64,000 nt of DNA. It comes from an uncultured Acidimicrobiaceae bacterium (lineage in GTDB: Bacteria > Actinomycetota > Acidimicrobiia > Spongiisociales > UBA5794). The position numbers and the translations under genes were made by a program. Below, piece after piece: positions 1-64,000 of the stretch. The DNA lies in contig CAMYMC010000019.1 in assembly GCA_947259365.1 (NCBI GenBank), positions 1 to 64,000 on the forward strand, given 5' to 3'. Under the pieces are notes generated by a model. It saw nothing but the letters and a program-made list of their open reading frames with translations, was not told the DNA's origin and did not search any database. Every line of letters begins with the position of its first letter. Position 1 is the stretch's first letter.

Positions 1-24
1 GAGATGAGCTACATCGGGGGCTGA
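1..24 (+). CDS. moaA: C-terminal end of an upstream gene, probably GTP 3',8-cyclase MoaA
   Basis: Only the last seven codons are present, reading EMSYIGG and a TGA stop. MoaA proteins characteristically end in a conserved Ile-Gly-Gly tail that reaches into the active site of this radical SAM enzyme, which makes the first intermediate of molybdenum cofactor synthesis. The tail is the only evidence; nothing else of the protein can be seen, so the name is an inference from a very short match. Confidence 0.45.
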   Translation, partial: EMSYIGG

Positions 25-92
25 CCGGCGGTCTGTCCCGTTCTCGACCTGCGGGCGTCGTCGAACCCCTTGAACGGGTCCCGCGGCGCGCA

Positions 93-98
93 TACGTT
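93..98 (+). promoter_or_regulatory. TACGTT -10 box of a leaderless gene
   Basis: TACGTT fits the actinobacterial TANNNT -10 consensus and lies 7 nt before the ATG at 106, so transcription should start at or next to the start codon. No Shine-Dalgarno sequence is present between them. Confidence 0.45.
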
Positions 99-105
99 CC
101 GCCTC

Positions 106-987
106 ATGACAGACGAGGAGTACGAGCACATCCCGTGGTCCCAGCTGCGCGAGGACCACGATGCCTCCCGGAACCGCCTTGCCGTCATCGGCGCCGCGCT
201 CGTCGTCGGCGCGGTGGCCGGCCTCTTCGTCGGGCGGATGTCCGGCGGGGCCGGCGGCGAGGTCGCGACGACCACGGTCACCCGCGCCACCGGTGCGGCC
301 ACCGTCGGGCCCTCGGCACCCGAGGCGGCTCCGTTGGCGGAGGATCCCGCCGACGGTGCCGCACCGGCTCCCACGGTGGCGCCTCCCGGTCTCTACCGGG
401 AAGCCGATCTGCTCGCCGTGCTACCGGAGGAGGAGTCGAGGCTCGCCGCGATGCGCGCCGAGTGGTTCGTGACCGATCATTTCACCGACGACGGGGCGGA
501 GGATCAGTCGGCGGCGGTCGTCGCGGATGAGTCGGGCGACGCAACGGAGGACGCCGGATCCGGTCGCAGGCCCGGTACCTACGTGGAGTGGGCGAGGGCC
601 TTCCGCGTCGATGGATCCCGACCGGACCGCTACCTCGTGGATGTGGCGTACCGGCTGCTCGTCGAGGACGGGGACGGTTCGTTCCTCAGGGCACCTGTGC
701 GTGCGGTGCGAGTCCCTGTTGGGCGCGACGCTTCCGGTGTGCTCGAGATCGCGGACTTGCCGTCGCCGACCGATGCTCCGGCGGTGGGTGTGGTGCCCCC
801 ACCTCCGGCGGGCATCACCGTGCCGGCAGACGTCGTTGCTGCCGCGCAGGAGGTTCTCGCCGCTCACGGGCTCGTCGGGCGCGTCGTCTCCGGCTACACC
901 GACGGCGGTGGGTGGCGCGTCGTGGTCGACGCCGGTGGCGGCGGGGTTCCGCCGTTTCCGATGGTCGTCGCAGTGCAGCCGCGCTGA
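106..987 (+). CDS. Membrane-anchored protein of unknown function
   Basis: A 293-residue protein whose family I do not recognise. Residues about 23-42 form one hydrophobic helix (start LAVIGAALVV) after a short charged cytoplasmic head. A Thr/Ala/Pro-rich linker to about residue 95 and a soluble part follow, so it is likely a single-pass protein facing outward. The soluble part has two lobes, one around residues 110-225 with a central segment containing YVEWARAFRV, and a smaller C-terminal lobe from about residue 235. The ATG at 106 is chosen over an upstream frame because a TANNNT box sits 7 nt before it. It follows the moaA-like end by 81 nt and has its own promoter. Confidence 0.7.
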   Translation: MTDEEYEHIPWSQLREDHDASRNRLAVIGAALVVGAVAGLFVGRMSGGAGGEVATTTVTRATGAATVGPSAPEAAPLAEDPADGAAPAPTVAPPGLYREADLLAVLPEEESRLAAMRAEWFVTDHFTDDGAEDQSAAVVADESGDATEDAGSGRRPGTYVEWARAFRVDGSRPDRYLVDVAYRLLVEDGDGSFLRAPVRAVRVPVGRDASGVLEIADLPSPTDAPAVGVVPPPPAGITVPADVVAAAQEVLAAHGLVGRVVSGYTDGGGWRVVVDAGGGGVPPFPMVVAVQPR

Positions 988-1059
988 GGCAGCGCCTCTG
1001 CCCGTCCTCCACCCGGGCGTCCGTCCGTCACCCGGCGAGGGACCGCCGGGTCGGCTCGC

Positions 1060-1065
1060 TACGCT
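1060..1065 (+). promoter_or_regulatory. TACGCT -10 box of a leaderless gene
   Basis: TACGCT matches TANNNT and ends 6 nt before the ATG at 1072. There is no ribosome binding site, which points to a leaderless transcript. Confidence 0.4.
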
Positions 1066-1071
1066 GCGGCC

Positions 1072-1797
1072 ATGCCCGAGATCTCGCTGCGATCGGCCGC
1101 CGCCGACTGGGACGCCGTCCTCGATCGTCTCGGTGTCGACTGGGGTGAACGCGCCGTCATCCTCGGGCCGGGTGCCGATGCCATCGCGGAGCGGTTCCTT
1201 CTCGCCGGTTCCCCTCCGCTCGTCGCCTCCGGCGACACGGTGGCGGTGCTCGGTGGCGAGCCTCCCGACGACGACATCGCCCGGGCGACGCCCCGGTCTG
1301 TGCCCCTCGCCGCCGGGGAGGCGGACGTCGTCCTCGCCGTTCACGCCTGGGACGGGCCGCCGACTCTGAGCGCGGTCGTCTCGGAGGCTCGCCGTCTGGT
1401 CCGTCCCGGCGGCTCCGTGATGCTCGCCGAGCTCGACGTCGCCGCCCTCGAGGCCTCGACGGCGCGGCAATACCCCATGGTGGCGCTGCGGTTGGTGGCT
1501 CCGGACGCGGCGGCGGCCCTCGCCGCGTCCTGCCTGTCACGCTCGCTCCTCGAGATCGAGCTCGTGCGTGCTGGCTTCGCCGCCGTCGGCAGCGAACGGG
1601 TCGACCTCACCCGCGGGGGATTCGCCAGTCGGGCGGACCATGCCGCGGCGGTCACTGCGGGTCTGTGGCGGGGCACCGCGACACTGCCCGCCGACGTGAG
1701 GGAGCGCCTCGGTGCCGTCGCCCTCGCCCTCGGCGATGGTGGAGCCGTCGTCGATTGCGAGCCGTGGGTCCTCGTCAGGGGTTTCCGCAGGCCGTGA
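1072..1797 (+). CDS. Class I SAM-dependent methyltransferase-like protein
   Basis: 241 residues. The segment VILGPGADAIAERFL near residues 25-40 resembles a degenerate first strand and glycine-rich loop of a Rossmann methyltransferase. A later segment with ARRLVRPGGSVMLAELD (about residues 106-122) matches the strand 4 to strand 5 region of methyltransferase types 11/25. The usual acidic end of strand 2 is not clear and the SAM loop is atypical, so it may have lost activity or bind another ligand. It is transcribed alone from a TANNNT box and ends just before the convergent Nfu-like gene. Substrate unknown. Confidence 0.55.
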   Translation: MPEISLRSAAADWDAVLDRLGVDWGERAVILGPGADAIAERFLLAGSPPLVASGDTVAVLGGEPPDDDIARATPRSVPLAAGEADVVLAVHAWDGPPTLSAVVSEARRLVRPGGSVMLAELDVAALEASTARQYPMVALRLVAPDAAAALAASCLSRSLLEIELVRAGFAAVGSERVDLTRGGFASRADHAAAVTAGLWRGTATLPADVRERLGAVALALGDGGAVVDCEPWVLVRGFRRP

Positions 1798-1803
1798 TGG
1801 CGG

Positions 1804-2061
1804 TCACGCCCCGAACCTCCGCTCGATGATCTCCCGGGCCGCCTCGGCGATGGTGTCCCACGACACGTCGTCCCGCTTGGAGAGGGTGACGAAGTCGGCC
1901 GTCATGAACACGCTGGTCACGCCCTCGAGCGCCACGAGCTCCGCAGCCATCGGATCGTCGATGTCTCCCCCGGCGACGAACGTCTGCGGGGGCCCGACGT
2001 CGGTCCCGACAGAGAACTTCAGCGCGTTGGGGTTCGGCGTGTTCTGGATCGTCACCGGCAT
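1804..2061 (-). CDS. Stand-alone Nfu/NifU N-terminal domain protein
   Basis: 85 residues that open with MPVTIQNTPNPNALKF, the hallmark of the Nfu N-terminal domain of iron-sulfur cluster carriers. In ordinary Nfu proteins this domain precedes a NifU-like domain with a CxxC cluster site. Here the protein stops after the N domain and has no cysteine, so it cannot hold a cluster itself. It may be an accessory or target-recognition module. The start ATG at 2061 has GAGGA about 5 nt upstream and a TACGAT -10 candidate at 2088-2093 on the minus strand. It is divergent from the hydantoinase gene. Confidence 0.75.
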   Translation of the reverse strand: MPVTIQNTPNPNALKFSVGTDVGPPQTFVAGGDIDDPMAAELVALEGVTSVFMTADFVTLSKRDDVSWDTIAEAAREIIERRFGA

Positions 2062-2106
2062 CGAGTCCTCGTGGTCGACGACCTTCGATCGTAGCGGCCG
2101 AGTGCG

Positions 2107-4062
2107 ATGACGGCCGGTGCCGTCATCGGCAGCGACGTCGGCGGCACCTTCACCGATCTCGTCGGCTGGGACGGGGAGCGGCTGGTCACCGGCAAGGTGC
2201 CGTCGACGCCGGACGACCAGAGCCGGGGCGTCGTCGCCGGCGCGGCACGCACCGGCATCGACGCGCGACGCCTCCTCCACGGGACGACCGTCGCCACCAA
2301 CGCCCTGCTCGAGCGGCGGGGGGCCCGAACAGCCCTCGTCACGACCTCCGGCTTCGAGGACGTGCTGGAGATCGGCCGCCAGGACCGGCCGTCCCTCTAC
2401 GACCCCTACGCTGACCGGCCGGAGCCGCTCGTGCCGCCTCCGCTGAGGGCCGGCGTTCCCCGTGAGGGCCTCAGCGGCGGCGATCCGGGGCTTCTCGCGG
2501 TCCTCGATTCGGCAGAGTCCGTTGCGATCTGCCTCGTCGACGGCTATCGGGATCCTGCCGCCGAGCAGGCGGTCTCCCGCATCATCGGGGCCGGCCGGGG
2601 CGGGCGTTTCGTGTCGTTGTCGAGCGAGGTGGCCCCGGAGTTCCGAGAGTACGAGCGGACGGCGACGACGGTGCTCAACGCGTACCTCGGTCCCACCGTC
2701 CATCGCTACCTGGCCGCCCTCGTCGATCGGGCCCGCGACGGGGGGCTCCCCGAAGAGGTCGCGGTGATGCGGTCCTCGGGCGGTCTCATCACCGTGGCGG
2801 AGGCGTCGGAGCTCGCCGCCGCGATCCTCCTGTCCGGGCCCGCCGCCGGTGTCGTGGCCGCCGCCGAGCTCGGCACGGCGCTCGGGCGGAGCCGGCTGGT
2901 GTCGTTCGACATGGGGGGCACCTCCACCGACGTGTGCCGTATCGACGACGGTGCACCGGAGACCCTCTACGAGCGACCCGTCGCAGGGTTCCCGTGCCGG
3001 CTCCCCTCCGTGGCGATCCACACCGTCGGAGCGGGCGGAGGCAGCATCGGGTGGGTCGACCCGGGGGGCGCGCTGCGGGTGGGGCCCATGTCCGCCGGCG
3101 CCGTGCCCGGGCCGGCCTGCTACGGCCTCGGTGGTGAGACGCCGACGGTGACCGACGCTCACGTCGTTCTCGGCACCATCGGCGGATCGTCGCGGCTCGC
3201 CGGGACCGTCCCGATCGATGGCGCAGCGGCGGCATCGGTCACCGCCGAGCTCGGGGCACGGCTGGGGTTGGCGCCCGACGAGGCCGCAGCCGGTGTGGTG
3301 CGGGTGGTGGAGGAGGTCATGGCCGGTGCGATCCGCAGGGTCTCTCTCGAGGAGGGGGCCGACCCCCGGGAAGCGACGCTCGTGGCCTTCGGCGGCGCCG
3401 GCGGGCTGCACGCCGTGTCGCTGGCGCGCCGGCTCGACATGGCGGGTGCGGTGGTCCCACCCCACACGGGAGTCTTCTCGGCGCTCGGGCTCCTGCTGAG
3501 CCCGCCCCGCGTCGACGTCGTCCGCGGGCTGCTGATGACCGCCGCCGACGGGCCGGACCTCGGGGCGCACGCCGCCGCCGTCGAAGCGGAGGCGACGGCA
3601 CGGCTCGGAGCGACCGGGAGCCGCCCGGTGGCCGTGGCGGCCTCCGTCGACGCCCGGTACCTCGGCCAGTCGCACGAGCTCAACGTCCCGTGTCCCCATG
3701 GGTCCACGTGGGAGACGATCTCGGCCGAGTTCCACCGCCTCCACGAGCGTCGCAACGGATTCGCTCGCCGGTCGGATCCGATCGAGATCGTGGCCGTTCG
3801 CGCCGCCGCGACCGGGGATCCGGAGCTTCGCTGGGGGGACATCGGCGCAGCCCGACCGGTCGGGCCGGCGCGGATCGGGGAGCGCCGGGTGCTCGAGTCG
3901 GGGGCGATGGTGGAGGCGGTGCGCTGGCGGCGAGCCGGACTCGCTCCCGGGGACGAGGTGGTGGGCCCGGCCGTCGTGGAGGAAGACGACGCGACGACGT
4001 ACGTGCCGCGGGCGAGCCGCGCAGTGGTGCATGACAGCGGTGCGCTGGAGGTCGAGTGGTGA
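2107..4062 (+). CDS. hyuA: Hydantoinase/5-oxoprolinase family subunit A
   Basis: 651 residues of the HyuA family (N-methylhydantoinase A, oxoprolinase N-terminal half, acetone/acetophenone carboxylase relatives), which use ATP to open cyclic amides or carboxylate ketones. The ASKHA-type phosphate loop DVGGTFTDL is near residue 9, followed by GTTVATNALLER near 58, FDMGGTSTDV near 267 and a glycine-rich AGGGS loop near 308. Length is normal for the A subunit. The stop overlaps the start of the B subunit, so the two should be co-translated and form one complex. The true substrate cannot be read from sequence; a glycolate oxidase operon follows at once. Confidence 0.85.
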   Translation: MTAGAVIGSDVGGTFTDLVGWDGERLVTGKVPSTPDDQSRGVVAGAARTGIDARRLLHGTTVATNALLERRGARTALVTTSGFEDVLEIGRQDRPSLYDPYADRPEPLVPPPLRAGVPREGLSGGDPGLLAVLDSAESVAICLVDGYRDPAAEQAVSRIIGAGRGGRFVSLSSEVAPEFREYERTATTVLNAYLGPTVHRYLAALVDRARDGGLPEEVAVMRSSGGLITVAEASELAAAILLSGPAAGVVAAAELGTALGRSRLVSFDMGGTSTDVCRIDDGAPETLYERPVAGFPCRLPSVAIHTVGAGGGSIGWVDPGGALRVGPMSAGAVPGPACYGLGGETPTVTDAHVVLGTIGGSSRLAGTVPIDGAAAASVTAELGARLGLAPDEAAAGVVRVVEEVMAGAIRRVSLEEGADPREATLVAFGGAGGLHAVSLARRLDMAGAVVPPHTGVFSALGLLLSPPRVDVVRGLLMTAADGPDLGAHAAAVEAEATARLGATGSRPVAVAASVDARYLGQSHELNVPCPHGSTWETISAEFHRLHERRNGFARRSDPIEIVAVRAAATGDPELRWGDIGAARPVGPARIGERRVLESGAMVEAVRWRRAGLAPGDEVVGPAVVEEDDATTYVPRASRAVVHDSGALEVEW

Positions 4063-5600
4063 GTGTCGACCCGGTGACCCTCGAGGTGGCCCGCAATCAG
4101 CTGGCCGCGATCGCCGACGAGATGGGGGTCGTGCTGCGCCGAACCGCGTATTCGCCGAACATCAAGGAGCGGGCGGACTGTTCGGCAGCGGTCTTCGTCC
4201 CTTCGGGGGAGATGCTGGCTCAGGCCGAGCACATTCCGGTTCACCTCGGCTCGATGCCGGCGAGTGTCGCCGCCGTGCTCGCCGCATTCGGTGCCGAGCC
4301 GGGCGTCCAGTACGCGGTCAACGACCCCTACCACGGCGGCACACACCTCAACGACCTCACCCTGGTGCGACCGGTCCATGTCTCCGGCGAGCACATCGGT
4401 TGGGTGGCCAACCGCGCCCATCACGCCGACGTCGGCGGTGAGGCGCCGGGGTCGATGCCGGCGCACGCGGTCCGGGTCGATCAAGAGGGCATCATCGTGC
4501 CGCCGGCCCTCGCGGTGGAGGGTGGGTCGTGGCTCGAGGAGTTCACCGCTCCGTTCCTCGCCGCGACGAGGACGCCCGCCGAGCGCCTCGGCGATCTCTC
4601 GGCGCAGCTCGGGGCGAACGAGGCGGGCGCCGCCAGGCTCGGCGAGCTGGCGGCACGGGTCGGGACACGGCGGTTCGCGGAGGTGACGGGCGCGCTGCTC
4701 GATTACGGGGAGCGGAGGATGCGGGCGGCTGTCGGCGCGCTCCCCGACGGCTCGTACCGGTTCGAGGACGTCATGGAGTGGGAGGAGGAGGACGTCCCGA
4801 TCGCGGTCGCGGTCACGATCGAGGGTGACGAGCTCACCGCCGACTTCTCCGGCACCGCCCGTCAAGTCGAGGGCAACATCAACGCGGTCGAAGCGGTCAC
4901 CCGGTCCTGCTTGTACTTCGCCGTGCGCGTCGCCACCGACCCCGAGATCCCCGCCAACGGCGGCTGCTACCGCCCGGTGCACCTCACGGCTCCGGAGGGC
5001 ACCCTCGTCAACGCCCGGCCGCCGGCTGCGGTGGCCGCAGGCAACGTCGAGACGAGCCAGCGGATCGCCGATGTCGTGCTCGGAGCGCTCGCCGCAGCGG
5101 CCCCCGGGCAGGTGCCCGCCGCCGGGCAGGGGACGATGAACAACATCCTCGTCGGATCCGACGACTTCGCGTACTACGAGACCGTCGCCGGCGGCCAGGG
5201 GGCGCGCCCGACGAGGCGGGGCCAGTCGGGGATCCACACCGGGATGACGAACACGAAGAACACCCCGGTGGAGTCGCTCGAGGCGCATTACCCGTTCCGC
5301 ATCCGCCGGTACACGCTGCGCCGCGGCAGCGGCGGGGACGGGGCGTTTGCCGGAGGGGACGGCATCGAGCGTGAGATCGAGTTCACCGCACCGGCGACGG
5401 TCTCGCTGATGGGGGAGCGGCGCAGGGTCCCGCCGTGGGGCCTCGCCGGTGGAGGGCCCGGGGCTTGTGGTGAGGACTGGCTGATCCGGCCCGGTGGGGG
5501 CCATGAGCGACTTCCCGGCAAGGCCACCTTCGAGGTCGAGCCGGGGGACCGCCTCCTCGTGCTCACGCCGGGTGGCGGGGGGTGGGGCGTATCTCGATGA
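4059..5600 (+). CDS. hyuB: Hydantoinase/5-oxoprolinase family subunit B
   Basis: 513 residues of the HyuB family, partner of HyuA. It begins with VTLEVARNQLAAIADEMG, the typical N-terminus of this family, and contains NDPYHGGTHLNDLTLV near residue 87 and a C-terminal GERRRVPPWGLAGGGPG segment near 455, both family signatures. GTG at 4059 overlaps the A-subunit stop as GTGA; a GTG one codon upstream (4056) is equally possible. With HyuA it should form an ATP-dependent cyclic-amide hydrolase or carboxylase of unknown specificity. Confidence 0.85.
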   Translation: MSVDPVTLEVARNQLAAIADEMGVVLRRTAYSPNIKERADCSAAVFVPSGEMLAQAEHIPVHLGSMPASVAAVLAAFGAEPGVQYAVNDPYHGGTHLNDLTLVRPVHVSGEHIGWVANRAHHADVGGEAPGSMPAHAVRVDQEGIIVPPALAVEGGSWLEEFTAPFLAATRTPAERLGDLSAQLGANEAGAARLGELAARVGTRRFAEVTGALLDYGERRMRAAVGALPDGSYRFEDVMEWEEEDVPIAVAVTIEGDELTADFSGTARQVEGNINAVEAVTRSCLYFAVRVATDPEIPANGGCYRPVHLTAPEGTLVNARPPAAVAAGNVETSQRIADVVLGALAAAAPGQVPAAGQGTMNNILVGSDDFAYYETVAGGQGARPTRRGQSGIHTGMTNTKNTPVESLEAHYPFRIRRYTLRRGSGGDGAFAGGDGIEREIEFTAPATVSLMGERRRVPPWGLAGGGPGACGEDWLIRPGGGHERLPGKATFEVEPGDRLLVLTPGGGGWGVSR

Positions 5601-5654
5601 GAGCGGCCCGCATCCGGTCGAGGCACCGGCGGGAGGGGCGGCGACTGGCGCCGG

Positions 5655-5660
5655 TAGGCT
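5655..5660 (+). promoter_or_regulatory. TAGGCT -10 box of leaderless glcD
   Basis: TAGGCT fits TANNNT and is 8 nt before the ATG at 5669, within the short gap after hyuB. It gives the glycolate oxidase genes their own start in addition to read-through. Confidence 0.45.
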
Positions 5661-5668
5661 CGGCTCCC

Positions 5669-7084
5669 ATGAGCTTCCTCGACGCTCTGCACGCCGTCGT
5701 GGGTCGGGAGCGGGTCCGGTCCCAACCTCTCGAGCTGCTGCTCTTCGCCAAAGACGCCGGGGTGCGGGCCGGCACTGCAGCTGCGGTCGTGTTCCCCGAG
5801 ACCCCGGAGGAGACCGCGGCGTGCGTGCGTGTCGCCCGGGAGTGGGGTGTTCCCGTGATCCCCCGCGGTGCCGGGACCGGGCTGGCGGGAGGGGCCGTCC
5901 CCGAGGAGCCGGGGCTCGTCGTCGTGATGACGAGGATGAACCGGATCCACTCGGTCGACGTCGCAGGCCGCACCGCCTGGGTCGGACCCGGTGTCATCAA
6001 CCTCGACCTGTCGGTGGAGCTGGGCCGACACGGTCTCCACTACGCGCCGGATCCCTCCTCCCAGTCGGCGTGCACGATCGGCGGGAACGTGGGTACCAAC
6101 GCCGGCGGACCGCATTGCCTGGCCGAGGGAACGACCGTCGCTCACATCCTCGCCGTCGAGCTCGTCACCGCCGACGCCGAGATCCACATCCTCGGCGGCG
6201 AGGCTCCCGACCCGCCCGGTCTCGACCTGCGCGGCGTCGTCGTCGGCTCGGAGGGGACGCTGGGTCTCGTGACCAGGATCCTCGTCAAGCTCACGCAGAA
6301 CCCGCCGCATGTCCGGACGCTGCTCATCGCATTCGCCGACGTCGCCGCCGCGGCGAAGACCGTCTCCGACGTCATCGCGGCAGGCATCGTGCCGGCGGCG
6401 CTCGAGATGATGGATCGGGAGATGGTTCGCGCCGTCGAGAACTTCGTCCACGCCGGGTTCCCGACCGAGGCCGCCGCGGTGCTGCTCGCCGAGGTCACCG
6501 GTTTCGAGGATGGCGTCGTTGCCGAGGCCGGCACCATCGCCCGGATCGCCGATGCGGCGGGAGCGAACGAGGTGCGAGTGGCCAGCGAGGGTGCCGAGCG
6601 CGACGAGTGGTGGCGGGGGCGAAAGTCGGCGTTCGGTGCCGTCGCTCAGGCCGCCCCGGACTATTACCTCCACGACACCGTCGTCCCCCGGACGAAGCTC
6701 GTCGACGTCCTCACCGACGTGTACGAGATCGGCGGGCGGTACGGCCTCACGATGCTCAACGTCTTCCACGCCGGGGACGGCAACCTCCACCCGCTCGTTG
6801 CCTTCGACGCTCGGGAGCCCGGCATGCTCGACAAGGTCGAGGAGGCGGCGAAGGAGATGGTGCGCGTCTCCGTGGAGGCCGGCGGCTCCCTGTCCGGCGA
6901 ACACGGTGTCGGGTCGGAGAAGCGGGACCTCATGCCGCTCGTGTTCGACCCGGTGGACCTCGATGCTCAGGCTCGGTTGCGTGACGCGTTCGACCCCGAC
7001 GGGCTGTTCAACCCGGGGAAGGTGCTGCCGTCGGGCTCCCGATGCGCCGACTTCGACTACGTCGCGGCCGGTGCCGTGCCGTGA
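5669..7084 (+). CDS. glcD: Glycolate oxidase FAD subunit GlcD
   Basis: 471 residues, the usual length of GlcD. It is the FAD-binding subunit that oxidises glycolate (or D-lactate) to the keto acid and passes electrons to GlcF. The FAD-binding PCMH domain shows IPRGAGTGLAGG near residue 70 and TIGGNVGTNAGGPHCL near 137. The C-terminal FAD-linked oxidase domain has NVFHAGDGNLHPL near 368 and SGEHGVGSEKRDL near 408. The ATG at 5669 is preferred to an upstream in-frame ATG because a -10 box lies 8 nt before it. It overlaps glcE by four bases. Confidence 0.9.
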   Translation: MSFLDALHAVVGRERVRSQPLELLLFAKDAGVRAGTAAAVVFPETPEETAACVRVAREWGVPVIPRGAGTGLAGGAVPEEPGLVVVMTRMNRIHSVDVAGRTAWVGPGVINLDLSVELGRHGLHYAPDPSSQSACTIGGNVGTNAGGPHCLAEGTTVAHILAVELVTADAEIHILGGEAPDPPGLDLRGVVVGSEGTLGLVTRILVKLTQNPPHVRTLLIAFADVAAAAKTVSDVIAAGIVPAALEMMDREMVRAVENFVHAGFPTEAAAVLLAEVTGFEDGVVAEAGTIARIADAAGANEVRVASEGAERDEWWRGRKSAFGAVAQAAPDYYLHDTVVPRTKLVDVLTDVYEIGGRYGLTMLNVFHAGDGNLHPLVAFDAREPGMLDKVEEAAKEMVRVSVEAGGSLSGEHGVGSEKRDLMPLVFDPVDLDAQARLRDAFDPDGLFNPGKVLPSGSRCADFDYVAAGAVP

Positions 7085-8211
7085 CCGGCACCGCGGACCG
7101 GGCCCTGGCCCCGTATCTCGAAACGATCCCGGATCCGCTCCCGGAGGGGCTCCCGGCGGTTGGGCACGTGGTCGCCCCCCGGTCCGTCGACGAGGCGGCG
7201 GCGATCCTTGCCATCGCATCGCGCCACGGCCTCTCGGTCCTCGTCTGGGGCGGTGGCACGCACCAGGGCTACGGTCACCCGGTCCGCAGCGACGTCGTGC
7301 TGCTGACGACGGAGATGCGCCGTGTCGTCGAGTGGCTGCCGGACGACCTGACCGTCCTGGTCGACGCAGGCGTTCCCGTCGCGGAGCTCACCAGGATGCT
7401 CGACGAGCGCTCTCAGACACCGGTGTTGCCCGAGCATCCAGGCGATGCCACCGTGGGCGGCGTCGTCGCTGCGGGGATCTCCGGGTGGGGGAGGCTGCGG
7501 TACGGCCCGGTGAGGGACCGGGTTCTCCAGGTCGTCATCGTCACCGGTGACGGGAGGGTCGTGACCGGTGGGGGCCGGGTGGTCAAGAACGTGACCGGAT
7601 ACGATCTGCCCCGCCTCGCCACCGGCTCCCTCGGCTCGCTCGGCGTCATCGCCACCGTGTGTCTGAAGCTGTGGCCCCGACCGTCGTTCGCGGCATCCAT
7701 TGCGGTGTCCGATCCGGTGGAGGCCTTGGCGAAGGCCTACCGACCGCTCGCCGTCCTCGAGACGGACGCCGGCTCGTGGGTGTATCTCACGGGGACCGAA
7801 GCCGAGGTCGTCGCCCAGGCCCGGGCGCTCGGCGGCGCCGCCGAGGAGGGCTTGGGGTGGCCGGATCCCCTCGACGATCCGGGCGTCGTCGTGGTGCGGG
7901 TGCCGCCGCGTCTCACCCCGGAAGCGGTTCGCCGGGTGCGATCGATCGACGGCGGGGTCCGTTTCCGCGCCGCCCACGGGGTCGGTGAGGTCCGGGTCGG
8001 GCTCGTGTCGGGGGACGGTGGACCGGTCGCCGTCCTGAGGCGCTGGGCGGAATCTCATGAGGGCTCGGTTGTCCTCGAGCGAGCGGCGGATGGGTGGACG
8101 CTGGACCCGTGGGGCGCTCCCCCCGGATCGGTGGACCTCCAGGCGAAGGTCAAGGCCGCGTTCGATCCGGCCGGCGTCGTCAATCCCGGCCGTCTCCCCG
8201 GGGGGATCTGA
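7081..8211 (+). CDS. glcE: Glycolate oxidase subunit GlcE
   Basis: 376 residues, a second FAD-binding-domain subunit of the glycolate oxidase complex. The PCMH-type region contains LVWGGGTHQGYGHP near residue 54 and the GRVVKNVTGYDLPRL motif near 164, both characteristic of GlcE. The start is GTG at 7081, overlapping the glcD stop as GTGA, and the stop overlaps the glcF start by one base. The tight coupling supports equal production of the three subunits. Confidence 0.88.
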   Translation: MTGTADRALAPYLETIPDPLPEGLPAVGHVVAPRSVDEAAAILAIASRHGLSVLVWGGGTHQGYGHPVRSDVVLLTTEMRRVVEWLPDDLTVLVDAGVPVAELTRMLDERSQTPVLPEHPGDATVGGVVAAGISGWGRLRYGPVRDRVLQVVIVTGDGRVVTGGGRVVKNVTGYDLPRLATGSLGSLGVIATVCLKLWPRPSFAASIAVSDPVEALAKAYRPLAVLETDAGSWVYLTGTEAEVVAQARALGGAAEEGLGWPDPLDDPGVVVVRVPPRLTPEAVRRVRSIDGGVRFRAAHGVGEVRVGLVSGDGGPVAVLRRWAESHEGSVVLERAADGWTLDPWGAPPGSVDLQAKVKAAFDPAGVVNPGRLPGGI

Positions 8212-9440
8212 TGTCGTGGGTCACCACGGACGCCCCGACGAGGGCGGAGCTCGACGCCTGCGTCACCTGCGGGCTGTGCCTCCCCCACTGCCCGACGTTC
8301 CGGCTCACTGGGGACGAGACGGCGTCACCGCGGGGCCGTCTCACCGCGATGGCGGCGGTCGCCGAAGGCCTGGCACCGCTCGATGCGACCTTCGAGGAGA
8401 TCATGGGATTCTGCCTCCAGTGCCGAGCATGCGAGGCCGCCTGCCCGAGTCTCGTCCCGTTCGGAAGGGCGATGGAGGGGGCGCGTGCCGAGCTCACTGC
8501 GCAGCGTCCGTCCCGCGTCAGGACGGTGCGCCACTGGGTTCTCGGTCGTGCCCTCGCGATGCGCCGGGTCGTCGCGGTAGCGACGTTCGCCGTGGCGATC
8601 GCGCAGCGGCTGCGTCTCGACCGGGTGGGTGCGGGCCCTCTCGCGCGCTTGCGTGGTCTTCGCCGGCTCCCCATCCCGCCGCGCCCCACCGTCGGCCGGC
8701 GCTTCCCCACTGCGGCATCGCGTCGGGGCACGGCGGCGCTGCTCGCCGGCTGCGTCATGGACCCGTGGTTCTCCGACGTCCACACCGCCACCGTCGGTGT
8801 GCTCACCCGTGCCGGCTACGACGTCGTCGTGCCGTCGGCGCAGACCTGCTGCGGTGCCCTCGCCGCCCACGACGGGGCCGCCGCCGCGGCGAAGGCCCTC
8901 GCCGCCCGCAACGTGGCCGCCTTTGCCGCTTCCGATCTTGTCGTCGTCGACGCCGCTGGATGTAGCGCCCACATGAAGGAATACGGCGCCTGGGCCGACG
9001 AGGGTGCCGCGGTGGCGGCGAGGGTGCGGGACGTCACCGAGTTGACGGCGGAGCTCGTCGCGGCCGGGGCGCTGCCGTCCATCCCTGGCGACGGCGAGCG
9101 GGTGGCCGTCCAGGACCCGTGCCATCTCCGTCATGCGCAGCGGATCACGGCCGCTCCGCGAGCGCTCGTCCGGGCTGCGGGTTACACACCCGTGGAGATC
9201 GACCCCGCCGCCATGTGCTGCGGAGCCGCCGGCGTGTACACGGTGCTACGCCCGGACACGTCGCGGGAGCTCGGTGTCAGGAAGGCGGCTCAGGTGCGCG
9301 ATGCCGGCGTCGAGGTCGTCGTTTCGGCGAACCCGGGATGCGAGATGCAACTGCGAGGCTTGCTCGGAGCCAGTCACCGCGTTCTGCATCCCGTCGAGCT
9401 GTACTGGCACGCGCTCGAACAAGAGAAGGAACGGTCGTGA
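8211..9440 (+). CDS. glcF: Glycolate oxidase iron-sulfur subunit GlcF
   Basis: 409 residues. Two [4Fe-4S] ferredoxin motifs are present near the N-terminus: CVTCGLCLPHCP at about residue 18 and CLQCRACEAACPS at about 67. Two CCG (heterodisulfide-reductase type) domains follow, one with CCGALAAHDG near 213 and one with CCGAAGVY near 337. The protein takes electrons from GlcD and passes them to the respiratory chain at the membrane. It is the last clear gene of the glcDEF operon. The segment between the ferredoxin and CCG domains is rich in Arg, Val and Ala and may touch the membrane. Confidence 0.9.
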   Translation: MSWVTTDAPTRAELDACVTCGLCLPHCPTFRLTGDETASPRGRLTAMAAVAEGLAPLDATFEEIMGFCLQCRACEAACPSLVPFGRAMEGARAELTAQRPSRVRTVRHWVLGRALAMRRVVAVATFAVAIAQRLRLDRVGAGPLARLRGLRRLPIPPRPTVGRRFPTAASRRGTAALLAGCVMDPWFSDVHTATVGVLTRAGYDVVVPSAQTCCGALAAHDGAAAAAKALAARNVAAFAASDLVVVDAAGCSAHMKEYGAWADEGAAVAARVRDVTELTAELVAAGALPSIPGDGERVAVQDPCHLRHAQRITAAPRALVRAAGYTPVEIDPAAMCCGAAGVYTVLRPDTSRELGVRKAAQVRDAGVEVVVSANPGCEMQLRGLLGASHRVLHPVELYWHALEQEKERS

Positions 9441-9483
9441 CGATCGAGCAGCCCGGTGCGGGCAGGGCACTCCCGGCGCGCAG

Positions 9484-9644
9484 GTGGTCGACCTCACGCT
9501 GCTGTGCCCCACTGCGAACGCGTCATCGTCGGCGTCGAGTACCGCCGGATCGGGCTGCCCTTCGGCAAGGCGTACCTCGTGGCATGTCCGAGCTGGCGCA
9601 AGGTGCTCGGTGTGACGCACCGGAAGGGCTTCTGGATGGGTTGA
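9484..9644 (+). pseudogene. Small zinc-ribbon-like gene with a one-base frameshift
   Basis: Reading from GTG 9484 gives VVDLTLLCP and then loses sense at a run of four C (9507-9510). Adding one C joins it to HCERVIVGVEYRRIGLPFG and a good-looking C-terminus ending KGFWMG at 9644. GC-rich third positions switch frame at exactly that point. The joined product would have CPHC and later CPSW, a two-knuckle zinc ribbon in which the fourth Cys is Trp. A contiguous 62-residue frame from GTG 9456 is an alternative, but its first 20 codons have poor third-position bias. Either a decayed gene or a sequencing error; the family is not recognised. Confidence 0.35.
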
Positions 9645-9660
9645 TGCCCGCGATGCCGGG

Positions 9661-10530
9661 TCACAGGCCCTTCGCATACACGCTGATGCGGTCGAGTTCG
9701 TAGCCGGCTCCGGAGAACGCGTCGCGCAGCCATGCCGTGGCCGGCACCATGGCCTGGACGCGGGCGGCGCCCTCGTTGTCGGCGAGGTCGACGAGCGCCC
9801 TGGCCAGATCGGCCGCACCGCTCGGGGACGTGTCGCACCAGCCGGCCTCGAGCACGTCACCGTTCGTGGCAGCCATGGCCCGGTCGGCGCCGCCTTCCCA
9901 CAGCGCGTGGTGGCCGGCGGCGGCGGTGAGGTCGTCGTATGTCAGCCTCCGCCAGGTCCACCCGATCGCGAACAGTCCCCTGACCTCTCTGCAGAGCTGG
10001 GATGTGGACCAGGAGACGTAGGCGGGCTCCGCTTCGGTGGTGTGGGCGGGGCGGAGGCGGATCCGCGACCTCGCCCTCCGTCCGCCGTTGCCCCCCCGGT
10101 CGGCGGGGACCTCGCCGGTGGTGCGGTGAGCTCGGGCGAACGACGCCACCCGCCGCAGCCCGACGGCCTCGACCTGAGCACGGGCGGCATCGTTCCAGTC
10201 CTCGACGGCGAGTCGGGCCACGAGGCCGCCCCGCTGTCGCACCCACCCAAGCAGCGAGTTGCCGACGACGGTGCCGATGCCGCGGCGCCGCCAGGCCGGG
10301 TGGACACGGGTGCCCTGGAGCCACGCCTCGGTCGGTGACAGCAGCGTCGCTCTGGCGATGGCGACCGCAACGTCGTCGTCGTCGACGGCGACGTGCACGG
10401 CGCCCATGTCGTCCGCGAGCCAGTCGTCGAACGCGTCGAGGACGTAGTCCCCCCACTCGAACGTGTCGGTGGCGAAAGCGGCGAGCCCTCTCCGGTCCTC
10501 CGGTCGCGCCTCCCTGACGTGCACGCTCAT
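9661..10530 (-). CDS. GNAT-family N-acetyltransferase
   Basis: 289 residues. The first half is a GNAT domain: VREARPEDRRGLAAF at the N-terminus and the acetyl-CoA loop in TRVHPAWRRRGIGTVVG near residues 74-90 (pattern R-x-x-G-x-G). The second half, after a basic linker near residues 145-160, looks like a second, degenerate GNAT lobe without a clear acetyl-CoA loop. Two-domain acetyltransferases are common in actinobacteria and often modify small molecules. Substrate unknown. It has its own leaderless promoter and points away from the sigma-like gene's 3' end by 24 nt. Confidence 0.75.
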   Translation of the reverse strand: MSVHVREARPEDRRGLAAFATDTFEWGDYVLDAFDDWLADDMGAVHVAVDDDDVAVAIARATLLSPTEAWLQGTRVHPAWRRRGIGTVVGNSLLGWVRQRGGLVARLAVEDWNDAARAQVEAVGLRRVASFARAHRTTGEVPADRGGNGGRRARSRIRLRPAHTTEAEPAYVSWSTSQLCREVRGLFAIGWTWRRLTYDDLTAAAGHHALWEGGADRAMAATNGDVLEAGWCDTSPSGAADLARALVDLADNEGAARVQAMVPATAWLRDAFSGAGYELDRISVYAKGL

Positions 10531-10538
10531 CTGGCGCG

Positions 10539-10544
10539 AGCCTA
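10539..10544 (-). promoter_or_regulatory. TAGGCT -10 box of the leaderless GNAT gene
   Basis: On the minus strand TAGGCT lies 8 nt before the ATG whose first base is 10530. There is no ribosome binding site between them. Confidence 0.45.
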
Positions 10545-10554
10545 CCGGTGGGGA

Positions 10555-12762
10555 TCAGCCCCCGATCGTGCCCACCCAGACGCTCGGTCCCGACGCCCCG
10601 CCGAACTCGGGCATCTCCTGGAACCCGGTCAACACGATCGTGCTGGACGAGTAGGCGGCGCCCGACGGGTAGAACCCGGTCGCGAGCTCGTCGAGTTCGA
10701 TCCGGGTCCAGTCGAGTCCGTCTGTGGTGACGAGGAGGAACCGGTTCGGCTCGCCGGCGAAGCCACGACCCTCGAACTCGGCGGAGCGAAACTCGAGCTC
10801 CCACGCCAAGTCGATCTCCTCCTGGGCCACGGTGGCGACCACGTCACCCGTTTCCGGATCCACGAGCACGATGTCGGGGCCGTCGTACTCCAGCTCGTCG
10901 GCGGTGACCGACAGGATTGGCGTACCGTCGTCGCCCGTCAGGGTGTAGAGACCGTTCGACGTGACCTCGAGGGTCCCGGCGTCGAGGGTCACGACGGCCG
11001 GGCCGACCGCCTGCTGGCCGGGGCCGTCGTCGCCGACGACCACGACGGCGCCGGTGGACGGCATCGTCGACCAGAGATTGCCGGCGAGGTCCGGGTCCTC
11101 GATGCGATCCCAGGTCGCGCCGTCCGTCGAAACCCAGCCCGCGTTGCCGCCGTCGTTGGACGCGCCGACCACGATGAGCCTGCTGCCGATGGCGGCGACG
11201 CCGGAAGCGTTGGCGAGACCGGCGAGATTCGCCGGCTCCCACTTGCCGTCGAGTGGGCCAGTCCAGATCGTCGCTCCGAACTCACCCCAAACCAACGCCG
11301 CGGCGGCGTCGTCGGTGATGGCGACGTTGCCGATGCCGCCGAAGAAGTTGCCGACCTCGAGGGCTCTCATCGTCCACTCGAGGCCGTCGGGGGACGTCCA
11401 CAGGACCGGTCTCCCGCCGCTCATGAGCTGGACGAGAGCGGGGTCGATCTCGAGTTCGTCCCACGCCGCCCGGTAGGTCACGCGCCCCTGGCCGTCGTAG
11501 ACCTCGATGCCTCGCGGAGAGGTCCCCCAGCCGTTGCGGGCGGTGACGTCTTCGGGCAGCGCTGCCTCGATGAGCGGCTGGAGATCCATCTCGGCGCTCT
11601 GGTTGCCGAACAAGGCGATGCCGGACGACGTCGATGTGACGGCGTTGATCCACGTGTAGAGGTCGACGTTGAGCCCGGCGATGTCGGCCGTGGTCTCGAC
11701 GGGGATGTCGGCGCGCGACCACGACGAGCCATCGTCGGAGATCCACACGAGCGGCCGGTCCCGCCCGTTGCGCTCGTCGAAACCGCTCCCGACGGCCACG
11801 TAGGTGTCGCCGACGGCCTGGATCTGGTGGACCCAGGTGTTCTGCCCGGCAGCCAGCTCACCGAAGGTGACCCATTCGGCGCCGTCGTCAGACTGCAGGA
11901 GCTGCATCCTGGGTTGGGGGCCGGAGTAGTCCTGGGCGACGACGATGAAACCGCTCGGACCGTGAGCCACCGAGGACGTATCGCCTTGCCGGATGGGGAG
12001 CGCGACCTGGGTCCACTCGATATCGGCGCTGTCGAGCTCGACGAGATCCGGTGCCACGGTGGTGCCCGCAGCGCCGGTGCCGCCGGCGGCGACCGACTCG
12101 CCCCCGGGCCCGTCCGAGCCGAGGCTCCCGATGAGGACGATGCCACCTCCGACGACGCCGAGGGTGAGGGTCAGCGCCCCGATCGCAGCCCCGATCCGGC
12201 GGCCGACGCTCTCGGCGCGGACGGCCTCGAACCGGGACAGCGGCTCGGCGTATCCCGAGGCGTCGGCAGAGAGCGCGGCCGCGATGTCTTCCGGCGCAGC
12301 GCCTGCCGCGGCGGCGAGAGCCTCCTCGGTCGCAGCGATCCGCGCCGAAACCGCGGCCGGTTCGACCCCGAGGGCCGCCGCGGTCTCGTCGAGGCCCCAG
12401 CCGAGGTAACTCGTCGCCACCAGCGCCGCCCGGTCCTCGATTTCGAGGTCGGCGATAGCCTGCGCCACGGCCGTTTCTCGAGTCCCGAGCTCGGGTCCGG
12501 GGAGCCGGAAGCCGCGCATGGCGTCGCCGCCGGCGCGCCTCCGTGCCCACCGCAAGGCACGTGCCAGCACTTGGGCCTGTGGGCTCCGGGCCCGGCGGCG
12601 GGGCAGGAGCTGCTGGTGCCAGCTGCGATAGCCGCGGTCGATCGCCTCCGTCGCGATGTCCCGGTTCCGCGTGATGATGACGAGGGCGCGGTACAGCTCC
12701 TCGCGGGTGTCGCGATACAAGTGCTCGAGGGTGACTCGAGCCTCGTCCCCGTCAACGGTCAT
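10555..12762 (-). CDS. ECF-sigma-like head, membrane helix and Asp-box beta-propeller fused in one protein
   Basis: 735 residues with an unusual order. Residues about 10-55 resemble sigma region 2 (LYRDTREELYRALVIITRNR). Residues about 95-150 resemble sigma region 4, with the helix-turn-helix-like YLGWGLDETAAALGVEPAAV. One membrane helix lies at about 190-214 (IGAAIGALTLTLGVVGGGIV). The remaining 520 residues would be outside and carry repeats of the form S/T-x-D-G-x-x-W: SDDGAEW, SDDGSSW, SPDGLEW, STDGATW and TTDGLDW, an Asp-box-like propeller. It could be a membrane-held sigma factor released by a signal or a DNA-binding sensor. The ATG at 12762 has GGAGT upstream. It overlaps no neighbour. 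Confidence 0.7.
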   Translation of the reverse strand: MTVDGDEARVTLEHLYRDTREELYRALVIITRNRDIATEAIDRGYRSWHQQLLPRRRARSPQAQVLARALRWARRRAGGDAMRGFRLPGPELGTRETAVAQAIADLEIEDRAALVATSYLGWGLDETAAALGVEPAAVSARIAATEEALAAAAGAAPEDIAAALSADASGYAEPLSRFEAVRAESVGRRIGAAIGALTLTLGVVGGGIVLIGSLGSDGPGGESVAAGGTGAAGTTVAPDLVELDSADIEWTQVALPIRQGDTSSVAHGPSGFIVVAQDYSGPQPRMQLLQSDDGAEWVTFGELAAGQNTWVHQIQAVGDTYVAVGSGFDERNGRDRPLVWISDDGSSWSRADIPVETTADIAGLNVDLYTWINAVTSTSSGIALFGNQSAEMDLQPLIEAALPEDVTARNGWGTSPRGIEVYDGQGRVTYRAAWDELEIDPALVQLMSGGRPVLWTSPDGLEWTMRALEVGNFFGGIGNVAITDDAAAALVWGEFGATIWTGPLDGKWEPANLAGLANASGVAAIGSRLIVVGASNDGGNAGWVSTDGATWDRIEDPDLAGNLWSTMPSTGAVVVVGDDGPGQQAVGPAVVTLDAGTLEVTSNGLYTLTGDDGTPILSVTADELEYDGPDIVLVDPETGDVVATVAQEEIDLAWELEFRSAEFEGRGFAGEPNRFLLVTTDGLDWTRIELDELATGFYPSGAAYSSSTIVLTGFQEMPEFGGASGPSVWVGTIGG

Positions 12763-12827
12763 GTGTCCACTCCGGCGTGTCCGACCTCAACCATCAGACG
12801 TCTGCGTCCGGCGGCGAGTTCCCCGGC

Positions 12828-14855
12828 TCAGTATGCCGCAAGCTCGGCTGCCCGCTCGACGATCCCTTCGACCGACGGCATGACGGCCCGTTCGAGCTGC
12901 GCCGCATACGGGAACGCCGGCACCTCCGGGCTCGCGTAGCGCTGGACCGGGGCGTCGAGCCAGTCGAACGCCTTCGCGCCGATCTGGGCGGCGACCTCGG
13001 CACCGAACCCGAGAAACTCGTTGTCCTCGTGGACGATGAGTACCTTGCCGTTGGCCTTCACCGCCGCTCCGATCGACGGCCAGTCGAGGGGACGCAGCGA
13101 GCGGAGGTCGAGCACTCCCGCGTCGATCCCGTCGGCGCGGAGGCGATCCGATGCCTCCACGGCCATGTGGGCCATGGCGCCGTAGGCGATGATCGTGAGG
13201 TCGTCACCGGTGCGTCGCACAGCGGCGCTTCCCAACGGCACCCGATGCTGCCCCGCCGGATACGGCCCGCGGGCGACGCGATAGAGCTTCTTCGGCTCGA
13301 GGAACATCACGGGATCGGGGTCCTCGACGGCGCTCCACAGCAGCCCCTTGACGTCGGCGGGTGTCGAGGGGACGACGACCTTGAGACCGGGGACGTGGGC
13401 GTAGAAGGCCTCGATCGACTGGCTGTGATACATCGCACCGCGGATTCCACCCCCGTATGGGACGCGCACGACGATCGGGCAGATCCAGCGACCGTTCGAG
13501 CGGTAGTGGATCCGCGCCGCCTCCGAGACGAGCTGGTCGAACGCGGGATGGATGAAGTCGGCGAACTGGATCTCGGGGATCGGTCTGCCCCCGGCGGCGG
13601 CGATGCCCACGGCGACGCCGACGATGAGCGACTCGGCGAGCGGCGAGTTGAAGGAGCGGTGGTCGCCGAATGCGTCGGTGAGGCCCACCGTCGCCTTGAA
13701 CACTCCGCCCTTGGGATCGGCGACGTCCTCGCCGAACACGCACGCTTCGGGATAGGCGGCAAGGATCTCGTGAAGGGTTCGGTTGACGGCGGTGATGATG
13801 TTGAGGTCTTCGCCTGCGGGCTCCGGCTCCACGTCGACGGCGGGCGTTCCGGGAGAGATCGGTGCTGCGTAGACCTTGGTCGTGGCGTCCGTGGGGTCTT
13901 CGGCGCCTTCGGCATCATCGACGGCGTCGGCGATCTCCCGGTCCACCTCGGCCTCGATTCTCGTCTCGTCGGTCTCACCGAGGAGCCTGGACTCGACGAG
14001 GTACTGGCGCAGCACGGTGATCGGGTCTTTGCGCCTCCACAGCTCCACCTCCTCGGCCGAGCGGTAGAGCTTGTCGTCGTCGTCGGATGTGTGCGCGTAG
14101 TAGCGGTACGTCTTGGCCTCGACGAGGGTCGGGCCGAGGCCGCCGCGGGCACGCTCCACAGCGGCGTGGACGACCCCGTATACCGCGAGCACATCGTTGC
14201 CGTCGACCTCGACGCCGGTGATTCCGTACCCGGCGGCTCGCGCCGCGACGGAGCCGGCGACTTCCTGGTCGAGGGGGACCGAGATGGCGTAGAGGTTGTT
14301 CTCGACGAGGAAGATGAGCGGGAGGCGGTGGATCCCGGCGAAGTTCATGGCCTCGTGCCAGTCACCCTCCGACGTCGCCCCTTCCCCCGAGGTCACGATG
14401 ACGACGCCCGGGCTGCCCTCTGCGTTGAGCTGATAGGCGACCCCGCAGGCGTGGGGGAACTGGGTGGCGATGACGGACGAGTGGGTGAAGATGTTGAGGT
14501 CGGGCTCGGACCAGTGGTTCGGCATCTGCCTGCCGCCCGACGCCGGATCGGCGGCCTTCGAGAACACTCCGAGGAAGATGTCCTTCGCCGGGACGCCCAT
14601 CGCGAGGTTGAAGGCGATGTCCCGGTAGTAGGGGAGCGACCAGTCGACGGAGGGGTCGAGAGCGGCGGCGGCACCGACCTGGGTCGCTTCGTGGCCGGAG
14701 ACGGAGACGACGAACGGGACGCGCCCCTGCCGGTTGAGGGCCCACATGCGGTCGTCGAGACGGCGCGCCAGCAACATGAGCCGGTACATCTCGATGACCT
14801 GCTCGTCGTCGAGTCCCAGTGCCTTGTGATCTCTTGCGTTGTCGAGTTCGAGCAT
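12828..14855 (-). CDS. Fused alpha/beta E1 subunit of a branched-chain alpha-ketoacid-type dehydrogenase
   Basis: 675 residues. The N-terminal half is an E1-alpha ThDP domain (SGEGATSEGDWHEAMNF near 157, a GDG-like motif in which GEG precedes ENN near 190). A linker of about 60 acidic and proline-rich residues near 330-375 joins it to an E1-beta transketolase-type domain (FGEDVADPKGGVFKAT near 399, then GGRPIPEIQFADFIHPAFDQ). Separate alpha and beta genes are normal, so this is a fusion. Together with E2 and E3, which are not in the window, it would decarboxylate branched-chain 2-oxoacids. It is 16 nt downstream of the Leu/Val dehydrogenase gene, which makes those oxoacids. ATG 14855 is chosen because the protein opens with a family-like MLELDNARDHKALG. 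Confidence 0.85.
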   Translation of the reverse strand: MLELDNARDHKALGLDDEQVIEMYRLMLLARRLDDRMWALNRQGRVPFVVSVSGHEATQVGAAAALDPSVDWSLPYYRDIAFNLAMGVPAKDIFLGVFSKAADPASGGRQMPNHWSEPDLNIFTHSSVIATQFPHACGVAYQLNAEGSPGVVIVTSGEGATSEGDWHEAMNFAGIHRLPLIFLVENNLYAISVPLDQEVAGSVAARAAGYGITGVEVDGNDVLAVYGVVHAAVERARGGLGPTLVEAKTYRYYAHTSDDDDKLYRSAEEVELWRRKDPITVLRQYLVESRLLGETDETRIEAEVDREIADAVDDAEGAEDPTDATTKVYAAPISPGTPAVDVEPEPAGEDLNIITAVNRTLHEILAAYPEACVFGEDVADPKGGVFKATVGLTDAFGDHRSFNSPLAESLIVGVAVGIAAAGGRPIPEIQFADFIHPAFDQLVSEAARIHYRSNGRWICPIVVRVPYGGGIRGAMYHSQSIEAFYAHVPGLKVVVPSTPADVKGLLWSAVEDPDPVMFLEPKKLYRVARGPYPAGQHRVPLGSAAVRRTGDDLTIIAYGAMAHMAVEASDRLRADGIDAGVLDLRSLRPLDWPSIGAAVKANGKVLIVHEDNEFLGFGAEVAAQIGAKAFDWLDAPVQRYASPEVPAFPYAAQLERAVMPSVEGIVERAAELAAY

Positions 14856-14871
14856 GTGCCGGATGCACCTC

Positions 14872-15954
14872 CTACCGTTGAGAGCCTTGGGAGCGTCGCC
14901 AGCGGCGCAGCTCGCCGATGTCGGCGATCCGTGACTCGGCGAGTCGAACCGCGGCCTCGTGCGGCGTGATGCCTTCGCCGTCGGCGGTTTCGAGAACCGC
15001 GTTGATCGTCTCGTGGATCCTGTCGATGGCGGTCGCGGCCCGCTTCCAGTCGTAGCCGCCGATCTCCTCGGAGACGTTGATGACACCGCCGGCGTTGACG
15101 ACGAAATCCGGCGCGTACACGATGCCCCGTTCGCGGAGGGCGATCGCGTCCCTCCCGCTGGCAAGCTGGTTGTTCGCCGCACCCACGATCGCCCGGCAGC
15201 GGAGGCGCGGGATCGTGACCGCGGTGATGGCTCCACCCATCGCACATGGAGCGAGGATGTCGCACTCGACGTCGAAGATGCCGTCGACGTCGACGACCTC
15301 GGAGCCGTGGGCTCGTCTCACCTCGTCGAGCCGGTCTTCGTCGACATCGGTGACGACGGTGCGCGCCCCGGCTTTGGTGAGACGCTCGACGAGGTTCGCG
15401 CCGACCTTGCCGACCCCCTGGACAGCGACGGTCCTGCCAGAGAGATCATCCGATCCGAACACCCGCTCCGCCACGGCGTGCATCGCGGCGAGGACGCCCC
15501 TCGCCGTCGCCGGGGACGGGTCGCCGGAGCCGCCGTCGGCCTCGGGCACGCCGGTCACCCAGGACGTCTCACGTGAGATGATCTCCATGTCGTCCGCCGT
15601 CGTTCCGACGTCCTCGGCTGTGATGTACCGGCCGCCGAGGGAGTCGACGACGCGGCCGTAGGCGCGAAGCAGCCGTTCGCTCTTGATGGCTCGGGGATCG
15701 CCGATGATGACGGCCTTGCCGCCGCCGAGGTCGAGTCCGGCTGCGGACGCTTTGAGGGACATCGCCCTGGAGAGCCGAAGCACGTCGGCCAGCGCGTCAT
15801 CCTCGTGCCGGTACGCAAAAAAGCGGGTCCCGCCGAGAGCGGGACCGAGTGCGGTGGAGTGGATGGCGATGATGGTCTTGAGCCCTGAGACGGGATCGTT
15901 GCCGAACAGCACCTCCTCGTGCGTTCCGGCACCTATCGCCTCGAATACTCCCAA
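14872..15954 (-). CDS. Leucine/valine/phenylalanine dehydrogenase
   Basis: 360 residues of the Glu/Leu/Phe/Val dehydrogenase family, which deaminates branched-chain amino acids with NAD+. Family features are LGPALGGTRFFAY near residue 36, the catalytic-lysine region SLKASAAGLDLGGGKAVI near 66, and the NAD loop VAVQGVGKVGANL near 178. The start is placed at TTG 15954 because AGGAGG lies 6 nt upstream (15961-15966); an earlier GTG frame gives an unlikely basic extension. With the fused E1 gene it forms an operon for oxidative branched-chain amino acid breakdown. Confidence 0.88.
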   Translation of the reverse strand: MGVFEAIGAGTHEEVLFGNDPVSGLKTIIAIHSTALGPALGGTRFFAYRHEDDALADVLRLSRAMSLKASAAGLDLGGGKAVIIGDPRAIKSERLLRAYGRVVDSLGGRYITAEDVGTTADDMEIISRETSWVTGVPEADGGSGDPSPATARGVLAAMHAVAERVFGSDDLSGRTVAVQGVGKVGANLVERLTKAGARTVVTDVDEDRLDEVRRAHGSEVVDVDGIFDVECDILAPCAMGGAITAVTIPRLRCRAIVGAANNQLASGRDAIALRERGIVYAPDFVVNAGGVINVSEEIGGYDWKRAATAIDRIHETINAVLETADGEGITPHEAAVRLAESRIADIGELRRWRRSQGSQR

Positions 15955-15960
15955 GAGGGG

Positions 15961-15966
15961 CCTCCT
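15961..15966 (-). promoter_or_regulatory. Strong Shine-Dalgarno deciding a TTG start
   Basis: AGGAGG on the minus strand, 6 nt before TTG at 15954. It decides the start of the amino acid dehydrogenase, where an ATG slightly upstream lies in another frame. Confidence 0.6.
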
Positions 15967-16078
15967 TTTCCGGGAGCATGGCCCGGGCGACACGCGTCCC
16001 GAGTGCCACGTCCGATTCTAGTTGAGCTGTCGGTATCGCACCCCGGAAGGTTTGTTGGGCGCATTCGCCACCGGCACC

Positions 16079-16084
16079 TAGCAT
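16079..16084 (+). promoter_or_regulatory. TAGCAT -10 box of a leaderless gene
   Basis: TAGCAT fits TANNNT and is 8 nt before the ATG at 16093, with no ribosome binding site between. Confidence 0.45.
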
Positions 16085-16092
16085 CGTCGGCG

Positions 16093-16851
16093 ATGATCCA
16101 CACGGCGTACCTACGGGTGTACCTGCCCCGGGAGCGGGCAGGTGACTGGCGCTCCCACGACTCGCCGCACGCCGCGCCGAAGGTCGTCCGCGTCGACGAC
16201 CGGTTCCTGTGGCAGGAGCCGATCGGCGACGACGCGTTCTCGACGGTGTGGAACGAGAAGACGTACATGTGTCCCCGCTTCCCCCGGCTGCGGATGCTCG
16301 AAGGCGTCATCGCCTTCAGCGAGACCTTCCCCGCCCCGGCGCTCGTGCCGGAGCGAGCCGTCAAGAGCGCAGCCAACGAGCTCGCGCGTCTACGCAGCAG
16401 CGCACCGTGGGCGCGGTCGCACATTCTCTCCTCTCCGTGGCACGTCCCGCTGCGCTGGTTCGCCGCATTCGAGCCGGGCTGGCGAGAGATCTACGAGGCC
16501 CCGTTCGGTCTCAGCATCCGGTATCGAGGTTACGTCGGTGAGGGACGATCCCGGGTGGGGAGGGCGGTGACCGTGCTCGAGGAGGCGGGCTTCGACGAGA
16601 GCGTCGTGCGGCAGGTGCGCGATCTCGAGCGATGGCTCTCGGAGTTCAGCCGCGACGGGATGCTCGAGCTCGACTACGCCCGGGTGGCTCAGCTCTTCAG
16701 CGGCGGCGACCTCGTCCTCGACGAATCCGGTGCCGAGGTGAACGCGAGCCTCGACGCCCTGTCGACCTCGGACTACGAGCAGGCCGGGGTGAAGTATGCC
16801 CAGGTGGCGACGAGGTGGGCCCCCGTCCAGGCGCTCACCTACGTCAACTGA
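16093..16851 (+). CDS. Conserved-looking protein of unknown function
   Basis: 252 residues, soluble, no signal peptide or membrane helix. I do not recognise the family. It opens with MIHTAYLRVYLPRER, contains a Trp/Phe-rich centre (SSPWHVPLRWFAAFEPGW near residue 115) and ends in an acidic, helical C-terminal third. The last residues, WAPVQALTYVN, look like a conserved tail. ATG 16093 is chosen by its leaderless promoter; an upstream in-frame extension has poor composition. It is divergent from the amino acid dehydrogenase operon with about 140 bases between the two starts. Confidence 0.65.
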   Translation: MIHTAYLRVYLPRERAGDWRSHDSPHAAPKVVRVDDRFLWQEPIGDDAFSTVWNEKTYMCPRFPRLRMLEGVIAFSETFPAPALVPERAVKSAANELARLRSSAPWARSHILSSPWHVPLRWFAAFEPGWREIYEAPFGLSIRYRGYVGEGRSRVGRAVTVLEEAGFDESVVRQVRDLERWLSEFSRDGMLELDYARVAQLFSGGDLVLDESGAEVNASLDALSTSDYEQAGVKYAQVATRWAPVQALTYVN

Positions 16852-16864
16852 GGCGGCGCCGCGC

Positions 16865-17011
16865 TCACGACCTCTCGACCCTGATGCTCGTCCCGTCGGA
16901 GGCCGCGTCGGGATCGTAAGCCGCAGGTGAGGAGCAGGCCACGTCGACCACGACGTAGCGCTGTCGGCCCGGAGCGGTCACGCGATCGTCGACGCCGTGG
17001 GTACCGTTCAT
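16865..17011 (-). CDS. Possible small protein of 48 residues
   Basis: A short frame from ATG 17011, beginning MNGTHGVDDRVTAPG and ending SIRVERS. About 83 percent of its third positions are G or C, like real genes here, and AGGGGA lies just before the ATG. It holds one Cys, no membrane helix and no motif I recognise. It fills most of the gap between the unknown protein and the penicillin-binding protein gene and is antisense to neither. Evidence is codon bias and a ribosome binding site only. Confidence 0.35.
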   Translation of the reverse strand: MNGTHGVDDRVTAPGRQRYVVVDVACSSPAAYDPDAASDGTSIRVERS

Positions 17012-17113
17012 GTCCCCTGGGGAGGGACGGATGCGAGACGCGATGCTCGGTGTCGATCCGACGAAGCCGGTGTCCCCTCGCGCCCGGCATGGTCGGGTCA
17101 GGGGCGGCGGACC

Positions 17114-20100
17114 GTGAGCAGCAGGCAACCCGGCGACGACGCCGGTCGGCGCTGGTCGGTGGTCGCCGTCCTCGCCGTCGCCGTGGCGGTCGTGGCGACG
17201 GCCGTCGTCGTCTCCTCGCGCCGGACCGAGCCGGCGACGGCTCCGTCGCCGGGTACGGAGGCGCCGTCGGCGCCCCGTGGGCCCCGGGAGACGGCGGAGG
17301 CGTTCCTGACGGCGTGGGCGGCGCAGGCCTGGGACGAACTCGATGCGCTCAGCGACGGCGACGAGGCCGTTGCCGTCCTCTCCGGCTGGTGGCGCGATCT
17401 CGGCGTCGAGGCGGTGACGTTCACGGCGCGCGACGTCCGCACCGGAGACACCGGGGCAGAGGTCGACTTCGGTGCCGAGGTGCGCCTCGCCGGAGCACCG
17501 GTGTGGGCATTCGGGTCGACGATGCGCCTCATCGACGGGGGCGACGCCTGGGTGGTGGAGTGGAGTCTCGCGATCGTGCACCCCGAGCTCCAGGCGGGTG
17601 AGCACCTCGACGCGAGGCAGGTCTGGTCTCCCCGTGCGCCGATCACGAGTTTCGACGGTCGGCCACTCGTCGCGGCCGTGCCCGACGTCGTCGTCGGCGT
17701 CATCCCCGGCAGGGTCCTGTCGCCCCAGGGGGTGGCCGTCGCGATCGCGGAGAGCACGGGAGCCGACCCGGAAGTCGTCACCTCCCTGCTCGAGCGGACG
17801 GACCTGAACCTCGATTGGTTCTATCCCATCACCACCGTGGCTCGACACCGCTACCCCGAGGTTCGCCCGGCGCTGTACCCCGTACCCGGTGTCGCCTTCC
17901 GGCTCGAGCCGCAACGGGGGCCGATCGAGGAGCCCTTCGCCGACGCCCTGCTGGGCCGGACTGGACCGATCACGGCGGAGCTCCTCGACGAGCTGGGCGC
18001 GCCATACGAGGCCGATTCCGTGGTGGGGAGATCGGGTCTCGAGGCCGCATATGAGGGCACCCTCGCCGGCGATCCGGTGGTCGAGATCGTCAGAGTGGAT
18101 GCGTCCGGAGCCGTGTCCGGCGTCGTCGTGGTCCTGGAGTCCACCGTACCGGAGCCGCTTCGGACGACGCTGAGCATCGACGCGCAGCGGGCCGCCGAGG
18201 AAGCGCTCGCAGCCAGTCAGCTGCCGGCGGCCCTCGTCGCCATCGATGTCGCCTCCGGGCAGGTGCGAGCGGCGGCGAGCACGCCCGCAGACGGGTTCAA
18301 CCGTGCCGCCAGCGGACTGTACGCACCGGGGTCGACGTTCAAGATCGTCGTCGCGACCGCGTTGGTCGAGCGCGGCATGACCGTCGACGACGTCGTGGGC
18401 TGTCCCGCGGTGACGACCGTGTCGGGCCGCGAGTTCCGCAATGCAGCGCGGCTGCCGGCGTCGTTGACCCTCGAGGAGGCCTTCGTGCGATCGTGCAACA
18501 CGGCCTTCATCGAGCTGGCGCAGACGCTCGACCCGGGGGTCCTCGACGAAACAGCGGGGCGGTACGGCTTCGACGTCGAGTACGACCCCGGTATCGCCGC
18601 CGCCGGCGGTTCCTTCCCGGAGCCGCAATCCGAAGTGGAGGCGGCGGCCGCGGCCATCGGCCAGGGCAGGGTCCTGGCGAGCCCCCTGCACATGGCGTCG
18701 GTTGCGGCCGCGGTCGCGTCAGGATCGTGGCGGTCGCCGACGCTCGTGTCCGGTCTCCCGTTCGAGGTGAGCTCGTTCGACCCGAGCGCCGTCGACGCGG
18801 TGCGGACGATGATGACCGGTGTCGTCCAGCGAGGCACGGGGCGGGCGGCTGCGGTCGAGGGGCTCGACGTCGCCGGCAAGACGGGGACGGCTCAGGTGGG
18901 TGAGGGCGACACCGCCTCGACGACGGCGTGGTTCGTCGGATACGCGGGTGAGCTCGCGTTCGCCGTGGTCGTCGAGGGCGGCGAATCCGGCGGCGGCGCC
19001 GCGGCACCGCTCGCGGCCAGCTTCCTCGCCGGCCTCGACCGAACGGCGGCGGGGGGCGGTGTGTGTGTCGATGCCGCCACGGGTTGGCCCACGTTCGGCG
19101 GCAATCCGCAGCGCACCGGGTGCTCCATTGCGGTGGCGGTCACCGAGCCCCGGATCCGCTGGTCGACCGACGTCGGCATCCAGGCTTGGCTCAACGGTCC
19201 CATCGTCGTCGGCAACACCATCGTCGTCGGCACGGCCGGCGACGTGCGCACCGCACCGGACGCACGGGACGGCGTCGTCGCGCTGGATCTGCGCTCCGGG
19301 GAGGAGGTGTGGCGGTTTGGCACCGGCAACGACGTGAACGGGGTCGCCTCGGACGGCGAGGTCGTCGTCGCCACCGGCGATGAAGGTGCCGTGTGGGCAC
19401 TCGACCTCGAGACGGGCGAGGAGGTGTGGGCGGCAACGTACGAGGTGCCGGTATTTACGAACCCGCTCTTCGTCGACGACATCGTCGTCGTCGGCGACGC
19501 CGCGGGCATGGTGCGGGCGCTGTCGGTCACCGACGGCGCCGAGCGATGGTCGGCCAGGCTCGACGGGCCGATCCGGGGTGGGCCGGCCTCGGACGGGGCG
19601 CTCGTCTACGCCGCTGGCGAGTTCGGCGAAGTCGGTGCCTTCACGACGTCGGGGTTCCGGATGTGGATCACGCGGGTGAGCCACCCCGGCGTGCCGGCGG
19701 GTGCCCGGGTCACGGTTCTCGCCGCCCCGACCGTCGTGGACGACCTCGTGGTCGTCTCGATCCGCTCCGATGCAGGGCTCGAGGGCCCGGCCCTCGTCGC
19801 CCTCGACAAGTTCGTGGGTGCGATCCGCTGGCAGGGGGCCGATCCGGCCGGGACGGGATCCCTCCGGGGAAGCGTCCGGGTGTCGGCGGCACTCGGTGGC
19901 TCCGACCTCGTCTTCTCGAGCTCGCCGGCCAAGGGTCTCGCGGCCGTCGACGCCGGCAACGGGTCGGTGGAGTGGGCGACCGGGCTCGGCGTCGAGTGCG
20001 AGGCGCAGGTCTCGTCGCCCGTCGTCGCCGGGGACCTCGTATATCTTGCTCGGATGGAGGGCTCACTCCATGCGGTGTCTGTCGCGTCGGGAGAGGAGTT

Positions 20101-20272
20101 GTGGAACGTCGCGCTGACGATCCCTGGAGAGAGGTCCCTCGGCTCCGGCTGCACCCTCGAGGGTGCGTTCGCCCCCGGCGCCGCCATTCAGGCAACGCCG
20201 GCGGTGGCAGCCGACGGCACGATCGTCGTCGGCTCGATGAGCGGAATTCTCTACGCGATCGGCGGCGGATGA
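17114..20272 (+). CDS. Class B penicillin-binding protein fused to a C-terminal PQQ-type beta-propeller
   Basis: 1052 residues. After a cytoplasmic head and one membrane helix (about 13-34) come an NTF2-like MecA_N domain (about 55-165) and a PBP dimerisation region. The transpeptidase follows, with SxxK in PGSTFKI near 405, SxN in SCNTAF near 459 and KTGTAQV near 588. Class B penicillin-binding proteins end about there; this one continues for some 400 residues. The extension is a PQQ/WD-like propeller with repeated blades such as VVALDLRSGEEVWRF and VWALDLETGEEVWAA. The domain would sit outside the membrane, possibly to bind wall polymer or a partner. The start is GTG 17114. No wall gene is adjacent. 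Confidence 0.85.
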   Translation: MSSRQPGDDAGRRWSVVAVLAVAVAVVATAVVVSSRRTEPATAPSPGTEAPSAPRGPRETAEAFLTAWAAQAWDELDALSDGDEAVAVLSGWWRDLGVEAVTFTARDVRTGDTGAEVDFGAEVRLAGAPVWAFGSTMRLIDGGDAWVVEWSLAIVHPELQAGEHLDARQVWSPRAPITSFDGRPLVAAVPDVVVGVIPGRVLSPQGVAVAIAESTGADPEVVTSLLERTDLNLDWFYPITTVARHRYPEVRPALYPVPGVAFRLEPQRGPIEEPFADALLGRTGPITAELLDELGAPYEADSVVGRSGLEAAYEGTLAGDPVVEIVRVDASGAVSGVVVVLESTVPEPLRTTLSIDAQRAAEEALAASQLPAALVAIDVASGQVRAAASTPADGFNRAASGLYAPGSTFKIVVATALVERGMTVDDVVGCPAVTTVSGREFRNAARLPASLTLEEAFVRSCNTAFIELAQTLDPGVLDETAGRYGFDVEYDPGIAAAGGSFPEPQSEVEAAAAAIGQGRVLASPLHMASVAAAVASGSWRSPTLVSGLPFEVSSFDPSAVDAVRTMMTGVVQRGTGRAAAVEGLDVAGKTGTAQVGEGDTASTTAWFVGYAGELAFAVVVEGGESGGGAAAPLAASFLAGLDRTAAGGGVCVDAATGWPTFGGNPQRTGCSIAVAVTEPRIRWSTDVGIQAWLNGPIVVGNTIVVGTAGDVRTAPDARDGVVALDLRSGEEVWRFGTGNDVNGVASDGEVVVATGDEGAVWALDLETGEEVWAATYEVPVFTNPLFVDDIVVVGDAAGMVRALSVTDGAERWSARLDGPIRGGPASDGALVYAAGEFGEVGAFTTSGFRMWITRVSHPGVPAGARVTVLAAPTVVDDLVVVSIRSDAGLEGPALVALDKFVGAIRWQGADPAGTGSLRGSVRVSAALGGSDLVFSSSPAKGLAAVDAGNGSVEWATGLGVECEAQVSSPVVAGDLVYLARMEGSLHAVSVASGEELWNVALTIPGERSLGSGCTLEGAFAPGAAIQATPAVAADGTIVVGSMSGILYAIGGG

Positions 20273-20335
20273 GACGGCGCGCTCACCGGCGCGTCTTGCG
20301 CCGCCGTGACCCCCCGGTCGGATCGGTAGCCAGGG

Positions 20336-20941
20336 CTACACGTAGAGCTTCCCCCACCCACCGATGTGGAACGTCACCTCGGGCTCGGAGACGACGCCTG
20401 CCTCCTTCATCGCCGCCTTGAGCTCGGCTGAGCCGAGGAGGTCCCGCAGCGCGTCGAACGACTCGGCCTGGTGGTAGACGACGACGAGGGACGGATCGTC
20501 CATCGACGCGTTCGCCGCATGGCCGATGATGCCGCTCGAACGCTGCAGCTCGTCGGCGCCGTCGTAGCCGGCCAGCCACGCATCGAGATCCTCGACGTGG
20601 TGGGTGATGACCATCGCCGGCAGCTCGCGGTCCCAGACCACGTTCTCGCGCAGCGGCCTCACCCACGTGAACTCCGGGGCGCCGGCGACTCCGGCCTCGG
20701 CCATCAGGGCCTTCACGTCGTCCGAGGTCACGTATGCCCTTGCCCGTTCGAGATCGCCGATGGCGAGGTACACGGCCAGGCTGTTCGGGTCGTCCTCGGC
20801 CCGGTTGACGTGGTGGCCGACGTAGCCGTTGTCGATGCGGCTCTGCTCGTTGGCATCGAACACGGCCTTCCAGGTGTCGAAGTCCGCCACCGGGTAGCTG
20901 ATGAGCAGCGCGGCCTGGGGCAGCTGTGCGGGATCGGTCAT
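20336..20941 (-). CDS. Two-domain dimeric alpha-beta barrel protein (ABM-like duplication)
   Basis: 201 residues made of two similar halves. Residues about 12-95 and 108-195 share an order: an opening strand (ISYPVADFDTW / ITHHVEDLDAW), a GHHxN / GHAAN turn, a strand with SLAVYL / SLVVVY, a helix ending KALMAEAGV / KAAMKEAGV and a final EFTWV / EVTFH. This fits antibiotic-monooxygenase-like ferredoxin-fold domains that normally pair as dimers, here joined in one chain. Function unknown; a small-molecule or stress role is possible. The ATG at 20941 has AGGAGG 6 nt upstream. Confidence 0.65.
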   Translation of the reverse strand: MTDPAQLPQAALLISYPVADFDTWKAVFDANEQSRIDNGYVGHHVNRAEDDPNSLAVYLAIGDLERARAYVTSDDVKALMAEAGVAGAPEFTWVRPLRENVVWDRELPAMVITHHVEDLDAWLAGYDGADELQRSSGIIGHAANASMDDPSLVVVYHQAESFDALRDLLGSAELKAAMKEAGVVSEPEVTFHIGGWGKLYV

Positions 20942-21096
20942 GAGAGCCTCCTCTGTCGGCGAAGCGGGCTTTGGTACGTCGGGTGCCGCCTCGCCCCGCC
21001 GACCAACCTAGCTCGCCGATTCCGCCGTTGCCCGGACGCGTCCCTGCCGGCGGGGGATCGGGTGTGACGGCATTGGGTGGCGTGTCCCGTAGCCGG

Positions 21097-21169
21097 TGGT
21101 CAGGGGCGGGGTCGAACCGCCGACCTCTGGTTTTTCAGACCAGCGCTCTACCAACTGAGCTACCTGACC
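21097..21169 (-). tRNA. tRNA-Phe (GAA)
   Basis: Acceptor arms GGTCAGG and CCTGACC pair fully, the D arm has AGCTCAGTTGGTAGAGC, and the anticodon stem CTGGT/ACCAG holds the loop CTGAAAA with anticodon GAA. The T loop is GTTCGACCC. Discriminator A is followed by CCG, so the CCA end is not encoded. Last of three clustered tRNAs. Confidence 0.95.
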
Positions 21170-21235
21170 GCGACCGAGATCGGGGCGAACCGGCCCCGGA
21201 CGGGTGGCGTCGCCCGGGCTCGAGAGCCCGGGCGG

Positions 21236-21313
21236 TGGCGGGAGCGACGGGATTTGAACCCGCGACCTCCGGCTTGACAGGCCGGCGTGAACTCCAGACT
21301 TCACCACGCCCCC
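21236..21313 (-). tRNA. tRNA-Asp (GTC), CCA encoded
   Basis: Acceptor GGGGGCG pairs with CGCTCCC (one G-T pair), the anticodon stem CCGGC/GCCGG holds CTGTCAA with anticodon GTC, and the T arm has GGTTCAAATCC. Discriminator G is followed by CCA in the DNA, unlike its two neighbours. Confidence 0.93.
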
Positions 21314-21319
21314 GTGGCG

Positions 21320-21392
21320 TGCCCCCAAGGGAATTCGAATCCCTGTTGCCGCCTTGAAAGGGCGGAGTCCTAGACCGCTGGACGATGGGGGC
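21320..21392 (-). tRNA. tRNA-Glu (TTC)
   Basis: Acceptor GCCCCCA pairs with TGGGGGC, the anticodon stem CCGCC/GGCGG holds CTTTCAA with anticodon TTC, and the T arm reads GGGATTCGAATTCCC. Discriminator A is followed by CGC, so CCA is added after transcription. First gene of the Glu-Asp-Phe cluster on the minus strand. Confidence 0.95.
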
Positions 21393-21507
21393 TCGTGAGT
21401 GCCGGGGGATGTTACTCCCCTCCATCTTCCCCGCTCCGGGACCGGCGCCGCCAGTATAGAAGGGCTCCGGTCGGCCCCAGCAGCGGGCAGATCGAGGCCC
21501 CGGCCGC

Positions 21508-22752
21508 TCACACGCCCGACCACGCCACCCAGCTGCCGTCGGCGACCTTGCGAGGCGGCGATCCGTCGACCCGCTGCACCCACACGCCGCGCTCGCCGTC
21601 GATCTCGCCGACGAACGCAAACGAGTCCGAGCCCGGGCTCCACAGCCGCAGCGACTGCGCGTACTGGGTGAAGAACGGCAGGACGTCCCGAAGGAACGCC
21701 ACGCCGGGCACGAAGGAGCCGAGCGACGTCGTGGCGCGGCCATCCCACACGAGCCACTCGAGACGATCCCCCGCCTCGGTCGGCACCAACACGAGGAGGG
21801 AGGTGCCGTCGGGGCTCCAGAAGAACCCGAGTGCGGGCTCGCTTGCGATCACGTCGATCTCTGCGGATGCGACGTCGAGAACGGCGACGACCCCCGGGGG
21901 AACGCCGGGAATGGTCTGCACCCGCACGCTCACCCCGGCCGGGTCTACCACGATGGACTGAATCGCGATCCGTGACCCGTCGGGGCTCGCCACGAAGGTC
22001 ACCGGACCGGGCACCGTGGCCAGCGCGGCCGACGCCCCCGCGACCTCTCGCAGCGTCACCGTGGCGCCGTCGAGGTGGAGAATCCCGGCGGGTGTCCACT
22101 GCGGTGCCTGGTATCCCTCGGCGGTACTCCCGAGCGATGTCCTCCCCCCGGCGGTGTCGAGGACCGAGAAGCCGGTCGCGCCGATGTGGGCCGCAACGCT
22201 CGAGGCGTCGGGACTCCAGGAGAAGTAGAAGGGGGCGCCGCCGGCGACGACGTCGGCGGTGCCGGCAGCGACGTCGACGAGCCCGAAGTCGAGCGCGCCG
22301 GCCGGCGAGTTGTGAAGCATCGCCACCCGTCGCGAGTCGGGTGACCAGAACAGGTAGAACGGTAGGGCCGTCGTCGGGATCGTGGTGCGGGAGGAGCCGG
22401 CGGCGTCTGTTGTGACGAGCGCGAACCCGCCGGCGCGGCCCTCGCCCCAGGCGACGCTGCCTCCGTCCGGAGACCATTGCGGCTGGAAGTAGAACGTGCC
22501 GTCGCCGGCGTCGTCGGTGACGCCGACGATGTCGGTGCCGTCGGGGGCCATCGTGACCACGTTCCCGGTGTCGTCGATGACGATGAGCCGGTCGACGGGA
22601 TCCGCCGGGGCGGGAGCCGGGGCCGCGGTGGCGGCGGTCGAGGGGGCCGGGGCCGTCGACGCAGGAACGGCCGGCTCTTCAGTGGACGTCGAGGTGCACG
22701 CGGCGGTGACGGCGACGAGGGCCGCGACGAATCGGAGATGCCGCCGGTGCAT
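21508..22752 (-). CDS. TolB-like WD40 beta-propeller lipoprotein
   Basis: 414 residues. The N-terminal signal peptide ends in a lipobox, VTAAC, at about residue 19, so the mature protein should be lipid-anchored outside the cell. A Thr/Ala/Pro linker follows. The rest is a TolB-type propeller with repeated blades such as QPQWSPDGGSVAWG, FWSPDSRRVAML, FSWSPDASSVAAH and FFWSPDGTSLLVL. Such propellers bind partners or ligands and have no known catalytic residues. The gene is monocistronic behind a leaderless promoter and ends 115 nt before the tRNA cluster. Confidence 0.8.
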   Translation of the reverse strand: MHRRHLRFVAALVAVTAACTSTSTEEPAVPASTAPAPSTAATAAPAPAPADPVDRLIVIDDTGNVVTMAPDGTDIVGVTDDAGDGTFYFQPQWSPDGGSVAWGEGRAGGFALVTTDAAGSSRTTIPTTALPFYLFWSPDSRRVAMLHNSPAGALDFGLVDVAAGTADVVAGGAPFYFSWSPDASSVAAHIGATGFSVLDTAGGRTSLGSTAEGYQAPQWTPAGILHLDGATVTLREVAGASAALATVPGPVTFVASPDGSRIAIQSIVVDPAGVSVRVQTIPGVPPGVVAVLDVASAEIDVIASEPALGFFWSPDGTSLLVLVPTEAGDRLEWLVWDGRATTSLGSFVPGVAFLRDVLPFFTQYAQSLRLWSPGSDSFAFVGEIDGERGVWVQRVDGSPPRKVADGSWVAWSGV

Positions 22753-22760
22753 GCGAGGGG

Positions 22761-22766
22761 AGGGTA
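22761..22766 (-). promoter_or_regulatory. TACCCT -10 box of the leaderless lipoprotein gene
   Basis: On the minus strand TACCCT is 8 nt before the ATG at 22752. It lies back to back with the promoter of the esterase gene across a 177-bp gap. Confidence 0.4.
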
Positions 22767-22916
22767 CCCGCGGCGCCGGGCCAGCCTTCCCGCTCCTCGG
22801 CTCCGGGCCCGATGACGCTGCGGGCGCACCGTCCCAGGCCCATGACGGCGCTTCCGACCTCCATGGTCACGCCGGCCGACGTGCCGGGGACGTGAGGGCG
22901 AGGTACGGCACGGCAG

Positions 22917-22922
22917 TAGATT
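22917..22922 (+). promoter_or_regulatory. TAGATT -10 box of the leaderless esterase gene
   Basis: TAGATT fits TANNNT and ends 7 nt before the ATG at 22930. Confidence 0.45.
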
Positions 22923-22929
22923 CGCCGCC

Positions 22930-23685
22930 ATGGGCCGGCCGCTGCTGCACCCCCTCATGGACCCGATCCGCATCGACCGAGACGGGCCCGAAGGCGTCGT
23001 TCTCCTCCACGGCTGGACCGGATCCCCGGCGCATCTGCGGATGCTCGCCTCCGCCCTCGCCGATGCCGGGCACACGGTCCGGGCGCCGCTGCTCCCCGGC
23101 CACGGCACCGACCCCGCCGACATGCTGGCGACGTCGTGGCGCGACTGGGTGGGCGCCGCCGTCGAGGCGGCGATGGAGGTGGCGGCGTCGGGGGCGAGGC
23201 TTCACATCGCCGGTCTGTCGATGGGCGGCGTCATCGGGCTGCTCATCGCCCCGGTGCTCGGCGCCGCCACCCTCACGACGATCAACGCCCCGATGAAGGT
23301 GTACGACCGGCTGGCGCCCTACTCCTGGCTGATCCGCGGCTCGCGCAGGATGCGTCCCGACGAGCCGCGCTCCGCGCCGGACGACGAGGCCGCCGCGTTC
23401 CATCTCCAGTACGACCGGTCGCCGCTCGGAGCCGCCGCGGATCTCTTCGATCTCGTCAGGGCGGCCCGGGCCAACCTGGGACGCGTGACATGCCCGACCC
23501 TCGTCATCCAGTCGAGGGCGGACGAGACGGTCCGCCCCGACAGCGCAGTGATCATCCACGACGGGATCTCGTCGGCATCGAAGCGGATCGTCTGGCTGCG
23601 CCACGCCCGCCATGTCGCCCTCGTCGACCCGGAGCGCACCGTCGTCCACGCCGAGATCCTCGCCCTCATCGCCGCCGCGTCCTGA
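22930..23685 (+). CDS. Alpha/beta hydrolase, carboxylesterase/monoacylglycerol lipase type
   Basis: 251 residues, the normal size of Est30-like carboxylesterases. The oxyanion region VVLLHGWTGSP is near residue 24, the nucleophile elbow GLSMGG near 97-102 with Ser as nucleophile, the acid in SRADETV near 198 and the catalytic His in RHARHVAL near 224. It should hydrolyse short- to medium-chain esters in the cytosol. It is transcribed alone and precedes acetyl-CoA synthetase by 67 nt. Confidence 0.82.
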   Translation: MGRPLLHPLMDPIRIDRDGPEGVVLLHGWTGSPAHLRMLASALADAGHTVRAPLLPGHGTDPADMLATSWRDWVGAAVEAAMEVAASGARLHIAGLSMGGVIGLLIAPVLGAATLTTINAPMKVYDRLAPYSWLIRGSRRMRPDEPRSAPDDEAAAFHLQYDRSPLGAAADLFDLVRAARANLGRVTCPTLVIQSRADETVRPDSAVIIHDGISSASKRIVWLRHARHVALVDPERTVVHAEILALIAAAS

Positions 23686-23752
23686 CGTGCGGCCACCGCC
23701 CGCCGCCGCGTACGATGAAGCCCACCGGACCCAGCCGAGGAGGAGCCGCACC

Positions 23753-25705
<1,953 letters not shown>

Positions 25706-25708
<3 letters not shown>

Positions 25709-25731
25709 CCGGGCCCGGGGGCCCCGGGTCA
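25706..25731. terminator. GC-rich hairpin between convergent acsA and glpD
   Basis: TGACC pairs with GGTCA, extended inward by GGG/CCC with a bulge; the two ends contain the stop codons of both genes. There is no T run, so it may only slow polymerase or protect 3' ends. Confidence 0.3.
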
Positions 25732-27447
25732 CCGGTCCCGGCTGAGCCCCGTCCGAACATCGGGCGCCCCCAGCCTGGCCGCGTCCGCGGTCCGGTCGTC
25801 GGGCTTCGTCTGCGACTCCCGCTCGGCGGCGACCCGGGCTTCGTAGTGCTCGAGCTCGCGTCCGACGGCGGCGTCGTCCCAACCGAGGATCGGTGCGAGC
25901 AACGGCACCGCAGCCGCGGCGGCCCGCAGGCCTCGGTCGGCGACCTCGATCGAGATCCTCGTCCTCCGGGTCAGGACGTCGTCGAGGTGCAGCGCGCCCT
26001 CGTGGGACGCGGCGTAGACGATCTCCGCCTGGAGGTATCCGCCCCCACCGGTGAGCGGCTCGGCGAGGCTGTGCTCGGCGGCGGTGAGGTCGACCAGGTC
26101 TCCCGTCGCCGTGCCGTACCGCTGCAGCAGCCGCTCCACGGTCGCCACGGGGAGGCCCGACCGCCCGGACGTGGCGTGGCGTGCGTTCCAAGCGGCGCGG
26201 AAACCGTCGGCGCCGAGCAGCGGGGTGGTGTCGGTGGCGCTCGGAGGCGGAGCCGGGGAGAAGTCCCTCGTCGCCCCGTCGACGGCGTCGCGGGCCATGA
26301 TGCGGTACGTCGTGTACTTGCCGCCGGCGACGGTGACGAGCCCGGGGACCGTCGTCGAGACCGCGTGTTCCCGGCTCAGCCTGCTCGTAGCGTCGGATTC
26401 GCCGCTGAGGAGGGGCCGCAACCCGGCGTACGCGCCCTCGATGTCGTCGGGCGTGAGCGGGTCGGAGAGCACGGCGTTGACGTGGGACAGGACGTAACCG
26501 ATGTCTGTTTCGCTCGCCGCCGGGTGTGCCAGGTCGAGGTTCCAGGGAGTGTCGGTCGTTCCGATGAGCCAGTGCGCTCCCCAGGGAACGAGGAACAGGA
26601 CGCTGCGCTCGGTGCGGATGATCATGCCGCTCGCCGACGTGATCCGGTCCCTCGGGACGACGATGTGGATCCCCTTCGAGGCCGTCACCCGGAGGTCGCG
26701 AGCTCCCGCCATGTCCTGGACGAGCCCGGTCCACACCCCGGTGGCGTTGATGACGGCCCGGGTGCGGATCTCGAGTCGACGTCCGGACTCGAGGCAGACC
26801 GCATCGACGCCGGCGATGCGATCCCCCTCCCGGGCGAGCCCCGTGACCCGCACGCTCGTCGCCACGACCGCGCCGAGCCCTGCCGCCGTCCTCGCCACCG
26901 TCATCGTGTGCCGGGCGTCGTCGACGAGCCCGTCCCAGTAGCGGATGCCCCCGGCGAGCCGGTCGGGGCGTAGCGCCGGGATGAGGTCGAGCGCGGCGTG
27001 CTTGGAGAGGTGGCGATGCCCCGGGAGCGGGTTCGCTCCGGTGCGCGCCAACAGGTCGTAGAGGAGGACGCCGCTGCCCACGTACGCCCGCTCCCAAACT
27101 CGATGCTGCAGCGGGTAGAGGAACGACACCGGCCGTACGAGGTGTGGGGCGAGGCGGTCCATCAGCAGGCCGCGCTCCCGCAGCGCCTCCATGACGAGCC
27201 GGAAGTTGAGCTGCTCGAGGTATCGCAAGCCGCCGTGGATGAGCTTGGACGACCGGCTCGACGTCCCGGCGGCGAGGTCGCGCTGTTCGACGAGGGCCAC
27301 CGAGAGGCCCCTCGTCGCGGCATCGAGCACGGCCCCGGCACCGGTGACGCCACCGCCGACGACGACGACGTCGAACGTCTCGTCGGCGAGCCGGTCGAGG
27401 GCCCGCCGGCGAGTCTGCGGCCCGAGGCGCGACGTGTCCGTGTTCAC
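25729..27447 (-). CDS. glpD: Aerobic glycerol-3-phosphate dehydrogenase
   Basis: 572 residues, FAD-dependent. It oxidises sn-glycerol 3-phosphate to dihydroxyacetone phosphate and feeds electrons to the quinone pool at the membrane. The FAD loop VVVVGGGVTGAGAVLDAATRG is near residue 26, followed by SSKLIHGGLRYLE near 66, both GlpD signatures, and the C-terminal DAO domain contains VTVAGGKYTTYR near 372. The start is GTG 27447. It is divergent from the phosphohexomutase gene and sits with other gluconeogenic genes, consistent with growth on glycerol or lipids. Confidence 0.9.
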   Translation of the reverse strand: MNTDTSRLGPQTRRRALDRLADETFDVVVVGGGVTGAGAVLDAATRGLSVALVEQRDLAAGTSSRSSKLIHGGLRYLEQLNFRLVMEALRERGLLMDRLAPHLVRPVSFLYPLQHRVWERAYVGSGVLLYDLLARTGANPLPGHRHLSKHAALDLIPALRPDRLAGGIRYWDGLVDDARHTMTVARTAAGLGAVVATSVRVTGLAREGDRIAGVDAVCLESGRRLEIRTRAVINATGVWTGLVQDMAGARDLRVTASKGIHIVVPRDRITSASGMIIRTERSVLFLVPWGAHWLIGTTDTPWNLDLAHPAASETDIGYVLSHVNAVLSDPLTPDDIEGAYAGLRPLLSGESDATSRLSREHAVSTTVPGLVTVAGGKYTTYRIMARDAVDGATRDFSPAPPPSATDTTPLLGADGFRAAWNARHATSGRSGLPVATVERLLQRYGTATGDLVDLTAAEHSLAEPLTGGGGYLQAEIVYAASHEGALHLDDVLTRRTRISIEVADRGLRAAAAAVPLLAPILGWDDAAVGRELEHYEARVAAERESQTKPDDRTADAARLGAPDVRTGLSRDR

Positions 27448-27516
27448 CCGGTTCCATCCCGGCCGGTACGTCGCGGCAGCCTAGGGACGGCTCGCACCGG
27501 TGCTGCCGGGCGGCGG

Positions 27517-27522
27517 TAGGCT
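27517..27522 (+). promoter_or_regulatory. TAGGCT -10 box of the leaderless phosphohexomutase gene
   Basis: TAGGCT is 8 nt before the ATG at 27531, the same spacing and hexamer as at glcD and the GNAT gene. Confidence 0.45.
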
Positions 27523-27530
27523 CGCCTCCG

Positions 27531-29249
27531 ATGGACCGGGAAGCCCTCGTCGTCGCGACCCGTTCCTGGATCGCAGGGGATCCTGACCCGGGGACGCGAG
27601 GCGAGCTGGAGACGCTGCTCGCCGCCGGCGCGTTCGAGGAGCTCGCCGAGAGGATGGCCGGCTCGCTTGCCTTCGGGACCGCCGGCCTCCGCGGCCGGGT
27701 CGAGGCCGGATCGAGCCGGATGAACCGCGCCGTCGTCATCCGCACGACCCGGGGCATCGTGGACTACCTGCAGGCAACCGGGGCCGGCATCGAGCGCCCC
27801 ATCGTCGTGGGGAGGGACGCCCGCCTCTCCAGCGAGACGCTCATGCGCGACACCGTCGGGGTGATCGCTGCCGCCGGCCTGCCTGTCCGCTACTTCCCGG
27901 GCCCGACCCCCACCCCGCTCGTCGCCTACGCCGCCCGCAAGCTGCGAGCCCGGATGGCGATCATCGTCACCGCCAGCCACAACCCGCCGTGGGACAACGG
28001 GTACAAGGTCTACGACGGCAACGGGGTCCAGATCGTGCCTCCCGTCGACGCCGGGATCGCGGCGGCCATCGACGCCGTTGGCGCGGCGAAAGACGTGGCC
28101 CGGATCCGCGACCCGTTCGACGGCAGCGCCGATGCGGTCGCCCCGATGCCCGACGACACGTTCTCCGGCTACCTCGACGCCATCGGCGTGCACCGGCACG
28201 GGATCACCGACCGGTCGCTCACGGTCGTCCACACGCCCCTCCACGGCGTCGGCGGCCGGTCCGTCATGCAGGCGCTCTCCCGTTACGGCGGTCACCGGGT
28301 GATCCCCGTGGCCGAGCAATTCGAGCCCGACGGCCGGTTCCCCACGGTCGCGTTCCCGAACCCGGAGGAGCCGGGCGCCCTCGATCTCGCCCTCAACGCC
28401 GCCGTCGAGGAGGACGCCGACGTCGTCATCGCCAACGATCCGGACACCGACCGCCTCGCCGTCGCCGTTCCCGGCGCCGGCGGCTCGTGGCGGGTGCTGT
28501 CCGGAAACCAGCTCGGGGTGCTCCTCGCCGAGCACATCCTGGCCGCGACGCCCATCACCGATCCCATCGTGATCGATTCGATCGTCTCGACCCCGATGCT
28601 GGAGAGCATCGCCCGCTTCCACGGGGCACGGTTCGCCGCCACCCTCACCGGGTTCAAGTGGATCTGGAACGCGGCGCTCGACCTCGAGGAGGCGGGCGAG
28701 GGCACCTTCGTGTTCGGCTTCGAGGAGGCGCTCGGATACTCGGTGACGCCGGTGGTACGAGACAAGGACGGCATCAGCGCCGCCGTCGTCTTTGCCGACC
28801 TCGTCGCGGCGGCCCTCGACGAGGGGGTGACAGTGCTCGACCGGCTCGGCGCACTCTACGGCCGTCACGGGCTGTGGGCTTCGGCCCAGCACAGCATCGT
28901 CCGCGACGGCACCGGGGGGGCGGCGGAGATCGATGCGGCCGTCGAGCGGGCGGCGTCGGCCCCGCCGGCCGCCCTCGGGGACGACGCCGTCACCGGCATC
29001 GAGGACTACCGGTCGGGGAGCGAGCACCGGCCCCGATACCTGGGGGCGGCCAGCCTCGTGCGTCTCGACCTCGCCTCCGGCGGCCGGGTGCTCGTTCGCC
29101 CCAGCGGCACGGAGCCGAAGCTGAAGATCTACGCTGATCTCACCGCGAAGCTCGACGCTCCTGATCGGTGGGTCGAGGCGGAGGCTGCGCTCGTCGACCA
29201 CGCCGGCCGGGCCGCTCGCGAGCTCGCTGGGGCGCTCGGCCTGGGGTGA
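27531..29249 (+). CDS. Phosphoglucomutase/phosphomannomutase
   Basis: 572 residues of the alpha-D-phosphohexomutase superfamily, interconverting hexose 1- and 6-phosphates. The phosphoserine loop TASHNPPWDNGYKVY is near residue 146, the magnesium loop NDPDTDRLAV near 303, the sugar-specificity loop GFEEALGYSV near 396 and the phosphate-binding loop RPSGTEPKLKIY near 523. Length and loops fit the PgcA/PgmB-like long type used for glucose 1-phosphate supply. Sequence alone does not separate glucose from mannose preference. Confidence 0.88.
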   Translation: MDREALVVATRSWIAGDPDPGTRGELETLLAAGAFEELAERMAGSLAFGTAGLRGRVEAGSSRMNRAVVIRTTRGIVDYLQATGAGIERPIVVGRDARLSSETLMRDTVGVIAAAGLPVRYFPGPTPTPLVAYAARKLRARMAIIVTASHNPPWDNGYKVYDGNGVQIVPPVDAGIAAAIDAVGAAKDVARIRDPFDGSADAVAPMPDDTFSGYLDAIGVHRHGITDRSLTVVHTPLHGVGGRSVMQALSRYGGHRVIPVAEQFEPDGRFPTVAFPNPEEPGALDLALNAAVEEDADVVIANDPDTDRLAVAVPGAGGSWRVLSGNQLGVLLAEHILAATPITDPIVIDSIVSTPMLESIARFHGARFAATLTGFKWIWNAALDLEEAGEGTFVFGFEEALGYSVTPVVRDKDGISAAVVFADLVAAALDEGVTVLDRLGALYGRHGLWASAQHSIVRDGTGGAAEIDAAVERAASAPPAALGDDAVTGIEDYRSGSEHRPRYLGAASLVRLDLASGGRVLVRPSGTEPKLKIYADLTAKLDAPDRWVEAEAALVDHAGRAARELAGALGLG

Positions 29250-29337
29250 CCGCGGGCCTTCGACTGTCGCGGTCCGCGGCCGTTCGGCATAATGGAGTGC
29301 AGCGAGACGGCGAGCCGCGCCGGCGTGACGAGGAGAG

Positions 29338-30390
29338 ATGATGGATCTGGTAGGCCTGTTGGGCGACGAAGCCTCCGACCTGCTGCAGCACGAATCGAAG
29401 GGGATCCCCCGCGACGATCTCGCCCTCCCCGGGCCGGATTTCGTCGACCGGGTGTTCGCCCTCAGCGATCGATCGCCGCAGGTGCTGCGGAACCTGCAGG
29501 GCCTCTATGCCGGCGGTCGCCTCGGTGGCACCGGCTATGTGTCGATCCTTCCGGTCGACCAGGGGATCGAACACTCCGCTGCCGCGTCATTCGCCCCGAA
29601 CCCGCGGTACCTCGATCCGCTCAACATCGTCGAGCTGGCCATCGAGGCGGGTTGTAACGCGGTCGCGTCGACCTTCGGCGTCCTCGGTCTCGCCTCGCGA
29701 CGGTACGCCCACCGGATCCCGTTCATCGTCAAGATCAACCACAACGAGCTGCTCACGTACCCCGAGACGTACGACCAGGTGATGTTCGGGAACGTCGAGC
29801 AGGCATTCGACCTGGGAGCAGCCGGCGTCGGCGCCACGGTCTATTTCGGCTCAGAGGAGGCGAACCGGCAGCTGCAGGAGGTGAGCGAGGCTTTTGCCCA
29901 CGCTCATGAGCTCGGGATGTTCACCGTGTTGTGGTGTTACCTCCGCAACCCGGCGTTCAAGGTCGGCGGCGTGAGCCACGAGGGTTCGGCCGATCTCACC
30001 GGCCAGGCCAACCACATCGGTGTCACGATCGAGGCCGACGTGATCAAGCAGAAGCAGCCCGAGTCCAACGGCGGGTACACCGCGGTCGGCTTCGGGCGAA
30101 CCCATCCGCGGGTCTACGAGGAGCTGGCGACGGACCATCCGATCGACCTGACCAGGTGGCAGGTCGCCAACTGCTACATGGGCCGGGTCGGGCTCATCAA
30201 CTCGGGGGGTGCCTCGTCGGGGGCCGGGGACCTGGCCCAGGCGGTGCGCACCGCCGTCATCAACAAGCGGGCCGGTGGCATGGGCCTCATCAGCGGCCGC
30301 AAGGCGTTTCAGAGGCCGATGGCCGAGGGAGTCGAGCTCCTCAACGCGATCCAGGACGTGTATCTCTCGGACGAGGTCACGATCGCGTGA
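29338..30390 (+). CDS. fbaB: Class I fructose-bisphosphate aldolase, DhnA/FbaB type
   Basis: 350 residues. It cleaves or makes fructose 1,6-bisphosphate by a Schiff-base lysine. DhnA-type features are [10 protein letters not shown] near residue 71, KINHNELL near 134 and [14 protein letters not shown] near 230, where a lysine is the likely Schiff-base residue. It has no resemblance to the metal-dependent class II type. AGGAGAG precedes two adjacent ATG codons (29338 and 29341). A CATAAT hexamer at 29288-29293 may be its -10. PEP carboxykinase follows by 56 nt. Confidence 0.85.
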
Positions 30391-30446
30391 TCGGCTCCTC
30401 CGCCGGACGATCCACACCCGCAACCGCTCAGGAAGGACGATCAGGG

Positions 30447-31973
30447 ATGCCCATCCAGCTTCCGTCAGCCAAGTCCGTAGAGGTCAACCCGAGCCAGGCC
30501 GAGATGCGCGAGTGGGTCCTCGAGTTCATGCCGAGGGTCCAAGAGACCGAGTACGGCAACCTCAACTACACCGCGCTCGTCACCGCACGTCTCTCTCGCT
30601 CGACGTTCTTCGTCACCGAAGAAGAGAACCCACAGAACACCATCTCGCGCGCCGAGTACGAGCACTGGGCGGCGCTCCAGGACGAGTACATCGCCGACAA
30701 GGAGATGATCCTCATCGAGGGCTACATCGGCCCCGACCCGAGACACCGGACGGGATCGCGGGTCCTCATCGAGAAGACCCAGGCGAACATCCCGGCGATG
30801 CAGCAGCAGCTGTACTTCCCCAAGGACGACGACTGGGAGCCGGTGTTCACCGTCATCTACACGCCCGGCCTCGGCGCTCCCGGGAAGCCCGACGACCGGC
30901 TCATCCTCGTCGACCTGGACGCCTACGTCACCAGGGTGTTCGGATCGGATTACTTCGGTGAGTCCAAGATGGGCGGGCTGAGGATGTGGAACCACTACGT
31001 CTACCGGCGCGGTGGTCTCGCCCTCCACTCCGGCCTCAAGGTGTTCCCAGACGTGAACGGAGAGGAGAGGTCGGCGCTCATCCTCGGGCTCTCCGGGACG
31101 GGGAAGACGACGACGACCTTCCGTCAGCAGCTCGGCTCGCTGCCGGTCCAGGACGATTTCAACGCGCTGATGCCGGGAGGGGAGATCCACACGACCGAGG
31201 CGGGCTGTTTCGCCAAGACGTACGGTCTCGACCCCGACGACGAGCCGACGATCCACGGTGGTACGACGCGGCCGGATGCGTGGCTCGAGAACACTTGGGT
31301 CGATGAGAACGGCGAGGTCGATTTCTTCAACGACTCCTACACCGCGAACGGCCGGTCCACGTTCCCGCTCGCCAACATCCGCCATCGCGACCCGCGTGAA
31401 GTTCCTCCGGCGAGCGTGTTGCTCCTTCTCAACCGCAACGAGAACATCATCCCGGCGGTGGCGAAGCTCGAACGCCGCCAGGCGGCCGCCTACTTCATGC
31501 TCGGTGAGACGAAGGGGACGTCAGCCGGGGGGGCTGCCGAGGCGGGCAAGAACCTGCGGGTCCCCGGCACGAATCCGTTCTTCTTCGACAACGATGCACT
31601 GCAGGGCAACCGGCTGCTCGAGTTGCTGGCCACCATGCCGGACCTCGAGGTGTACCTCATGAACACCGGCCGGGTCGGTGGGACCGACGACGACGAGCGT
31701 TCGAAGAAGGTTCGGATAGCCCACTCATCCGCGGTTCTCGAGGCCATCGTGGCGGACACGATCACCTGGGAGATGGACCCCGACTTCGGGTACTCGATTG
31801 CGACGTTGGTGCCCGGGTTCGACGACCCCGAGCTGCTCCAGCCACGGCGACTCTACGAGCGCCAGGGCCGGCTGGATGAGTACGCCTCGATCGTTGCCTC
31901 GCTCACCGAGGAGCGGCGGGCATACCTGCGCAGCTACCCGGGACTCGCCGCTGAGATCGTCGAATCGATCTGA
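30447..31973 (+). CDS. pckA: Phosphoenolpyruvate carboxykinase (ATP)
   Basis: 508 residues, near the usual length of the ATP-dependent enzyme that turns oxaloacetate into PEP for gluconeogenesis. The nucleotide loop GLSGTGKTTTTF is near residue 214, preceded by YFGESKMGGLRMWNHY near 171 and followed by DDFNALMPGGEIHTTE, which fits the kinase-2 region. It is divergent from typical E. coli PckA. ATG 30447 has AGGAAGGA about 10 nt upstream; a longer upstream frame overlaps the aldolase gene in a wrong frame. Co-directional with fbaB, so the two likely form a gluconeogenic unit. Confidence 0.82.
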   Translation: MPIQLPSAKSVEVNPSQAEMREWVLEFMPRVQETEYGNLNYTALVTARLSRSTFFVTEEENPQNTISRAEYEHWAALQDEYIADKEMILIEGYIGPDPRHRTGSRVLIEKTQANIPAMQQQLYFPKDDDWEPVFTVIYTPGLGAPGKPDDRLILVDLDAYVTRVFGSDYFGESKMGGLRMWNHYVYRRGGLALHSGLKVFPDVNGEERSALILGLSGTGKTTTTFRQQLGSLPVQDDFNALMPGGEIHTTEAGCFAKTYGLDPDDEPTIHGGTTRPDAWLENTWVDENGEVDFFNDSYTANGRSTFPLANIRHRDPREVPPASVLLLLNRNENIIPAVAKLERRQAAAYFMLGETKGTSAGGAAEAGKNLRVPGTNPFFFDNDALQGNRLLELLATMPDLEVYLMNTGRVGGTDDDERSKKVRIAHSSAVLEAIVADTITWEMDPDFGYSIATLVPGFDDPELLQPRRLYERQGRLDEYASIVASLTEERRAYLRSYPGLAAEIVESI

Positions 31974-32033
31974 GCCCGTCGCGGGTTGCGAGAATCGTCA
32001 AGCGAAGATGACCCGCGACCGATACCAACCCTC

Positions 32034-35000
32034 GTGAGCCACCCGTCCGCGCCCAAGGGCATCCACGATCGCTCCTTCTCGGTGTCCCGCAAGGGCTACG
32101 ACAAGAAGGAAGTCGATCGGTACCTGGGCGAACTCGAGGAGGCATTCGCTGATCTCGAGTCATGGGCGACCCGGACGAAGACGCGTCTCGTAGAGGTCGA
32201 GGACGAACTGGCCAAAGCGCAGGCCGACCAGGAGCGGTCCGTCGACAACGCGATGTTCGCCGTCTTCGACGCCAAGGACCGGATCATCGAGCGGGCGAAG
32301 CGCCGCGCCGAGGAGATCGAGGCCAAGGCCCGCGACCGGGCGGCAGAGATGGTGGGTCACGTCGAGGGGGGAGGCTCCGCCGCCGACTTGGTCGCCGACG
32401 ATCTGAAGGAGGCGAACGCCGAGCTCGAGCGAGTCCGTGCCGAGGCCGATCGGCTCATGGCCGAGGCACGGGCCGAAGCGGAGCGTCTCGCCGAGGAGGC
32501 CGGCGCAGTGCCCGTTGTCGACGACGCCTCAGCGGAGCGCATCGAGCGGCTCGAGTCCCAGCTCGAGCAGCGCGACATCGTCGTGGCGCAGCTCCGCGAG
32601 GACCTCGCCAAAGAACGCGAGCGGGTGACCGAGCTCGCGGAGCAGCAGCGCGCCGATGCCTCAGCAGGCGCCGCCGCCGGCGCAGAAGCCGAGAAGCTCG
32701 TCTCCGAGGCTGAGGTTCGGGCCGGCGGGATCGTCGCCGCTGCGGAAGCGCGCGCCGTCGAGCTCGTCGAGGCCGCAGAGGCGCGGGCCAAGGACGTCGA
32801 AGAGAGCGCTACGGCGAGCGCCGACGTGGGCGAAGAGGCCTCCGAGACGCTGGCGAGCGCTCGCGAAGAGGCGGCTCGCGTCGAGGCCGCCGCAGAAGCC
32901 TCGGCCGCCGCAATGGTGGAGGAGGCCAAGGCGGAAGTCGACCGGCTCAGGACCGAGGCCGCTTCGCTGCGCGAGGCCGCCTCCGACGAGGCGTCTGCGG
33001 AGAAGGCCTCGGCGACAGAGGAGATCGCGCGGCGGCGCGATGAGGCCGACGAGGAGATCACGAGGCTCCGCGCCGAGGCGGAGGCGCAGCTCGCCGAGCT
33101 GCGCGCCGACGCCGAGACCGAAGCGCAGGCAACCCGTGAGAGGGCGCAGACCGACGCGGCCCGCGTCCGCGAGGAGGCCGAGCGCGCCCGGGCCGAAGCC
33201 GAGGAGGCCATCGCCGGTCTGCAGTCGGGTGTCGCCTCCGTCGACGACGCCAAGCGAGTTGCGGGGGAGATGCGGGAAGCCGCCGCGAAGGACGCCGCCG
33301 AACTGCGAGCAGCCGCGGAGGCAGACCGGGGGGAAGCAACGGCAGCGCTCGAGGACGGGAGGCGCGAGGCGCAGCGGGTCGTCTCCGACGCCGAGCAAGA
33401 GGCCGACCGGCTGCTGTCGGCCGCCCGGGACCGCAGCGCCGAGATCGAGGAAACGTCGACCCGTGTCGCTGCCGAGGCGGAGACGCGGCTCGCCGAGGCG
33501 GAGCAGGTCGCGGCGGCTAGGCAGGCGGACGCCGGCGAGAGAGCGGAGAGGGCCGTCGCTGATGCCGAAGCGAGGGCGGCCGAGATCACTGCCGCTGCCG
33601 AGGCCGAGTCCGGTGCCCGTGCTGAGGAGCTCGAGGCGAGAATTGCCGCCGCCAAGGAGGAAGCCGCCGGCCTCGTCGTCGATGCCCAAGAGCACGCCCG
33701 GGCCCTCCTTCAGGACGCCGAGGCCGAGGCCGCCGAGCGACGAGAAGCGGTGCAGGTCGAGACCGCCACCCGTATGGAGGAACTCCGGGAGCGACTGGCC
33801 GAGGTCGAGACCCGCGAAGCGCGGGCTGCCGAGGCGGAGGCGGCCGCAGTCGCGGCGGGAGAGCAGGCCCAGGAGCGGGAGCGGGACGCGATCGCCCGCG
33901 CCGAGGAGGTGGTTCGGGAGGCCGAGGAGCGGGCGGCGGGGATGTTGGCGGAGGCCGAGGAGCGGCTGGCAGGCGCGGAGGCTGCGGTTGCCGAGCGGCG
34001 GGCCGAGGCGGATGCCGTGGAGGCCGGGGTGGTCGATGCGCAGCGTCGCGCCGAGGAGGTGGTTCGGGAGGCCGAGGAGCGGGCGGCGGGAATGCGGGCC
34101 GAGGCCGAGGAACACGTTGCGGCAATGCGTGCCGAGGGCGAGCAGGAGCTGGAGCGGGTCCGCAACGAGGTGGGCGGTCTCGTCGGGCGCGCCGAGGAAG
34201 AAGCCGAAGCGGCGCGAGCACGCGGCAACGAACAGGCAGCGCAACTCGTTGCCGAGGCAGAGGCGCGAGCTGCCGACCTGAAGGGCGAGGCGGAGCGCGC
34301 CCTGGAGGAGGCCGGCCGGGAACGCGCCGCGCTCGACGCCCGGGCGGAGGGGGCGCGCACGACGCTCGACGAGCTGACCCGGCGCATCGAGGACCTCAAC
34401 ACACAGATCGCGGAGCTGGAGCGGGCGCGGTCGTCCACGGAGGAGGAGGCTCGCAGCCGGGGTGAGGAGCTCGTGGCGGAGGCACACCAGCGCGCCGAGC
34501 AGCTACGGGCCGAGGCCGCCGAGGCAGCCGCAGCCGCGCTCGAGCACGAGCGAGCCGCCGCCCGGACCCGGGAGGACGTCGAGGCAGCGCGGGCTGAGGC
34601 TGCAGAGCTGCGTGACACGGCCCGGGAGGAGGCCGAAGACGCGGCGGCGTCGCTTCGATCTCGCTTCGAGGAGGAGCTTGCATCGAGGAAGAAGGAGATC
34701 GACGACGACCTCGCCGCTGCCAGGGCCGAGGCGGAAGGCTTGCGGGACGCGAAGGAGGACGCGGAGCGGCGCATCGCGGAAGCCACGGAGCGGGCGGAGG
34801 CGATCGTCGGCGAAGCGGAAGCCGACGCCACCCGGATCCGCCAGGAAGCGATGCAGCTCCTCGCCGAGTCCGAGAAGGAGAAGGCCGAGGCCGGACGCGA
34901 GGTCGAGGAGACGAAGCTCGCGGCCGCCGGGGCGACCGAGGCCGACGAAGCCCTCGTCGAGCAGCTCGAGCAGGCTCGGGGGCGTATCACCGAACTGGAA

Positions 35001-35708
35001 GCCTCCCTCTCCGATGCCGCCGTGGCGACGCAGGTCGATGCAGAGAGCGAAGGCGCCGATCCCGAGGAGGTCGCGTCGCTTCGCTCCCGGCTCGAGGCAG
35101 CCGAGGCTCAGCTCACCGCCGCCGAGCGGGATCGTGACGACGCCCGCTCACGCCTCGAGACCGCCGAGAGCGATGGAGAGGTTGCCCTCGAGGCCGCCAG
35201 GGCGGAGGCAGAGCGGGTCCGGGCCCAGGCCGAGGAGGACGCCGCCGCCATCGTCGCCGACGCCCAGCACGTGCTCGCCCGGGCACGGACCCAAGCACTC
35301 GAGGGGGTGAAGGACGCCGAGGTCGCCAGGGCCGAGGCGTCGCGTGCTCAGTCAGAGGCGGAGGCCGACGAGGCCAGGGCAGCTGCGACCGCGGCCGCCG
35401 TCAGGGCGGAAGCTGCAGCAGCGGAGGCAGCCGAGGCGGCCGGGGCGGCGACCGAGGAAGCAGACGACACGGTCGAGCCCTTGTCGGGCAACGGTATGAG
35501 CCTTGCCGAGCGTGCCGCCGCGGCTCGGGGAGAGCTCGAGGAGGCTGGCGACGGTGCCCGCAGCCGGTACGCCCGGCAGTCCGCGAAACTTCCCCGGATC
35601 GGTGAGCAGGCCGGCTCCGTCCTTGCGTCGATGGCGGGTCTGAGGACGCGCCTGCGCAACGCAGAACCCGACGACGACGACGAAGACGACGGCGACGACG
35701 AGGACTGA
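32034..35708 (+). CDS. Giant DivIVA-headed coiled-coil protein (polarity/cytoskeleton-like)
   Basis: 1224 residues. The head has the DivIVA pattern SFSVSRKGYDKKEVDRYLGE near residues 12-31. Almost everything after residue 30 is Ala/Glu/Arg-rich heptad coiled coil with no globular domain. The last 12 residues are nearly all acidic. The overall plan resembles actinobacterial Scy-like polar organisers, which is an inference from architecture. Two 44-base exact repeats 150 bases apart (33897 and 34047) code VVREAEERAAG blocks, showing growth by duplication of about 50 residues. The start is GTG 32034; TTG 31986 is possible. It follows pckA by 60 nt. Confidence 0.75.
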   Translation: MSHPSAPKGIHDRSFSVSRKGYDKKEVDRYLGELEEAFADLESWATRTKTRLVEVEDELAKAQADQERSVDNAMFAVFDAKDRIIERAKRRAEEIEAKARDRAAEMVGHVEGGGSAADLVADDLKEANAELERVRAEADRLMAEARAEAERLAEEAGAVPVVDDASAERIERLESQLEQRDIVVAQLREDLAKERERVTELAEQQRADASAGAAAGAEAEKLVSEAEVRAGGIVAAAEARAVELVEAAEARAKDVEESATASADVGEEASETLASAREEAARVEAAAEASAAAMVEEAKAEVDRLRTEAASLREAASDEASAEKASATEEIARRRDEADEEITRLRAEAEAQLAELRADAETEAQATRERAQTDAARVREEAERARAEAEEAIAGLQSGVASVDDAKRVAGEMREAAAKDAAELRAAAEADRGEATAALEDGRREAQRVVSDAEQEADRLLSAARDRSAEIEETSTRVAAEAETRLAEAEQVAAARQADAGERAERAVADAEARAAEITAAAEAESGARAEELEARIAAAKEEAAGLVVDAQEHARALLQDAEAEAAERREAVQVETATRMEELRERLAEVETREARAAEAEAAAVAAGEQAQERERDAIARAEEVVREAEERAAGMLAEAEERLAGAEAAVAERRAEADAVEAGVVDAQRRAEEVVREAEERAAGMRAEAEEHVAAMRAEGEQELERVRNEVGGLVGRAEEEAEAARARGNEQAAQLVAEAEARAADLKGEAERALEEAGRERAALDARAEGARTTLDELTRRIEDLNTQIAELERARSSTEEEARSRGEELVAEAHQRAEQLRAEAAEAAAAALEHERAAARTREDVEAARAEAAELRDTAREEAEDAAASLRSRFEEELASRKKEIDDDLAAARAEAEGLRDAKEDAERRIAEATERAEAIVGEAEADATRIRQEAMQLLAESEKEKAEAGREVEETKLAAAGATEADEALVEQLEQARGRITELEASLSDAAVATQVDAESEGADPEEVASLRSRLEAAEAQLTAAERDRDDARSRLETAESDGEVALEAARAEAERVRAQAEEDAAAIVADAQHVLARARTQALEGVKDAEVARAEASRAQSEAEADEARAAATAAAVRAEAAAAEAAEAAGAATEEADDTVEPLSGNGMSLAERAAAARGELEEAGDGARSRYARQSAKLPRIGEQAGSVLASMAGLRTRLRNAEPDDDDEDDGDDED
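33897..34090 (+). repeat. Direct repeat of 44 bases with a 150-base period inside the coiled-coil gene
   Basis: Identical 44-base copies at 33897-33940 and 34047-34090 start with CGCGCCGAGGAGGTGGTTCG. The distance is exactly 50 codons, so the copies are in frame and keep the heptad phase nearly intact. Confidence 0.9.
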
Positions 35709-35722
35709 GCTGCCGCGGGGCG

Positions 35723-36589
35723 TCAGGGACGCGGTGCGGGAGCCGCCGTCAGCGGGAGACGGGGATCCGGATCCAGGGTGTCGAGCACTCCCCGCACCCA
35801 GGCATGGTCCGGGTCATCGCAGAATCGCCACACCCGTTGGGTGGACGGGCCGGCCATCACGTTGAGGTAGTACATGTGATGGCCGGGAGCGGCGGCCGCC
35901 GGGCCGTGATATCCCCGGGGGACGAGGAAGACGTCTCCGTCGCGAACGACCTCGGTGATGCCGATCCCGCCGTCGCTCGTGTAGAGGTTGAAGAGCCCGA
36001 TCCCTCGATCCCCGTCGATGCGGAAGTAGTAGATCTCCTCGAGCTCGACCTCGTCCTCGGAGAACTCGTCGTGCTTGTGAGGGGGATAGGACGACCAGTT
36101 GCTCTCGGGCGTGATGACCTCGACGGCGATGAGCTTGTCGGCATCGTGGGCATCGGCGCTGAGGAAGTTGTTGATCTGACGGGTGCCGGCCCCTCCGCCG
36201 CGGACCTCGACCTCGACGTCGTGGGCGTCGACCCGGTACGGGTCGATACGCCTCCCCGCCTCTGCGGTGCACAACGCAACCTGGGAGTCGCCGTTTGCGC
36301 CGATCCGCACCTCGCTGTCGATCGGCACGTACGCCCAGTCGGTGACGGCGTCGAACACCCCCGTTCTCCCCGTCAGCTCGAACCGGTGATGCTCGACCTC
36401 GACGACACATGAGCCGGAAAGGGGGAGGACGGCGACTTCGGTCGTGTCGGTCGACAGCTCCTGGAGGTCGCCGTCGCTCATGTCGAGCACGGTGAGCCCC
36501 GAGTACGTCCAGCCCGCATCTGGGGGAGTGATGCGCACGGGAGCCCCCGGAGCGGCGGCGGCCCCGGCGGGCCGGAAGAGCTTCACCAT
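35723..36589 (-). CDS. iolB: 5-deoxy-glucuronate isomerase
   Basis: 288 residues, the usual IolB length. It converts 5-deoxy-D-glucuronate into 5-dehydro-2-deoxy-D-gluconate, the fourth step of myo-inositol breakdown. The double-cupin metal site is visible in YPPHKHDEFSEDEVELEE (His, His, Glu pattern near residue 167), followed by EIYYFRI and the C-terminal VPRGYHGPAAAAPGHHMYY. ATG 36589 has AAGGAGG directly upstream. It lies outside the main iol operon on the opposite strand, 187 nt downstream of a reductase gene, so it probably has its own promoter (a TACAGT hexamer lies upstream). Confidence 0.88.
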   Translation of the reverse strand: MVKLFRPAGAAAAPGAPVRITPPDAGWTYSGLTVLDMSDGDLQELSTDTTEVAVLPLSGSCVVEVEHHRFELTGRTGVFDAVTDWAYVPIDSEVRIGANGDSQVALCTAEAGRRIDPYRVDAHDVEVEVRGGGAGTRQINNFLSADAHDADKLIAVEVITPESNWSSYPPHKHDEFSEDEVELEEIYYFRIDGDRGIGLFNLYTSDGGIGITEVVRDGDVFLVPRGYHGPAAAAPGHHMYYLNVMAGPSTQRVWRFCDDPDHAWVRGVLDTLDPDPRLPLTAAPAPRP

Positions 36590-36776
36590 CAATCCTCCTT
36601 CATGCTCCGCGTTCCGGGGACTGTAGACCAGGGGTCGGTGGCACCATCCCCGATCAAGTCGTTGCTCGGGCGGACCCCGCCGGAATGGACAGCGATCTCG
36701 GCGCACTCGCGGCGCGTGTCATCGCGTCAAGACCCGATGCAGGCCGTCTTCGCTCTCGAATCCGGACGCGCTCGGT

Positions 36777-37712
36777 TCACGCGACCGCCTCGTACTCGGT
36801 GCGGAACCGCTCGAGCAGCCTCCTCACCGGTGTGGGCTCTCGGCGAAGGAGCTCGGACGTCCGCGGCGCCGTCAGGCTCGTGTCGTACGGGACCGGCGCA
36901 CCGGGCATCGCATCGGGGTCGGGCGGTCCGGAGCGGATGAGACCGGCGTCGAGGTCGAAGACTTCGCACGCGAGCTCGGCGAGCGCCATCCGCCCCATCG
37001 CGTCCCTCCCGCAGCAGTGGAACACGCCGCTGAGCCCGAGCTCGCCGATGCGGAGGATCATCCGGGCGCTCTCGCTGGCGAGCGACGGAGTCGCGACCAT
37101 GTTGATGTCGTCCGACTCCCACACGGTGAAGGGCTCTCCGCGCCGTAGCGTGTCGACGAGGGAGGCGACGAAGTAGCCGAACCCGGGATCCTGGCGGCGG
37201 GGGGAGTCCGGGCGGCACCGGTGGACGCCGTTGACCCCCGACACCCTCGCCACCGCACCACCGCGTTCGAGGGCCACGAGCTCGCTCGCCAACTTGAGGA
37301 CGCCGTAGAGGTTGACCGGGTTCGGTGGCGTGGCCTCGTCGGCGCCCGGCTGTGTGCCGTCGAAGACCCAGTCCGTGGACACGACGACGAACGACGCCCC
37401 CGCGGCGTTCGCGGCGTCGGCGACGATGCCGGTCGCGGTGACGTACGCCCTCCACCCCGCTTCGCGGTCGACGTAGAGCCGGCTGAGGTCGTTGAGGATG
37501 GCGCAGTGCACGACGACGTCCGGAGAGAAGCGCTCGATGCTCGAGCGCACCGCTGCCTCGTCGGTCATGTCGACCCGATCGGTTGCGTACCCCACCGGGC
37601 CCTCCGGGACGAACCGGTGCACCGTCGTCATCACGTCGGCGCCGTCGGTGAGCGCCTCGTGGACGATGTTGCTGCCGACGAACCCGGTGCCACCGGTGAG
37701 CCACACCCGCAC
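36777..37712 (-). CDS. NAD(P)-dependent sugar reductase/epimerase, RmlD-like extended SDR
   Basis: 311 residues. Nucleotide loop TGGTGFVGSNI is near residue 6 and the active-site tyrosine is in YGVLKLASE near 151, with STDWVFDGTQP in the middle typical of dTDP-4-dehydrorhamnose reductases (RmlD). No sugar nucleotide genes are nearby; it sits between iolB and an ACT-domain gene. A role in cyclitol or sugar reduction is possible, but the substrate cannot be named. The start is GTG 37712, with AGGAAG about 8 nt upstream. Confidence 0.7.
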   Translation of the reverse strand: MRVWLTGGTGFVGSNIVHEALTDGADVMTTVHRFVPEGPVGYATDRVDMTDEAAVRSSIERFSPDVVVHCAILNDLSRLYVDREAGWRAYVTATGIVADAANAAGASFVVVSTDWVFDGTQPGADEATPPNPVNLYGVLKLASELVALERGGAVARVSGVNGVHRCRPDSPRRQDPGFGYFVASLVDTLRRGEPFTVWESDDINMVATPSLASESARMILRIGELGLSGVFHCCGRDAMGRMALAELACEVFDLDAGLIRSGPPDPDAMPGAPVPYDTSLTAPRTSELLRREPTPVRRLLERFRTEYEAVA

Positions 37713-37729
37713 GCCAGGCTTCCTCGTGT

Positions 37730-38098
37730 TCAGATTGTTCCCCGCACCGCGTCGAGGTCGTCGGCGCCGACCACGACCCGGTTGTCGGTGCCCATGTACA
37801 GGATGTGGATCTTGGCTCCGGCGGCGGCGATCCGTCTGGCGAGGCGTCCCAGCTCTCCCGCCTTGGGTTCGAGGCGGGCGATGAGCACCGGTCTCTGGTC
37901 GAGCGCCGGCAATCCGGCGTCGCTCAACGCCTGTCTTCCCTTCTCGACGTCCTCGTCCTCGAGGGCGACGTGGACGACGCGGCCGTCGAGACGCGGGTAG
38001 GCGCAAGCCGCTTGCATCGTGACGCCGGCGGCCCCCAGCACCTCCCATACCTCGGCTGCGCTCCGTTCCCCGCTCAGCACAAACGTCAGGTCCTGCAC
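37730..38098 (-). CDS. ACT-domain-like small protein
   Basis: 122 residues with a beta-alpha-beta order that fits two weak ACT-type ligand-binding modules. It begins with VQDLTFVLSGERSAAEVWEV, and the segment RIAAAGAKIHILYMGTDNRVV near residue 95 resembles the second ACT strand-helix-strand. ACT domains sense amino acids or other small molecules. GTG 38098 is chosen because GGAGGA precedes it. The stop is 17 nt before the reductase start, suggesting co-transcription. Confidence 0.6.
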   Translation of the reverse strand: MQDLTFVLSGERSAAEVWEVLGAAGVTMQAACAYPRLDGRVVHVALEDEDVEKGRQALSDAGLPALDQRPVLIARLEPKAGELGRLARRIAAAGAKIHILYMGTDNRVVVGADDLDAVRGTI

Positions 38099-38186
38099 GG
38101 TGTCTCCTCCTTCATCGTGTGTTCGATTGCCGTTCTTGCGCTCTGCGCGCCACGCCTGAGCCGAGTTCGCCGCGATGACGAACCTG

Positions 38187-38192
38187 TAGTGT
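38187..38192 (+). promoter_or_regulatory. TAGTGT -10 box of a probable leaderless gene
   Basis: TAGTGT fits TANNNT and is 9 nt before the GTG at 38202. Confidence 0.35.
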
Positions 38193-38201
38193 CCCGGCGA
38201 C

Positions 38202-38783
38202 GTGAAGATGCGACGGACGCGCCGAGCAGCGGCCGTGGGCGTGGTGCTGGCTGCCGTGCTCGCCGCCGTCGCGCTCTTGTCGGCCGACGGCCGCCGCAAC
38301 GCCGAGCTCGTCATGTCCGACGACGTGCCCGACGACCTGCGGGCGCTCGCCGGCGGCGTCTGGGCGGGCTTCGTCGATGTCTTCGAAGCACGGCAGGACT
38401 GCTTCACCGACGTCCGGTTGTCGCCGGTGTGGCGGACCCTCGAGGATCGGGCCAGATACGTCCCCGAGAGGTCGGTGATCGAGCTGCGGGTCCCGGCAAC
38501 CGCGGCGCTGCTCTCCGACTCGTTGGTGCATGAGTTCGCTCACCACGTCGAGCACACGTGTCCTGCCCATGAGTCGGTCCGCCCCGCCTTCCTCGCCGCG
38601 CAGGGCCTTTCCTCCGAGTCCGATTGGTTCGACGCGCCGACATGGGCGGAAACGCCGTCGGAGCAATGGGCGGAGACCGTCGTCGTCGCCGTACTCGGGA
38701 GCCGGGTCCGTCCGCGATCCGATCTCGTCATCAGCCCCGAAGCCACCGCGCTCGTCACGCAATGGGGGCGCGGCGAACGATGA
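38202..38783 (+). CDS. Membrane-anchored zincin-like protein with a HExxH motif
   Basis: 193 residues. Residues about 8-28 form a signal anchor (AAAVGVVLAAVLAAVALL). The outer part carries LVHEFAHHVEHTC near residue 111, a HExxH metallopeptidase core with two further His residues. A downstream Glu (ETPSEQWAETVV near 150) could be the third zinc ligand of a gluzincin. It holds two Cys that could bond outside the cell. It may be a small secreted-type protease or an inactive relative; the family is not recognised. GTG 38202 or ATG 38208 could start it. Confidence 0.6.
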   Translation: MKMRRTRRAAAVGVVLAAVLAAVALLSADGRRNAELVMSDDVPDDLRALAGGVWAGFVDVFEARQDCFTDVRLSPVWRTLEDRARYVPERSVIELRVPATAALLSDSLVHEFAHHVEHTCPAHESVRPAFLAAQGLSSESDWFDAPTWAETPSEQWAETVVVAVLGSRVRPRSDLVISPEATALVTQWGRGER

Positions 38784-38810
38784 CCTCCTGGCTACGGCCA
38801 CCGATCGCAG

Positions 38811-39668
38811 TCACCCGTCTTCCGGCGACGGACCGTCATCAGCCGCGGCGCCTTCGGCGGCCGGCTCGGCGCCGCGGCGCAACTCGGTCTCGAGCTCGTG
38901 CTGGAGCACCTCGAGGTCGGCACCTCCTGCCATCATCTGGACGAGCTGCTCGAGGGGGATCTCCTCCTTCGTGAAGTCCCCGTAGACCTGCCCTCTCCGC
39001 AGCACGACGAAGTGGTCGCCGACCGGGTAGGCGTGGTGGGGGTTGTGGGTGATGAAGATCACCCCGATCCCGCGGTTCTTCGCCTGGACGATGTACTTGA
39101 GCACCGTGCCCGCCTGCTTGACGCCGAGCGCCGCCGTCGGCTCGTCGAGGATGAGGACTTTCGCCCCGAAGTAGACGGCCCTGGCGATGGCGACCGATTG
39201 CCGCTCACCGCCGGAGAGCGTGCCGACGGGCTGATCGGGATCGCGGATGTCGATCCCCATCTTTCCCATTTCCTTCCGGGTCGTGTCCTTGGCGAAGTCC
39301 ACGTCGTATCGCTTGAAGGGGCCAAAGCCTCTCGTCGGCTCGGAGCCGAGGAAGAAGTTCCGCCAGATGGACATCAGCGGGATCATGGCGAGGTCCTGGT
39401 ACACCGTGGCGATCCCGAGATCCAGGGCGTCGCGGGGCGAGTCGAAGTCCATCTCCCGGCCCTCGAAGAAGTAGGACCCATCGGTGGGCTTGTGCACGCC
39501 GGCGAGCACCTTGATCAGCGTCGACTTTCCCGCGCCGTTGTCGCCCAGCAGGCAGGTGACCTCTCCGGCGCGCACGAAAGCCGAAACGTCCTGGAGCGCG
39601 ATGACGCTGCCGAAGAACTTCGAGATCTTCCGAATCTCGAGGAGTGGATTTTCCGTTGCCGTCGTCAT
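38811..39668 (-). CDS. Sugar/cyclitol ABC transporter ATP-binding protein
   Basis: 285 residues, a single ATPase domain of the ribose/inositol (CUT2) transporter type, half the size of RbsA. Walker A is [16 protein letters not shown] near residue 41, the signature [14 protein letters not shown] near 147, Walker [13 protein letters not shown] near 167 and the switch His in [11 protein letters not shown] near 202. A C-terminal acidic tail is unusual. It powers uptake with the permease and binder encoded upstream on the same strand. ATG 39668 lies 5 nt after the permease stop, so they are translationally coupled. Confidence 0.88.
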
Positions 39669-39672
39669 GCCA

Positions 39673-40746
39673 TCACCGCCTTGCCGCCCGCTGCCGGATG
39701 TAGTTGTTGAACACGACGGCGACCACGAGCAGGCCGCCGACGAAGACCTGGAACCAGTCGGCATCGACTCCCCAGATGACCACCCCCTGCTGGAGCGTGG
39801 CGAAGGCGAGAGCTCCGAACAGCGCGCCCACGGCGGAGCCGTATCCTCCCGTGAGCAGCGTTCCGCCCACAACGACCGCGATGATCGCGTTGAACTCCTG
39901 GAGCCGTCCGCGCAGGGCGTCGGCGCCGGTGAACTGCACCGCCTGGATCAACGCGACCATGAACCCGGCAAACGCCGTGGTCATGAAGAGGAGCACCTTC
40001 ACCCGGGCGACGGGCACACCGACGTTGCGCGCAGACTCCTGGGCTCCGCCGGTCCCGAAGATCCAGTTGCCCCACTGGGTGCGCAACAGGATCCATGTGG
40101 CGATGGCGACGAGGCCGACCCACCAGAGGATGGCGACGTCGAACCCGGCTCCACCGATCGTGAACTCCGTTCCGAAGAGCCCGTCGAAGAACCCGAACCC
40201 GGAGACCTCGTCGAGGTTGCCGAGCTGGGTGCGGTTGGTGCGTTGCCTCGTGATCGCGATGGCGAGACCACGCAGGATGAACAGGGAGCCGAGTGTCACG
40301 ATGAACGACGGCAGCCTCGTCCACACCACGAGGAGCCCGTTGAAGAACCCGGCTAACAGCGCAATGGCGAGTGCCAACAGCGCGCCGGCCCACAGCGGCC
40401 ATCCGAATCCCCCGGCGCCCGACTCGGTGACGGCGAGCATGATCGCCATGCTGGCGAAGCCGACGATGGAGCCGATCGACAGGTCGAACTCGCCTGCGAT
40501 CATGAGCAGGGCGACCGCAATAGCCAGGATGCCGAGCGGTGCCGCTCGATTGAGGATGGCTGCCGTCGCCGCGGTGGACACGAAGTTGTTCGAGTTCGCG
40601 ACGGCGGCGAAGAACACCCAGATGATGATCGTGATCAGGACCGCGCCCGTGCCCGGTAGGACGAGGAGCCGCTGGACGAGCCCTACCTTTCTGACGCGCT
40701 CGTCGCTCGGCGCCGGTGCTTCTGCCGGTGGTGCCGTTGTCGCCAC
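39673..40746 (-). CDS. Sugar/cyclitol ABC transporter permease (CUT2 type)
   Basis: 357 residues with about nine hydrophobic segments, starting with [16 protein letters not shown] near residue 36. The RbsC-family loop [16 protein letters not shown] near 85 and [17 protein letters not shown] near 294 are typical of permeases for ribose, xylose or inositol. GTG 40746 has GGAGGGAGGA just upstream. It forms the membrane channel between the lipoprotein binder (upstream gene) and the ATPase. Confidence 0.88.
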
Positions 40747-40823
40747 GCGGTCCTCCCTCCTTCGCGTGTCCGGAAATTAGTTGGCGGGAGCCCGCGACGC
40801 GGGCCCCCGCCATGGGTGGTTGG

Positions 40824-41858
40824 TCAGCGGAGACCCTGCTCCGAGGCGGAGATCACGGCCGCCGCGGTGTCTGCGGTCACCAGCTGCGGACCGGTCAGGA
40901 TGACGCGATCCACCGAGCCGAGCGGCAGTGCGCCGGTCTCGAGGAACTTGGTGAGCAGCACGACGGGCAGGTATCCCTGCAGGTACTGGGCCTGGTCGAT
41001 GGCGAACAGCATGTCGCCGTCGACGATGGCCTGGAGGACCTCCGGCGAGAGGTCGAAGGTGGCGAATGCGATCGACCCGAGCTGACCGGAGCCCTCGAGG
41101 GCGTTCAGCGTCGGCAGGGCGCCGGTGGGACCGAGCGTCAGGATGCCGTCGACGTCGGCGTTCGCCTGGAGGGCGCCGGCGACGGACTCCTGCGACCCGG
41201 TCGGGTCGGCGAGGTCGACGGGGACGACCGTGACGTCGCCACCGAGACCCTGGGTGAAGCCCTCACACCGCTTGTCGAGTGCGACGTTGCCGACTTCCTG
41301 GTTCACGCACAGCGCCTTCGTCACGCCCTCGGCAGCCATCCGCTGCCCGGCGATGAGGCCGGCCTCGAACTCGGTCTGTCCGACGTGGACCAGGACACCG
41401 AGATCGGCGAAGTCATCGCTGCCGGAGTTCATCGAGATGACCGGGATCCCGGCGCTGACCGCGCCCTCGATCGCAGACGCCAGCGCGTCGGCGTCGGGGA
41501 TCGTGACCACGAGGCCGTCTGGTGCCGATGCGACCGCGGCGTCGATGATCTGGCTCATCTCGACCATGTCGAACGTGCCCGGCGCCTGGTACTGGACTTC
41601 CACGCCCATGTCCTCGGCGGCGTCGTTGACGCCGTTGGCGGCCACCGACCAGAACGGGTCGGAGGACTGGCCGTGCGACACGACGACGATGCGGAAGTCC
41701 CGCTGGGACACCGCACCGTCATCCGGCGCGGCCGTGGTGGCGCCGGCCGTCGTCTCGGGCGCAGCGGTCGTGGTGCCGTCGTCGCTCTCGTCATCGCCGC
41801 ACGCTGCCACCACGAGCAGCAGAGCGAGGAGAAGAGCCGGCAATCGGAATCGTTTCAT
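40824..41858 (-). CDS. Periplasmic-type sugar/cyclitol-binding lipoprotein
   Basis: 344 residues. The signal peptide ends in a lipobox, VVAAC, near residue 19, followed by an acidic Thr/Ala linker, so the binder is tethered to the outer face of the membrane. The rest is a type I solute-binding fold of the RbsB/inositol family: [16 protein letters not shown] near 56 and [17 protein letters not shown] near 114. It is the first gene of the transporter operon, behind a LacI-type operator, and neighbours the iol genes, so myo-inositol or a relative is the expected ligand. Confidence 0.88.
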
Positions 41859-41966
41859 ATTGTGTTCTCTCCCTCCCGGGGATGTGTCACGTCAGGGCAG
41901 CGCCGATCAGCTCGCGGCATCGGGATGCCGTCGGGGATTGGACCGTCGTGCCCTCCTCAGATCTCG

Positions 41967-41980
41967 TTGGAACGCTCCAA
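41967..41980 (-). promoter_or_regulatory. LacI-family operator at the transporter promoter
   Basis: TTGGAACGCTCCAA, a near-perfect inverted repeat, lies immediately downstream of the minus-strand -10 (41990-41995), where bound repressor would block the start site. Confidence 0.75.
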
Positions 41981-41989
41981 CGCCGCCAG

Positions 41990-42019
41990 AAGTTAGTCAT
42001 CTCGGATCGGCAACGTCAA
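41990..42019 (-). promoter_or_regulatory. Promoter of the transporter operon
   Basis: On the minus strand TTGACG (42014-42019) and TAACTT (41990-41995) are separated by 18 nt, a good vegetative-type promoter reading toward the binder gene. Confidence 0.55.
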
Positions 42020-42044
42020 CCGGTCGGTCGTCGGCGCCGGTGGC

Positions 42045-42072
42045 TTGACAGCAAAGACCGACCCGGTACGGT
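42045..42072 (+). promoter_or_regulatory. Promoter of the iol operon
   Basis: TTGACA (42045-42050) and TACGGT (42067-42072) are separated by 16 nt. The predicted start falls near 42079, just before the operator at 42081. Confidence 0.6.
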
Positions 42073-42080
42073 GAGACTGT

Positions 42081-42092
42081 TGGAACGTTCCA
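42081..42092 (+). promoter_or_regulatory. LacI-family operator at the iol operon promoter
   Basis: TGGAACGTTCCA is a perfect 12-base palindrome with the CG centre preferred by LacI-family proteins. It covers the expected transcription start of the iolG operon. Confidence 0.8.
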
Positions 42093-42125
42093 CGCGCTGC
42101 GGCGCTCGTTGAAGGGATCTTGGCT

Positions 42126-43118
42126 GTGAAGGTGGGCCTCGTCGGCGCCGGTCGTATCGGGACACATCACGCCGGCATCCTCGCCCGACTCGAGGGCGTC
42201 ACTTCGATGGCCGTCGCCGACGTGATGCCGGGCCGCGCTGCAGCGCTGGCGGCGGCGATTCCGGGTGCGGCGGCCGTGGAGGTCGACAATGTGTTCTCCC
42301 GTTCCGACGCCGTCGTCATTGCGTCTTCGACCGACTCACACGCGGACCTGATCAAGGCGGCCGCTCGTGCCGGCCTGGCCGCGTTCTGTGAGAAGCCGAT
42401 CGCGCTCGATCTCGAGAGCACCCGCGACGTGATCGCCGCCGTCGAGTCGTCCGGCATCACCGTCCAGATGGGCTTCCAGCGCCGCTACGACCCGGCGATG
42501 CGCGCCGTACGCGACCGGGTCGCCGGCGGAGAGATCGGCGTCCCCTACCTCGTCCGGTCCCAGACCCACGACCCGTCGCCGCCCCCGCTCGACTACATCC
42601 CCGTCTCCGGGGGGATCTTCAAGGACTGCCTGATCCACGACATCGACATCGTGCGTTACGTGACGGGCCAGGAGGTCGTGTCCGTCACCGCCTTCGGGTC
42701 GGTGGCGGGTCATGCCGAGATCGCATCACTCGGGGACTACGGGACGGCGACAGCGATGCTCGAGATGTCGGGTGGCACGCTCGCCCAGATCTCCGGCATG
42801 CGCCACGACCCGGTCGGCTACGACGTGCGCCTCGAGGTGTTCGCACCCGGCGACAGCGTGGCCGCAGGGTGGAGCGAGCGGACCCCGATCCGTTCTGCCG
42901 AGCCCGGTGCTCCTCGTGCGGAGGATCCGATCGTCTCGTTCTGGGACCGGTTCGACGCCGCCTACCGGGCCGAGATGGAGGCCTTCGTCGAGGTCGTCGC
43001 CGGTCGTGAAGAGCCGGCGTCGGGACCGGGCGACGCCCATGAGGCGCTCCGCATCGCCACGGCGTGCGATCTGAGCGCGGCGGAGGGGCGAAGAGTGAAC
43101 CTCGAGGAGGTGCGATGA
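42126..43118 (+). CDS. iolG: Inositol 2-dehydrogenase-type Gfo/Idh/MocA oxidoreductase
   Basis: 330 residues. It oxidises myo-inositol (or an isomer) to scyllo-inosose with NAD+, the first step of the pathway. The NAD loop VGLVGAGRIGTHHAG is at residue 3, the catalytic lysine in CEKPIALD near 95 and the second catalytic region IFKDCLIHDIDIVRY near 165, which carries the D-x-x-x-H pattern of inositol dehydrogenases. GTG 42126 is preferred to TTG 42120 because GAAGGGA then sits at good spacing. It heads the operon and its stop overlaps the iolE start. Confidence 0.85.
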   Translation: MKVGLVGAGRIGTHHAGILARLEGVTSMAVADVMPGRAAALAAAIPGAAAVEVDNVFSRSDAVVIASSTDSHADLIKAAARAGLAAFCEKPIALDLESTRDVIAAVESSGITVQMGFQRRYDPAMRAVRDRVAGGEIGVPYLVRSQTHDPSPPPLDYIPVSGGIFKDCLIHDIDIVRYVTGQEVVSVTAFGSVAGHAEIASLGDYGTATAMLEMSGGTLAQISGMRHDPVGYDVRLEVFAPGDSVAAGWSERTPIRSAEPGAPRAEDPIVSFWDRFDAAYRAEMEAFVEVVAGREEPASGPGDAHEALRIATACDLSAAEGRRVNLEEVR

Positions 43119-44005
43119 GCAGGGTCGTGGAGCGGATCGCCGGGGCTCCGATCACCTGGGGTGTGGACCCGTCCCCGGGATGGGGCTTCGTGATGGAACG
43201 GGACCGCGTTCTCGCCGAGATGACGTCCGTCGGCCTGAGTGCCACCGAGCTCGGCCCGGACGGGTTCCTCCCCGTCGATCCCGACGAGCTCCACGACTAC
43301 CTTCGATCGCGGTCGATGCGGGTGGTGGGCGGCTTCGTGCCTGCGGTCCTCTACCGGCCCGACCTCATCGATGGGGAGCTCTCCTACGTCGATCGGGCCT
43401 GCGCCCAGCTCTCCAGGAGCGGTTCCCACGTCGTCGTGCTCGGGCCCGACTCTCACCACGACGGCTACGACCGGTCGATCGACATGGACGACGCCGAGTG
43501 GTCCGTCTTCCTCTCCAACCTGCGTGCCTTCCGGGACGTCGCCGAAGGACACGGGCTGGAGACGGCGCTCCATCAGCACTGGGGGATGGCGATCGAGCGG
43601 AGGCACCACGTCGAGCGGCTCCTCGAGTCGAGCGACGTCGGGCTCTGCATCGACACCGGGCACCTCTTCCTGGCGGGGGTGGACCCCGTCGAGATCGCGA
43701 AGCTGGCGGCGGGCCGGACCCACCACGTCCATCTCAAGGACGTCGACGACGCCGACGCGGGACGGGTCCGCGCCGGTGAGGTCGGGTTCCGCAAGGCCGT
43801 CATCGAGGGGATGTTCAAGCCCCTGGGCGCGGGCGACGTCGACGTCGCCGGGGTCGTGCGCGCCCTGGAGAGCGCGGGGTACGAGGGTTGGTACGTGCTC
43901 GAGCAGGACACCGCGCTCGGCGGTGATCCCGAGCCCGGCCTCGGGCCGGTGGCCGACGCGGCGCGCAGCGTCGAGTTCCTCCGGCGTCTCGACGCCGACC
44001 CGTGA
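43115..44005 (+). CDS. iolE: Inosose dehydratase-type enzyme
   Basis: 296 residues, a TIM-barrel sugar-phosphate isomerase-fold protein. It removes water from scyllo-inosose to give the trihydroxycyclohexanedione. The opening IAGAPITWGVDPSPGWGF is typical of IolE. Metal-site residues are suggested by TALHQHWGMAIE near 149, CIDTGHLFLAG near 178 and HHVHLKDVD near 202. The closing GFRKAVIEGMFKPLGAGDVD also matches. ATG 43115 overlaps the iolG stop as ATGA. Confidence 0.85.
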   Translation: MSRVVERIAGAPITWGVDPSPGWGFVMERDRVLAEMTSVGLSATELGPDGFLPVDPDELHDYLRSRSMRVVGGFVPAVLYRPDLIDGELSYVDRACAQLSRSGSHVVVLGPDSHHDGYDRSIDMDDAEWSVFLSNLRAFRDVAEGHGLETALHQHWGMAIERRHHVERLLESSDVGLCIDTGHLFLAGVDPVEIAKLAAGRTHHVHLKDVDDADAGRVRAGEVGFRKAVIEGMFKPLGAGDVDVAGVVRALESAGYEGWYVLEQDTALGGDPEPGLGPVADAARSVEFLRRLDADP

Positions 44006-44096
44006 GACCACGCGCCCACCTCCGTCGTCCGTGGAGCCAGAGGTCTCGGTGCCGCTAGCCCAGACTCCGAACCGCGTGATGACCGAAGCCGACGGT

Positions 44097-44125
44097 GTCC
44101 GGCTCCTTCGCGTCGGAGGCCGGAC
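44097..44125 (+). promoter_or_regulatory. Hairpin covering the ribosome binding site of the SMP-30 gene
   Basis: GTCCGGCTCC pairs with GGAGGCCGGAC, ten pairs with one bulged G and an eight-base loop. It ends one base before GTG 44126 and contains GGAGG (44115-44119), the likely ribosome binding site, so folding would hide it. Pairing is exact in the sequence; the regulatory effect is inferred. Confidence 0.4.
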
Positions 44126-45031
44126 GTGATCGAGTGTGTCGTCGACGCCACCGCCGGGCTCGGTGAGTGTCCCGTCTGGTCGATCACAGAGCAGGTCCTC
44201 TACTGGGTCGACATCGACGGGCACCGGATCCACCGCTACGACCCGGCGAGCGGCGTCGACGACGAGCGGGAGGTGCCGGGCCGGCCCGGCTCCCTTGCGC
44301 TGACGGAGCGGCCCGGCCGCCTCCTCGTCGCCCTCGAGGGCCGCCTCGTGTGGTTCGACTGGGAGGGGGGCGGCGTTGCCGACTGGGTGGAGCTGGAGCC
44401 GGGGGACTCGGGCAATCGGCTCAACGACGGCCGGTGTGACCCGGCGGGTAGGTTCTGGGTGGGCAGCATGCACGTGCCGACCTCGGCGCGGCGGTTCACC
44501 GGCATGCTGCACCGGGTGGAGCTCGACGGCTCCGCGACGACCATTCGTGGCCAGGTCGGTGTCTCCAACGGGCTGGCGTTCTCCGCGGACGGCACGACGA
44601 TGTACTGGGCGGACACCCTCCGCGACACGGTCTGGGCCTACGACTACGACGCCGACGAGGGACGGCCGTCTGCCGAGCGTGTCTTCATCGACTTCAGCGA
44701 GTTCCCCGGGTTCCCCGATGGCGCCTGCGTCGATGCCGAAGGGAACTACTGGGTGGCGTGTGTCCACGGCGGTGCGGTGATGCAGTTCTCGCCGGACGGG
44801 TCGCCGGTGCGCCGGATCGAGCTTCCCGCCACGAGGCCGACGATGCCGGCGTTCGGTGGGATCGGCCTCGACGTGCTGTATGTGACCTCGATCGGGCCCC
44901 GCCCCGCCGACGAGGGGACGCCCGACGCTGCGGGCTGCCTCTTCGCCGTCGAGACCGGCGCCCGCGGGCTTCCCGAGCCGGTGTTCGGCGCCACGGGACC
45001 CGATGGAACGTTCCAAGGGCGGGGGCTATGA
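44126..45031 (+). CDS. SMP-30/gluconolactonase family lactonase
   Basis: 301 residues, a six-bladed propeller. The first blade has GECPVWSITEQVLYWVDI with the metal-binding Glu of the family (ExP), the centre has SGNRLNDGRCDPAGRFWVGSM-like residues near 96-116 that hold the Asn/Asp ligands, and GVSNGLAFSADG follows near 149. These enzymes open sugar lactones with a divalent metal. In an inositol cluster it may act on a lactone made by one of the dehydrogenases. GTG 44126 has GGAGG 6 nt upstream, inside a hairpin. Its last codons contain a LacI operator and an internal promoter. Confidence 0.82.
   Translation: MIECVVDATAGLGECPVWSITEQVLYWVDIDGHRIHRYDPASGVDDEREVPGRPGSLALTERPGRLLVALEGRLVWFDWEGGGVADWVELEPGDSGNRLNDGRCDPAGRFWVGSMHVPTSARRFTGMLHRVELDGSATTIRGQVGVSNGLAFSADGTTMYWADTLRDTVWAYDYDADEGRPSAERVFIDFSEFPGFPDGACVDAEGNYWVACVHGGAVMQFSPDGSPVRRIELPATRPTMPAFGGIGLDVLYVTSIGPRPADEGTPDAAGCLFAVETGARGLPEPVFGATGPDGTFQGRGL
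45004..45015 (+). promoter_or_regulatory. LacI-family operator inside the end of the SMP-30 gene
   Basis: A perfect TGGAACGTTCCA copy lies in coding sequence and overlaps the -35 of an internal promoter, so the downstream part of the operon can be repressed separately. Confidence 0.7.
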
Positions 45032-45032
45032 T
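45004..45032 (+). promoter_or_regulatory. Internal promoter for the second half of the iol operon
   Basis: TGGAAC (45004-45009) and TATGAT (45027-45032) are 17 nt apart. TATGAT is the closest match to the -10 consensus in this region. It would give a leader of about 100 nt before the dehydrogenase at 45144. Confidence 0.5.
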
Positions 45033-45143
45033 CCCGGCGGCGGCGGGCGAGCGAAGGGTCGGTGACGGCTCGCCCGACCCGAGATCGGGCCGAGGCCGGA
45101 GCGGGCACGCCGCGTCCCGTCGCCCCGCAGTGAGGGAGTGAGG

Positions 45144-46139
45144 ATGGTCGGGGGCAGGCCGAGAGTCTGGTTCGAGCGCAGGGTCCTGCCCGAGCTCCAC
45201 GACGAGATCGCTCGCCGTGTCACCATGCTGGGCCCGGTCACGGCGACGCCGGATGATCCCTACCGCCACCTCGCCTCTGCGGAGGGAGCCGTCGTCTCCT
45301 CGAACGTGTACGACGCCGACGTCATGGACCGGGGCCGGGGGCTACGGGTCATCGCCCGAACGGGCATCGGCTTCGACAAGGTCGACATCGAGGCGGCGAC
45401 GGCGCGGGGCATCGCCGTGTGCAACGCGCCCGACGGCCCGACCGTCTCCACCGCCGAGCACGCCGTTGCCCTCATGCTCGCCGCCGCCAAGCGAGTGAAG
45501 CGGGCTGAGGCCCGTCTGCGTGCCGGCGAGACCGACCTCTACGCCCGTCACGACGCGATCGAGCTGGCGGGCAAGGTGCTCGGGCTCGTCGGTTGCGGGC
45601 GGATCGCTCGGCGGGTCGCCGCCATCGGCGCCTCGCTTGGGATGGAAGTCCTCGCCCACGACCCGTATCTGCAGCCGCACGAGTTCCCCGCCGGGGTCGT
45701 CGCGATCCCCGCGCTGGGCGAGTTGCTGTCTCGCGCGGACGTCGTCTCCGTGCACATCCCGCTCACCGACCAGAGCCGGGGCCTCTTCGGCCCGGAGCAG
45801 TTCGCGTCGATGAGAGCGGGCTCGGTGTTCGTGAACACGTCCCGGGGCGGGATCGTCGACCACGATGCCCTCGTTGCGGTCCTCGCCTCCGGCCGTCTGC
45901 TCGCCGCCGCCCTCGACGTGACCGACCCCGAGCCGCTGCCTCTCGATCACCCGCTGCTGGGCCGCGACGACGTCATCGTCACGCCCCATGTGGCATCGGC
46001 GACGGCCGCCTCGAAGCGGCGGATCCAGAGGACTGCCTTCGAGCAGGCCATGCAGGTCCTCGGAGGGCAACGTCCCGACCACTTCGTCAACCCGGAGGTG
46101 TGGGATCGCGTCGCTGCGCCGAGAACGGGGGTCTCGTGA
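45144..46139 (+). CDS. D-2-hydroxyacid dehydrogenase family protein
   Basis: 331 residues of the D-isomer-specific hydroxyacid dehydrogenase family, which reduces 2-keto acids or oxidises hydroxyacids with NAD(P). The nucleotide loop LVGCGRIARRVAAIG is near residue 149, the catalytic Arg in NTSRGGIVD near 233, the Glu in TDPEPLPLDH near 259 and the His in VTPHVASAT near 280. GAGGGAG precedes ATG 45144; GTG 45138 is an alternative. The stop overlaps the following dehydrogenase as GTGA. Substrate unknown. Confidence 0.82.
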   Translation: MVGGRPRVWFERRVLPELHDEIARRVTMLGPVTATPDDPYRHLASAEGAVVSSNVYDADVMDRGRGLRVIARTGIGFDKVDIEAATARGIAVCNAPDGPTVSTAEHAVALMLAAAKRVKRAEARLRAGETDLYARHDAIELAGKVLGLVGCGRIARRVAAIGASLGMEVLAHDPYLQPHEFPAGVVAIPALGELLSRADVVSVHIPLTDQSRGLFGPEQFASMRAGSVFVNTSRGGIVDHDALVAVLASGRLLAAALDVTDPEPLPLDHPLLGRDDVIVTPHVASATAASKRRIQRTAFEQAMQVLGGQRPDHFVNPEVWDRVAAPRTGVS

Positions 46140-47311
46140 CGCACTCGGTCGGGATCGGTGTCATCGGCTTCGGCTGGATGGGCCAAGCTCATTCCCGGTC
46201 GTTTCGGGCCATTCCGACGTACTTTCCCGGGGACGGGATCGTTCCCCGGCTCGTGGCCGTTGCGGACACCGCACCAGATCGGGTCGAGCTCGCCGTGGCG
46301 AACTTCGGTTTCGTCGTGGGCACCCCGGAGTGGAGGGACCTCCTCGAGCGGGACGACATCGATGTCATCGACATCACCGCCCCCAACGCGCTCCACGAGG
46401 AGATCGCCGAGGCTGCCGCAGCCGCCGGCAAGCACATCTTCTGCGAGAAGCCCGTCGGGATCGAGCCTGGTGCGACCGCCGCCATCGAAGCCGCCGGGCG
46501 CAAGGCCGGGGTCATCACCGGCTGCGGCTACAACTACCGGTGGGCGCCGATGGTCCAGCACGCGAAGCGGCTCGTCGACGAGGGCCGGTTCGGCGAGCTC
46601 ACCCACTACCGGGGCCGGTTCTTCTCGATGTACGGGCGGGACCGCCTCGGGGTGCTGAACTGGCGTTTTCTCCAGGATGAGGCGGGCTACGGGGCGCTGT
46701 CGGACATCATGTCGCATGCGATCGACCTCGCCCAGTTCCTCTGCGGCCCGATCCGCCGCCTCGTCTCCGTCAAGGAGATCTTCGTCAAGCAGCGGCCGCT
46801 GCCGTCGCCGCACACCGGGACCCACTACGACCGGGGCAGCCCGGGCGATCCCACCGGTGAGGTGACGAACGAGGACTACGTCGGCGCACTCGTCGAGTTC
46901 GACAACGGCGCCAGGGGGACGCTCGAAGCAGACCGCTCGATCTTCGGGCCGCAGAGCCAGATGGCTTTCGAGCTCAACGGCTCGAAGGGCGCCGCCTCGT
47001 GGGATCACGAGATGCTCAACCGGCTCCGCCTCTATCTCCCGGAGGAGCAGCCCGAGGACGGCTACATCGACGTCCTCGCCGGCGATGCGTTCCCCGACCA
47101 GGGCAACATCGTCCCCGGCGGAGGCAACTCGCTCGGCTACGAAGACATGAAGATCATCGAGGCCCTCGAGTATCTGCGGTCCGTCGTCGCCGGAACGCAG
47201 CACCGACCAGGGTTCGAGGATGCGCTGGCGAACGCCTCCGTCGCCGCTGCGATGATCCGGTCCTGGGAGTCGGGGGGATGGGAGGACGTCGTCAGCCTCC
47301 GGATCGACTGA
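46136..47311 (+). CDS. Second Gfo/Idh/MocA oxidoreductase
   Basis: 391 residues, longer than IolG. The NAD loop IGVIGFGWMGQAHSRSF is near residue 6, the lysine motif FCEKPVGIEP near 102 and the catalytic DIMSHAIDLAQF region near 190. Its length and FVKQRPLPSP insertion suggest a distinct subgroup, perhaps acting on another inositol isomer or an inositol derivative. GTG 46136 overlaps the previous stop. It is 31 nt before the aldolase gene. Confidence 0.83.
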   Translation: MTHSVGIGVIGFGWMGQAHSRSFRAIPTYFPGDGIVPRLVAVADTAPDRVELAVANFGFVVGTPEWRDLLERDDIDVIDITAPNALHEEIAEAAAAAGKHIFCEKPVGIEPGATAAIEAAGRKAGVITGCGYNYRWAPMVQHAKRLVDEGRFGELTHYRGRFFSMYGRDRLGVLNWRFLQDEAGYGALSDIMSHAIDLAQFLCGPIRRLVSVKEIFVKQRPLPSPHTGTHYDRGSPGDPTGEVTNEDYVGALVEFDNGARGTLEADRSIFGPQSQMAFELNGSKGAASWDHEMLNRLRLYLPEEQPEDGYIDVLAGDAFPDQGNIVPGGGNSLGYEDMKIIEALEYLRSVVAGTQHRPGFEDALANASVAAAMIRSWESGGWEDVVSLRID

Positions 47312-47342
47312 GGCGCCCGAATCGACGCAGAGAGGTGCACAG

Positions 47343-48104
47343 ATGCTCCGCAACAACGTGAAGGCGAAGCTCGAGGCGGGTGAGGTCGTCCTCGGCACGT
47401 TCTTCAAGTATCCGGAGCCGACGCTCGCAGAGTACGTCGCCATGCAGGGGTGGGACTTCCTCGTCTTCGACGCCGAGCACGGAGCGCTCGAGCCGAGGGA
47501 CGTCGAAGGCCTGTGCCGGGCGGCCGAGCTGCGCGGCGTCACCCCGATCACGAGGGTCACCACGAACCAGGCCCACGTGATCCTCCGCTTCCTCGACGCC
47601 GGCTCCCACGGGGTGCACGTGCCATGGGTGAACACGCCGGACGGCGTCGAGGAAGCGGTGCAATCCGTCAAGTACTGGCCGCGGGGCCGCCGCGGCCTCG
47701 CCGGGAGTAGGGCGTCCGAGTGGGGGGTCGGCGAAGCGATCGGCGAGTACACCCGGCGTGCCAACCGGGAGACGATGCTCGTCGTCCACATCGAGACGAT
47801 CCAGGCGGTCGATGCGGTCGAGGACTACGTGGCCGTCGACGGGGTCGATGTGCTGTTCATCGGTCCGACCGACCTCTCCCACTCGCTGGGGCATCCCGGT
47901 GAGACGTCGCACCCGGACGTCGCCGCCGCCATGGACCGGGTCGCCGAGGTCGTCGTCCCCTCCGACAAGACGCTCGGCCTGTTCGCCGGCACCGGGGAGA
48001 TCGCCGAGCGCTGGATCGAACGCGGCGCCCGCTACATCGCAACCGGAACCGATGCCTTCCTCGGCCGGGGGATGAAGGCGTACCTGGAAGCACTCCGAGG
48101 CTGA
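47343..48104 (+). CDS. HpcH/HpaI-family aldolase
   Basis: 253 residues. Class II aldolases of this family cleave 2-keto-3-deoxy acids to pyruvate and an aldehyde. Family features are FLVFDAEHGALEPRDVE near residue 37, GVHVPWVNTPDGVEEAV near 94, MLVVHIETIQAV near 143 (metal-binding Glu) and VLFIGPTDLS near 169 (metal-binding Asp). It is not part of the classical myo-inositol route, which uses a phosphorylated intermediate. GAGAGG precedes ATG 47343 and iolD follows by 10 nt. Confidence 0.85.
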   Translation: MLRNNVKAKLEAGEVVLGTFFKYPEPTLAEYVAMQGWDFLVFDAEHGALEPRDVEGLCRAAELRGVTPITRVTTNQAHVILRFLDAGSHGVHVPWVNTPDGVEEAVQSVKYWPRGRRGLAGSRASEWGVGEAIGEYTRRANRETMLVVHIETIQAVDAVEDYVAVDGVDVLFIGPTDLSHSLGHPGETSHPDVAAAMDRVAEVVVPSDKTLGLFAGTGEIAERWIERGARYIATGTDAFLGRGMKAYLEALRG

Positions 48105-48114
48105 GGAGCGAAGC

Positions 48115-49959
48115 ATGCACACCATCCGGCTCACCACGGCTCAGGCCATCGTGAAATGGCTCGTCGCCCAGCACACCGTCGTCGACGGTGAGGAGGTCCC
48201 GCTGTTTGCAGGGGCGTTCGGCATCTTCGGCCACGGCAACGTCACCTCGCTCGCCGAGGCGCTCGAGCCGGTGCGGGACGAGCTGCCGACGTGGCGGGGC
48301 CACAACGAGCAGTCGATGGCGCTCGCCGCCGTCGCCTACACCAAGGCGATGCGGAGGCGGCGGATCATGATCGCGACGTCGTCGATCGGCCCGGGAAGCA
48401 CGAACATGGTGACCGCAGCCGCCGTTGCTCACGCCAACCGGCTCCCGCTGCTCCTCTTCAGCGGCGACTACTTCACCCACCGGATCGTCGATCCCGTGCT
48501 CCAGCAGGTGGAGCACTTCGGAGACCCGACGGTGTCGGTGTGCGACGCGTTCAAACCGGTGACGAGATACTGGGACCGCATCACCACTCCTGAGCAGGTC
48601 GTCCGCTCCCTGCCCCAGGCGCTCGCGGTCATGCTCGACCCCGCCGAGTGCGGACCCGCGTTCTTCGCGCTCCCTCAGGACGTCCAGGCCGAGGCGTACG
48701 ACTACCCGGCGGCGTTCTTCGCGAAGAAGGTCCACTACGTGCGCAGGCCGGGCCCGGATCCCCGCGACGTGGCGACCGCGATCGAGGTGCTCGGTGCAGC
48801 CGAGAAGCCGATGATCATCGCCGGCGGCGGCGTGCACTACTCCGGGGCCGTGTCTGCGCTCACCGCGTTCGCCGGGCGGAGGGGGATCCCCGTCGTCGAG
48901 ACCGTCGCCGGCAAGTCGACCCTCGTCCACGACCACCCGAACTACGCGGGCCCGATCGGGGTGACCGGGTCGGCGGCGGCAAACGCCGTCGCCGAGGACG
49001 CGGACGTCGTCCTCGCCGTGGGTACCCGGCTCCAGGACTTCACCACCGGGTCGTGGTCGGTGTTCAAGAACCCGGACGTGCAGTTCGTGTCCGTGAACAC
49101 CGCCCGGTGGGACGCAGTCAAGCAACGGGCACTCCCGGTGATCGGTGACGCGCTCGTCACCATCGGGCAGATCGACGATGGACTCGGGGACTACCGGGCG
49201 CCGGCGTCGTGGCTCGTGCACGCCGGTGAGCACATCGCGGCGTGGCACGAGTATCTCGACTCGTGGAAGGCGCACCGCGGCGACGGGTCTCCGGCCTACG
49301 CCTCGGTGATCCAGACGATCAACGAGCTCTGCGACGACGACGACTACGTCCTGTCGGCGGCCGGGGGGCTTCCCGGTGAGCTCACGATGGGGTGGAGGTC
49401 GAAGGCCGTCGGCACGTTCGACTCCGAGTACGGCTACTCGACGATGGGGTACGAGATCGCCGGCGCCTGGGGGGCGAAGATGGCCCGCGGCGACGGCGAT
49501 GTCATCGCCTGGGTCGGCGACGGCTCCTACCTGATGATGAACAGCGACATCTACTCGACGGTGTTCACCGGGCACAAGGTGATCCTCATGGTGCTCGACA
49601 ACGGCGGGTTCGCGGTCATCAACCGTCTCCAGGTCAACACCGGCGGCGAGGAGTTCAACAACCTCCTCCGCACCGCACGCCACGAGAGATACTTCCAGGT
49701 CGATTTCGTCAAACACGTCGAGTCGATGGGCGCGATCGCGGAGCGGGTGGAGAGCCTCGATGACCTCCCCGCAGCGTTTGCCAGAGCCAAGGCCGCAGAC
49801 CGGACCTACGCCATCGTGATGGGCATCGACGAGTACGCCTGGACCGAGGGCGGGGCCTGGTGGGAGGTGGGCGTGCCCGAGGTGAGCGACCGGGAGCAGG
49901 TGCGGGTTGCCCGCGCCGAGTGGGAAGCGAACAAGAAGCACCAGCGTGTCGGGGTCTGA
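48115..49959 (+). CDS. iolD: Trihydroxycyclohexane-1,2-dione hydrolase
   Basis: 614 residues, the normal IolD length. This ThDP enzyme opens the cyclohexanedione ring to 5-deoxy-glucuronate. The N-terminal domain has LFAGAFGIFGHGNV near residue 29 and the ThDP Glu in RGHNEQSMALAA near 62. The middle domain has MIIAGGGVHYSGAV near 238. The C-terminal ThDP site is VGDGSYLMMNSDIYS near 465, ending near DNGGFAVINRL, where GDG precedes the metal-binding Asn. GAGGAG lies 6 nt before ATG 48115. The next gene overlaps its end by 14 nt. Confidence 0.92.
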   Translation: MHTIRLTTAQAIVKWLVAQHTVVDGEEVPLFAGAFGIFGHGNVTSLAEALEPVRDELPTWRGHNEQSMALAAVAYTKAMRRRRIMIATSSIGPGSTNMVTAAAVAHANRLPLLLFSGDYFTHRIVDPVLQQVEHFGDPTVSVCDAFKPVTRYWDRITTPEQVVRSLPQALAVMLDPAECGPAFFALPQDVQAEAYDYPAAFFAKKVHYVRRPGPDPRDVATAIEVLGAAEKPMIIAGGGVHYSGAVSALTAFAGRRGIPVVETVAGKSTLVHDHPNYAGPIGVTGSAAANAVAEDADVVLAVGTRLQDFTTGSWSVFKNPDVQFVSVNTARWDAVKQRALPVIGDALVTIGQIDDGLGDYRAPASWLVHAGEHIAAWHEYLDSWKAHRGDGSPAYASVIQTINELCDDDDYVLSAAGGLPGELTMGWRSKAVGTFDSEYGYSTMGYEIAGAWGAKMARGDGDVIAWVGDGSYLMMNSDIYSTVFTGHKVILMVLDNGGFAVINRLQVNTGGEEFNNLLRTARHERYFQVDFVKHVESMGAIAERVESLDDLPAAFARAKAADRTYAIVMGIDEYAWTEGGAWWEVGVPEVSDREQVRVARAEWEANKKHQRVGV

Positions 49960-50809
49960 GCAAGCTCAATCGGCGACACCAGCCGCAGGGGACACGGCGA
50001 CGAGGGTCGCCATCGTGACCGGTGGTGCATCCCTCATCGGCATCGCCATCGGCCGCGCCTTCATCGCGGCGGGGTGGCGAGCGATCCTCGCCGACCGCAA
50101 CGTCGAACTCGGCGCCGAAGTCCGGGATGCCGTGGGTGCCGGCGGCATGTTCGTCGCCGTGGACATCACGGACGACGACGGTCTCGACCACATCGTGGAG
50201 ACGGCCGCGAGCGAGTACGGGGGCATCGACGCCCTCGTCAACGCTGCCGCGGTCTTCGACGACGCCGGGCTCGAGACGACGCGCTCAGGGTGGCACGACG
50301 CGCTCGGTGTCAACGTCGTCTCGGCTGCCCGGCTCATCGCCAAGACGGCTCCGCTGATGATCGACCGGGGCGGAGGCGCCGTCGTCAACGTCGCATCTGT
50401 CAGCGCCACCAGGTCTCAGCCAGACCGGATGGTCTACAACGTGACGAAGGCGGCGCTCCTCGGGCTGACGCGCAGCGCCTCCCAGGCGCTCGCCGGCAGC
50501 GGGATCAGGGTGAACGCCGTGTCCCCGGGGTGGACCTGGAGCCGCAACATCGACGCTCGCTACGGATCCCGCGAGCGCGCCGACGCACTCGGTGCCGAGT
50601 TCCAGCCGCTGGGTCGAATGGCGGACCCGACCGAGGTGGCGGCGGCCGTGGTGTTCCTCGCATCTGATGAGGCGAGCTTCATCACGGGTGTCGACCTGCC
50701 CGTCGACGGCGGCTACTCGGCGATCGGGCCCGAGGCGCTGGGCCAGCCCTTCGAGAAGGTCCCTCCCCTGCTGGCGCCTTCGGGGCGGGAGGGGGAGACG
50801 CCGCGATGA
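49946..50809 (+). CDS. Short-chain dehydrogenase/reductase
   Basis: 287 residues of the classical SDR family. The cofactor loop VTGGASLIGIAIG is near residue 26, the catalytic Ser in VNVASVSATRS near 149 and YNVTK near 165. VNAVSPGWTWSRNIDARYG follows near 190. It probably oxidises or reduces a polyol or keto intermediate of the cyclitol pathway; some inositol operons use an SDR for alternative isomers. GTG 49946 is inside the end of iolD. The stop overlaps iolC as ATGA. Confidence 0.8.
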   Translation: MSGSEQAQSATPAAGDTATRVAIVTGGASLIGIAIGRAFIAAGWRAILADRNVELGAEVRDAVGAGGMFVAVDITDDDGLDHIVETAASEYGGIDALVNAAAVFDDAGLETTRSGWHDALGVNVVSAARLIAKTAPLMIDRGGGAVVNVASVSATRSQPDRMVYNVTKAALLGLTRSASQALAGSGIRVNAVSPGWTWSRNIDARYGSRERADALGAEFQPLGRMADPTEVAAAVVFLASDEASFITGVDLPVDGGYSAIGPEALGQPFEKVPPLLAPSGREGETPR

Positions 50810-51813
50810 GCTACGACCTCATCACGGTGGGGCGGGCGAACATGGACCTCTATTCGCTCGATGTCGGAGCGCCGTTCGCGAAGGTGCGCCGTTTCGAGGC
50901 GATGGTGGGGGGCAGCCCGACCAACATCGCCATCGCCACGTCGCGGCTCGGGCTGCGGTCGGTGGCGTTCACCGGCATCGGGGACGACCGCGTCGGCGAC
51001 TTCGTGCTCGATTACCTCGCCGCCGAGGGCGTGGTCACCGACTGGGTGCAGCGGATCCCCGGCACGCTCACGTCGCTCGCCCTGCTCGGCGTCGAGCCGC
51101 CCGACCACTTTCCCCTCTCGTTCTACCGGGACGACCCGGCGGACATCCACCTGACGATCGATCACGCCCGGGCGCTGCCGTTCGAGGAGACGGCGGCAGT
51201 ACTCATCTCCGGGAACGCCCTCAGCCGGGGGACCTGCGCCGCGGCGGCACGGTACTGCGCCGAGCGAGCCGCCGAGACGGGGCTCACGGTGTACGTCGAC
51301 CTCGATCTCCGTCCGACGGAATGGGCGCGGCCCGCCGACTACGGCGCGGCGTTTCGAGACGTGATGCCGTTCGTCGACGTCGTCATCGGCACCGAGGAGG
51401 AGCTGTGGGCGGCGCTGTCGGATGCGCCGGACGGCGTCATGGCCGGCGAGGCCCTGTCGACAGGCGAGCATGAAGCTCTCGACGGGCTCCTCGGCCATGC
51501 CACCGGGGGCACCGATCGGCCCCGGGTCGTCGTCCTCAAGCGGGGGCCGCGGGGGGTCACCCTCGTCGGCGCCGAGACAGACCCGCTCGACGTCGCGGGT
51601 TTCCCCGTCGAGGTCGTGAACACCGTGGGCGCCGGGGATGCGTTCGCCGGGGGCCTCATCGCAAGGAGGTCGCGCGGCGACGGCTGGCGGGAGGCAGCCT
51701 CCTTCGCCAACGCTTGCGGCGCGATCGAGGTGACGAGACACGGCTGCGCCGCGGCATTCCCCCGCTACGACGAGGTTGCCGCGTTCATGGGTAGGGAGCG
51801 CGACGGTGGGTGA
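50806..51813 (+). CDS. iolC: 5-dehydro-2-deoxygluconokinase, PfkB family
   Basis: 335 residues. It phosphorylates 5-dehydro-2-deoxygluconate at C6. PfkB signatures are GGSPTNIAIATSRLG near residue 38 and the anion-hole NTVGAGDAFAGGLI near 271, with the catalytic Asp in GAGDAF. The segment SLALLGVEPPDHFPLSFYR near 87-105 is IolC-like. ATG 50806 overlaps the SDR stop, and GTG of the following aldolase overlaps its end by 8 nt. Confidence 0.87.
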   Translation: MSYDLITVGRANMDLYSLDVGAPFAKVRRFEAMVGGSPTNIAIATSRLGLRSVAFTGIGDDRVGDFVLDYLAAEGVVTDWVQRIPGTLTSLALLGVEPPDHFPLSFYRDDPADIHLTIDHARALPFEETAAVLISGNALSRGTCAAAARYCAERAAETGLTVYVDLDLRPTEWARPADYGAAFRDVMPFVDVVIGTEEELWAALSDAPDGVMAGEALSTGEHEALDGLLGHATGGTDRPRVVVLKRGPRGVTLVGAETDPLDVAGFPVEVVNTVGAGDAFAGGLIARRSRGDGWREAASFANACGAIEVTRHGCAAAFPRYDEVAAFMGRERDGG

Positions 51814-52783
51814 ACTCAGTGCCGGCAAAGCGCGGGGACTCACCGCGCTGGCAAATGACGCCGGCGTCTTCACGATCCTCGCCGTGGACCATCGCGATTC
51901 GATGCGGGTCGTCCTCGACGCGGCAGCGCCGGCACGCGTGCCGGCGGATCGCCTCACCGAGGTCAAGCTGCTCCTGCTGCGACACCTCGCCGACCTCGCA
52001 TCCGGTGTGCTCCTCGACCCGGAGTACTCGGCACTCCAGGCCGTCGGGACACGGGCCTTGCCGTCGGGCACCGGCTTCATCTGTGCGCTGGAGGCCCAGG
52101 GATACCTCGGAGGGCCGGAAGCGAGGATCACGACGCTGCTCGAGGGTTGGGGCGTCGCCAAGGCGAAGCGGATGGGTGCCTCTGGGGTCAAGCTGCTGCT
52201 CCCCTACCGGCCCGACACCCCCGCCGCCGAGGTCCAGGACGGCCTCGTCGCCGCCGTCGTCGCCGACTGCGAGGAGGCGGAGGTCCCGCTCTTCCTCGAG
52301 CCCATCGCCTACGCCTCCGAGGGAACGGCCCCTCCGGGCACGGCAGAGTTCGCCGGTGAGCGACGCCGCATCGTCTGCGACTCGGCGCGCCGTCTCGGCG
52401 CCCTCGGCCCGGATGTCCTCAAGCTCCAGTTCCCGCTCGACACCGCCCACGACACCGACCCGGCGGCCTGGCGCGACGCCTGCCTCGAGCTCACGGAGGC
52501 GGCGGTCGTGCCCTGGGCGCTGCTCTCCGGGGGAGACCCCTACGAGGCGTTCCGCGAGCAGGTGCGGGCGGCCTGCGCCGCCGGGGCGTCCGGCTTCCTC
52601 GTCGGTCGGGCCTTGTGGAACGACGCCGTTGCCGCCGACGACGACCGGCGCGCCGTCATCCTCGACACCGAGGTGCGCCCCCGGCTCGCCGAGCTCGGGA
52701 CCATCGCGACCGAGCTCGGGACGGACTGGGCGGCCCGACACTCGCTTCCGAACTTCGGCGAGGGCGACTACCGGACGTACTGA
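51806..52783 (+). CDS. LacD-like class I aldolase (tagatose-1,6-bisphosphate or related)
   Basis: 325 residues. It resembles LacD/SqiA-type aldolases that use a Schiff-base lysine: FTILAVDHRDSMRVVL near residue 21, LLDPEYSALQAV near 71, GVKLLLPYRPD near 128, where the lysine is the likely Schiff base, and PWALLSGGDPYEAF near 234. It stands where IolJ would be needed to split the phosphorylated deoxyketogluconate into DHAP and malonate semialdehyde. That role is inferred from position. GTG 51806 has GGGAG upstream. Confidence 0.78.
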   Translation: MGELSAGKARGLTALANDAGVFTILAVDHRDSMRVVLDAAAPARVPADRLTEVKLLLLRHLADLASGVLLDPEYSALQAVGTRALPSGTGFICALEAQGYLGGPEARITTLLEGWGVAKAKRMGASGVKLLLPYRPDTPAAEVQDGLVAAVVADCEEAEVPLFLEPIAYASEGTAPPGTAEFAGERRRIVCDSARRLGALGPDVLKLQFPLDTAHDTDPAAWRDACLELTEAAVVPWALLSGGDPYEAFREQVRAACAAGASGFLVGRALWNDAVAADDDRRAVILDTEVRPRLAELGTIATELGTDWAARHSLPNFGEGDYRTY

Positions 52784-52820
52784 GCCCGCGGGGAGACCAG
52801 GCCCGCCGGAGCTCGTGGCG

Positions 52821-52826
52821 TAGGGT
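52821..52826 (+). promoter_or_regulatory. TAGGGT -10 box before a five-codon frame
   Basis: TAGGGT is 8 nt before ATG 52835, the same spacing as other leaderless genes here. That ATG opens a five-codon frame rather than the gene itself. Confidence 0.4.
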
Positions 52827-52834
52827 GAGCGCTC

Positions 52835-52852
52835 ATGGAGCCGGGGCGTTGA
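52835..52852 (+). CDS. Possible leader mini-frame MEPGR overlapping the next start
   Basis: ATG GAG CCG GGG CGT TGA is a leaderless five-codon frame whose stop overlaps TTG 52849 as TTGA. It could deliver ribosomes to the dehydrogenase start by termination-reinitiation. Too short for codon evidence. Confidence 0.3.
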   Translation: MEPGR

Positions 52853-53826
52853 GCGAAGACCTGGTCGTCGTCACTCGGAGGCCACCCGGCCGGGCGCTGG
52901 ACATCATGGCGGCGGCCGGCCGTCTCGATCTGTGGGCGGAGGACCGCGAGATCCCCCGCCACGTGCTCCTCTCCCGGGTGTCACGCGCCACCGGCCTCTA
53001 CTGCATGCTCACGGACCGGATCGACGAGGCCGTCCTCGACGCCGGCCCCGGCCTCAGGGTCGTCAGCCAGATGGCGGTCGGCGTCGACAACATCGACCTC
53101 GCCGCTTGCACCGAGCGTGGTATCCCGGTCGGCAACACGCCCGACGTGCTCACCGAGACGACCGCCGACACCGCGTTCGGGCTGCTCATCGCCGCGGCTC
53201 GACGCTTCGGGGAAGGCATCGATTACGTCCGCGCCGGGCAGTGGCGCCGTTGGGAACCCGACCTGCTGCTCGGACGCGACCTCCACGGGTCGGTGCTCGG
53301 CATCGTCGGGCTCGGACGGATCGGTGGAGCGATCGCCGGACGGGCCTCCGGGTTCGGGATGCGCATCATCTACACGGGGCGGAACGACAGGCCGGAGGCG
53401 GAGGACGTCGCCGCCGAGTTCGTCTCCTTCGACGAGCTCCTCCGGCAATCCGACCACGTCGTCGTGTCCGTGGCGCTCACCGAGGACACCTTCCGGCTCT
53501 TCGACGCCGAGGCGTTCGCCCGGATGAAGCCCACCGCGACCTTCGTCAACGTGTCCCGGGGCCCGACGGTGGACACCCCGGCGCTCATCGATGCGCTGCG
53601 AGAGGGGACGATCGCCGCCGCAGCCCTCGACGTCACGGATCCCGAGCCGCTTCCCGGCGATCACGTGCTGCTCACCCTGCCCAACTGCATCGTGCTGCCC
53701 CATCTCGGCTCTTCGAGCGAGCAGACGCGGGAGGCGATGGCCGAGCTCGCAGCCGACAACCTCGTCGCCGGTGTCGACGGCATCCGGCTCCCGGCGTGCG
53801 CGAACCCCGAGGTCTACGACGGCTGA
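52849..53826 (+). CDS. Second D-2-hydroxyacid dehydrogenase (glyoxylate/hydroxypyruvate reductase-like)
   Basis: 325 residues. The nucleotide loop LGIVGLGRIGGAIAGR is near residue 147, the catalytic Arg in NVSRGPTVDTPAL near 233, the Glu in TDPEPLPGDH near 264 and the His in VLPHLGSSSE near 283. LYCMLTDRIDE near 52 is like glyoxylate reductases (GhrB type). TTG 52849 is chosen because GGAG lies 8 nt upstream and the likely promoter excludes GTG 52825 from the mRNA. Last gene of the plus-strand cluster before the LacI gene. Confidence 0.8.
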   Translation: MSEDLVVVTRRPPGRALDIMAAAGRLDLWAEDREIPRHVLLSRVSRATGLYCMLTDRIDEAVLDAGPGLRVVSQMAVGVDNIDLAACTERGIPVGNTPDVLTETTADTAFGLLIAAARRFGEGIDYVRAGQWRRWEPDLLLGRDLHGSVLGIVGLGRIGGAIAGRASGFGMRIIYTGRNDRPEAEDVAAEFVSFDELLRQSDHVVVSVALTEDTFRLFDAEAFARMKPTATFVNVSRGPTVDTPALIDALREGTIAAAALDVTDPEPLPGDHVLLTLPNCIVLPHLGSSSEQTREAMAELAADNLVAGVDGIRLPACANPEVYDG

Positions 53827-53846
53827 GGGTGTCGGAGCCGGCCCTG

Positions 53847-53858
53847 TGGAACGTTCCA
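53847..53858 (+). promoter_or_regulatory. LacI-family operator in front of the regulator gene
   Basis: A perfect TGGAACGTTCCA copy overlaps the -35 region of the lacI-type promoter, whose -10 candidate is TACACT at 53868-53873, so the regulator probably represses itself. Confidence 0.75.
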
Positions 53859-53867
53859 GGCTGTCGC

Positions 53868-53873
53868 TACACT
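53868..53873 (+). promoter_or_regulatory. TACACT -10 candidate for the LacI-type regulator
   Basis: TACACT lies 26 nt before GTG 53900 and just downstream of the operator; the leader between holds a G-rich stretch that may serve as ribosome binding site. Confidence 0.4.
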
Positions 53874-53899
53874 GCTCGTCGTCCGCGGCGGGGGGTGAC

Positions 53900-54907
53900 G
53901 TGAAGCATCCGACGATCCACGATGTGGCGGCGCGCGCCGGCGTCTCCAAGTCGCTCGTGTCCCTCGTCATGCGCGAGGCGGGCAACGTCAGCGAATCGAG
54001 TCGGCGCGCCGTCCTCGACGCCGCTCGGGCGCTCGGCTATCGACCCAACCGGGCGGCGCAGGCGCTCGTACGGCGGCGGTCCCAGATCCTCGGCGTGCTC
54101 GTTTCGGACCTCCACAACCCCTTCTTCCACGACGCCGTCGACGGGATCGACGCCGCCGCCGTGGAGCACGGCTACCGGGCTCTCCTCAGCACCGGCCACC
54201 TCGTGACCAAGCAAGAGGCGCAGGCGATCGACACGCTCCTCGAGCTGCGCGTCGACGGCCTCGTGCTGGCCTCCCCGAGGGTGACCTCCGCCACCGTTGC
54301 CGAAGCGGCCCAGAGCGTTCCCACCGTGGTCCTCGGCCGGTCGGTGAGGGTCGATGGCGTCGACAGCGTTCACAACGACGACAGGCTGGGCGGCGGCCTC
54401 GTCGTCGACCACCTCGTCGAGCGCGGCCACGAGCGGATCGCCCACATCCACGGAGGAAAAGGGGCCGGGGCGCGCCCGCGGCGGTCCGGATACGAGGCGG
54501 CGATGAACCGCCACGGCCTCGGCGAGCACATCCTCGCCGTCCCCGGCGCGTTCACCGAACAGGGCGGGGTCGACGGGATGCGGCGTCTCCTGACGACGAA
54601 ACCACTTCCGACCGCCGTCTTCGTCGCCAACGATCTCTCGGCGATGGGTGCGCTCGGGGTGCTCGATGACGCCGGGATCACGGTGCCGGACGACATTTCG
54701 GTTGTTGGTTACGACAACCTGAGGGCCGTCGAGTACTCGCGCATCTCGTTGACGACGGTCGACCAGCCGAGGTACGACATGGGCTCGATCGCCGTGGCGC
54801 TCGTGCTCGAGCGGCTGGAGGAGGGGAGGCGCACCGACAGGGACGTCGTCCTCCCCCCGACGCTCGTCGTGCGGGACACGACGGCGCCGCCTCGGCGGCG
54901 CCGCTAG
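53900..54907 (+). CDS. LacI-family repressor of the cyclitol island
   Basis: 335 residues, the usual size. The N-terminal DNA-binding domain reads TIHDVAARAGVSKSLVSLVM (residues 4-23), followed by the hinge helix region near PNRAAQALVRRR. The sensor domain begins ILGVLVSDLHNPFFHDAVDG near 65 and ends with the typical DDISVVGYDNL near 262 and TTVDQPRYDMG near 283. It should bind the TGGAACGYTCCA sites and release them with an inositol-pathway intermediate. It lies at the downstream end of its own regulon. GTG 53900 starts it. Confidence 0.9.
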   Translation: MKHPTIHDVAARAGVSKSLVSLVMREAGNVSESSRRAVLDAARALGYRPNRAAQALVRRRSQILGVLVSDLHNPFFHDAVDGIDAAAVEHGYRALLSTGHLVTKQEAQAIDTLLELRVDGLVLASPRVTSATVAEAAQSVPTVVLGRSVRVDGVDSVHNDDRLGGGLVVDHLVERGHERIAHIHGGKGAGARPRRSGYEAAMNRHGLGEHILAVPGAFTEQGGVDGMRRLLTTKPLPTAVFVANDLSAMGALGVLDDAGITVPDDISVVGYDNLRAVEYSRISLTTVDQPRYDMGSIAVALVLERLEEGRRTDRDVVLPPTLVVRDTTAPPRRRR

Positions 54908-54942
54908 ACCGAGCTCGGCTGTACGGCGGAGGCTTCAGCCGA

Positions 54943-54948
54943 TACCAT
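54943..54948 (+). promoter_or_regulatory. TACCAT -10 box before a leaderless short frame
   Basis: TACCAT fits TANNNT and is 7 nt before GTG 54956, which opens a 16-codon frame upstream of the sulfate activation gene. Confidence 0.4.
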
Positions 54949-54955
54949 GACCGCT

Positions 54956-55006
54956 GTGCGCGGGCCCGGGCCGCGCCTTTTCTTCGGGCCGGCACGTCGA
55001 TGGTGA
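54956..55006 (+). CDS. Possible 16-residue leader peptide upstream of sat-cysC
   Basis: GTG 54956 reads VRGPGPRLFFGPARRW and stops 14 nt before the main start at 55021. It begins right at the predicted transcription start. Some mycobacterial sulfur genes follow leaderless polycysteine frames that act as attenuators; this one has no Cys, so any sensing must differ. Too short for codon statistics. Confidence 0.35.
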   Translation: MRGPGPRLFFGPARRW

Positions 55007-55020
55007 GAGGAGTCCGTGTC

Positions 55021-56739
55021 GTGTCACTGATCGAGCCCCACGGCGGTGAGCTCGTCGACCTCGTCGTCGACGCCGTGCGAGCCGCCGAGCTGAGGGAGCA
55101 ATCCCACGATTGGGTGTCCTGGGACCTCACCGCGCGCCAGCTCAACGACTTCGAGCTGCTCGCCAACGGCGGCCTTTCCCCGCTCCACGGGTTCCTCGGC
55201 GAGGCCGACTACGAGGCGGTGCTCGAGTCGATGCGGCTCGCCGACGGCACGCTGTGGCCCATACCGGTCATGCTCGACGTCACGCCGGAGCTCGCCGCCG
55301 CCGTCTCGCCCGGCTCGCCGGTCGCCCTTCGCAACGAAGAGGGCGTGATGCTCGGTTCGCTCATGGTGACCGACGTCTGGAAGCCGGATCTCGAACGCGA
55401 GGCGGAGCGCGTCTTCGGGACGACGAACCCGGAGCACCCCGGGGTGGTGTACCTCAAAGACCAGGCGAACCCCTGGTACGTCGGGGGGACGGTCGAGGCG
55501 CTGCAGCTGCCCGTTCACTATGACTTCAAAGACCTGCGCAAGACACCGCGCCGGCTCCGGGAGGAGTTCGCCGCCAGCGGCTGGTCGAAGGTCGTCGCCT
55601 TCCAGACCCGCAACCCGATGCATCGGGCCCATGTCGAGCTGACGATGCGAGCGGAGGCCGAGACCGGAGCCAACGTGTTGATCCATCCCGTCGTCGGGCT
55701 CACGAAGCCGGGAGACGTCGACCACTACACCCGGGTTCGGGTCTACAAGGCGATCCACGCCAGGTACCCGGAGGGGTCGGCGTCGCTTGCGCTGCTGAGC
55801 CTCGCCATGCGGATGGGCGGCCCCCGCGAGGCGGTCTGGCACGCCATCATCCGCAAGAACCACGGTGTCACCCACTTCATCGTCGGCCGCGACCACGCCG
55901 GGCCCGGCGAGGACTCCTCGGGGAAGCCGTTCTACGGGCCGTACGAGGCCCAGGACTTCGTCCTCGCCCACGAGGAGGAGCTCGGCGTCACGCTCGTGCC
56001 GTTCAAGCTCATGGTGTTCGTGCCCGACGAGGACCGCTACATGCCCGTCGACGAGCTCGAGGAGGGCACGAGGTACCTCTCGATCTCAGGCACGGAGCTG
56101 CGGCGCAGGCTCGCCGAGGGCGAGGAGATCCCGGAGTGGTTCAGCTACCCGGAGGTCGTCGATGAGCTTCGCCGGACCCACCGCTCGAGGGCGGAGCAGG
56201 GGTTCACCGTCTTCTTCACCGGTCTCTCCGGGTCCGGGAAATCCACGATCGCGAACGCGCTCATGGTCAAGCTGCTCGAACGCGGCGGCAGGACGGTGAC
56301 GCTGCTCGACGGGGACATCGTCCGCCGGAACCTCTCGAAGGGTCTCGGGTTCTCCAAGGAGGACCGCGACACGAACATCCTCCGCATCGGCTATGTGGCC
56401 GCCGAGATCACAAAGGCCGGCGGGGTTGCGGTCTGCGCCCCCATTGCACCCTACGCGGGCCCCCGAGCCGAGAACCGCCGGACCATCTCGGCGGTCGGCG
56501 GCTACCTGCTCGTCCACGTCGCCACTCCGCTCGAGGTGTGCGAGCAGCGCGATCGCAAGGGCCTCTATGCAAAGGCGAGGGCGGGGATCATCAAGGAGTT
56601 CACGGGCATCTCCGACCCGTACGAAGAGCCGACGGACGCCGAGATCACGATCGAGACGACCGAGACGTTCCCGGACGAAGCCGCCGACCTCATCATCGAC
56701 CACCTCGTGCGTGAGGGGTATCTACCCAAGGAGTCCTGA
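55021..56739 (+). CDS. Bifunctional sulfate adenylyltransferase/adenylylsulfate kinase
   Basis: 572 residues. Residues 1 to about 385 are an ATP sulfurylase of the monomer-type family: substrate motif VAFQTRNPMHRAH near 196 and GRDHAGPG near 286. From about 390 a CysC-type APS kinase follows with P-loop FTGLSGSGKSTIANAL near 400 and the DGDIVRRNLSKGLGF segment near 423. The protein makes APS from sulfate and ATP, then PAPS. GTG 55021 has GAGAGGAG 8 nt upstream; ATG 55000 is a weaker alternative. The PAP-phosphatase-like gene follows at once. Confidence 0.9.
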   Translation: MSLIEPHGGELVDLVVDAVRAAELREQSHDWVSWDLTARQLNDFELLANGGLSPLHGFLGEADYEAVLESMRLADGTLWPIPVMLDVTPELAAAVSPGSPVALRNEEGVMLGSLMVTDVWKPDLEREAERVFGTTNPEHPGVVYLKDQANPWYVGGTVEALQLPVHYDFKDLRKTPRRLREEFAASGWSKVVAFQTRNPMHRAHVELTMRAEAETGANVLIHPVVGLTKPGDVDHYTRVRVYKAIHARYPEGSASLALLSLAMRMGGPREAVWHAIIRKNHGVTHFIVGRDHAGPGEDSSGKPFYGPYEAQDFVLAHEEELGVTLVPFKLMVFVPDEDRYMPVDELEEGTRYLSISGTELRRRLAEGEEIPEWFSYPEVVDELRRTHRSRAEQGFTVFFTGLSGSGKSTIANALMVKLLERGGRTVTLLDGDIVRRNLSKGLGFSKEDRDTNILRIGYVAAEITKAGGVAVCAPIAPYAGPRAENRRTISAVGGYLLVHVATPLEVCEQRDRKGLYAKARAGIIKEFTGISDPYEEPTDAEITIETTETFPDEAADLIIDHLVREGYLPKES

Positions 56740-56740
56740 G

Positions 56741-57436
56741 GTGGCGCGGTCCACCGACCGGGACGATCTCGCCCGTATCGACGCCGCCCTCGACGTCGCC
56801 GCCGCTGCGCTTGCCCCGTTCCCCCCCGGCGCAGTCGACGCCAGGATGAAACGCGGGGACGACCCGCTCACCGAGGCCGACATGGCCGTCGATGCCGCGC
56901 TGGCGACTCACTTGCCTCGCGCCGGCGAGGGCTGGCTCTCGGAGGAGACCGCAGACGACCTCGGCCGGCTCGAGGCGGACCGGGCCTGGATCGTCGATCC
57001 CCTCGACGGGACACGCGAGTTCGTCGCCGGGATCCCGGAGTGGTGTGTATCGATCGGCCTCGTCGTGGGCGGCCGGCCGGTCGCCGGCGGCGTCCTCAAC
57101 CCGGCACGCGGCATGCGGATCGTCGGGTCGGTCGACGAGGGCGTCCGCTCGGTTCGCTCGATGGGATCGGTCGCCTACAAGCTCGCGCTCGTGTCAGCCG
57201 GCCTCGCCGATGCCACCTGGACGCTCGTCCCCAAGAACGAGTGGGACGTCGCCGCCGGAGCCGCGCTCGTCACCGCGGCCGGGGGGGAGGTGTTCGGTCT
57301 CGACTTCTCCGAGATCCGGCTCAACGAGCCCGACACGCTGATTCCCGGGATCGTGGCGACCGCACCGGGGATCGCCGGGGCGATCCGGGATCTCCTCTCT
57401 GCCCAGGCGGACGGGACACTGGTCTCCACGGGATGA
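56741..57436 (+). CDS. CysQ-like 3'(2'),5'-bisphosphate nucleotidase (inositol monophosphatase family)
   Basis: 231 residues with the lithium-sensitive phosphatase signature: SEETADD near residue 67, the metal loop IVDPLDGTREFV near 85 and NEWDVAAGAALV near 167. In this position it most likely clears adenosine 3',5'-bisphosphate left after PAPS use. The cyclitol island nearby makes inositol monophosphatase an alternative, but co-transcription with sulfate activation favours CysQ. GTG 56741 has AAGGAG 7 nt upstream, one base after the previous stop. Confidence 0.8.
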   Translation: MARSTDRDDLARIDAALDVAAAALAPFPPGAVDARMKRGDDPLTEADMAVDAALATHLPRAGEGWLSEETADDLGRLEADRAWIVDPLDGTREFVAGIPEWCVSIGLVVGGRPVAGGVLNPARGMRIVGSVDEGVRSVRSMGSVAYKLALVSAGLADATWTLVPKNEWDVAAGAALVTAAGGEVFGLDFSEIRLNEPDTLIPGIVATAPGIAGAIRDLLSAQADGTLVSTG

Positions 57437-57505
57437 GTTCGCCGAGCTCGCGGCCGGATCCCTCAGTTTGGGTCAGCCCTGCGGCCTGCGCCGCCCCCGC
57501 CGGCA

Positions 57506-57511
57506 TATCCT
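57506..57511 (+). promoter_or_regulatory. TATCCT -10 box of leaderless DUF4388 gene
   Basis: TATCCT fits TANNNT and ends 6 nt before the ATG at 57518. Confidence 0.4.
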
Positions 57512-57517
57512 CGTTGG

Positions 57518-58531
57518 ATGAGCTGGACGAGCTGGATCCGCCGCCGTCTCGGTCGAGAGGCGGCGCCGGACGCCGGCGAACGGACGTCCGGGCGGGTCGC
57601 CGCGGCTCCGGGGGACGGACGACCGGCTCAGGTTGCCGGGCCCGATGCCGATGAGAATCTCGCGGGCCTGCGCCCGCCGCCGCGCACAGGAGCAGACGTG
57701 GACACTTTCGCCGGGAGTCTCGATCTCTTCCCGCTCGAGCAGGTCGTCGGGCTCATCGCCGGGTCCGGGAAGCGAGGCGTGCTCAAGGTCGACAACCCGC
57801 GCCTGACGGGGCGCATCTTCGTCGCAGACGGGGGGATCACGTTCGCCACGACGAGGGACCACGAGACACGGGCAAATGCTGCGTCCGCCGAATCAGATCG
57901 TCGCGCCCGGCGGCTCCGGGAGGACCCGACCCTTGCCGACGCCGACGCGATCGAGCAGCAGATCGTCGAGGTCTTCGTGAGGCTCATGCGGGATCGTCAG
58001 GGGGACTTCTCGTTCGTGCCCGGTGTCGGCTCACCGTTCTCTGGTGATGGCGGCGCCGAGACCGTCCACGCCGTAGACCACGTGTTCGCACAGGCTGAGC
58101 GGCACATCGAGCAGTGGCGCCGCATCGAGACCCTGGTACCCGACGCGACGACGCCGTTCCAGGTCGCCCCGCAGCTGCCGGCCGACAAGTTCGAGGTGAC
58201 CCTCGATGCGCGCAAATGGCTGTTCCTGGCGGCCATCGGCGACGGTTCGTCCGTAGATGACGTGGCCGACCGGCTGGGGATCTTCGAGTATCCGGCGGCG
58301 ATGCAGGTCGCCGAGCTCGTTCGCGAGGGGCTCCTGGTACCGGTCGAAGATGCCGTGCCGGCGGCCGAACCGCAGATGCTCGTGCGCACGAGCTTCCGCC
58401 CAGCGCCTGCCGGAACGGCGCCGGGGGGCGAGGACGTTGGGCCCCTCCCCGGAGAAGCTGAGGAGCCATCGGGGGGCACCGGCGGCACCGGATCGATCGG
58501 CCCGCAGGTCGAGCCTCCGGATGCGCCGTGA
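57518..58531 (+). CDS. DUF4388 (PatA-like) domain protein, first copy
   Basis: 337 residues. A basic, disordered head of about 60 residues precedes a DUF4388 domain with TFAGSLDLFPLEQVVGLIAG and GVLKVDNPRLTGRIFVADGG near 63-103. After an acidic spacer comes EQQIVEVFVRLMRDRQGDF near 148, then a winged-helix-like C-terminal module with FLAAIGDGSSVDDVADRLGIF near 238. A disordered Gly/Pro/Glu tail ends it. DUF4388 proteins occur with GTPase or two-component signalling; no such partner is visible. It is followed by a paralogue. Confidence 0.72.
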   Translation: MSWTSWIRRRLGREAAPDAGERTSGRVAAAPGDGRPAQVAGPDADENLAGLRPPPRTGADVDTFAGSLDLFPLEQVVGLIAGSGKRGVLKVDNPRLTGRIFVADGGITFATTRDHETRANAASAESDRRARRLREDPTLADADAIEQQIVEVFVRLMRDRQGDFSFVPGVGSPFSGDGGAETVHAVDHVFAQAERHIEQWRRIETLVPDATTPFQVAPQLPADKFEVTLDARKWLFLAAIGDGSSVDDVADRLGIFEYPAAMQVAELVREGLLVPVEDAVPAAEPQMLVRTSFRPAPAGTAPGGEDVGPLPGEAEEPSGGTGGTGSIGPQVEPPDAP

Positions 58532-58606
58532 GGCTCGCGAAACCCTCATGTCGTTGCCGGGGGCATCCGATGACGAGTGAGAGTCGACTGAAGCCCAGGA
58601 GCTGAG

Positions 58607-59635
58607 TTGGACACTCTGCGCGGAAGCCTCGAGACGTTCGGTCTGCCGGAAATCGTTCGCCTCGTCGCGTCCTCGGGGCGGACCGGTGCCTTGAAGGTCG
58701 ACTCGTTCCGGCTCAAAGGCCGCATCTTCATCGCCGACGGCTCGATCACCTACGCGACAACCCGTGGCGAGGACGGCAACATCGATGACCTCAAGCACAT
58801 GACGACCTCCACTCGCCGTCCGCTCCGGGAGCGGCGAGGGCGGAGAGAGTCTTCCGCCGCGCACAGCGTCGACGACCTCATCGAGCAGCAGATCGTCGAG
58901 GTCTTCGTCCGCCTCATGCGACTCGAGCGGGGCAACTTCGGCTTCGAGGAGGGCGCCCGCACCCGGGCCTACGGGGACCGCGCTGCGCTCGCACTTGGTG
59001 TCGACAAGATCATCGAGCAAGCCCACGAGCGGATCGCCGAGTGGGAGTCGATCGAGTCGCTCGTGCCGTCGGCGTCGACCCGTTTCCGGCTCAACCCCGA
59101 TCTCGGCAACGACGACTTCGAGGTCACCCTCGACGCGAGGAGCTGGTCGTTCCTCGCCTCGGTCGGAGACGCCGCCTCGGTGGGGGACCTCGCCGAGCGC
59201 CTCCGCATCTTCGAGTTTCCCGCCGCCCGCAAGGTGTCCGAGTTCGTCCGCAAAGGGCTGCTCGTCGCCGTCGAGACGAGGGCTGAGGCGGTGCCGCCCG
59301 CACCCGTGGCTCGTGATGCCGATCGCGAGCCGGCGATCGAGGGCCCGGAGGGGGAAGCCGCCCCCGTGGCACATTCCGCACCCCCGCAGCCGGAGCACGG
59401 GGAGCCGGAGCACGGGGAGCCGGAGCACGGGGAGCCGGAGCACGGGGAGCCGGAGCACGGGGAGCCGGAGCACGGGGAGCCGGAGCCACCGCGCGCTGAC
59501 AGATGGAGCGGTAGCGGTGATGGGTCCCCCTCCAGTCGCTCTCCTGGAGCCATTGGACGAAGAGCCCGTCGACGATCGCCCGAACGGTCGTTGCCGCCTC
59601 GTCGACATCTTCGACGGCGAACTCGCCTTCTGTGA
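58607..59635 (+). CDS. DUF4388 protein, second copy, ending in a PEHGE repeat and a read-through tail
   Basis: 342 residues. The same domain order as the upstream gene without the disordered head: TLRGSLETFGLPEIVRLVAS at the start, EQQIVEVFVRLMRLERGNF near 92 and FLASVGDAASVGDLAERLRIF near 182. Residues about 262-291 are six PEHGE units. After them the frame runs on through sequence antisense to the TetR gene (a basic tail with RRARRRSPERSL), so the natural stop seems lost. TTG 58607 has AGGAG 5 nt upstream. The last 512 nt overlap the convergent TetR frame. Confidence 0.68.
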   Translation: MDTLRGSLETFGLPEIVRLVASSGRTGALKVDSFRLKGRIFIADGSITYATTRGEDGNIDDLKHMTTSTRRPLRERRGRRESSAAHSVDDLIEQQIVEVFVRLMRLERGNFGFEEGARTRAYGDRAALALGVDKIIEQAHERIAEWESIESLVPSASTRFRLNPDLGNDDFEVTLDARSWSFLASVGDAASVGDLAERLRIFEFPAARKVSEFVRKGLLVAVETRAEAVPPAPVARDADREPAIEGPEGEAAPVAHSAPPQPEHGEPEHGEPEHGEPEHGEPEHGEPEHGEPEPPRADRWSGSGDGSPSSRSPGAIGRRARRRSPERSLPPRRHLRRRTRLL

Positions 59636-60083
59636 TCCCCCGTCCGATCACCGTCGCGTACGCCGTGTTCACGATCGAGCGGAACGTCGCGTTCAGCCGC
59701 TCGAATTCGTCGAGGCGAGCGGCGTGGTCGAGCAGGTCGAGGTACGTGAGATAGAACCTGCGGTTGGCGTCCGGGCCGAGGAAGATGACATCGACCATCG
59801 CGGCCACCTGCTCGCGGGCGCCCGGCACCGCGGCGATCGCCGCCCTGATCCTCGCCGCGGTGCGCGAGAGCACCCACTGCATCGTCTGGAGGATCAGGTT
59901 CTCCTTCGTCTGGAAGTAGTAGAGGATGACGCCCTTGCTCACGCTCGCCCGATCGGCGATCTGCTGCAGTGAGACCCGGTGCACCCCTTTGTCGCTGATG
60001 ACGTCGTACGTGGCGCGAATGAGGTGCGCCTGTTTCGGAGGGAGCTCCTCCCACAACGCGGTTTCGGTGCCCGTCGTCGTCAC
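59124..60083 (-). CDS. TetR-family regulator with an unusual C-terminal read-through
   Basis: The first 200 residues are a complete TetR protein. The helix-turn-helix VSLQQIADRASVSKGVILYY is near 38-57, followed by a ligand-domain ending AIVDGLFVQWLQESD near 181. Typical members stop about there. Here no stop occurs; the frame enters the 15-bp repeats, giving RAPAP units, and continues as Arg/Pro-rich sequence antisense to the DUF4388 gene to residue 319. The stop was probably lost when the repeat expanded. GTG 60083 has AGGGGAAGAG upstream. It ends the minus-strand CoA operon and is likely its regulator. Confidence 0.7.
   Translation of the reverse strand: MTTTGTETALWEELPPKQAHLIRATYDVISDKGVHRVSLQQIADRASVSKGVILYYFQTKENLILQTMQWVLSRTAARIRAAIAAVPGAREQVAAMVDVIFLGPDANRRFYLTYLDLLDHAARLDEFERLNATFRSIVNTAYATVIGRGITEGEFAVEDVDEAATTVRAIVDGLFVQWLQESDWRGTHHRYRSICQRAVAPAPRAPAPRAPAPRAPAPRAPAPRAPAPRAPAAGVRNVPRGRLPPPGPRSPARDRHHEPRVRAAPPQPSSRRRRAALCGRTRTPCGRRETRRCGGARRGPPPRRRLRPRRGTTSSSRRG
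59390..59485. repeat. Six-copy 15-bp tandem repeat shared by two convergent genes
   Basis: Six exact copies of CCGGAGCACGGGGAG (59390-59479) plus six more bases. On the plus strand they code PEHGE, on the minus strand Arg-Ala-Pro-Ala-Pro. The unit length is a multiple of three, so both frames survive copy-number change. Confidence 0.95.
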
Positions 60084-60184
60084 CGGCTCTTCCCCTCGGT
60101 CGACGTTGCGTGCAGCGCGCGCCGAACGCCGGCCCACGCAGGGGCGAAACGACGAGCGAGCGGCGGGGCGAGGGTTCGCGCCAT

Positions 60185-60928
60185 CTAGTTCATCACCAGC
60201 CCGCCGGCGACGCCGAGCGTCTGCCCGGTGATGAACGCCGCCCGGTCCGAGGCCATGAAGAGGATCGCCTCGGCGATCTCCTCGGGCGTTCCCAGCCGGC
60301 GGATCGGCGTTGCCCGGACGATCGCATCGATGAGCTTCTCGTTGCCATCGTCGATCATCTTCTGCAACAGAGGGGTCTCGGTGAGGCCTGGTGCGACCAC
60401 GTTGGCCCGGATCCCGTAGCGGGCGACCTCGCGGGCGAGCGCCTTCGTGAATGCGATGACGCCGCCCTTCGCCCCCGAGTAGACGGCCTCCCCGGAACTC
60501 CCCGACCGTCCGGCCTCGGACGCGGTGTTGACGATGACGCCGGATCCCTGCTCCCTCATGTGCGGGAGCACGGCGCGACACGTGGCGAGTACGCCGCGGA
60601 AGTTGATTCCGATGATCCGATCCCACAGCTCCTCATCGGTCTCGATGAACGGCACGATCGTGTCCCAGCCGGCGACGTTGACGAGCACGTCGATCCGGCC
60701 CCAGGCACCGATGACCTCCTCGACGGCCATGCCCACAGACGCCGTGTCGGTCACGTCCATCGTGATCGCGAGCCGGTCCCCGCCCTCGGCTGCCACCTTC
60801 TCCGCGCCCGCGGAGTCGATGTCGGCGATGCCGACCCTGGCGCCCTCCCGGCTCAGCGCCTGGACGACGGCGCGGCCGATCCCGCTGGCGCCTCCGGTGA
60901 CGAGGGCCACCCGATGATCGAATTCCAT
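60185..60928 (-). CDS. BadH-like short-chain dehydrogenase (cyclic hydroxyacyl-CoA type)
   Basis: 247 residues. The cofactor loop VTGGASGIGRAVV is near residue 10, catalytic Ser in NTASEAGRSGSSGEAVY near 136 and YSGAKGG near 152. VNVAGWDTIVPF near 84 and the SSGEAVY segment recall BadH, the 2-hydroxycyclohexanecarboxyl-CoA dehydrogenase of anaerobic benzoate degradation. FabG-like acyl reductases are a more general alternative. ATG 60928 has AGGAGAAGGA upstream. It follows the CoA-transferase B gene by 9 nt. Confidence 0.75.
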   Translation of the reverse strand: MEFDHRVALVTGGASGIGRAVVQALSREGARVGIADIDSAGAEKVAAEGGDRLAITMDVTDTASVGMAVEEVIGAWGRIDVLVNVAGWDTIVPFIETDEELWDRIIGINFRGVLATCRAVLPHMREQGSGVIVNTASEAGRSGSSGEAVYSGAKGGVIAFTKALAREVARYGIRANVVAPGLTETPLLQKMIDDGNEKLIDAIVRATPIRRLGTPEEIAEAILFMASDRAAFITGQTLGVAGGLVMN

Positions 60929-60937
60929 GTCCTTCTC

Positions 60938-61702
60938 CTATCCGGAAAGCAGCCCGCCGGGATCGAGCCGGCGGAGCAGCGTGAGCTCTTCTTCGCTGGG
61001 TGGAGGGGTTTCCGAGACGGGGGGTCCGGGCGCCGGCTCGAACCCCGTGGCCTCGGCGACCTCGGCTTCGGTGACGCCCGGGTGGACGGAGCGAAGCCGC
61101 ATGCGCCGCGTGGTGGGATCGAAGTCCAGCGTCGCCAGCGGGGTGACGACAAGCGAGGGGCCCTCACCGCGATACGTCCGATCCTCGTCCGGGCTTGCCG
61201 GATGCCCGGGCCCGCTCACGAAGTCGACCCGCTCGACGAAGGTGCGGGGACTGTGGTCCATCGCGTAGATGACCGAGCGTTTCGTGGCGGGGAGGAAGGG
61301 AAGGCCGACGGTTCCCGGGCCCCGCAGCGCGGGCGCCGCCCACTCGCCGACGGCGATGAGGTTGCAGTTGCCGTACGCGTCGATCTGGAGACCGCCGGCG
61401 CAGAACACGTCGAGAGCGTCGCCCCGTCCCTCGAGGAGCACCACCTCGGGCAGCGGCAGCGCGGACGGTGCCGGGGCGAGGGCGGCATCGCACGACAGCG
61501 TCGTGAGGCCGATCGGTGTCGCGTTGACGGTGCCGCTGCCGCCCACGATGTACGACAACGACGGGGCGTGGGTCGACTTCGCCAGCATCGCGGCGGCGAG
61601 GGGCAGCGCCGGCACGGCACCCATGACGACGACCTCGCCGTCGCGGAATTCGCGGGCCATGACGACCGCCATGAGCTCGGAGGTGCTGAACGCGCCCGTC
61701 AC
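60938..61702 (-). CDS. CoA-transferase subunit B-like protein
   Basis: 254 residues of the GctB/IpdB-type family I CoA-transferase beta chain. The first strand has FSTSELMAVVMAREFRDGEV, LSYIVGGSGTVNATP lies near 57 and a GGLQIDAYGNCNLIAVG segment near 103 matches family loops. The conserved active-site Glu of true transferases is not obvious, as in IpdB-like hydrolases. With subunit A it should act on an acyl-CoA of this operon. GTG 61702 has GGAGGA upstream and overlaps the subunit A stop. Confidence 0.8.
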   Translation of the reverse strand: MTGAFSTSELMAVVMAREFRDGEVVVMGAVPALPLAAAMLAKSTHAPSLSYIVGGSGTVNATPIGLTTLSCDAALAPAPSALPLPEVVLLEGRGDALDVFCAGGLQIDAYGNCNLIAVGEWAAPALRGPGTVGLPFLPATKRSVIYAMDHSPRTFVERVDFVSGPGHPASPDEDRTYRGEGPSLVVTPLATLDFDPTTRRMRLRSVHPGVTEAEVAEATGFEPAPGPPVSETPPPSEEELTLLRRLDPGGLLSG

Positions 61703-62541
61703 GAGTCCTCCGCTCCTCGAGCCGGGTCTGCACCGGTCAGGTCGGCGAGCCAGGCTTCGAGCGTCTCCGGGGCGCGAGCGGCCTTCAGGTATGTCCGTAT
61801 CGCCCCCTCGTCCCTGTCGTAGAACCCCGGATACGACGTCGGCAGACATCCTCCGGGGGCGACGACGACGGCGGACACGAGGAACCCGGGGATCGTGTCG
61901 CCGGGTGCCCGCGCCGCCATCGCCCCGGAGTCGACGGTGCGTTCGACCTGGACGACGAGCCGGCGGGCGGCGAGTGCCATGAGCCGATCCGTGAACGGGA
62001 ACCGGCCGAGGGCGACGTTGCCGTCCTCGTCCGCCTCGGCGGCGGCGAGCAGCGTGACGTCGGGGCGGAGGCCGGCGATGGCCCATCCCTCGTCACCGGT
62101 GAACGGGTTCCTCACCCGGCGGAACAGCTCCGGGCTCACCCGGGGGATGTCGGTGAGGTCGACCCCGGGTGGACACGCCAGGAACGGGATCCCGCCGGCG
62201 CCGGCGTAGAGCGCGTGGGTGAGCGAGCCCTCGTCGATCTCGACGACCCGTAGCTCGCCGCTCTCTACGGCCTTGCGGAACCTCGGGGCGAGTCCGAGGT
62301 CCTCGAACCCGACGTACGGGCTCATGATCTCGTCGACGAGGCCGGCGGCGACCGGCAGCTCCGCCTGGAGGGACGCCGAGGGGCTCGTCACGAGCGTGCC
62401 GGTCCGTACGCCCGACCGCACCATCGCGGTGACGAGGGCCATCGGCGCGGCCGTCATGTGCATGCCGCCCACGGCGATCGTCGCGCCCGACGGCACGAAC
62501 TCGGCCACCGCCTCCTCGGCCTCGAGGAAGCGTCCAGGCAC
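61699..62541 (-). CDS. CoA-transferase subunit A-like protein
   Basis: 280 residues of the GctA/IpdA-type alpha chain. The family opening EFVPSGATIAVGGMHMTAAPMALV is split here as AVAEFVPSGATIAVGGM near residue 12, SLTHALYAGAGGIPFLA lies near 117 and a DVTLLAAAEADEDGNVA segment near 163 binds CoA in relatives. GTG 62541 is favoured because it lies 5 nt after the stop of the small upstream frame; GTG 62574 or 62565 would add 8-11 residues. Co-translated with subunit B. Confidence 0.8.
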   Translation of the reverse strand: MPGRFLEAEEAVAEFVPSGATIAVGGMHMTAAPMALVTAMVRSGVRTGTLVTSPSASLQAELPVAAGLVDEIMSPYVGFEDLGLAPRFRKAVESGELRVVEIDEGSLTHALYAGAGGIPFLACPPGVDLTDIPRVSPELFRRVRNPFTGDEGWAIAGLRPDVTLLAAAEADEDGNVALGRFPFTDRLMALAARRLVVQVERTVDSGAMAARAPGDTIPGFLVSAVVVAPGGCLPTSYPGFYDRDEGAIRTYLKAARAPETLEAWLADLTGADPARGAEDS

Positions 62542-62546
62542 CCCGC

Positions 62547-62648
62547 TCAGAGCCCCTCGCGGCACCGGCCGCACGTCGGCGGCGGCCGCGTCGCTCGAAC
62601 GGCAGCGGTGTCGGGCACGTCCTCGATCGTCCGTGCGACCGTCGTCAT
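62547..62648 (-). CDS. 33-residue CxxC mini-protein between ATPase and CoA-transferase genes
   Basis: ATG 62648 overlaps the stop of the ATPase gene as ATGA. The product begins MTTVARTIEDVPDTAAVRAT and ends PPPTCGRCREGL, with one CxxC pair near the C-terminus. 28 of its 32 codons after the start end in G or C, like genes here. One CxxC could join another protein's cluster or bind zinc in a dimer. Alternatively it only couples translation to the next gene. Family not recognised. Confidence 0.4.
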   Translation of the reverse strand: MTTVARTIEDVPDTAAVRATRPPPTCGRCREGL

Positions 62649-63457
62649 TGCGCCGATGCGCTCACCTTCATCTTCTCCAGCCGTTGCTGGGCCAACAGCG
62701 CCGCACCGTAGGCGCCGGCGTAGGCGCCGAGTCCGTCCGGCGGGACGAGGAACGGCGACCCCAGGATCTCCTCGAGCTGCTGGGACAGCAGCTTCACTGT
62801 CGCCAGACCGCCGGTGAGGGCGAAGGGCGGCTCCGCCTTCACCCGTTTCACGAGCTGCGCGGCCCGGTCGGTGAGGGCGATGACGGCCCCGGCGCAGACG
62901 TCCTCGATGCTGCGGTCGGCGGCGAGATGGTTGATGATCTCCGACTCGGCGAAGACCGTGCAGACGCTCGACACCGTTACCGGGTCGGTCGCCGCTTCCG
63001 ACAGCGGGGCGATGTCGGTGACGTCGTATCCGAGGTATTTCACCGTCTTCTGGAGGAACGCCCCGGCCCCGGCGGCGCACTTGTCGTTGAGGCGGAACCC
63101 GAGCACCCGCCCGTTCTCGTCCATGCGCAGCGCCTTCACCGTCTGCCCGCCGGCGTCGAGGACGGTGCGGACCTCGGGGAGCCAGCGATGGGTGGCGACG
63201 GCGTGGCAGGTGAGCTCGGTGATCGACAGGTCGCTGATCTCCGCCGCGTAGCGGCCGAATCCGGTCGACGCGATGTACTCGAGCTCGTCGCGGTCGACGC
63301 CTGAGCCATCGAGCGCGGCGACGAGGCCCTTCTCGGCCGCCTTGGCGAAGTGGAACCCGGTCGGGCCCATCGACTTGCCCTTGATGTCGCCGTCGCCGTC
63401 GACAATGACGACCTTCGTGTAGCTCGACCCGAGATCGATGCCTGCGGTGAACGTCAT
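62645..63457 (-). CDS. BcrA/BadF/HgdC-type ATPase (acyl-CoA reductase/dehydratase activase)
   Basis: 270 residues of the ASKHA ATPase family that drives electrons into benzoyl-CoA reductase or 2-hydroxyacyl-CoA dehydratases. The phosphate loop GIDLGSSYTKVVIVDGDG is at residue 6, the cluster cysteine motif NDKCAAGAGAFLQ near 127 and a second Cys in SSVCTVFAESEII near 165. DAGGQTVKALRMDENGRV near 101 and FALTGGLATVKL near 211 complete the site. Two such cysteines bridge one [4Fe-4S] cluster in the dimer. It is paired with a second, similar subunit upstream, as in BcrA/BcrD. Confidence 0.85.
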   Translation of the reverse strand: MTFTAGIDLGSSYTKVVIVDGDGDIKGKSMGPTGFHFAKAAEKGLVAALDGSGVDRDELEYIASTGFGRYAAEISDLSITELTCHAVATHRWLPEVRTVLDAGGQTVKALRMDENGRVLGFRLNDKCAAGAGAFLQKTVKYLGYDVTDIAPLSEAATDPVTVSSVCTVFAESEIINHLAADRSIEDVCAGAVIALTDRAAQLVKRVKAEPPFALTGGLATVKLLSQQLEEILGSPFLVPPDGLGAYAGAYGAALLAQQRLEKMKVSASAQ

Positions 63458-64000
63458 GCCGGTGCCCCCCTTTCTGCGAACGCCCCGGTCCGGACCTGAT
63501 CGAGCGCGTAGAGCGCGGCGCCGATCGCTCCGCAGTAGTGCGATTCCTCACTCGTGTTGACCTGTACGCCGGCCATCTCCGAGATGAGCTCGACCATCGC
63601 CGAGTTCCTCGTCACCCCTCCGGTGAAGGTCACCTCCGGCTCGATGCCGGCTCGCCGCAGCAGCGACATCGAGCGCGACGCGATAGCGACGTGCACGCCC
63701 ATGACGACGTCCTCGATCCGTCGCCCCTTGGCGAGCCATCCCAGGATCTCCGACTCGGCGAAGACCGTGCACGTCGTCGTCATCTTCACCGGGTTCTTCG
63801 CGGTCTGGGCGAGCGGGCCCAGCTCACCGAGCGGCATCTCGAGGGCGTCGGAGGCGGCGCCGAGGAACCGTCCCGTTCCCGCCGCGCACTTGTCGTTCAT
63901 GTTGAAGTCGATGACCTGGCCGTCGGTGCCGACCTTGATCGCCTTCGTGTCCTGACCACCGATGTCGAGGACGCTCCTCGTGTTCGGGAACAGATGGACT
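63454..64000 (-). CDS. Second BcrD/BadG-type ATPase subunit, N-terminus outside the window
   Basis: The last 181 residues are present. SVLDIGGQDTKAIKVG is near the visible start, then MNDKCAAGTGRFLGAA with the cluster cysteine, TTTCTVFAESEILGWLAKG with the second cysteine and VTFTGGVTRNSAMVELI. It is a clear paralogue of the downstream subunit but not a duplicate copy. A pair of different ATPase chains is the mark of class I benzoyl-CoA reductases, while dehydratase activases are usually single. The stop overlaps the next gene as ATGA. The N-terminal third lies past the right edge. Confidence 0.85.
   Translation of the reverse strand, partial: VHLFPNTRSVLDIGGQDTKAIKVGTDGQVIDFNMNDKCAAGTGRFLGAASDALEMPLGELGPLAQTAKNPVKMTTTCTVFAESEILGWLAKGRRIEDVVMGVHVAIASRSMSLLRRAGIEPEVTFTGGVTRNSAMVELISEMAGVQVNTSEESHYCGAIGAALYALDQVRTGAFAERGAPA

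Follow-up and report, generated by a model that had tools for sequence, protein, structure and literature searches.

A membrane-tethered ECF-sigma-like protein with an Asp-box outer domain, probably a pseudo-sigma, in Acidimicrobiia

Several ECF sigma factors carry additional domains, and some of them are joined to the membrane. In the actinobacterial groups ECF48, ECF52 and ECF53 (for example, SCO4117 of Streptomyces coelicolor), the ECF domain is fused through a transmembrane (TM) segment to an outer domain that is possibly carbohydrate-binding (PMC8999054, PMC5826349); by description, these proteins combine a zinc-finger anti-sigma segment and one or two TM helices with a recognisable sigma domain. 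IutY of Pseudomonas putida (ECF243) is a sigma factor fused to its membrane anti-sigma factor and activated by proteolysis, and in ECF57 the sigma factor bears WD40-like C-terminal extensions (PMC8999054). In the alphaproteobacterial PhyR, an ECF sigma2/sigma4 fold acts as a mimic and not as a sigma factor (PMC4598750).

We analysed a 64,000-nucleotide stretch of DNA (the window) that encodes a protein related in design to these systems. The initial annotation had proposed an ECF-sigma-like domain linked by one membrane helix to an outer Asp-box propeller, and had rightly stated that actinobacterial ECF groups with membrane-spanning C-terminal extensions are known. TM-fused ECFs already described include ECF48/52/53 and IutY (PMC8999054). 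Like the ECF48/52/53 proteins, the window protein joins an ECF domain via a TM helix to an outer domain; unlike them, it gave no zinc-finger match, its juxtamembrane stub lacks a Cys/His pair, its outer domain is of the Asp-box type and its sigma contacts are lost. It shares with IutY the fusion of a sigma to a membrane partner, but IutY is a demonstrated active sigma factor with another sensor and from another lineage. ECF57 likewise combines an ECF with a propeller-type repeat extension, although its repeats are WD40-like and not Asp-box, and loss of sigma contacts is not described for it. PhyR–NepR is among the structural matches of the window protein, yet PhyR is soluble and receiver-driven, whereas the window protein is anchored in the membrane and bears an Asp-box domain on the outside. 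Because no receiver domain was found in it, we regard the protein as one that may work like PhyR and not as a member of that family. A literature search, conducted largely outside subscription journals, returned neither a sigma factor fused to a propeller receptor nor a membrane pseudo-sigma.

The gene begins with ATG, contains no internal stop and has a GC3 of 0.89. Its product runs from the sigma2 and sigma4 domains through the stub, a single TM helix and a variable linker to an all-beta region some 490 residues long (Table 1). The ORF and its fused architecture are confirmed as genuine. The relatives compared below are mechanical ORF calls, and the data are MAGs throughout.

Table 1. Coordinates in the window of the fused gene, its parts and its neighbours
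Feature	Coordinates	Strand	Basis or remark
Whole gene, 735 aa	10555..12762	(-)	Sigma-like domain, stub, TM helix, Asp-box domain; full-length orthologs exist
Sigma2-like domain, residues 12-79	12526..12729	(-)	Regions 2.1-2.2 conserved, 2.3-2.4 degenerate
Sigma4-like domain, residues 94-153	12304..12483	(-)	Predicted helix-turn-helix; recognition helix lacks TVKSR and carries no net positive charge
Two-helix juxtamembrane stub, residues 157-188	12199..12294	(-)	Matches cytosolic segment of split TM-propeller protein
Transmembrane helix, residues 193-211	12130..12186	(-)	Kyte-Doolittle hydropathy peak 2.18
Asp-box beta domain, probably a propeller, extracellular, residues 247-735	10558..12024	(-)	Five exact motifs; all-beta model; Foldseek matches
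Asp box 1, SDDGAEW, residues 291-297	11872..11892	(-)	Exact motif
Asp box 2, SDDGSSW, residues 342-348	11719..11739	(-)	Exact motif
Asp box 3, SPDGLEW, residues 457-463	11374..11394	(-)	Exact motif
Asp box 4, STDGATW, residues 545-551	11110..11130	(-)	Exact motif
Asp box 5, TTDGLDW, residues 679-685	10708..10728	(-)	Exact motif
Fused 2-oxoacid dehydrogenase E1 alpha-beta	12828..14855	(-)	TIGR03181 E=7e-100, PRK09212 E=1e-84; 65 bp upstream
Amino-acid dehydrogenase (Glu/Leu/Phe/Val type)	14872..15993	(-)	NF035922 E=4e-108, below cut-off; true start probably near 15957, not at the listed ORF end
GNAT-type acetyltransferase	9661..10530	(-)	24 bp downstream

The N-terminal 187 residues matched the NCBIfam model SigE-fam_strep (TIGR02983) over residues 11–151 with E = 1.1e-6 (28.6 bits, below the curated cut-off of 141.6 bits) and Pfam Sigma70_r4_2 with E = 1.9e-5 (24.6 bits, below the curated cut-off of 25.7 bits); the same segment gave no Pfam region 2 match. 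Weak matches to the Pfam LEP503 and LysR-type HTH families, also under cut-off, were judged spurious. Sigma-family scores of the orthologs were below that of the window protein or absent, apart from G015 in the TIGR02983 comparison, in which free sigmas scored 128 bits, G015 51, the window protein and G027 25–28, G012 and G018 18–19, and G002 and G036 none. An AlphaFold-type model of residues 1–190 (pLDDT 81, pTM 0.79), built like the other predictions on a four-sequence alignment, shows sigma2 and sigma4 folds with a linker between them, and all 50 PDB matches listed by Foldseek were ECF sigma factors or PhyR sigma-like domains. The best global matches were to closed, anti-sigma-bound states (RpoE–NepR, SigW–RsiW, CnrH–CnrY and PhyR–NepR), a conformation of the model that may reflect AlphaFold's usual packing of sigma domains. 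The match to sigma factors is thus weak by sequence yet real, and free relatives and the predicted fold make it unambiguous; an ECF-sigma ancestry of residues 12–153, and with it the annotated regions 2 and 4, is supported.

The annotated single membrane helix was also recovered, as one hydrophobic segment with basic residues on its N-terminal side. Beyond it, the S/T-x-D-G-x-x-W motif occurs exactly five times, against a mean of 0.03 and a maximum of 2 in 20,000 shuffles, and chance Asp boxes were rejected on this comparison. The outer domain is modelled as all-beta, and Foldseek matched it, at low TM-scores, to propellers of sortilin, sialidase and GH74. The Asp-box part of the initial annotation is supported, and the domain is likely to be a propeller; as the full-length model is of moderate quality only (pTM 0.57), a closed propeller is a tentative prediction.

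The fusion of the sigma-like to the outer domain, as annotated, is conserved in orthologs. Full-length forms were found in nine genomes from six genera of one family, among 138 genomes in the order (G000, which is the window's own, G001, G002, G012, G015, G018, G027, G036 and G105), and are 33–40% identical to the window protein where measured. The gene is split over two contigs in G029, and in G011 only the portion past residue 156 is present because the contig begins there. No further fusion was detected outside that family in a class-wide sample of 395 genomes. A scan of named genomes returned nothing with the single protein as the query and three MAG loci with a three-sequence alignment, two from uncultured Acidimicrobiaceae and one from an unclassified bacterium.

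The gene follows the 2-oxoacid dehydrogenase E1 and amino-acid dehydrogenase genes on the same strand in the window and at three further loci (L032, L033 and L035); at L044, the dehydrogenase genes and the fused gene are separated by a free sigma gene. On its other side, the fused gene is flanked by a GNAT gene in the window and at L034, L037 and L101. The neighbouring genes are conserved at L101 as well, but there the fused gene (6066–8282, G105) lies in reversed orientation to them. In the window, two adjoining ORFs at 7042–9440 (+), which by eye resemble glycolate oxidase FAD-binding and Fe–S subunits, are convergent with the GNAT gene.

In G042, G055, G068 and G069, which belong to a second family of the order, the parts are encoded by two overlapping or abutting genes. 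One specifies a canonical free ECF sigma some 170 residues long, the other a membrane protein in which a short cytosolic stub and a TM helix precede an Asp-box domain. These split pairs have the same parts in the same order as the fusion; they differ in comprising two genes and in that their sigma retains all canonical contact residues. On an order-wide profile, the free sigma of G042 corresponds to residues 7–156 and its TM-propeller protein to residues 157–347, in co-linear arrangement, and these alignment bounds place the fusion junction near residue 156. In the tree of sigma sequences, all ten fused domains that could be aligned fall in a single clade (100/98), with the free sigmas of the split pairs as its sister group (97/82). 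The fusion arose once and has been conserved; ten alignable orthologs and a single origin led us to reject an artefact or chance fusion. Amino-acid and 2-oxoacid dehydrogenase genes also lie nearby on the same contig in G055 and G049. Elsewhere in the window's genome, no free ortholog of the ancestral sigma is evident, the placeable sigma matches falling in other clades. A PL.R motif in the stub is invariant in ten orthologs; the stub profile is clear for G015 and G029 only and weak for the window protein.

In these last two genomes (genus g16), an intact free sigma gene of a different clade lies immediately upstream, overlapping or abutting the fused gene. This extra sigma was rejected as the parent of the fused domain on account of its place in the tree. 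At these loci (L037 1–2676 and L044 4356–6364), the fused products carry anti-sigma-like stub motifs before and after the pseudo-sigma, and it looks as though a second sigma module had been added to an existing one. Among the split pairs, the TM-propeller ORF of G068 is apparently frameshifted just before its TM helix (L102, ~3128–3260), by an assembly error or in reality. A second TM-anchored Asp-box protein, with the N-terminus V/MxDSIIYEAQPIPP, is encoded just upstream of the split pair at L038 (5880–8159), L039 (6189–8483) and L040 (676–2946), and it persists without the split pair in G067 (L108 3837–6278).

To locate changes in the fused domain, we took the alignment columns with 80% or more conservation across 20 free relatives and compared them with the ten alignable fused proteins. 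The fold residues Y16, R25, D42, L106, R111 and W122 are kept in all ten. E43, W64, V68, N71, T137 and K139 are lost in all ten and R67 in nine; with them go the Glu of region 2.2, the aromatic residue of 2.3, the Asn of 2.4 and the GTVKSR motif of the recognition helix. In a further set of 20 ECFs from these genomes, more distantly related, position 64 is aromatic in every case and position 43 acidic in 19. The mean net charge of the recognition helix is −0.1 in the fused proteins versus +3.05 in the free sigmas; for region 2.3–2.4 the values are +3.8 and +5.35, so this region is still basic and some DNA contact is possible. By motif correspondence, in our own assignment, position 43 matches E81 of sigma32, which contacts the beta' clamp helices (PMC10216364), and this position is Arg in six of the ten fused proteins; E39, which by motif matches the sigma32 clamp contact D77 (PMC10216364), is retained. 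The basic promoter-contact residues are, in sum, largely gone, and the one-protein transmembrane sigma switch put forward in the initial annotation is probably wrong.

Half of the sigma2 domain remains under constraint. Mean pairwise identities among the fused and the free sequences, respectively, are 0.50 and 0.50 in region 2.1, 0.57 and 0.65 in region 2.2, 0.33 and 0.65 in regions 2.3–2.4, and 0.27 and 0.59 in region 4.2. Regions 2.1–2.2 thus fall little short of their conservation in free sigmas, whereas region 4.2 is the least conserved part of the fused set, the reverse of the free sigmas. Omega is below 0.4 in all domains and 0.08–0.35 in the sigma parts, with dS near saturation for some pairs; on these values and the intact ORFs, a pseudogene was rejected.

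These patterns bear on what the domain does. It could be a divergent but working ECF sigma that its own sensor holds at the membrane and that regulated proteolysis sets free to direct RNA polymerase, in the manner of ECF52/53 or IutY. The sigma2 and sigma4 folds are predicted with good confidence, the domain is under purifying selection and, since TM-fused ECFs under such regulation are known or proposed (PMC8999054), a released active sigma deserves consideration. However, every fused protein lacks the recognition-helix motif and its charge together with the 2.2, 2.3 and 2.4 residues named above, and conservation of region 4.2 runs opposite to that in free sigmas; we consider this reading unlikely. 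A membrane-bound DNA-binding regulator that kept the helix-turn-helix with a specificity of its own, independent of core polymerase, would accord with the helix-turn-helix geometry predicted for residues 100–160 (pLDDT above 90) and with the basic region 2.3–2.4. Its recognition helix, by contrast, is neutral or acidic, unconserved among orthologs and, in several, interrupted by deletions or Gly/Pro, which makes such a regulator highly improbable.

The loss of all known promoter-reading features and the drift of region 4.2 might befit an inert remnant, or a plain cytosolic anchor of the propeller protein. Against this stand the near-sigma conservation of regions 2.1–2.2, a sigma2 domain more conserved among orthologs than the propeller (0.44 versus 0.36) and the low omega of the sigma parts. 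Moreover, no ortholog has deleted the domain, G011 being cut by its contig end. We judge an inert domain to be rather improbable. The residue losses and the predicted fold are consistent with a sigma fold devoid of promoter recognition, as in a PhyR-type mimic. On balance, we lean towards a membrane-tethered pseudo-sigma, born of the fusion, that acts through protein contact and does not direct RNA polymerase; the protein is probably a membrane-held decoy or docking module and not a working sigma. The structural matches to closed, anti-sigma-bound sigmas and the loci of genus g16 also favour this reading; the retained E39, the still basic region 2.3–2.4 and the weak stub profile of the window protein count against it. 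A more specific version, in which a transmembrane sigma mimic serves as a receptor-borne module that controls other sigma/anti-sigma pairs through partner switching, is put forward tentatively.

For the pseudo-sigma, we envisage the following course of events, of which the single-origin fusion, the losses of contact residues and the pattern of conservation are shown by the comparisons above. The gene for a SigE-like ECF sigma fused in frame to the overlapping downstream gene of its membrane partner, the cytosolic two-helix stub of which is probably an anti-sigma segment. After the fusion and before the genera split, the promoter-recognition surfaces (regions 2.3–2.4 and 4.2) and one core-polymerase contact were lost, and the fold and regions 2.1–2.2 retained. 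In the present protein, the Asp-box domain would sense something outside the cell, and at rest the sigma-like domain would be closed on its own stub. Its binding partner would be another protein, most likely a free sigma or the stub from a different sigma/anti-sigma pair, and through this contact transcription would change indirectly, as with the sigma mimic PhyR.

The locus traces a route to a non-sigma signalling part, from a split pair through fusion and loss of DNA reading to constraint kept elsewhere in the domain. A lesson for annotation is that the contact residues of an ECF domain on a membrane sensor need checking before it is called an active sigma. The split and fused forms constitute natural controls for what regions 2.1–2.2 bind once promoter reading is no longer selected. 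In the window's genome, at least three free ECF sigma genes are directly followed by a gene whose product spans the membrane, with a short stub inside the cell and a large domain outside (L051 on contig C47, L060 on C32 and L061 on C18), the two-gene design that preceded the fusion; we speculate that these pairs are candidate partners.
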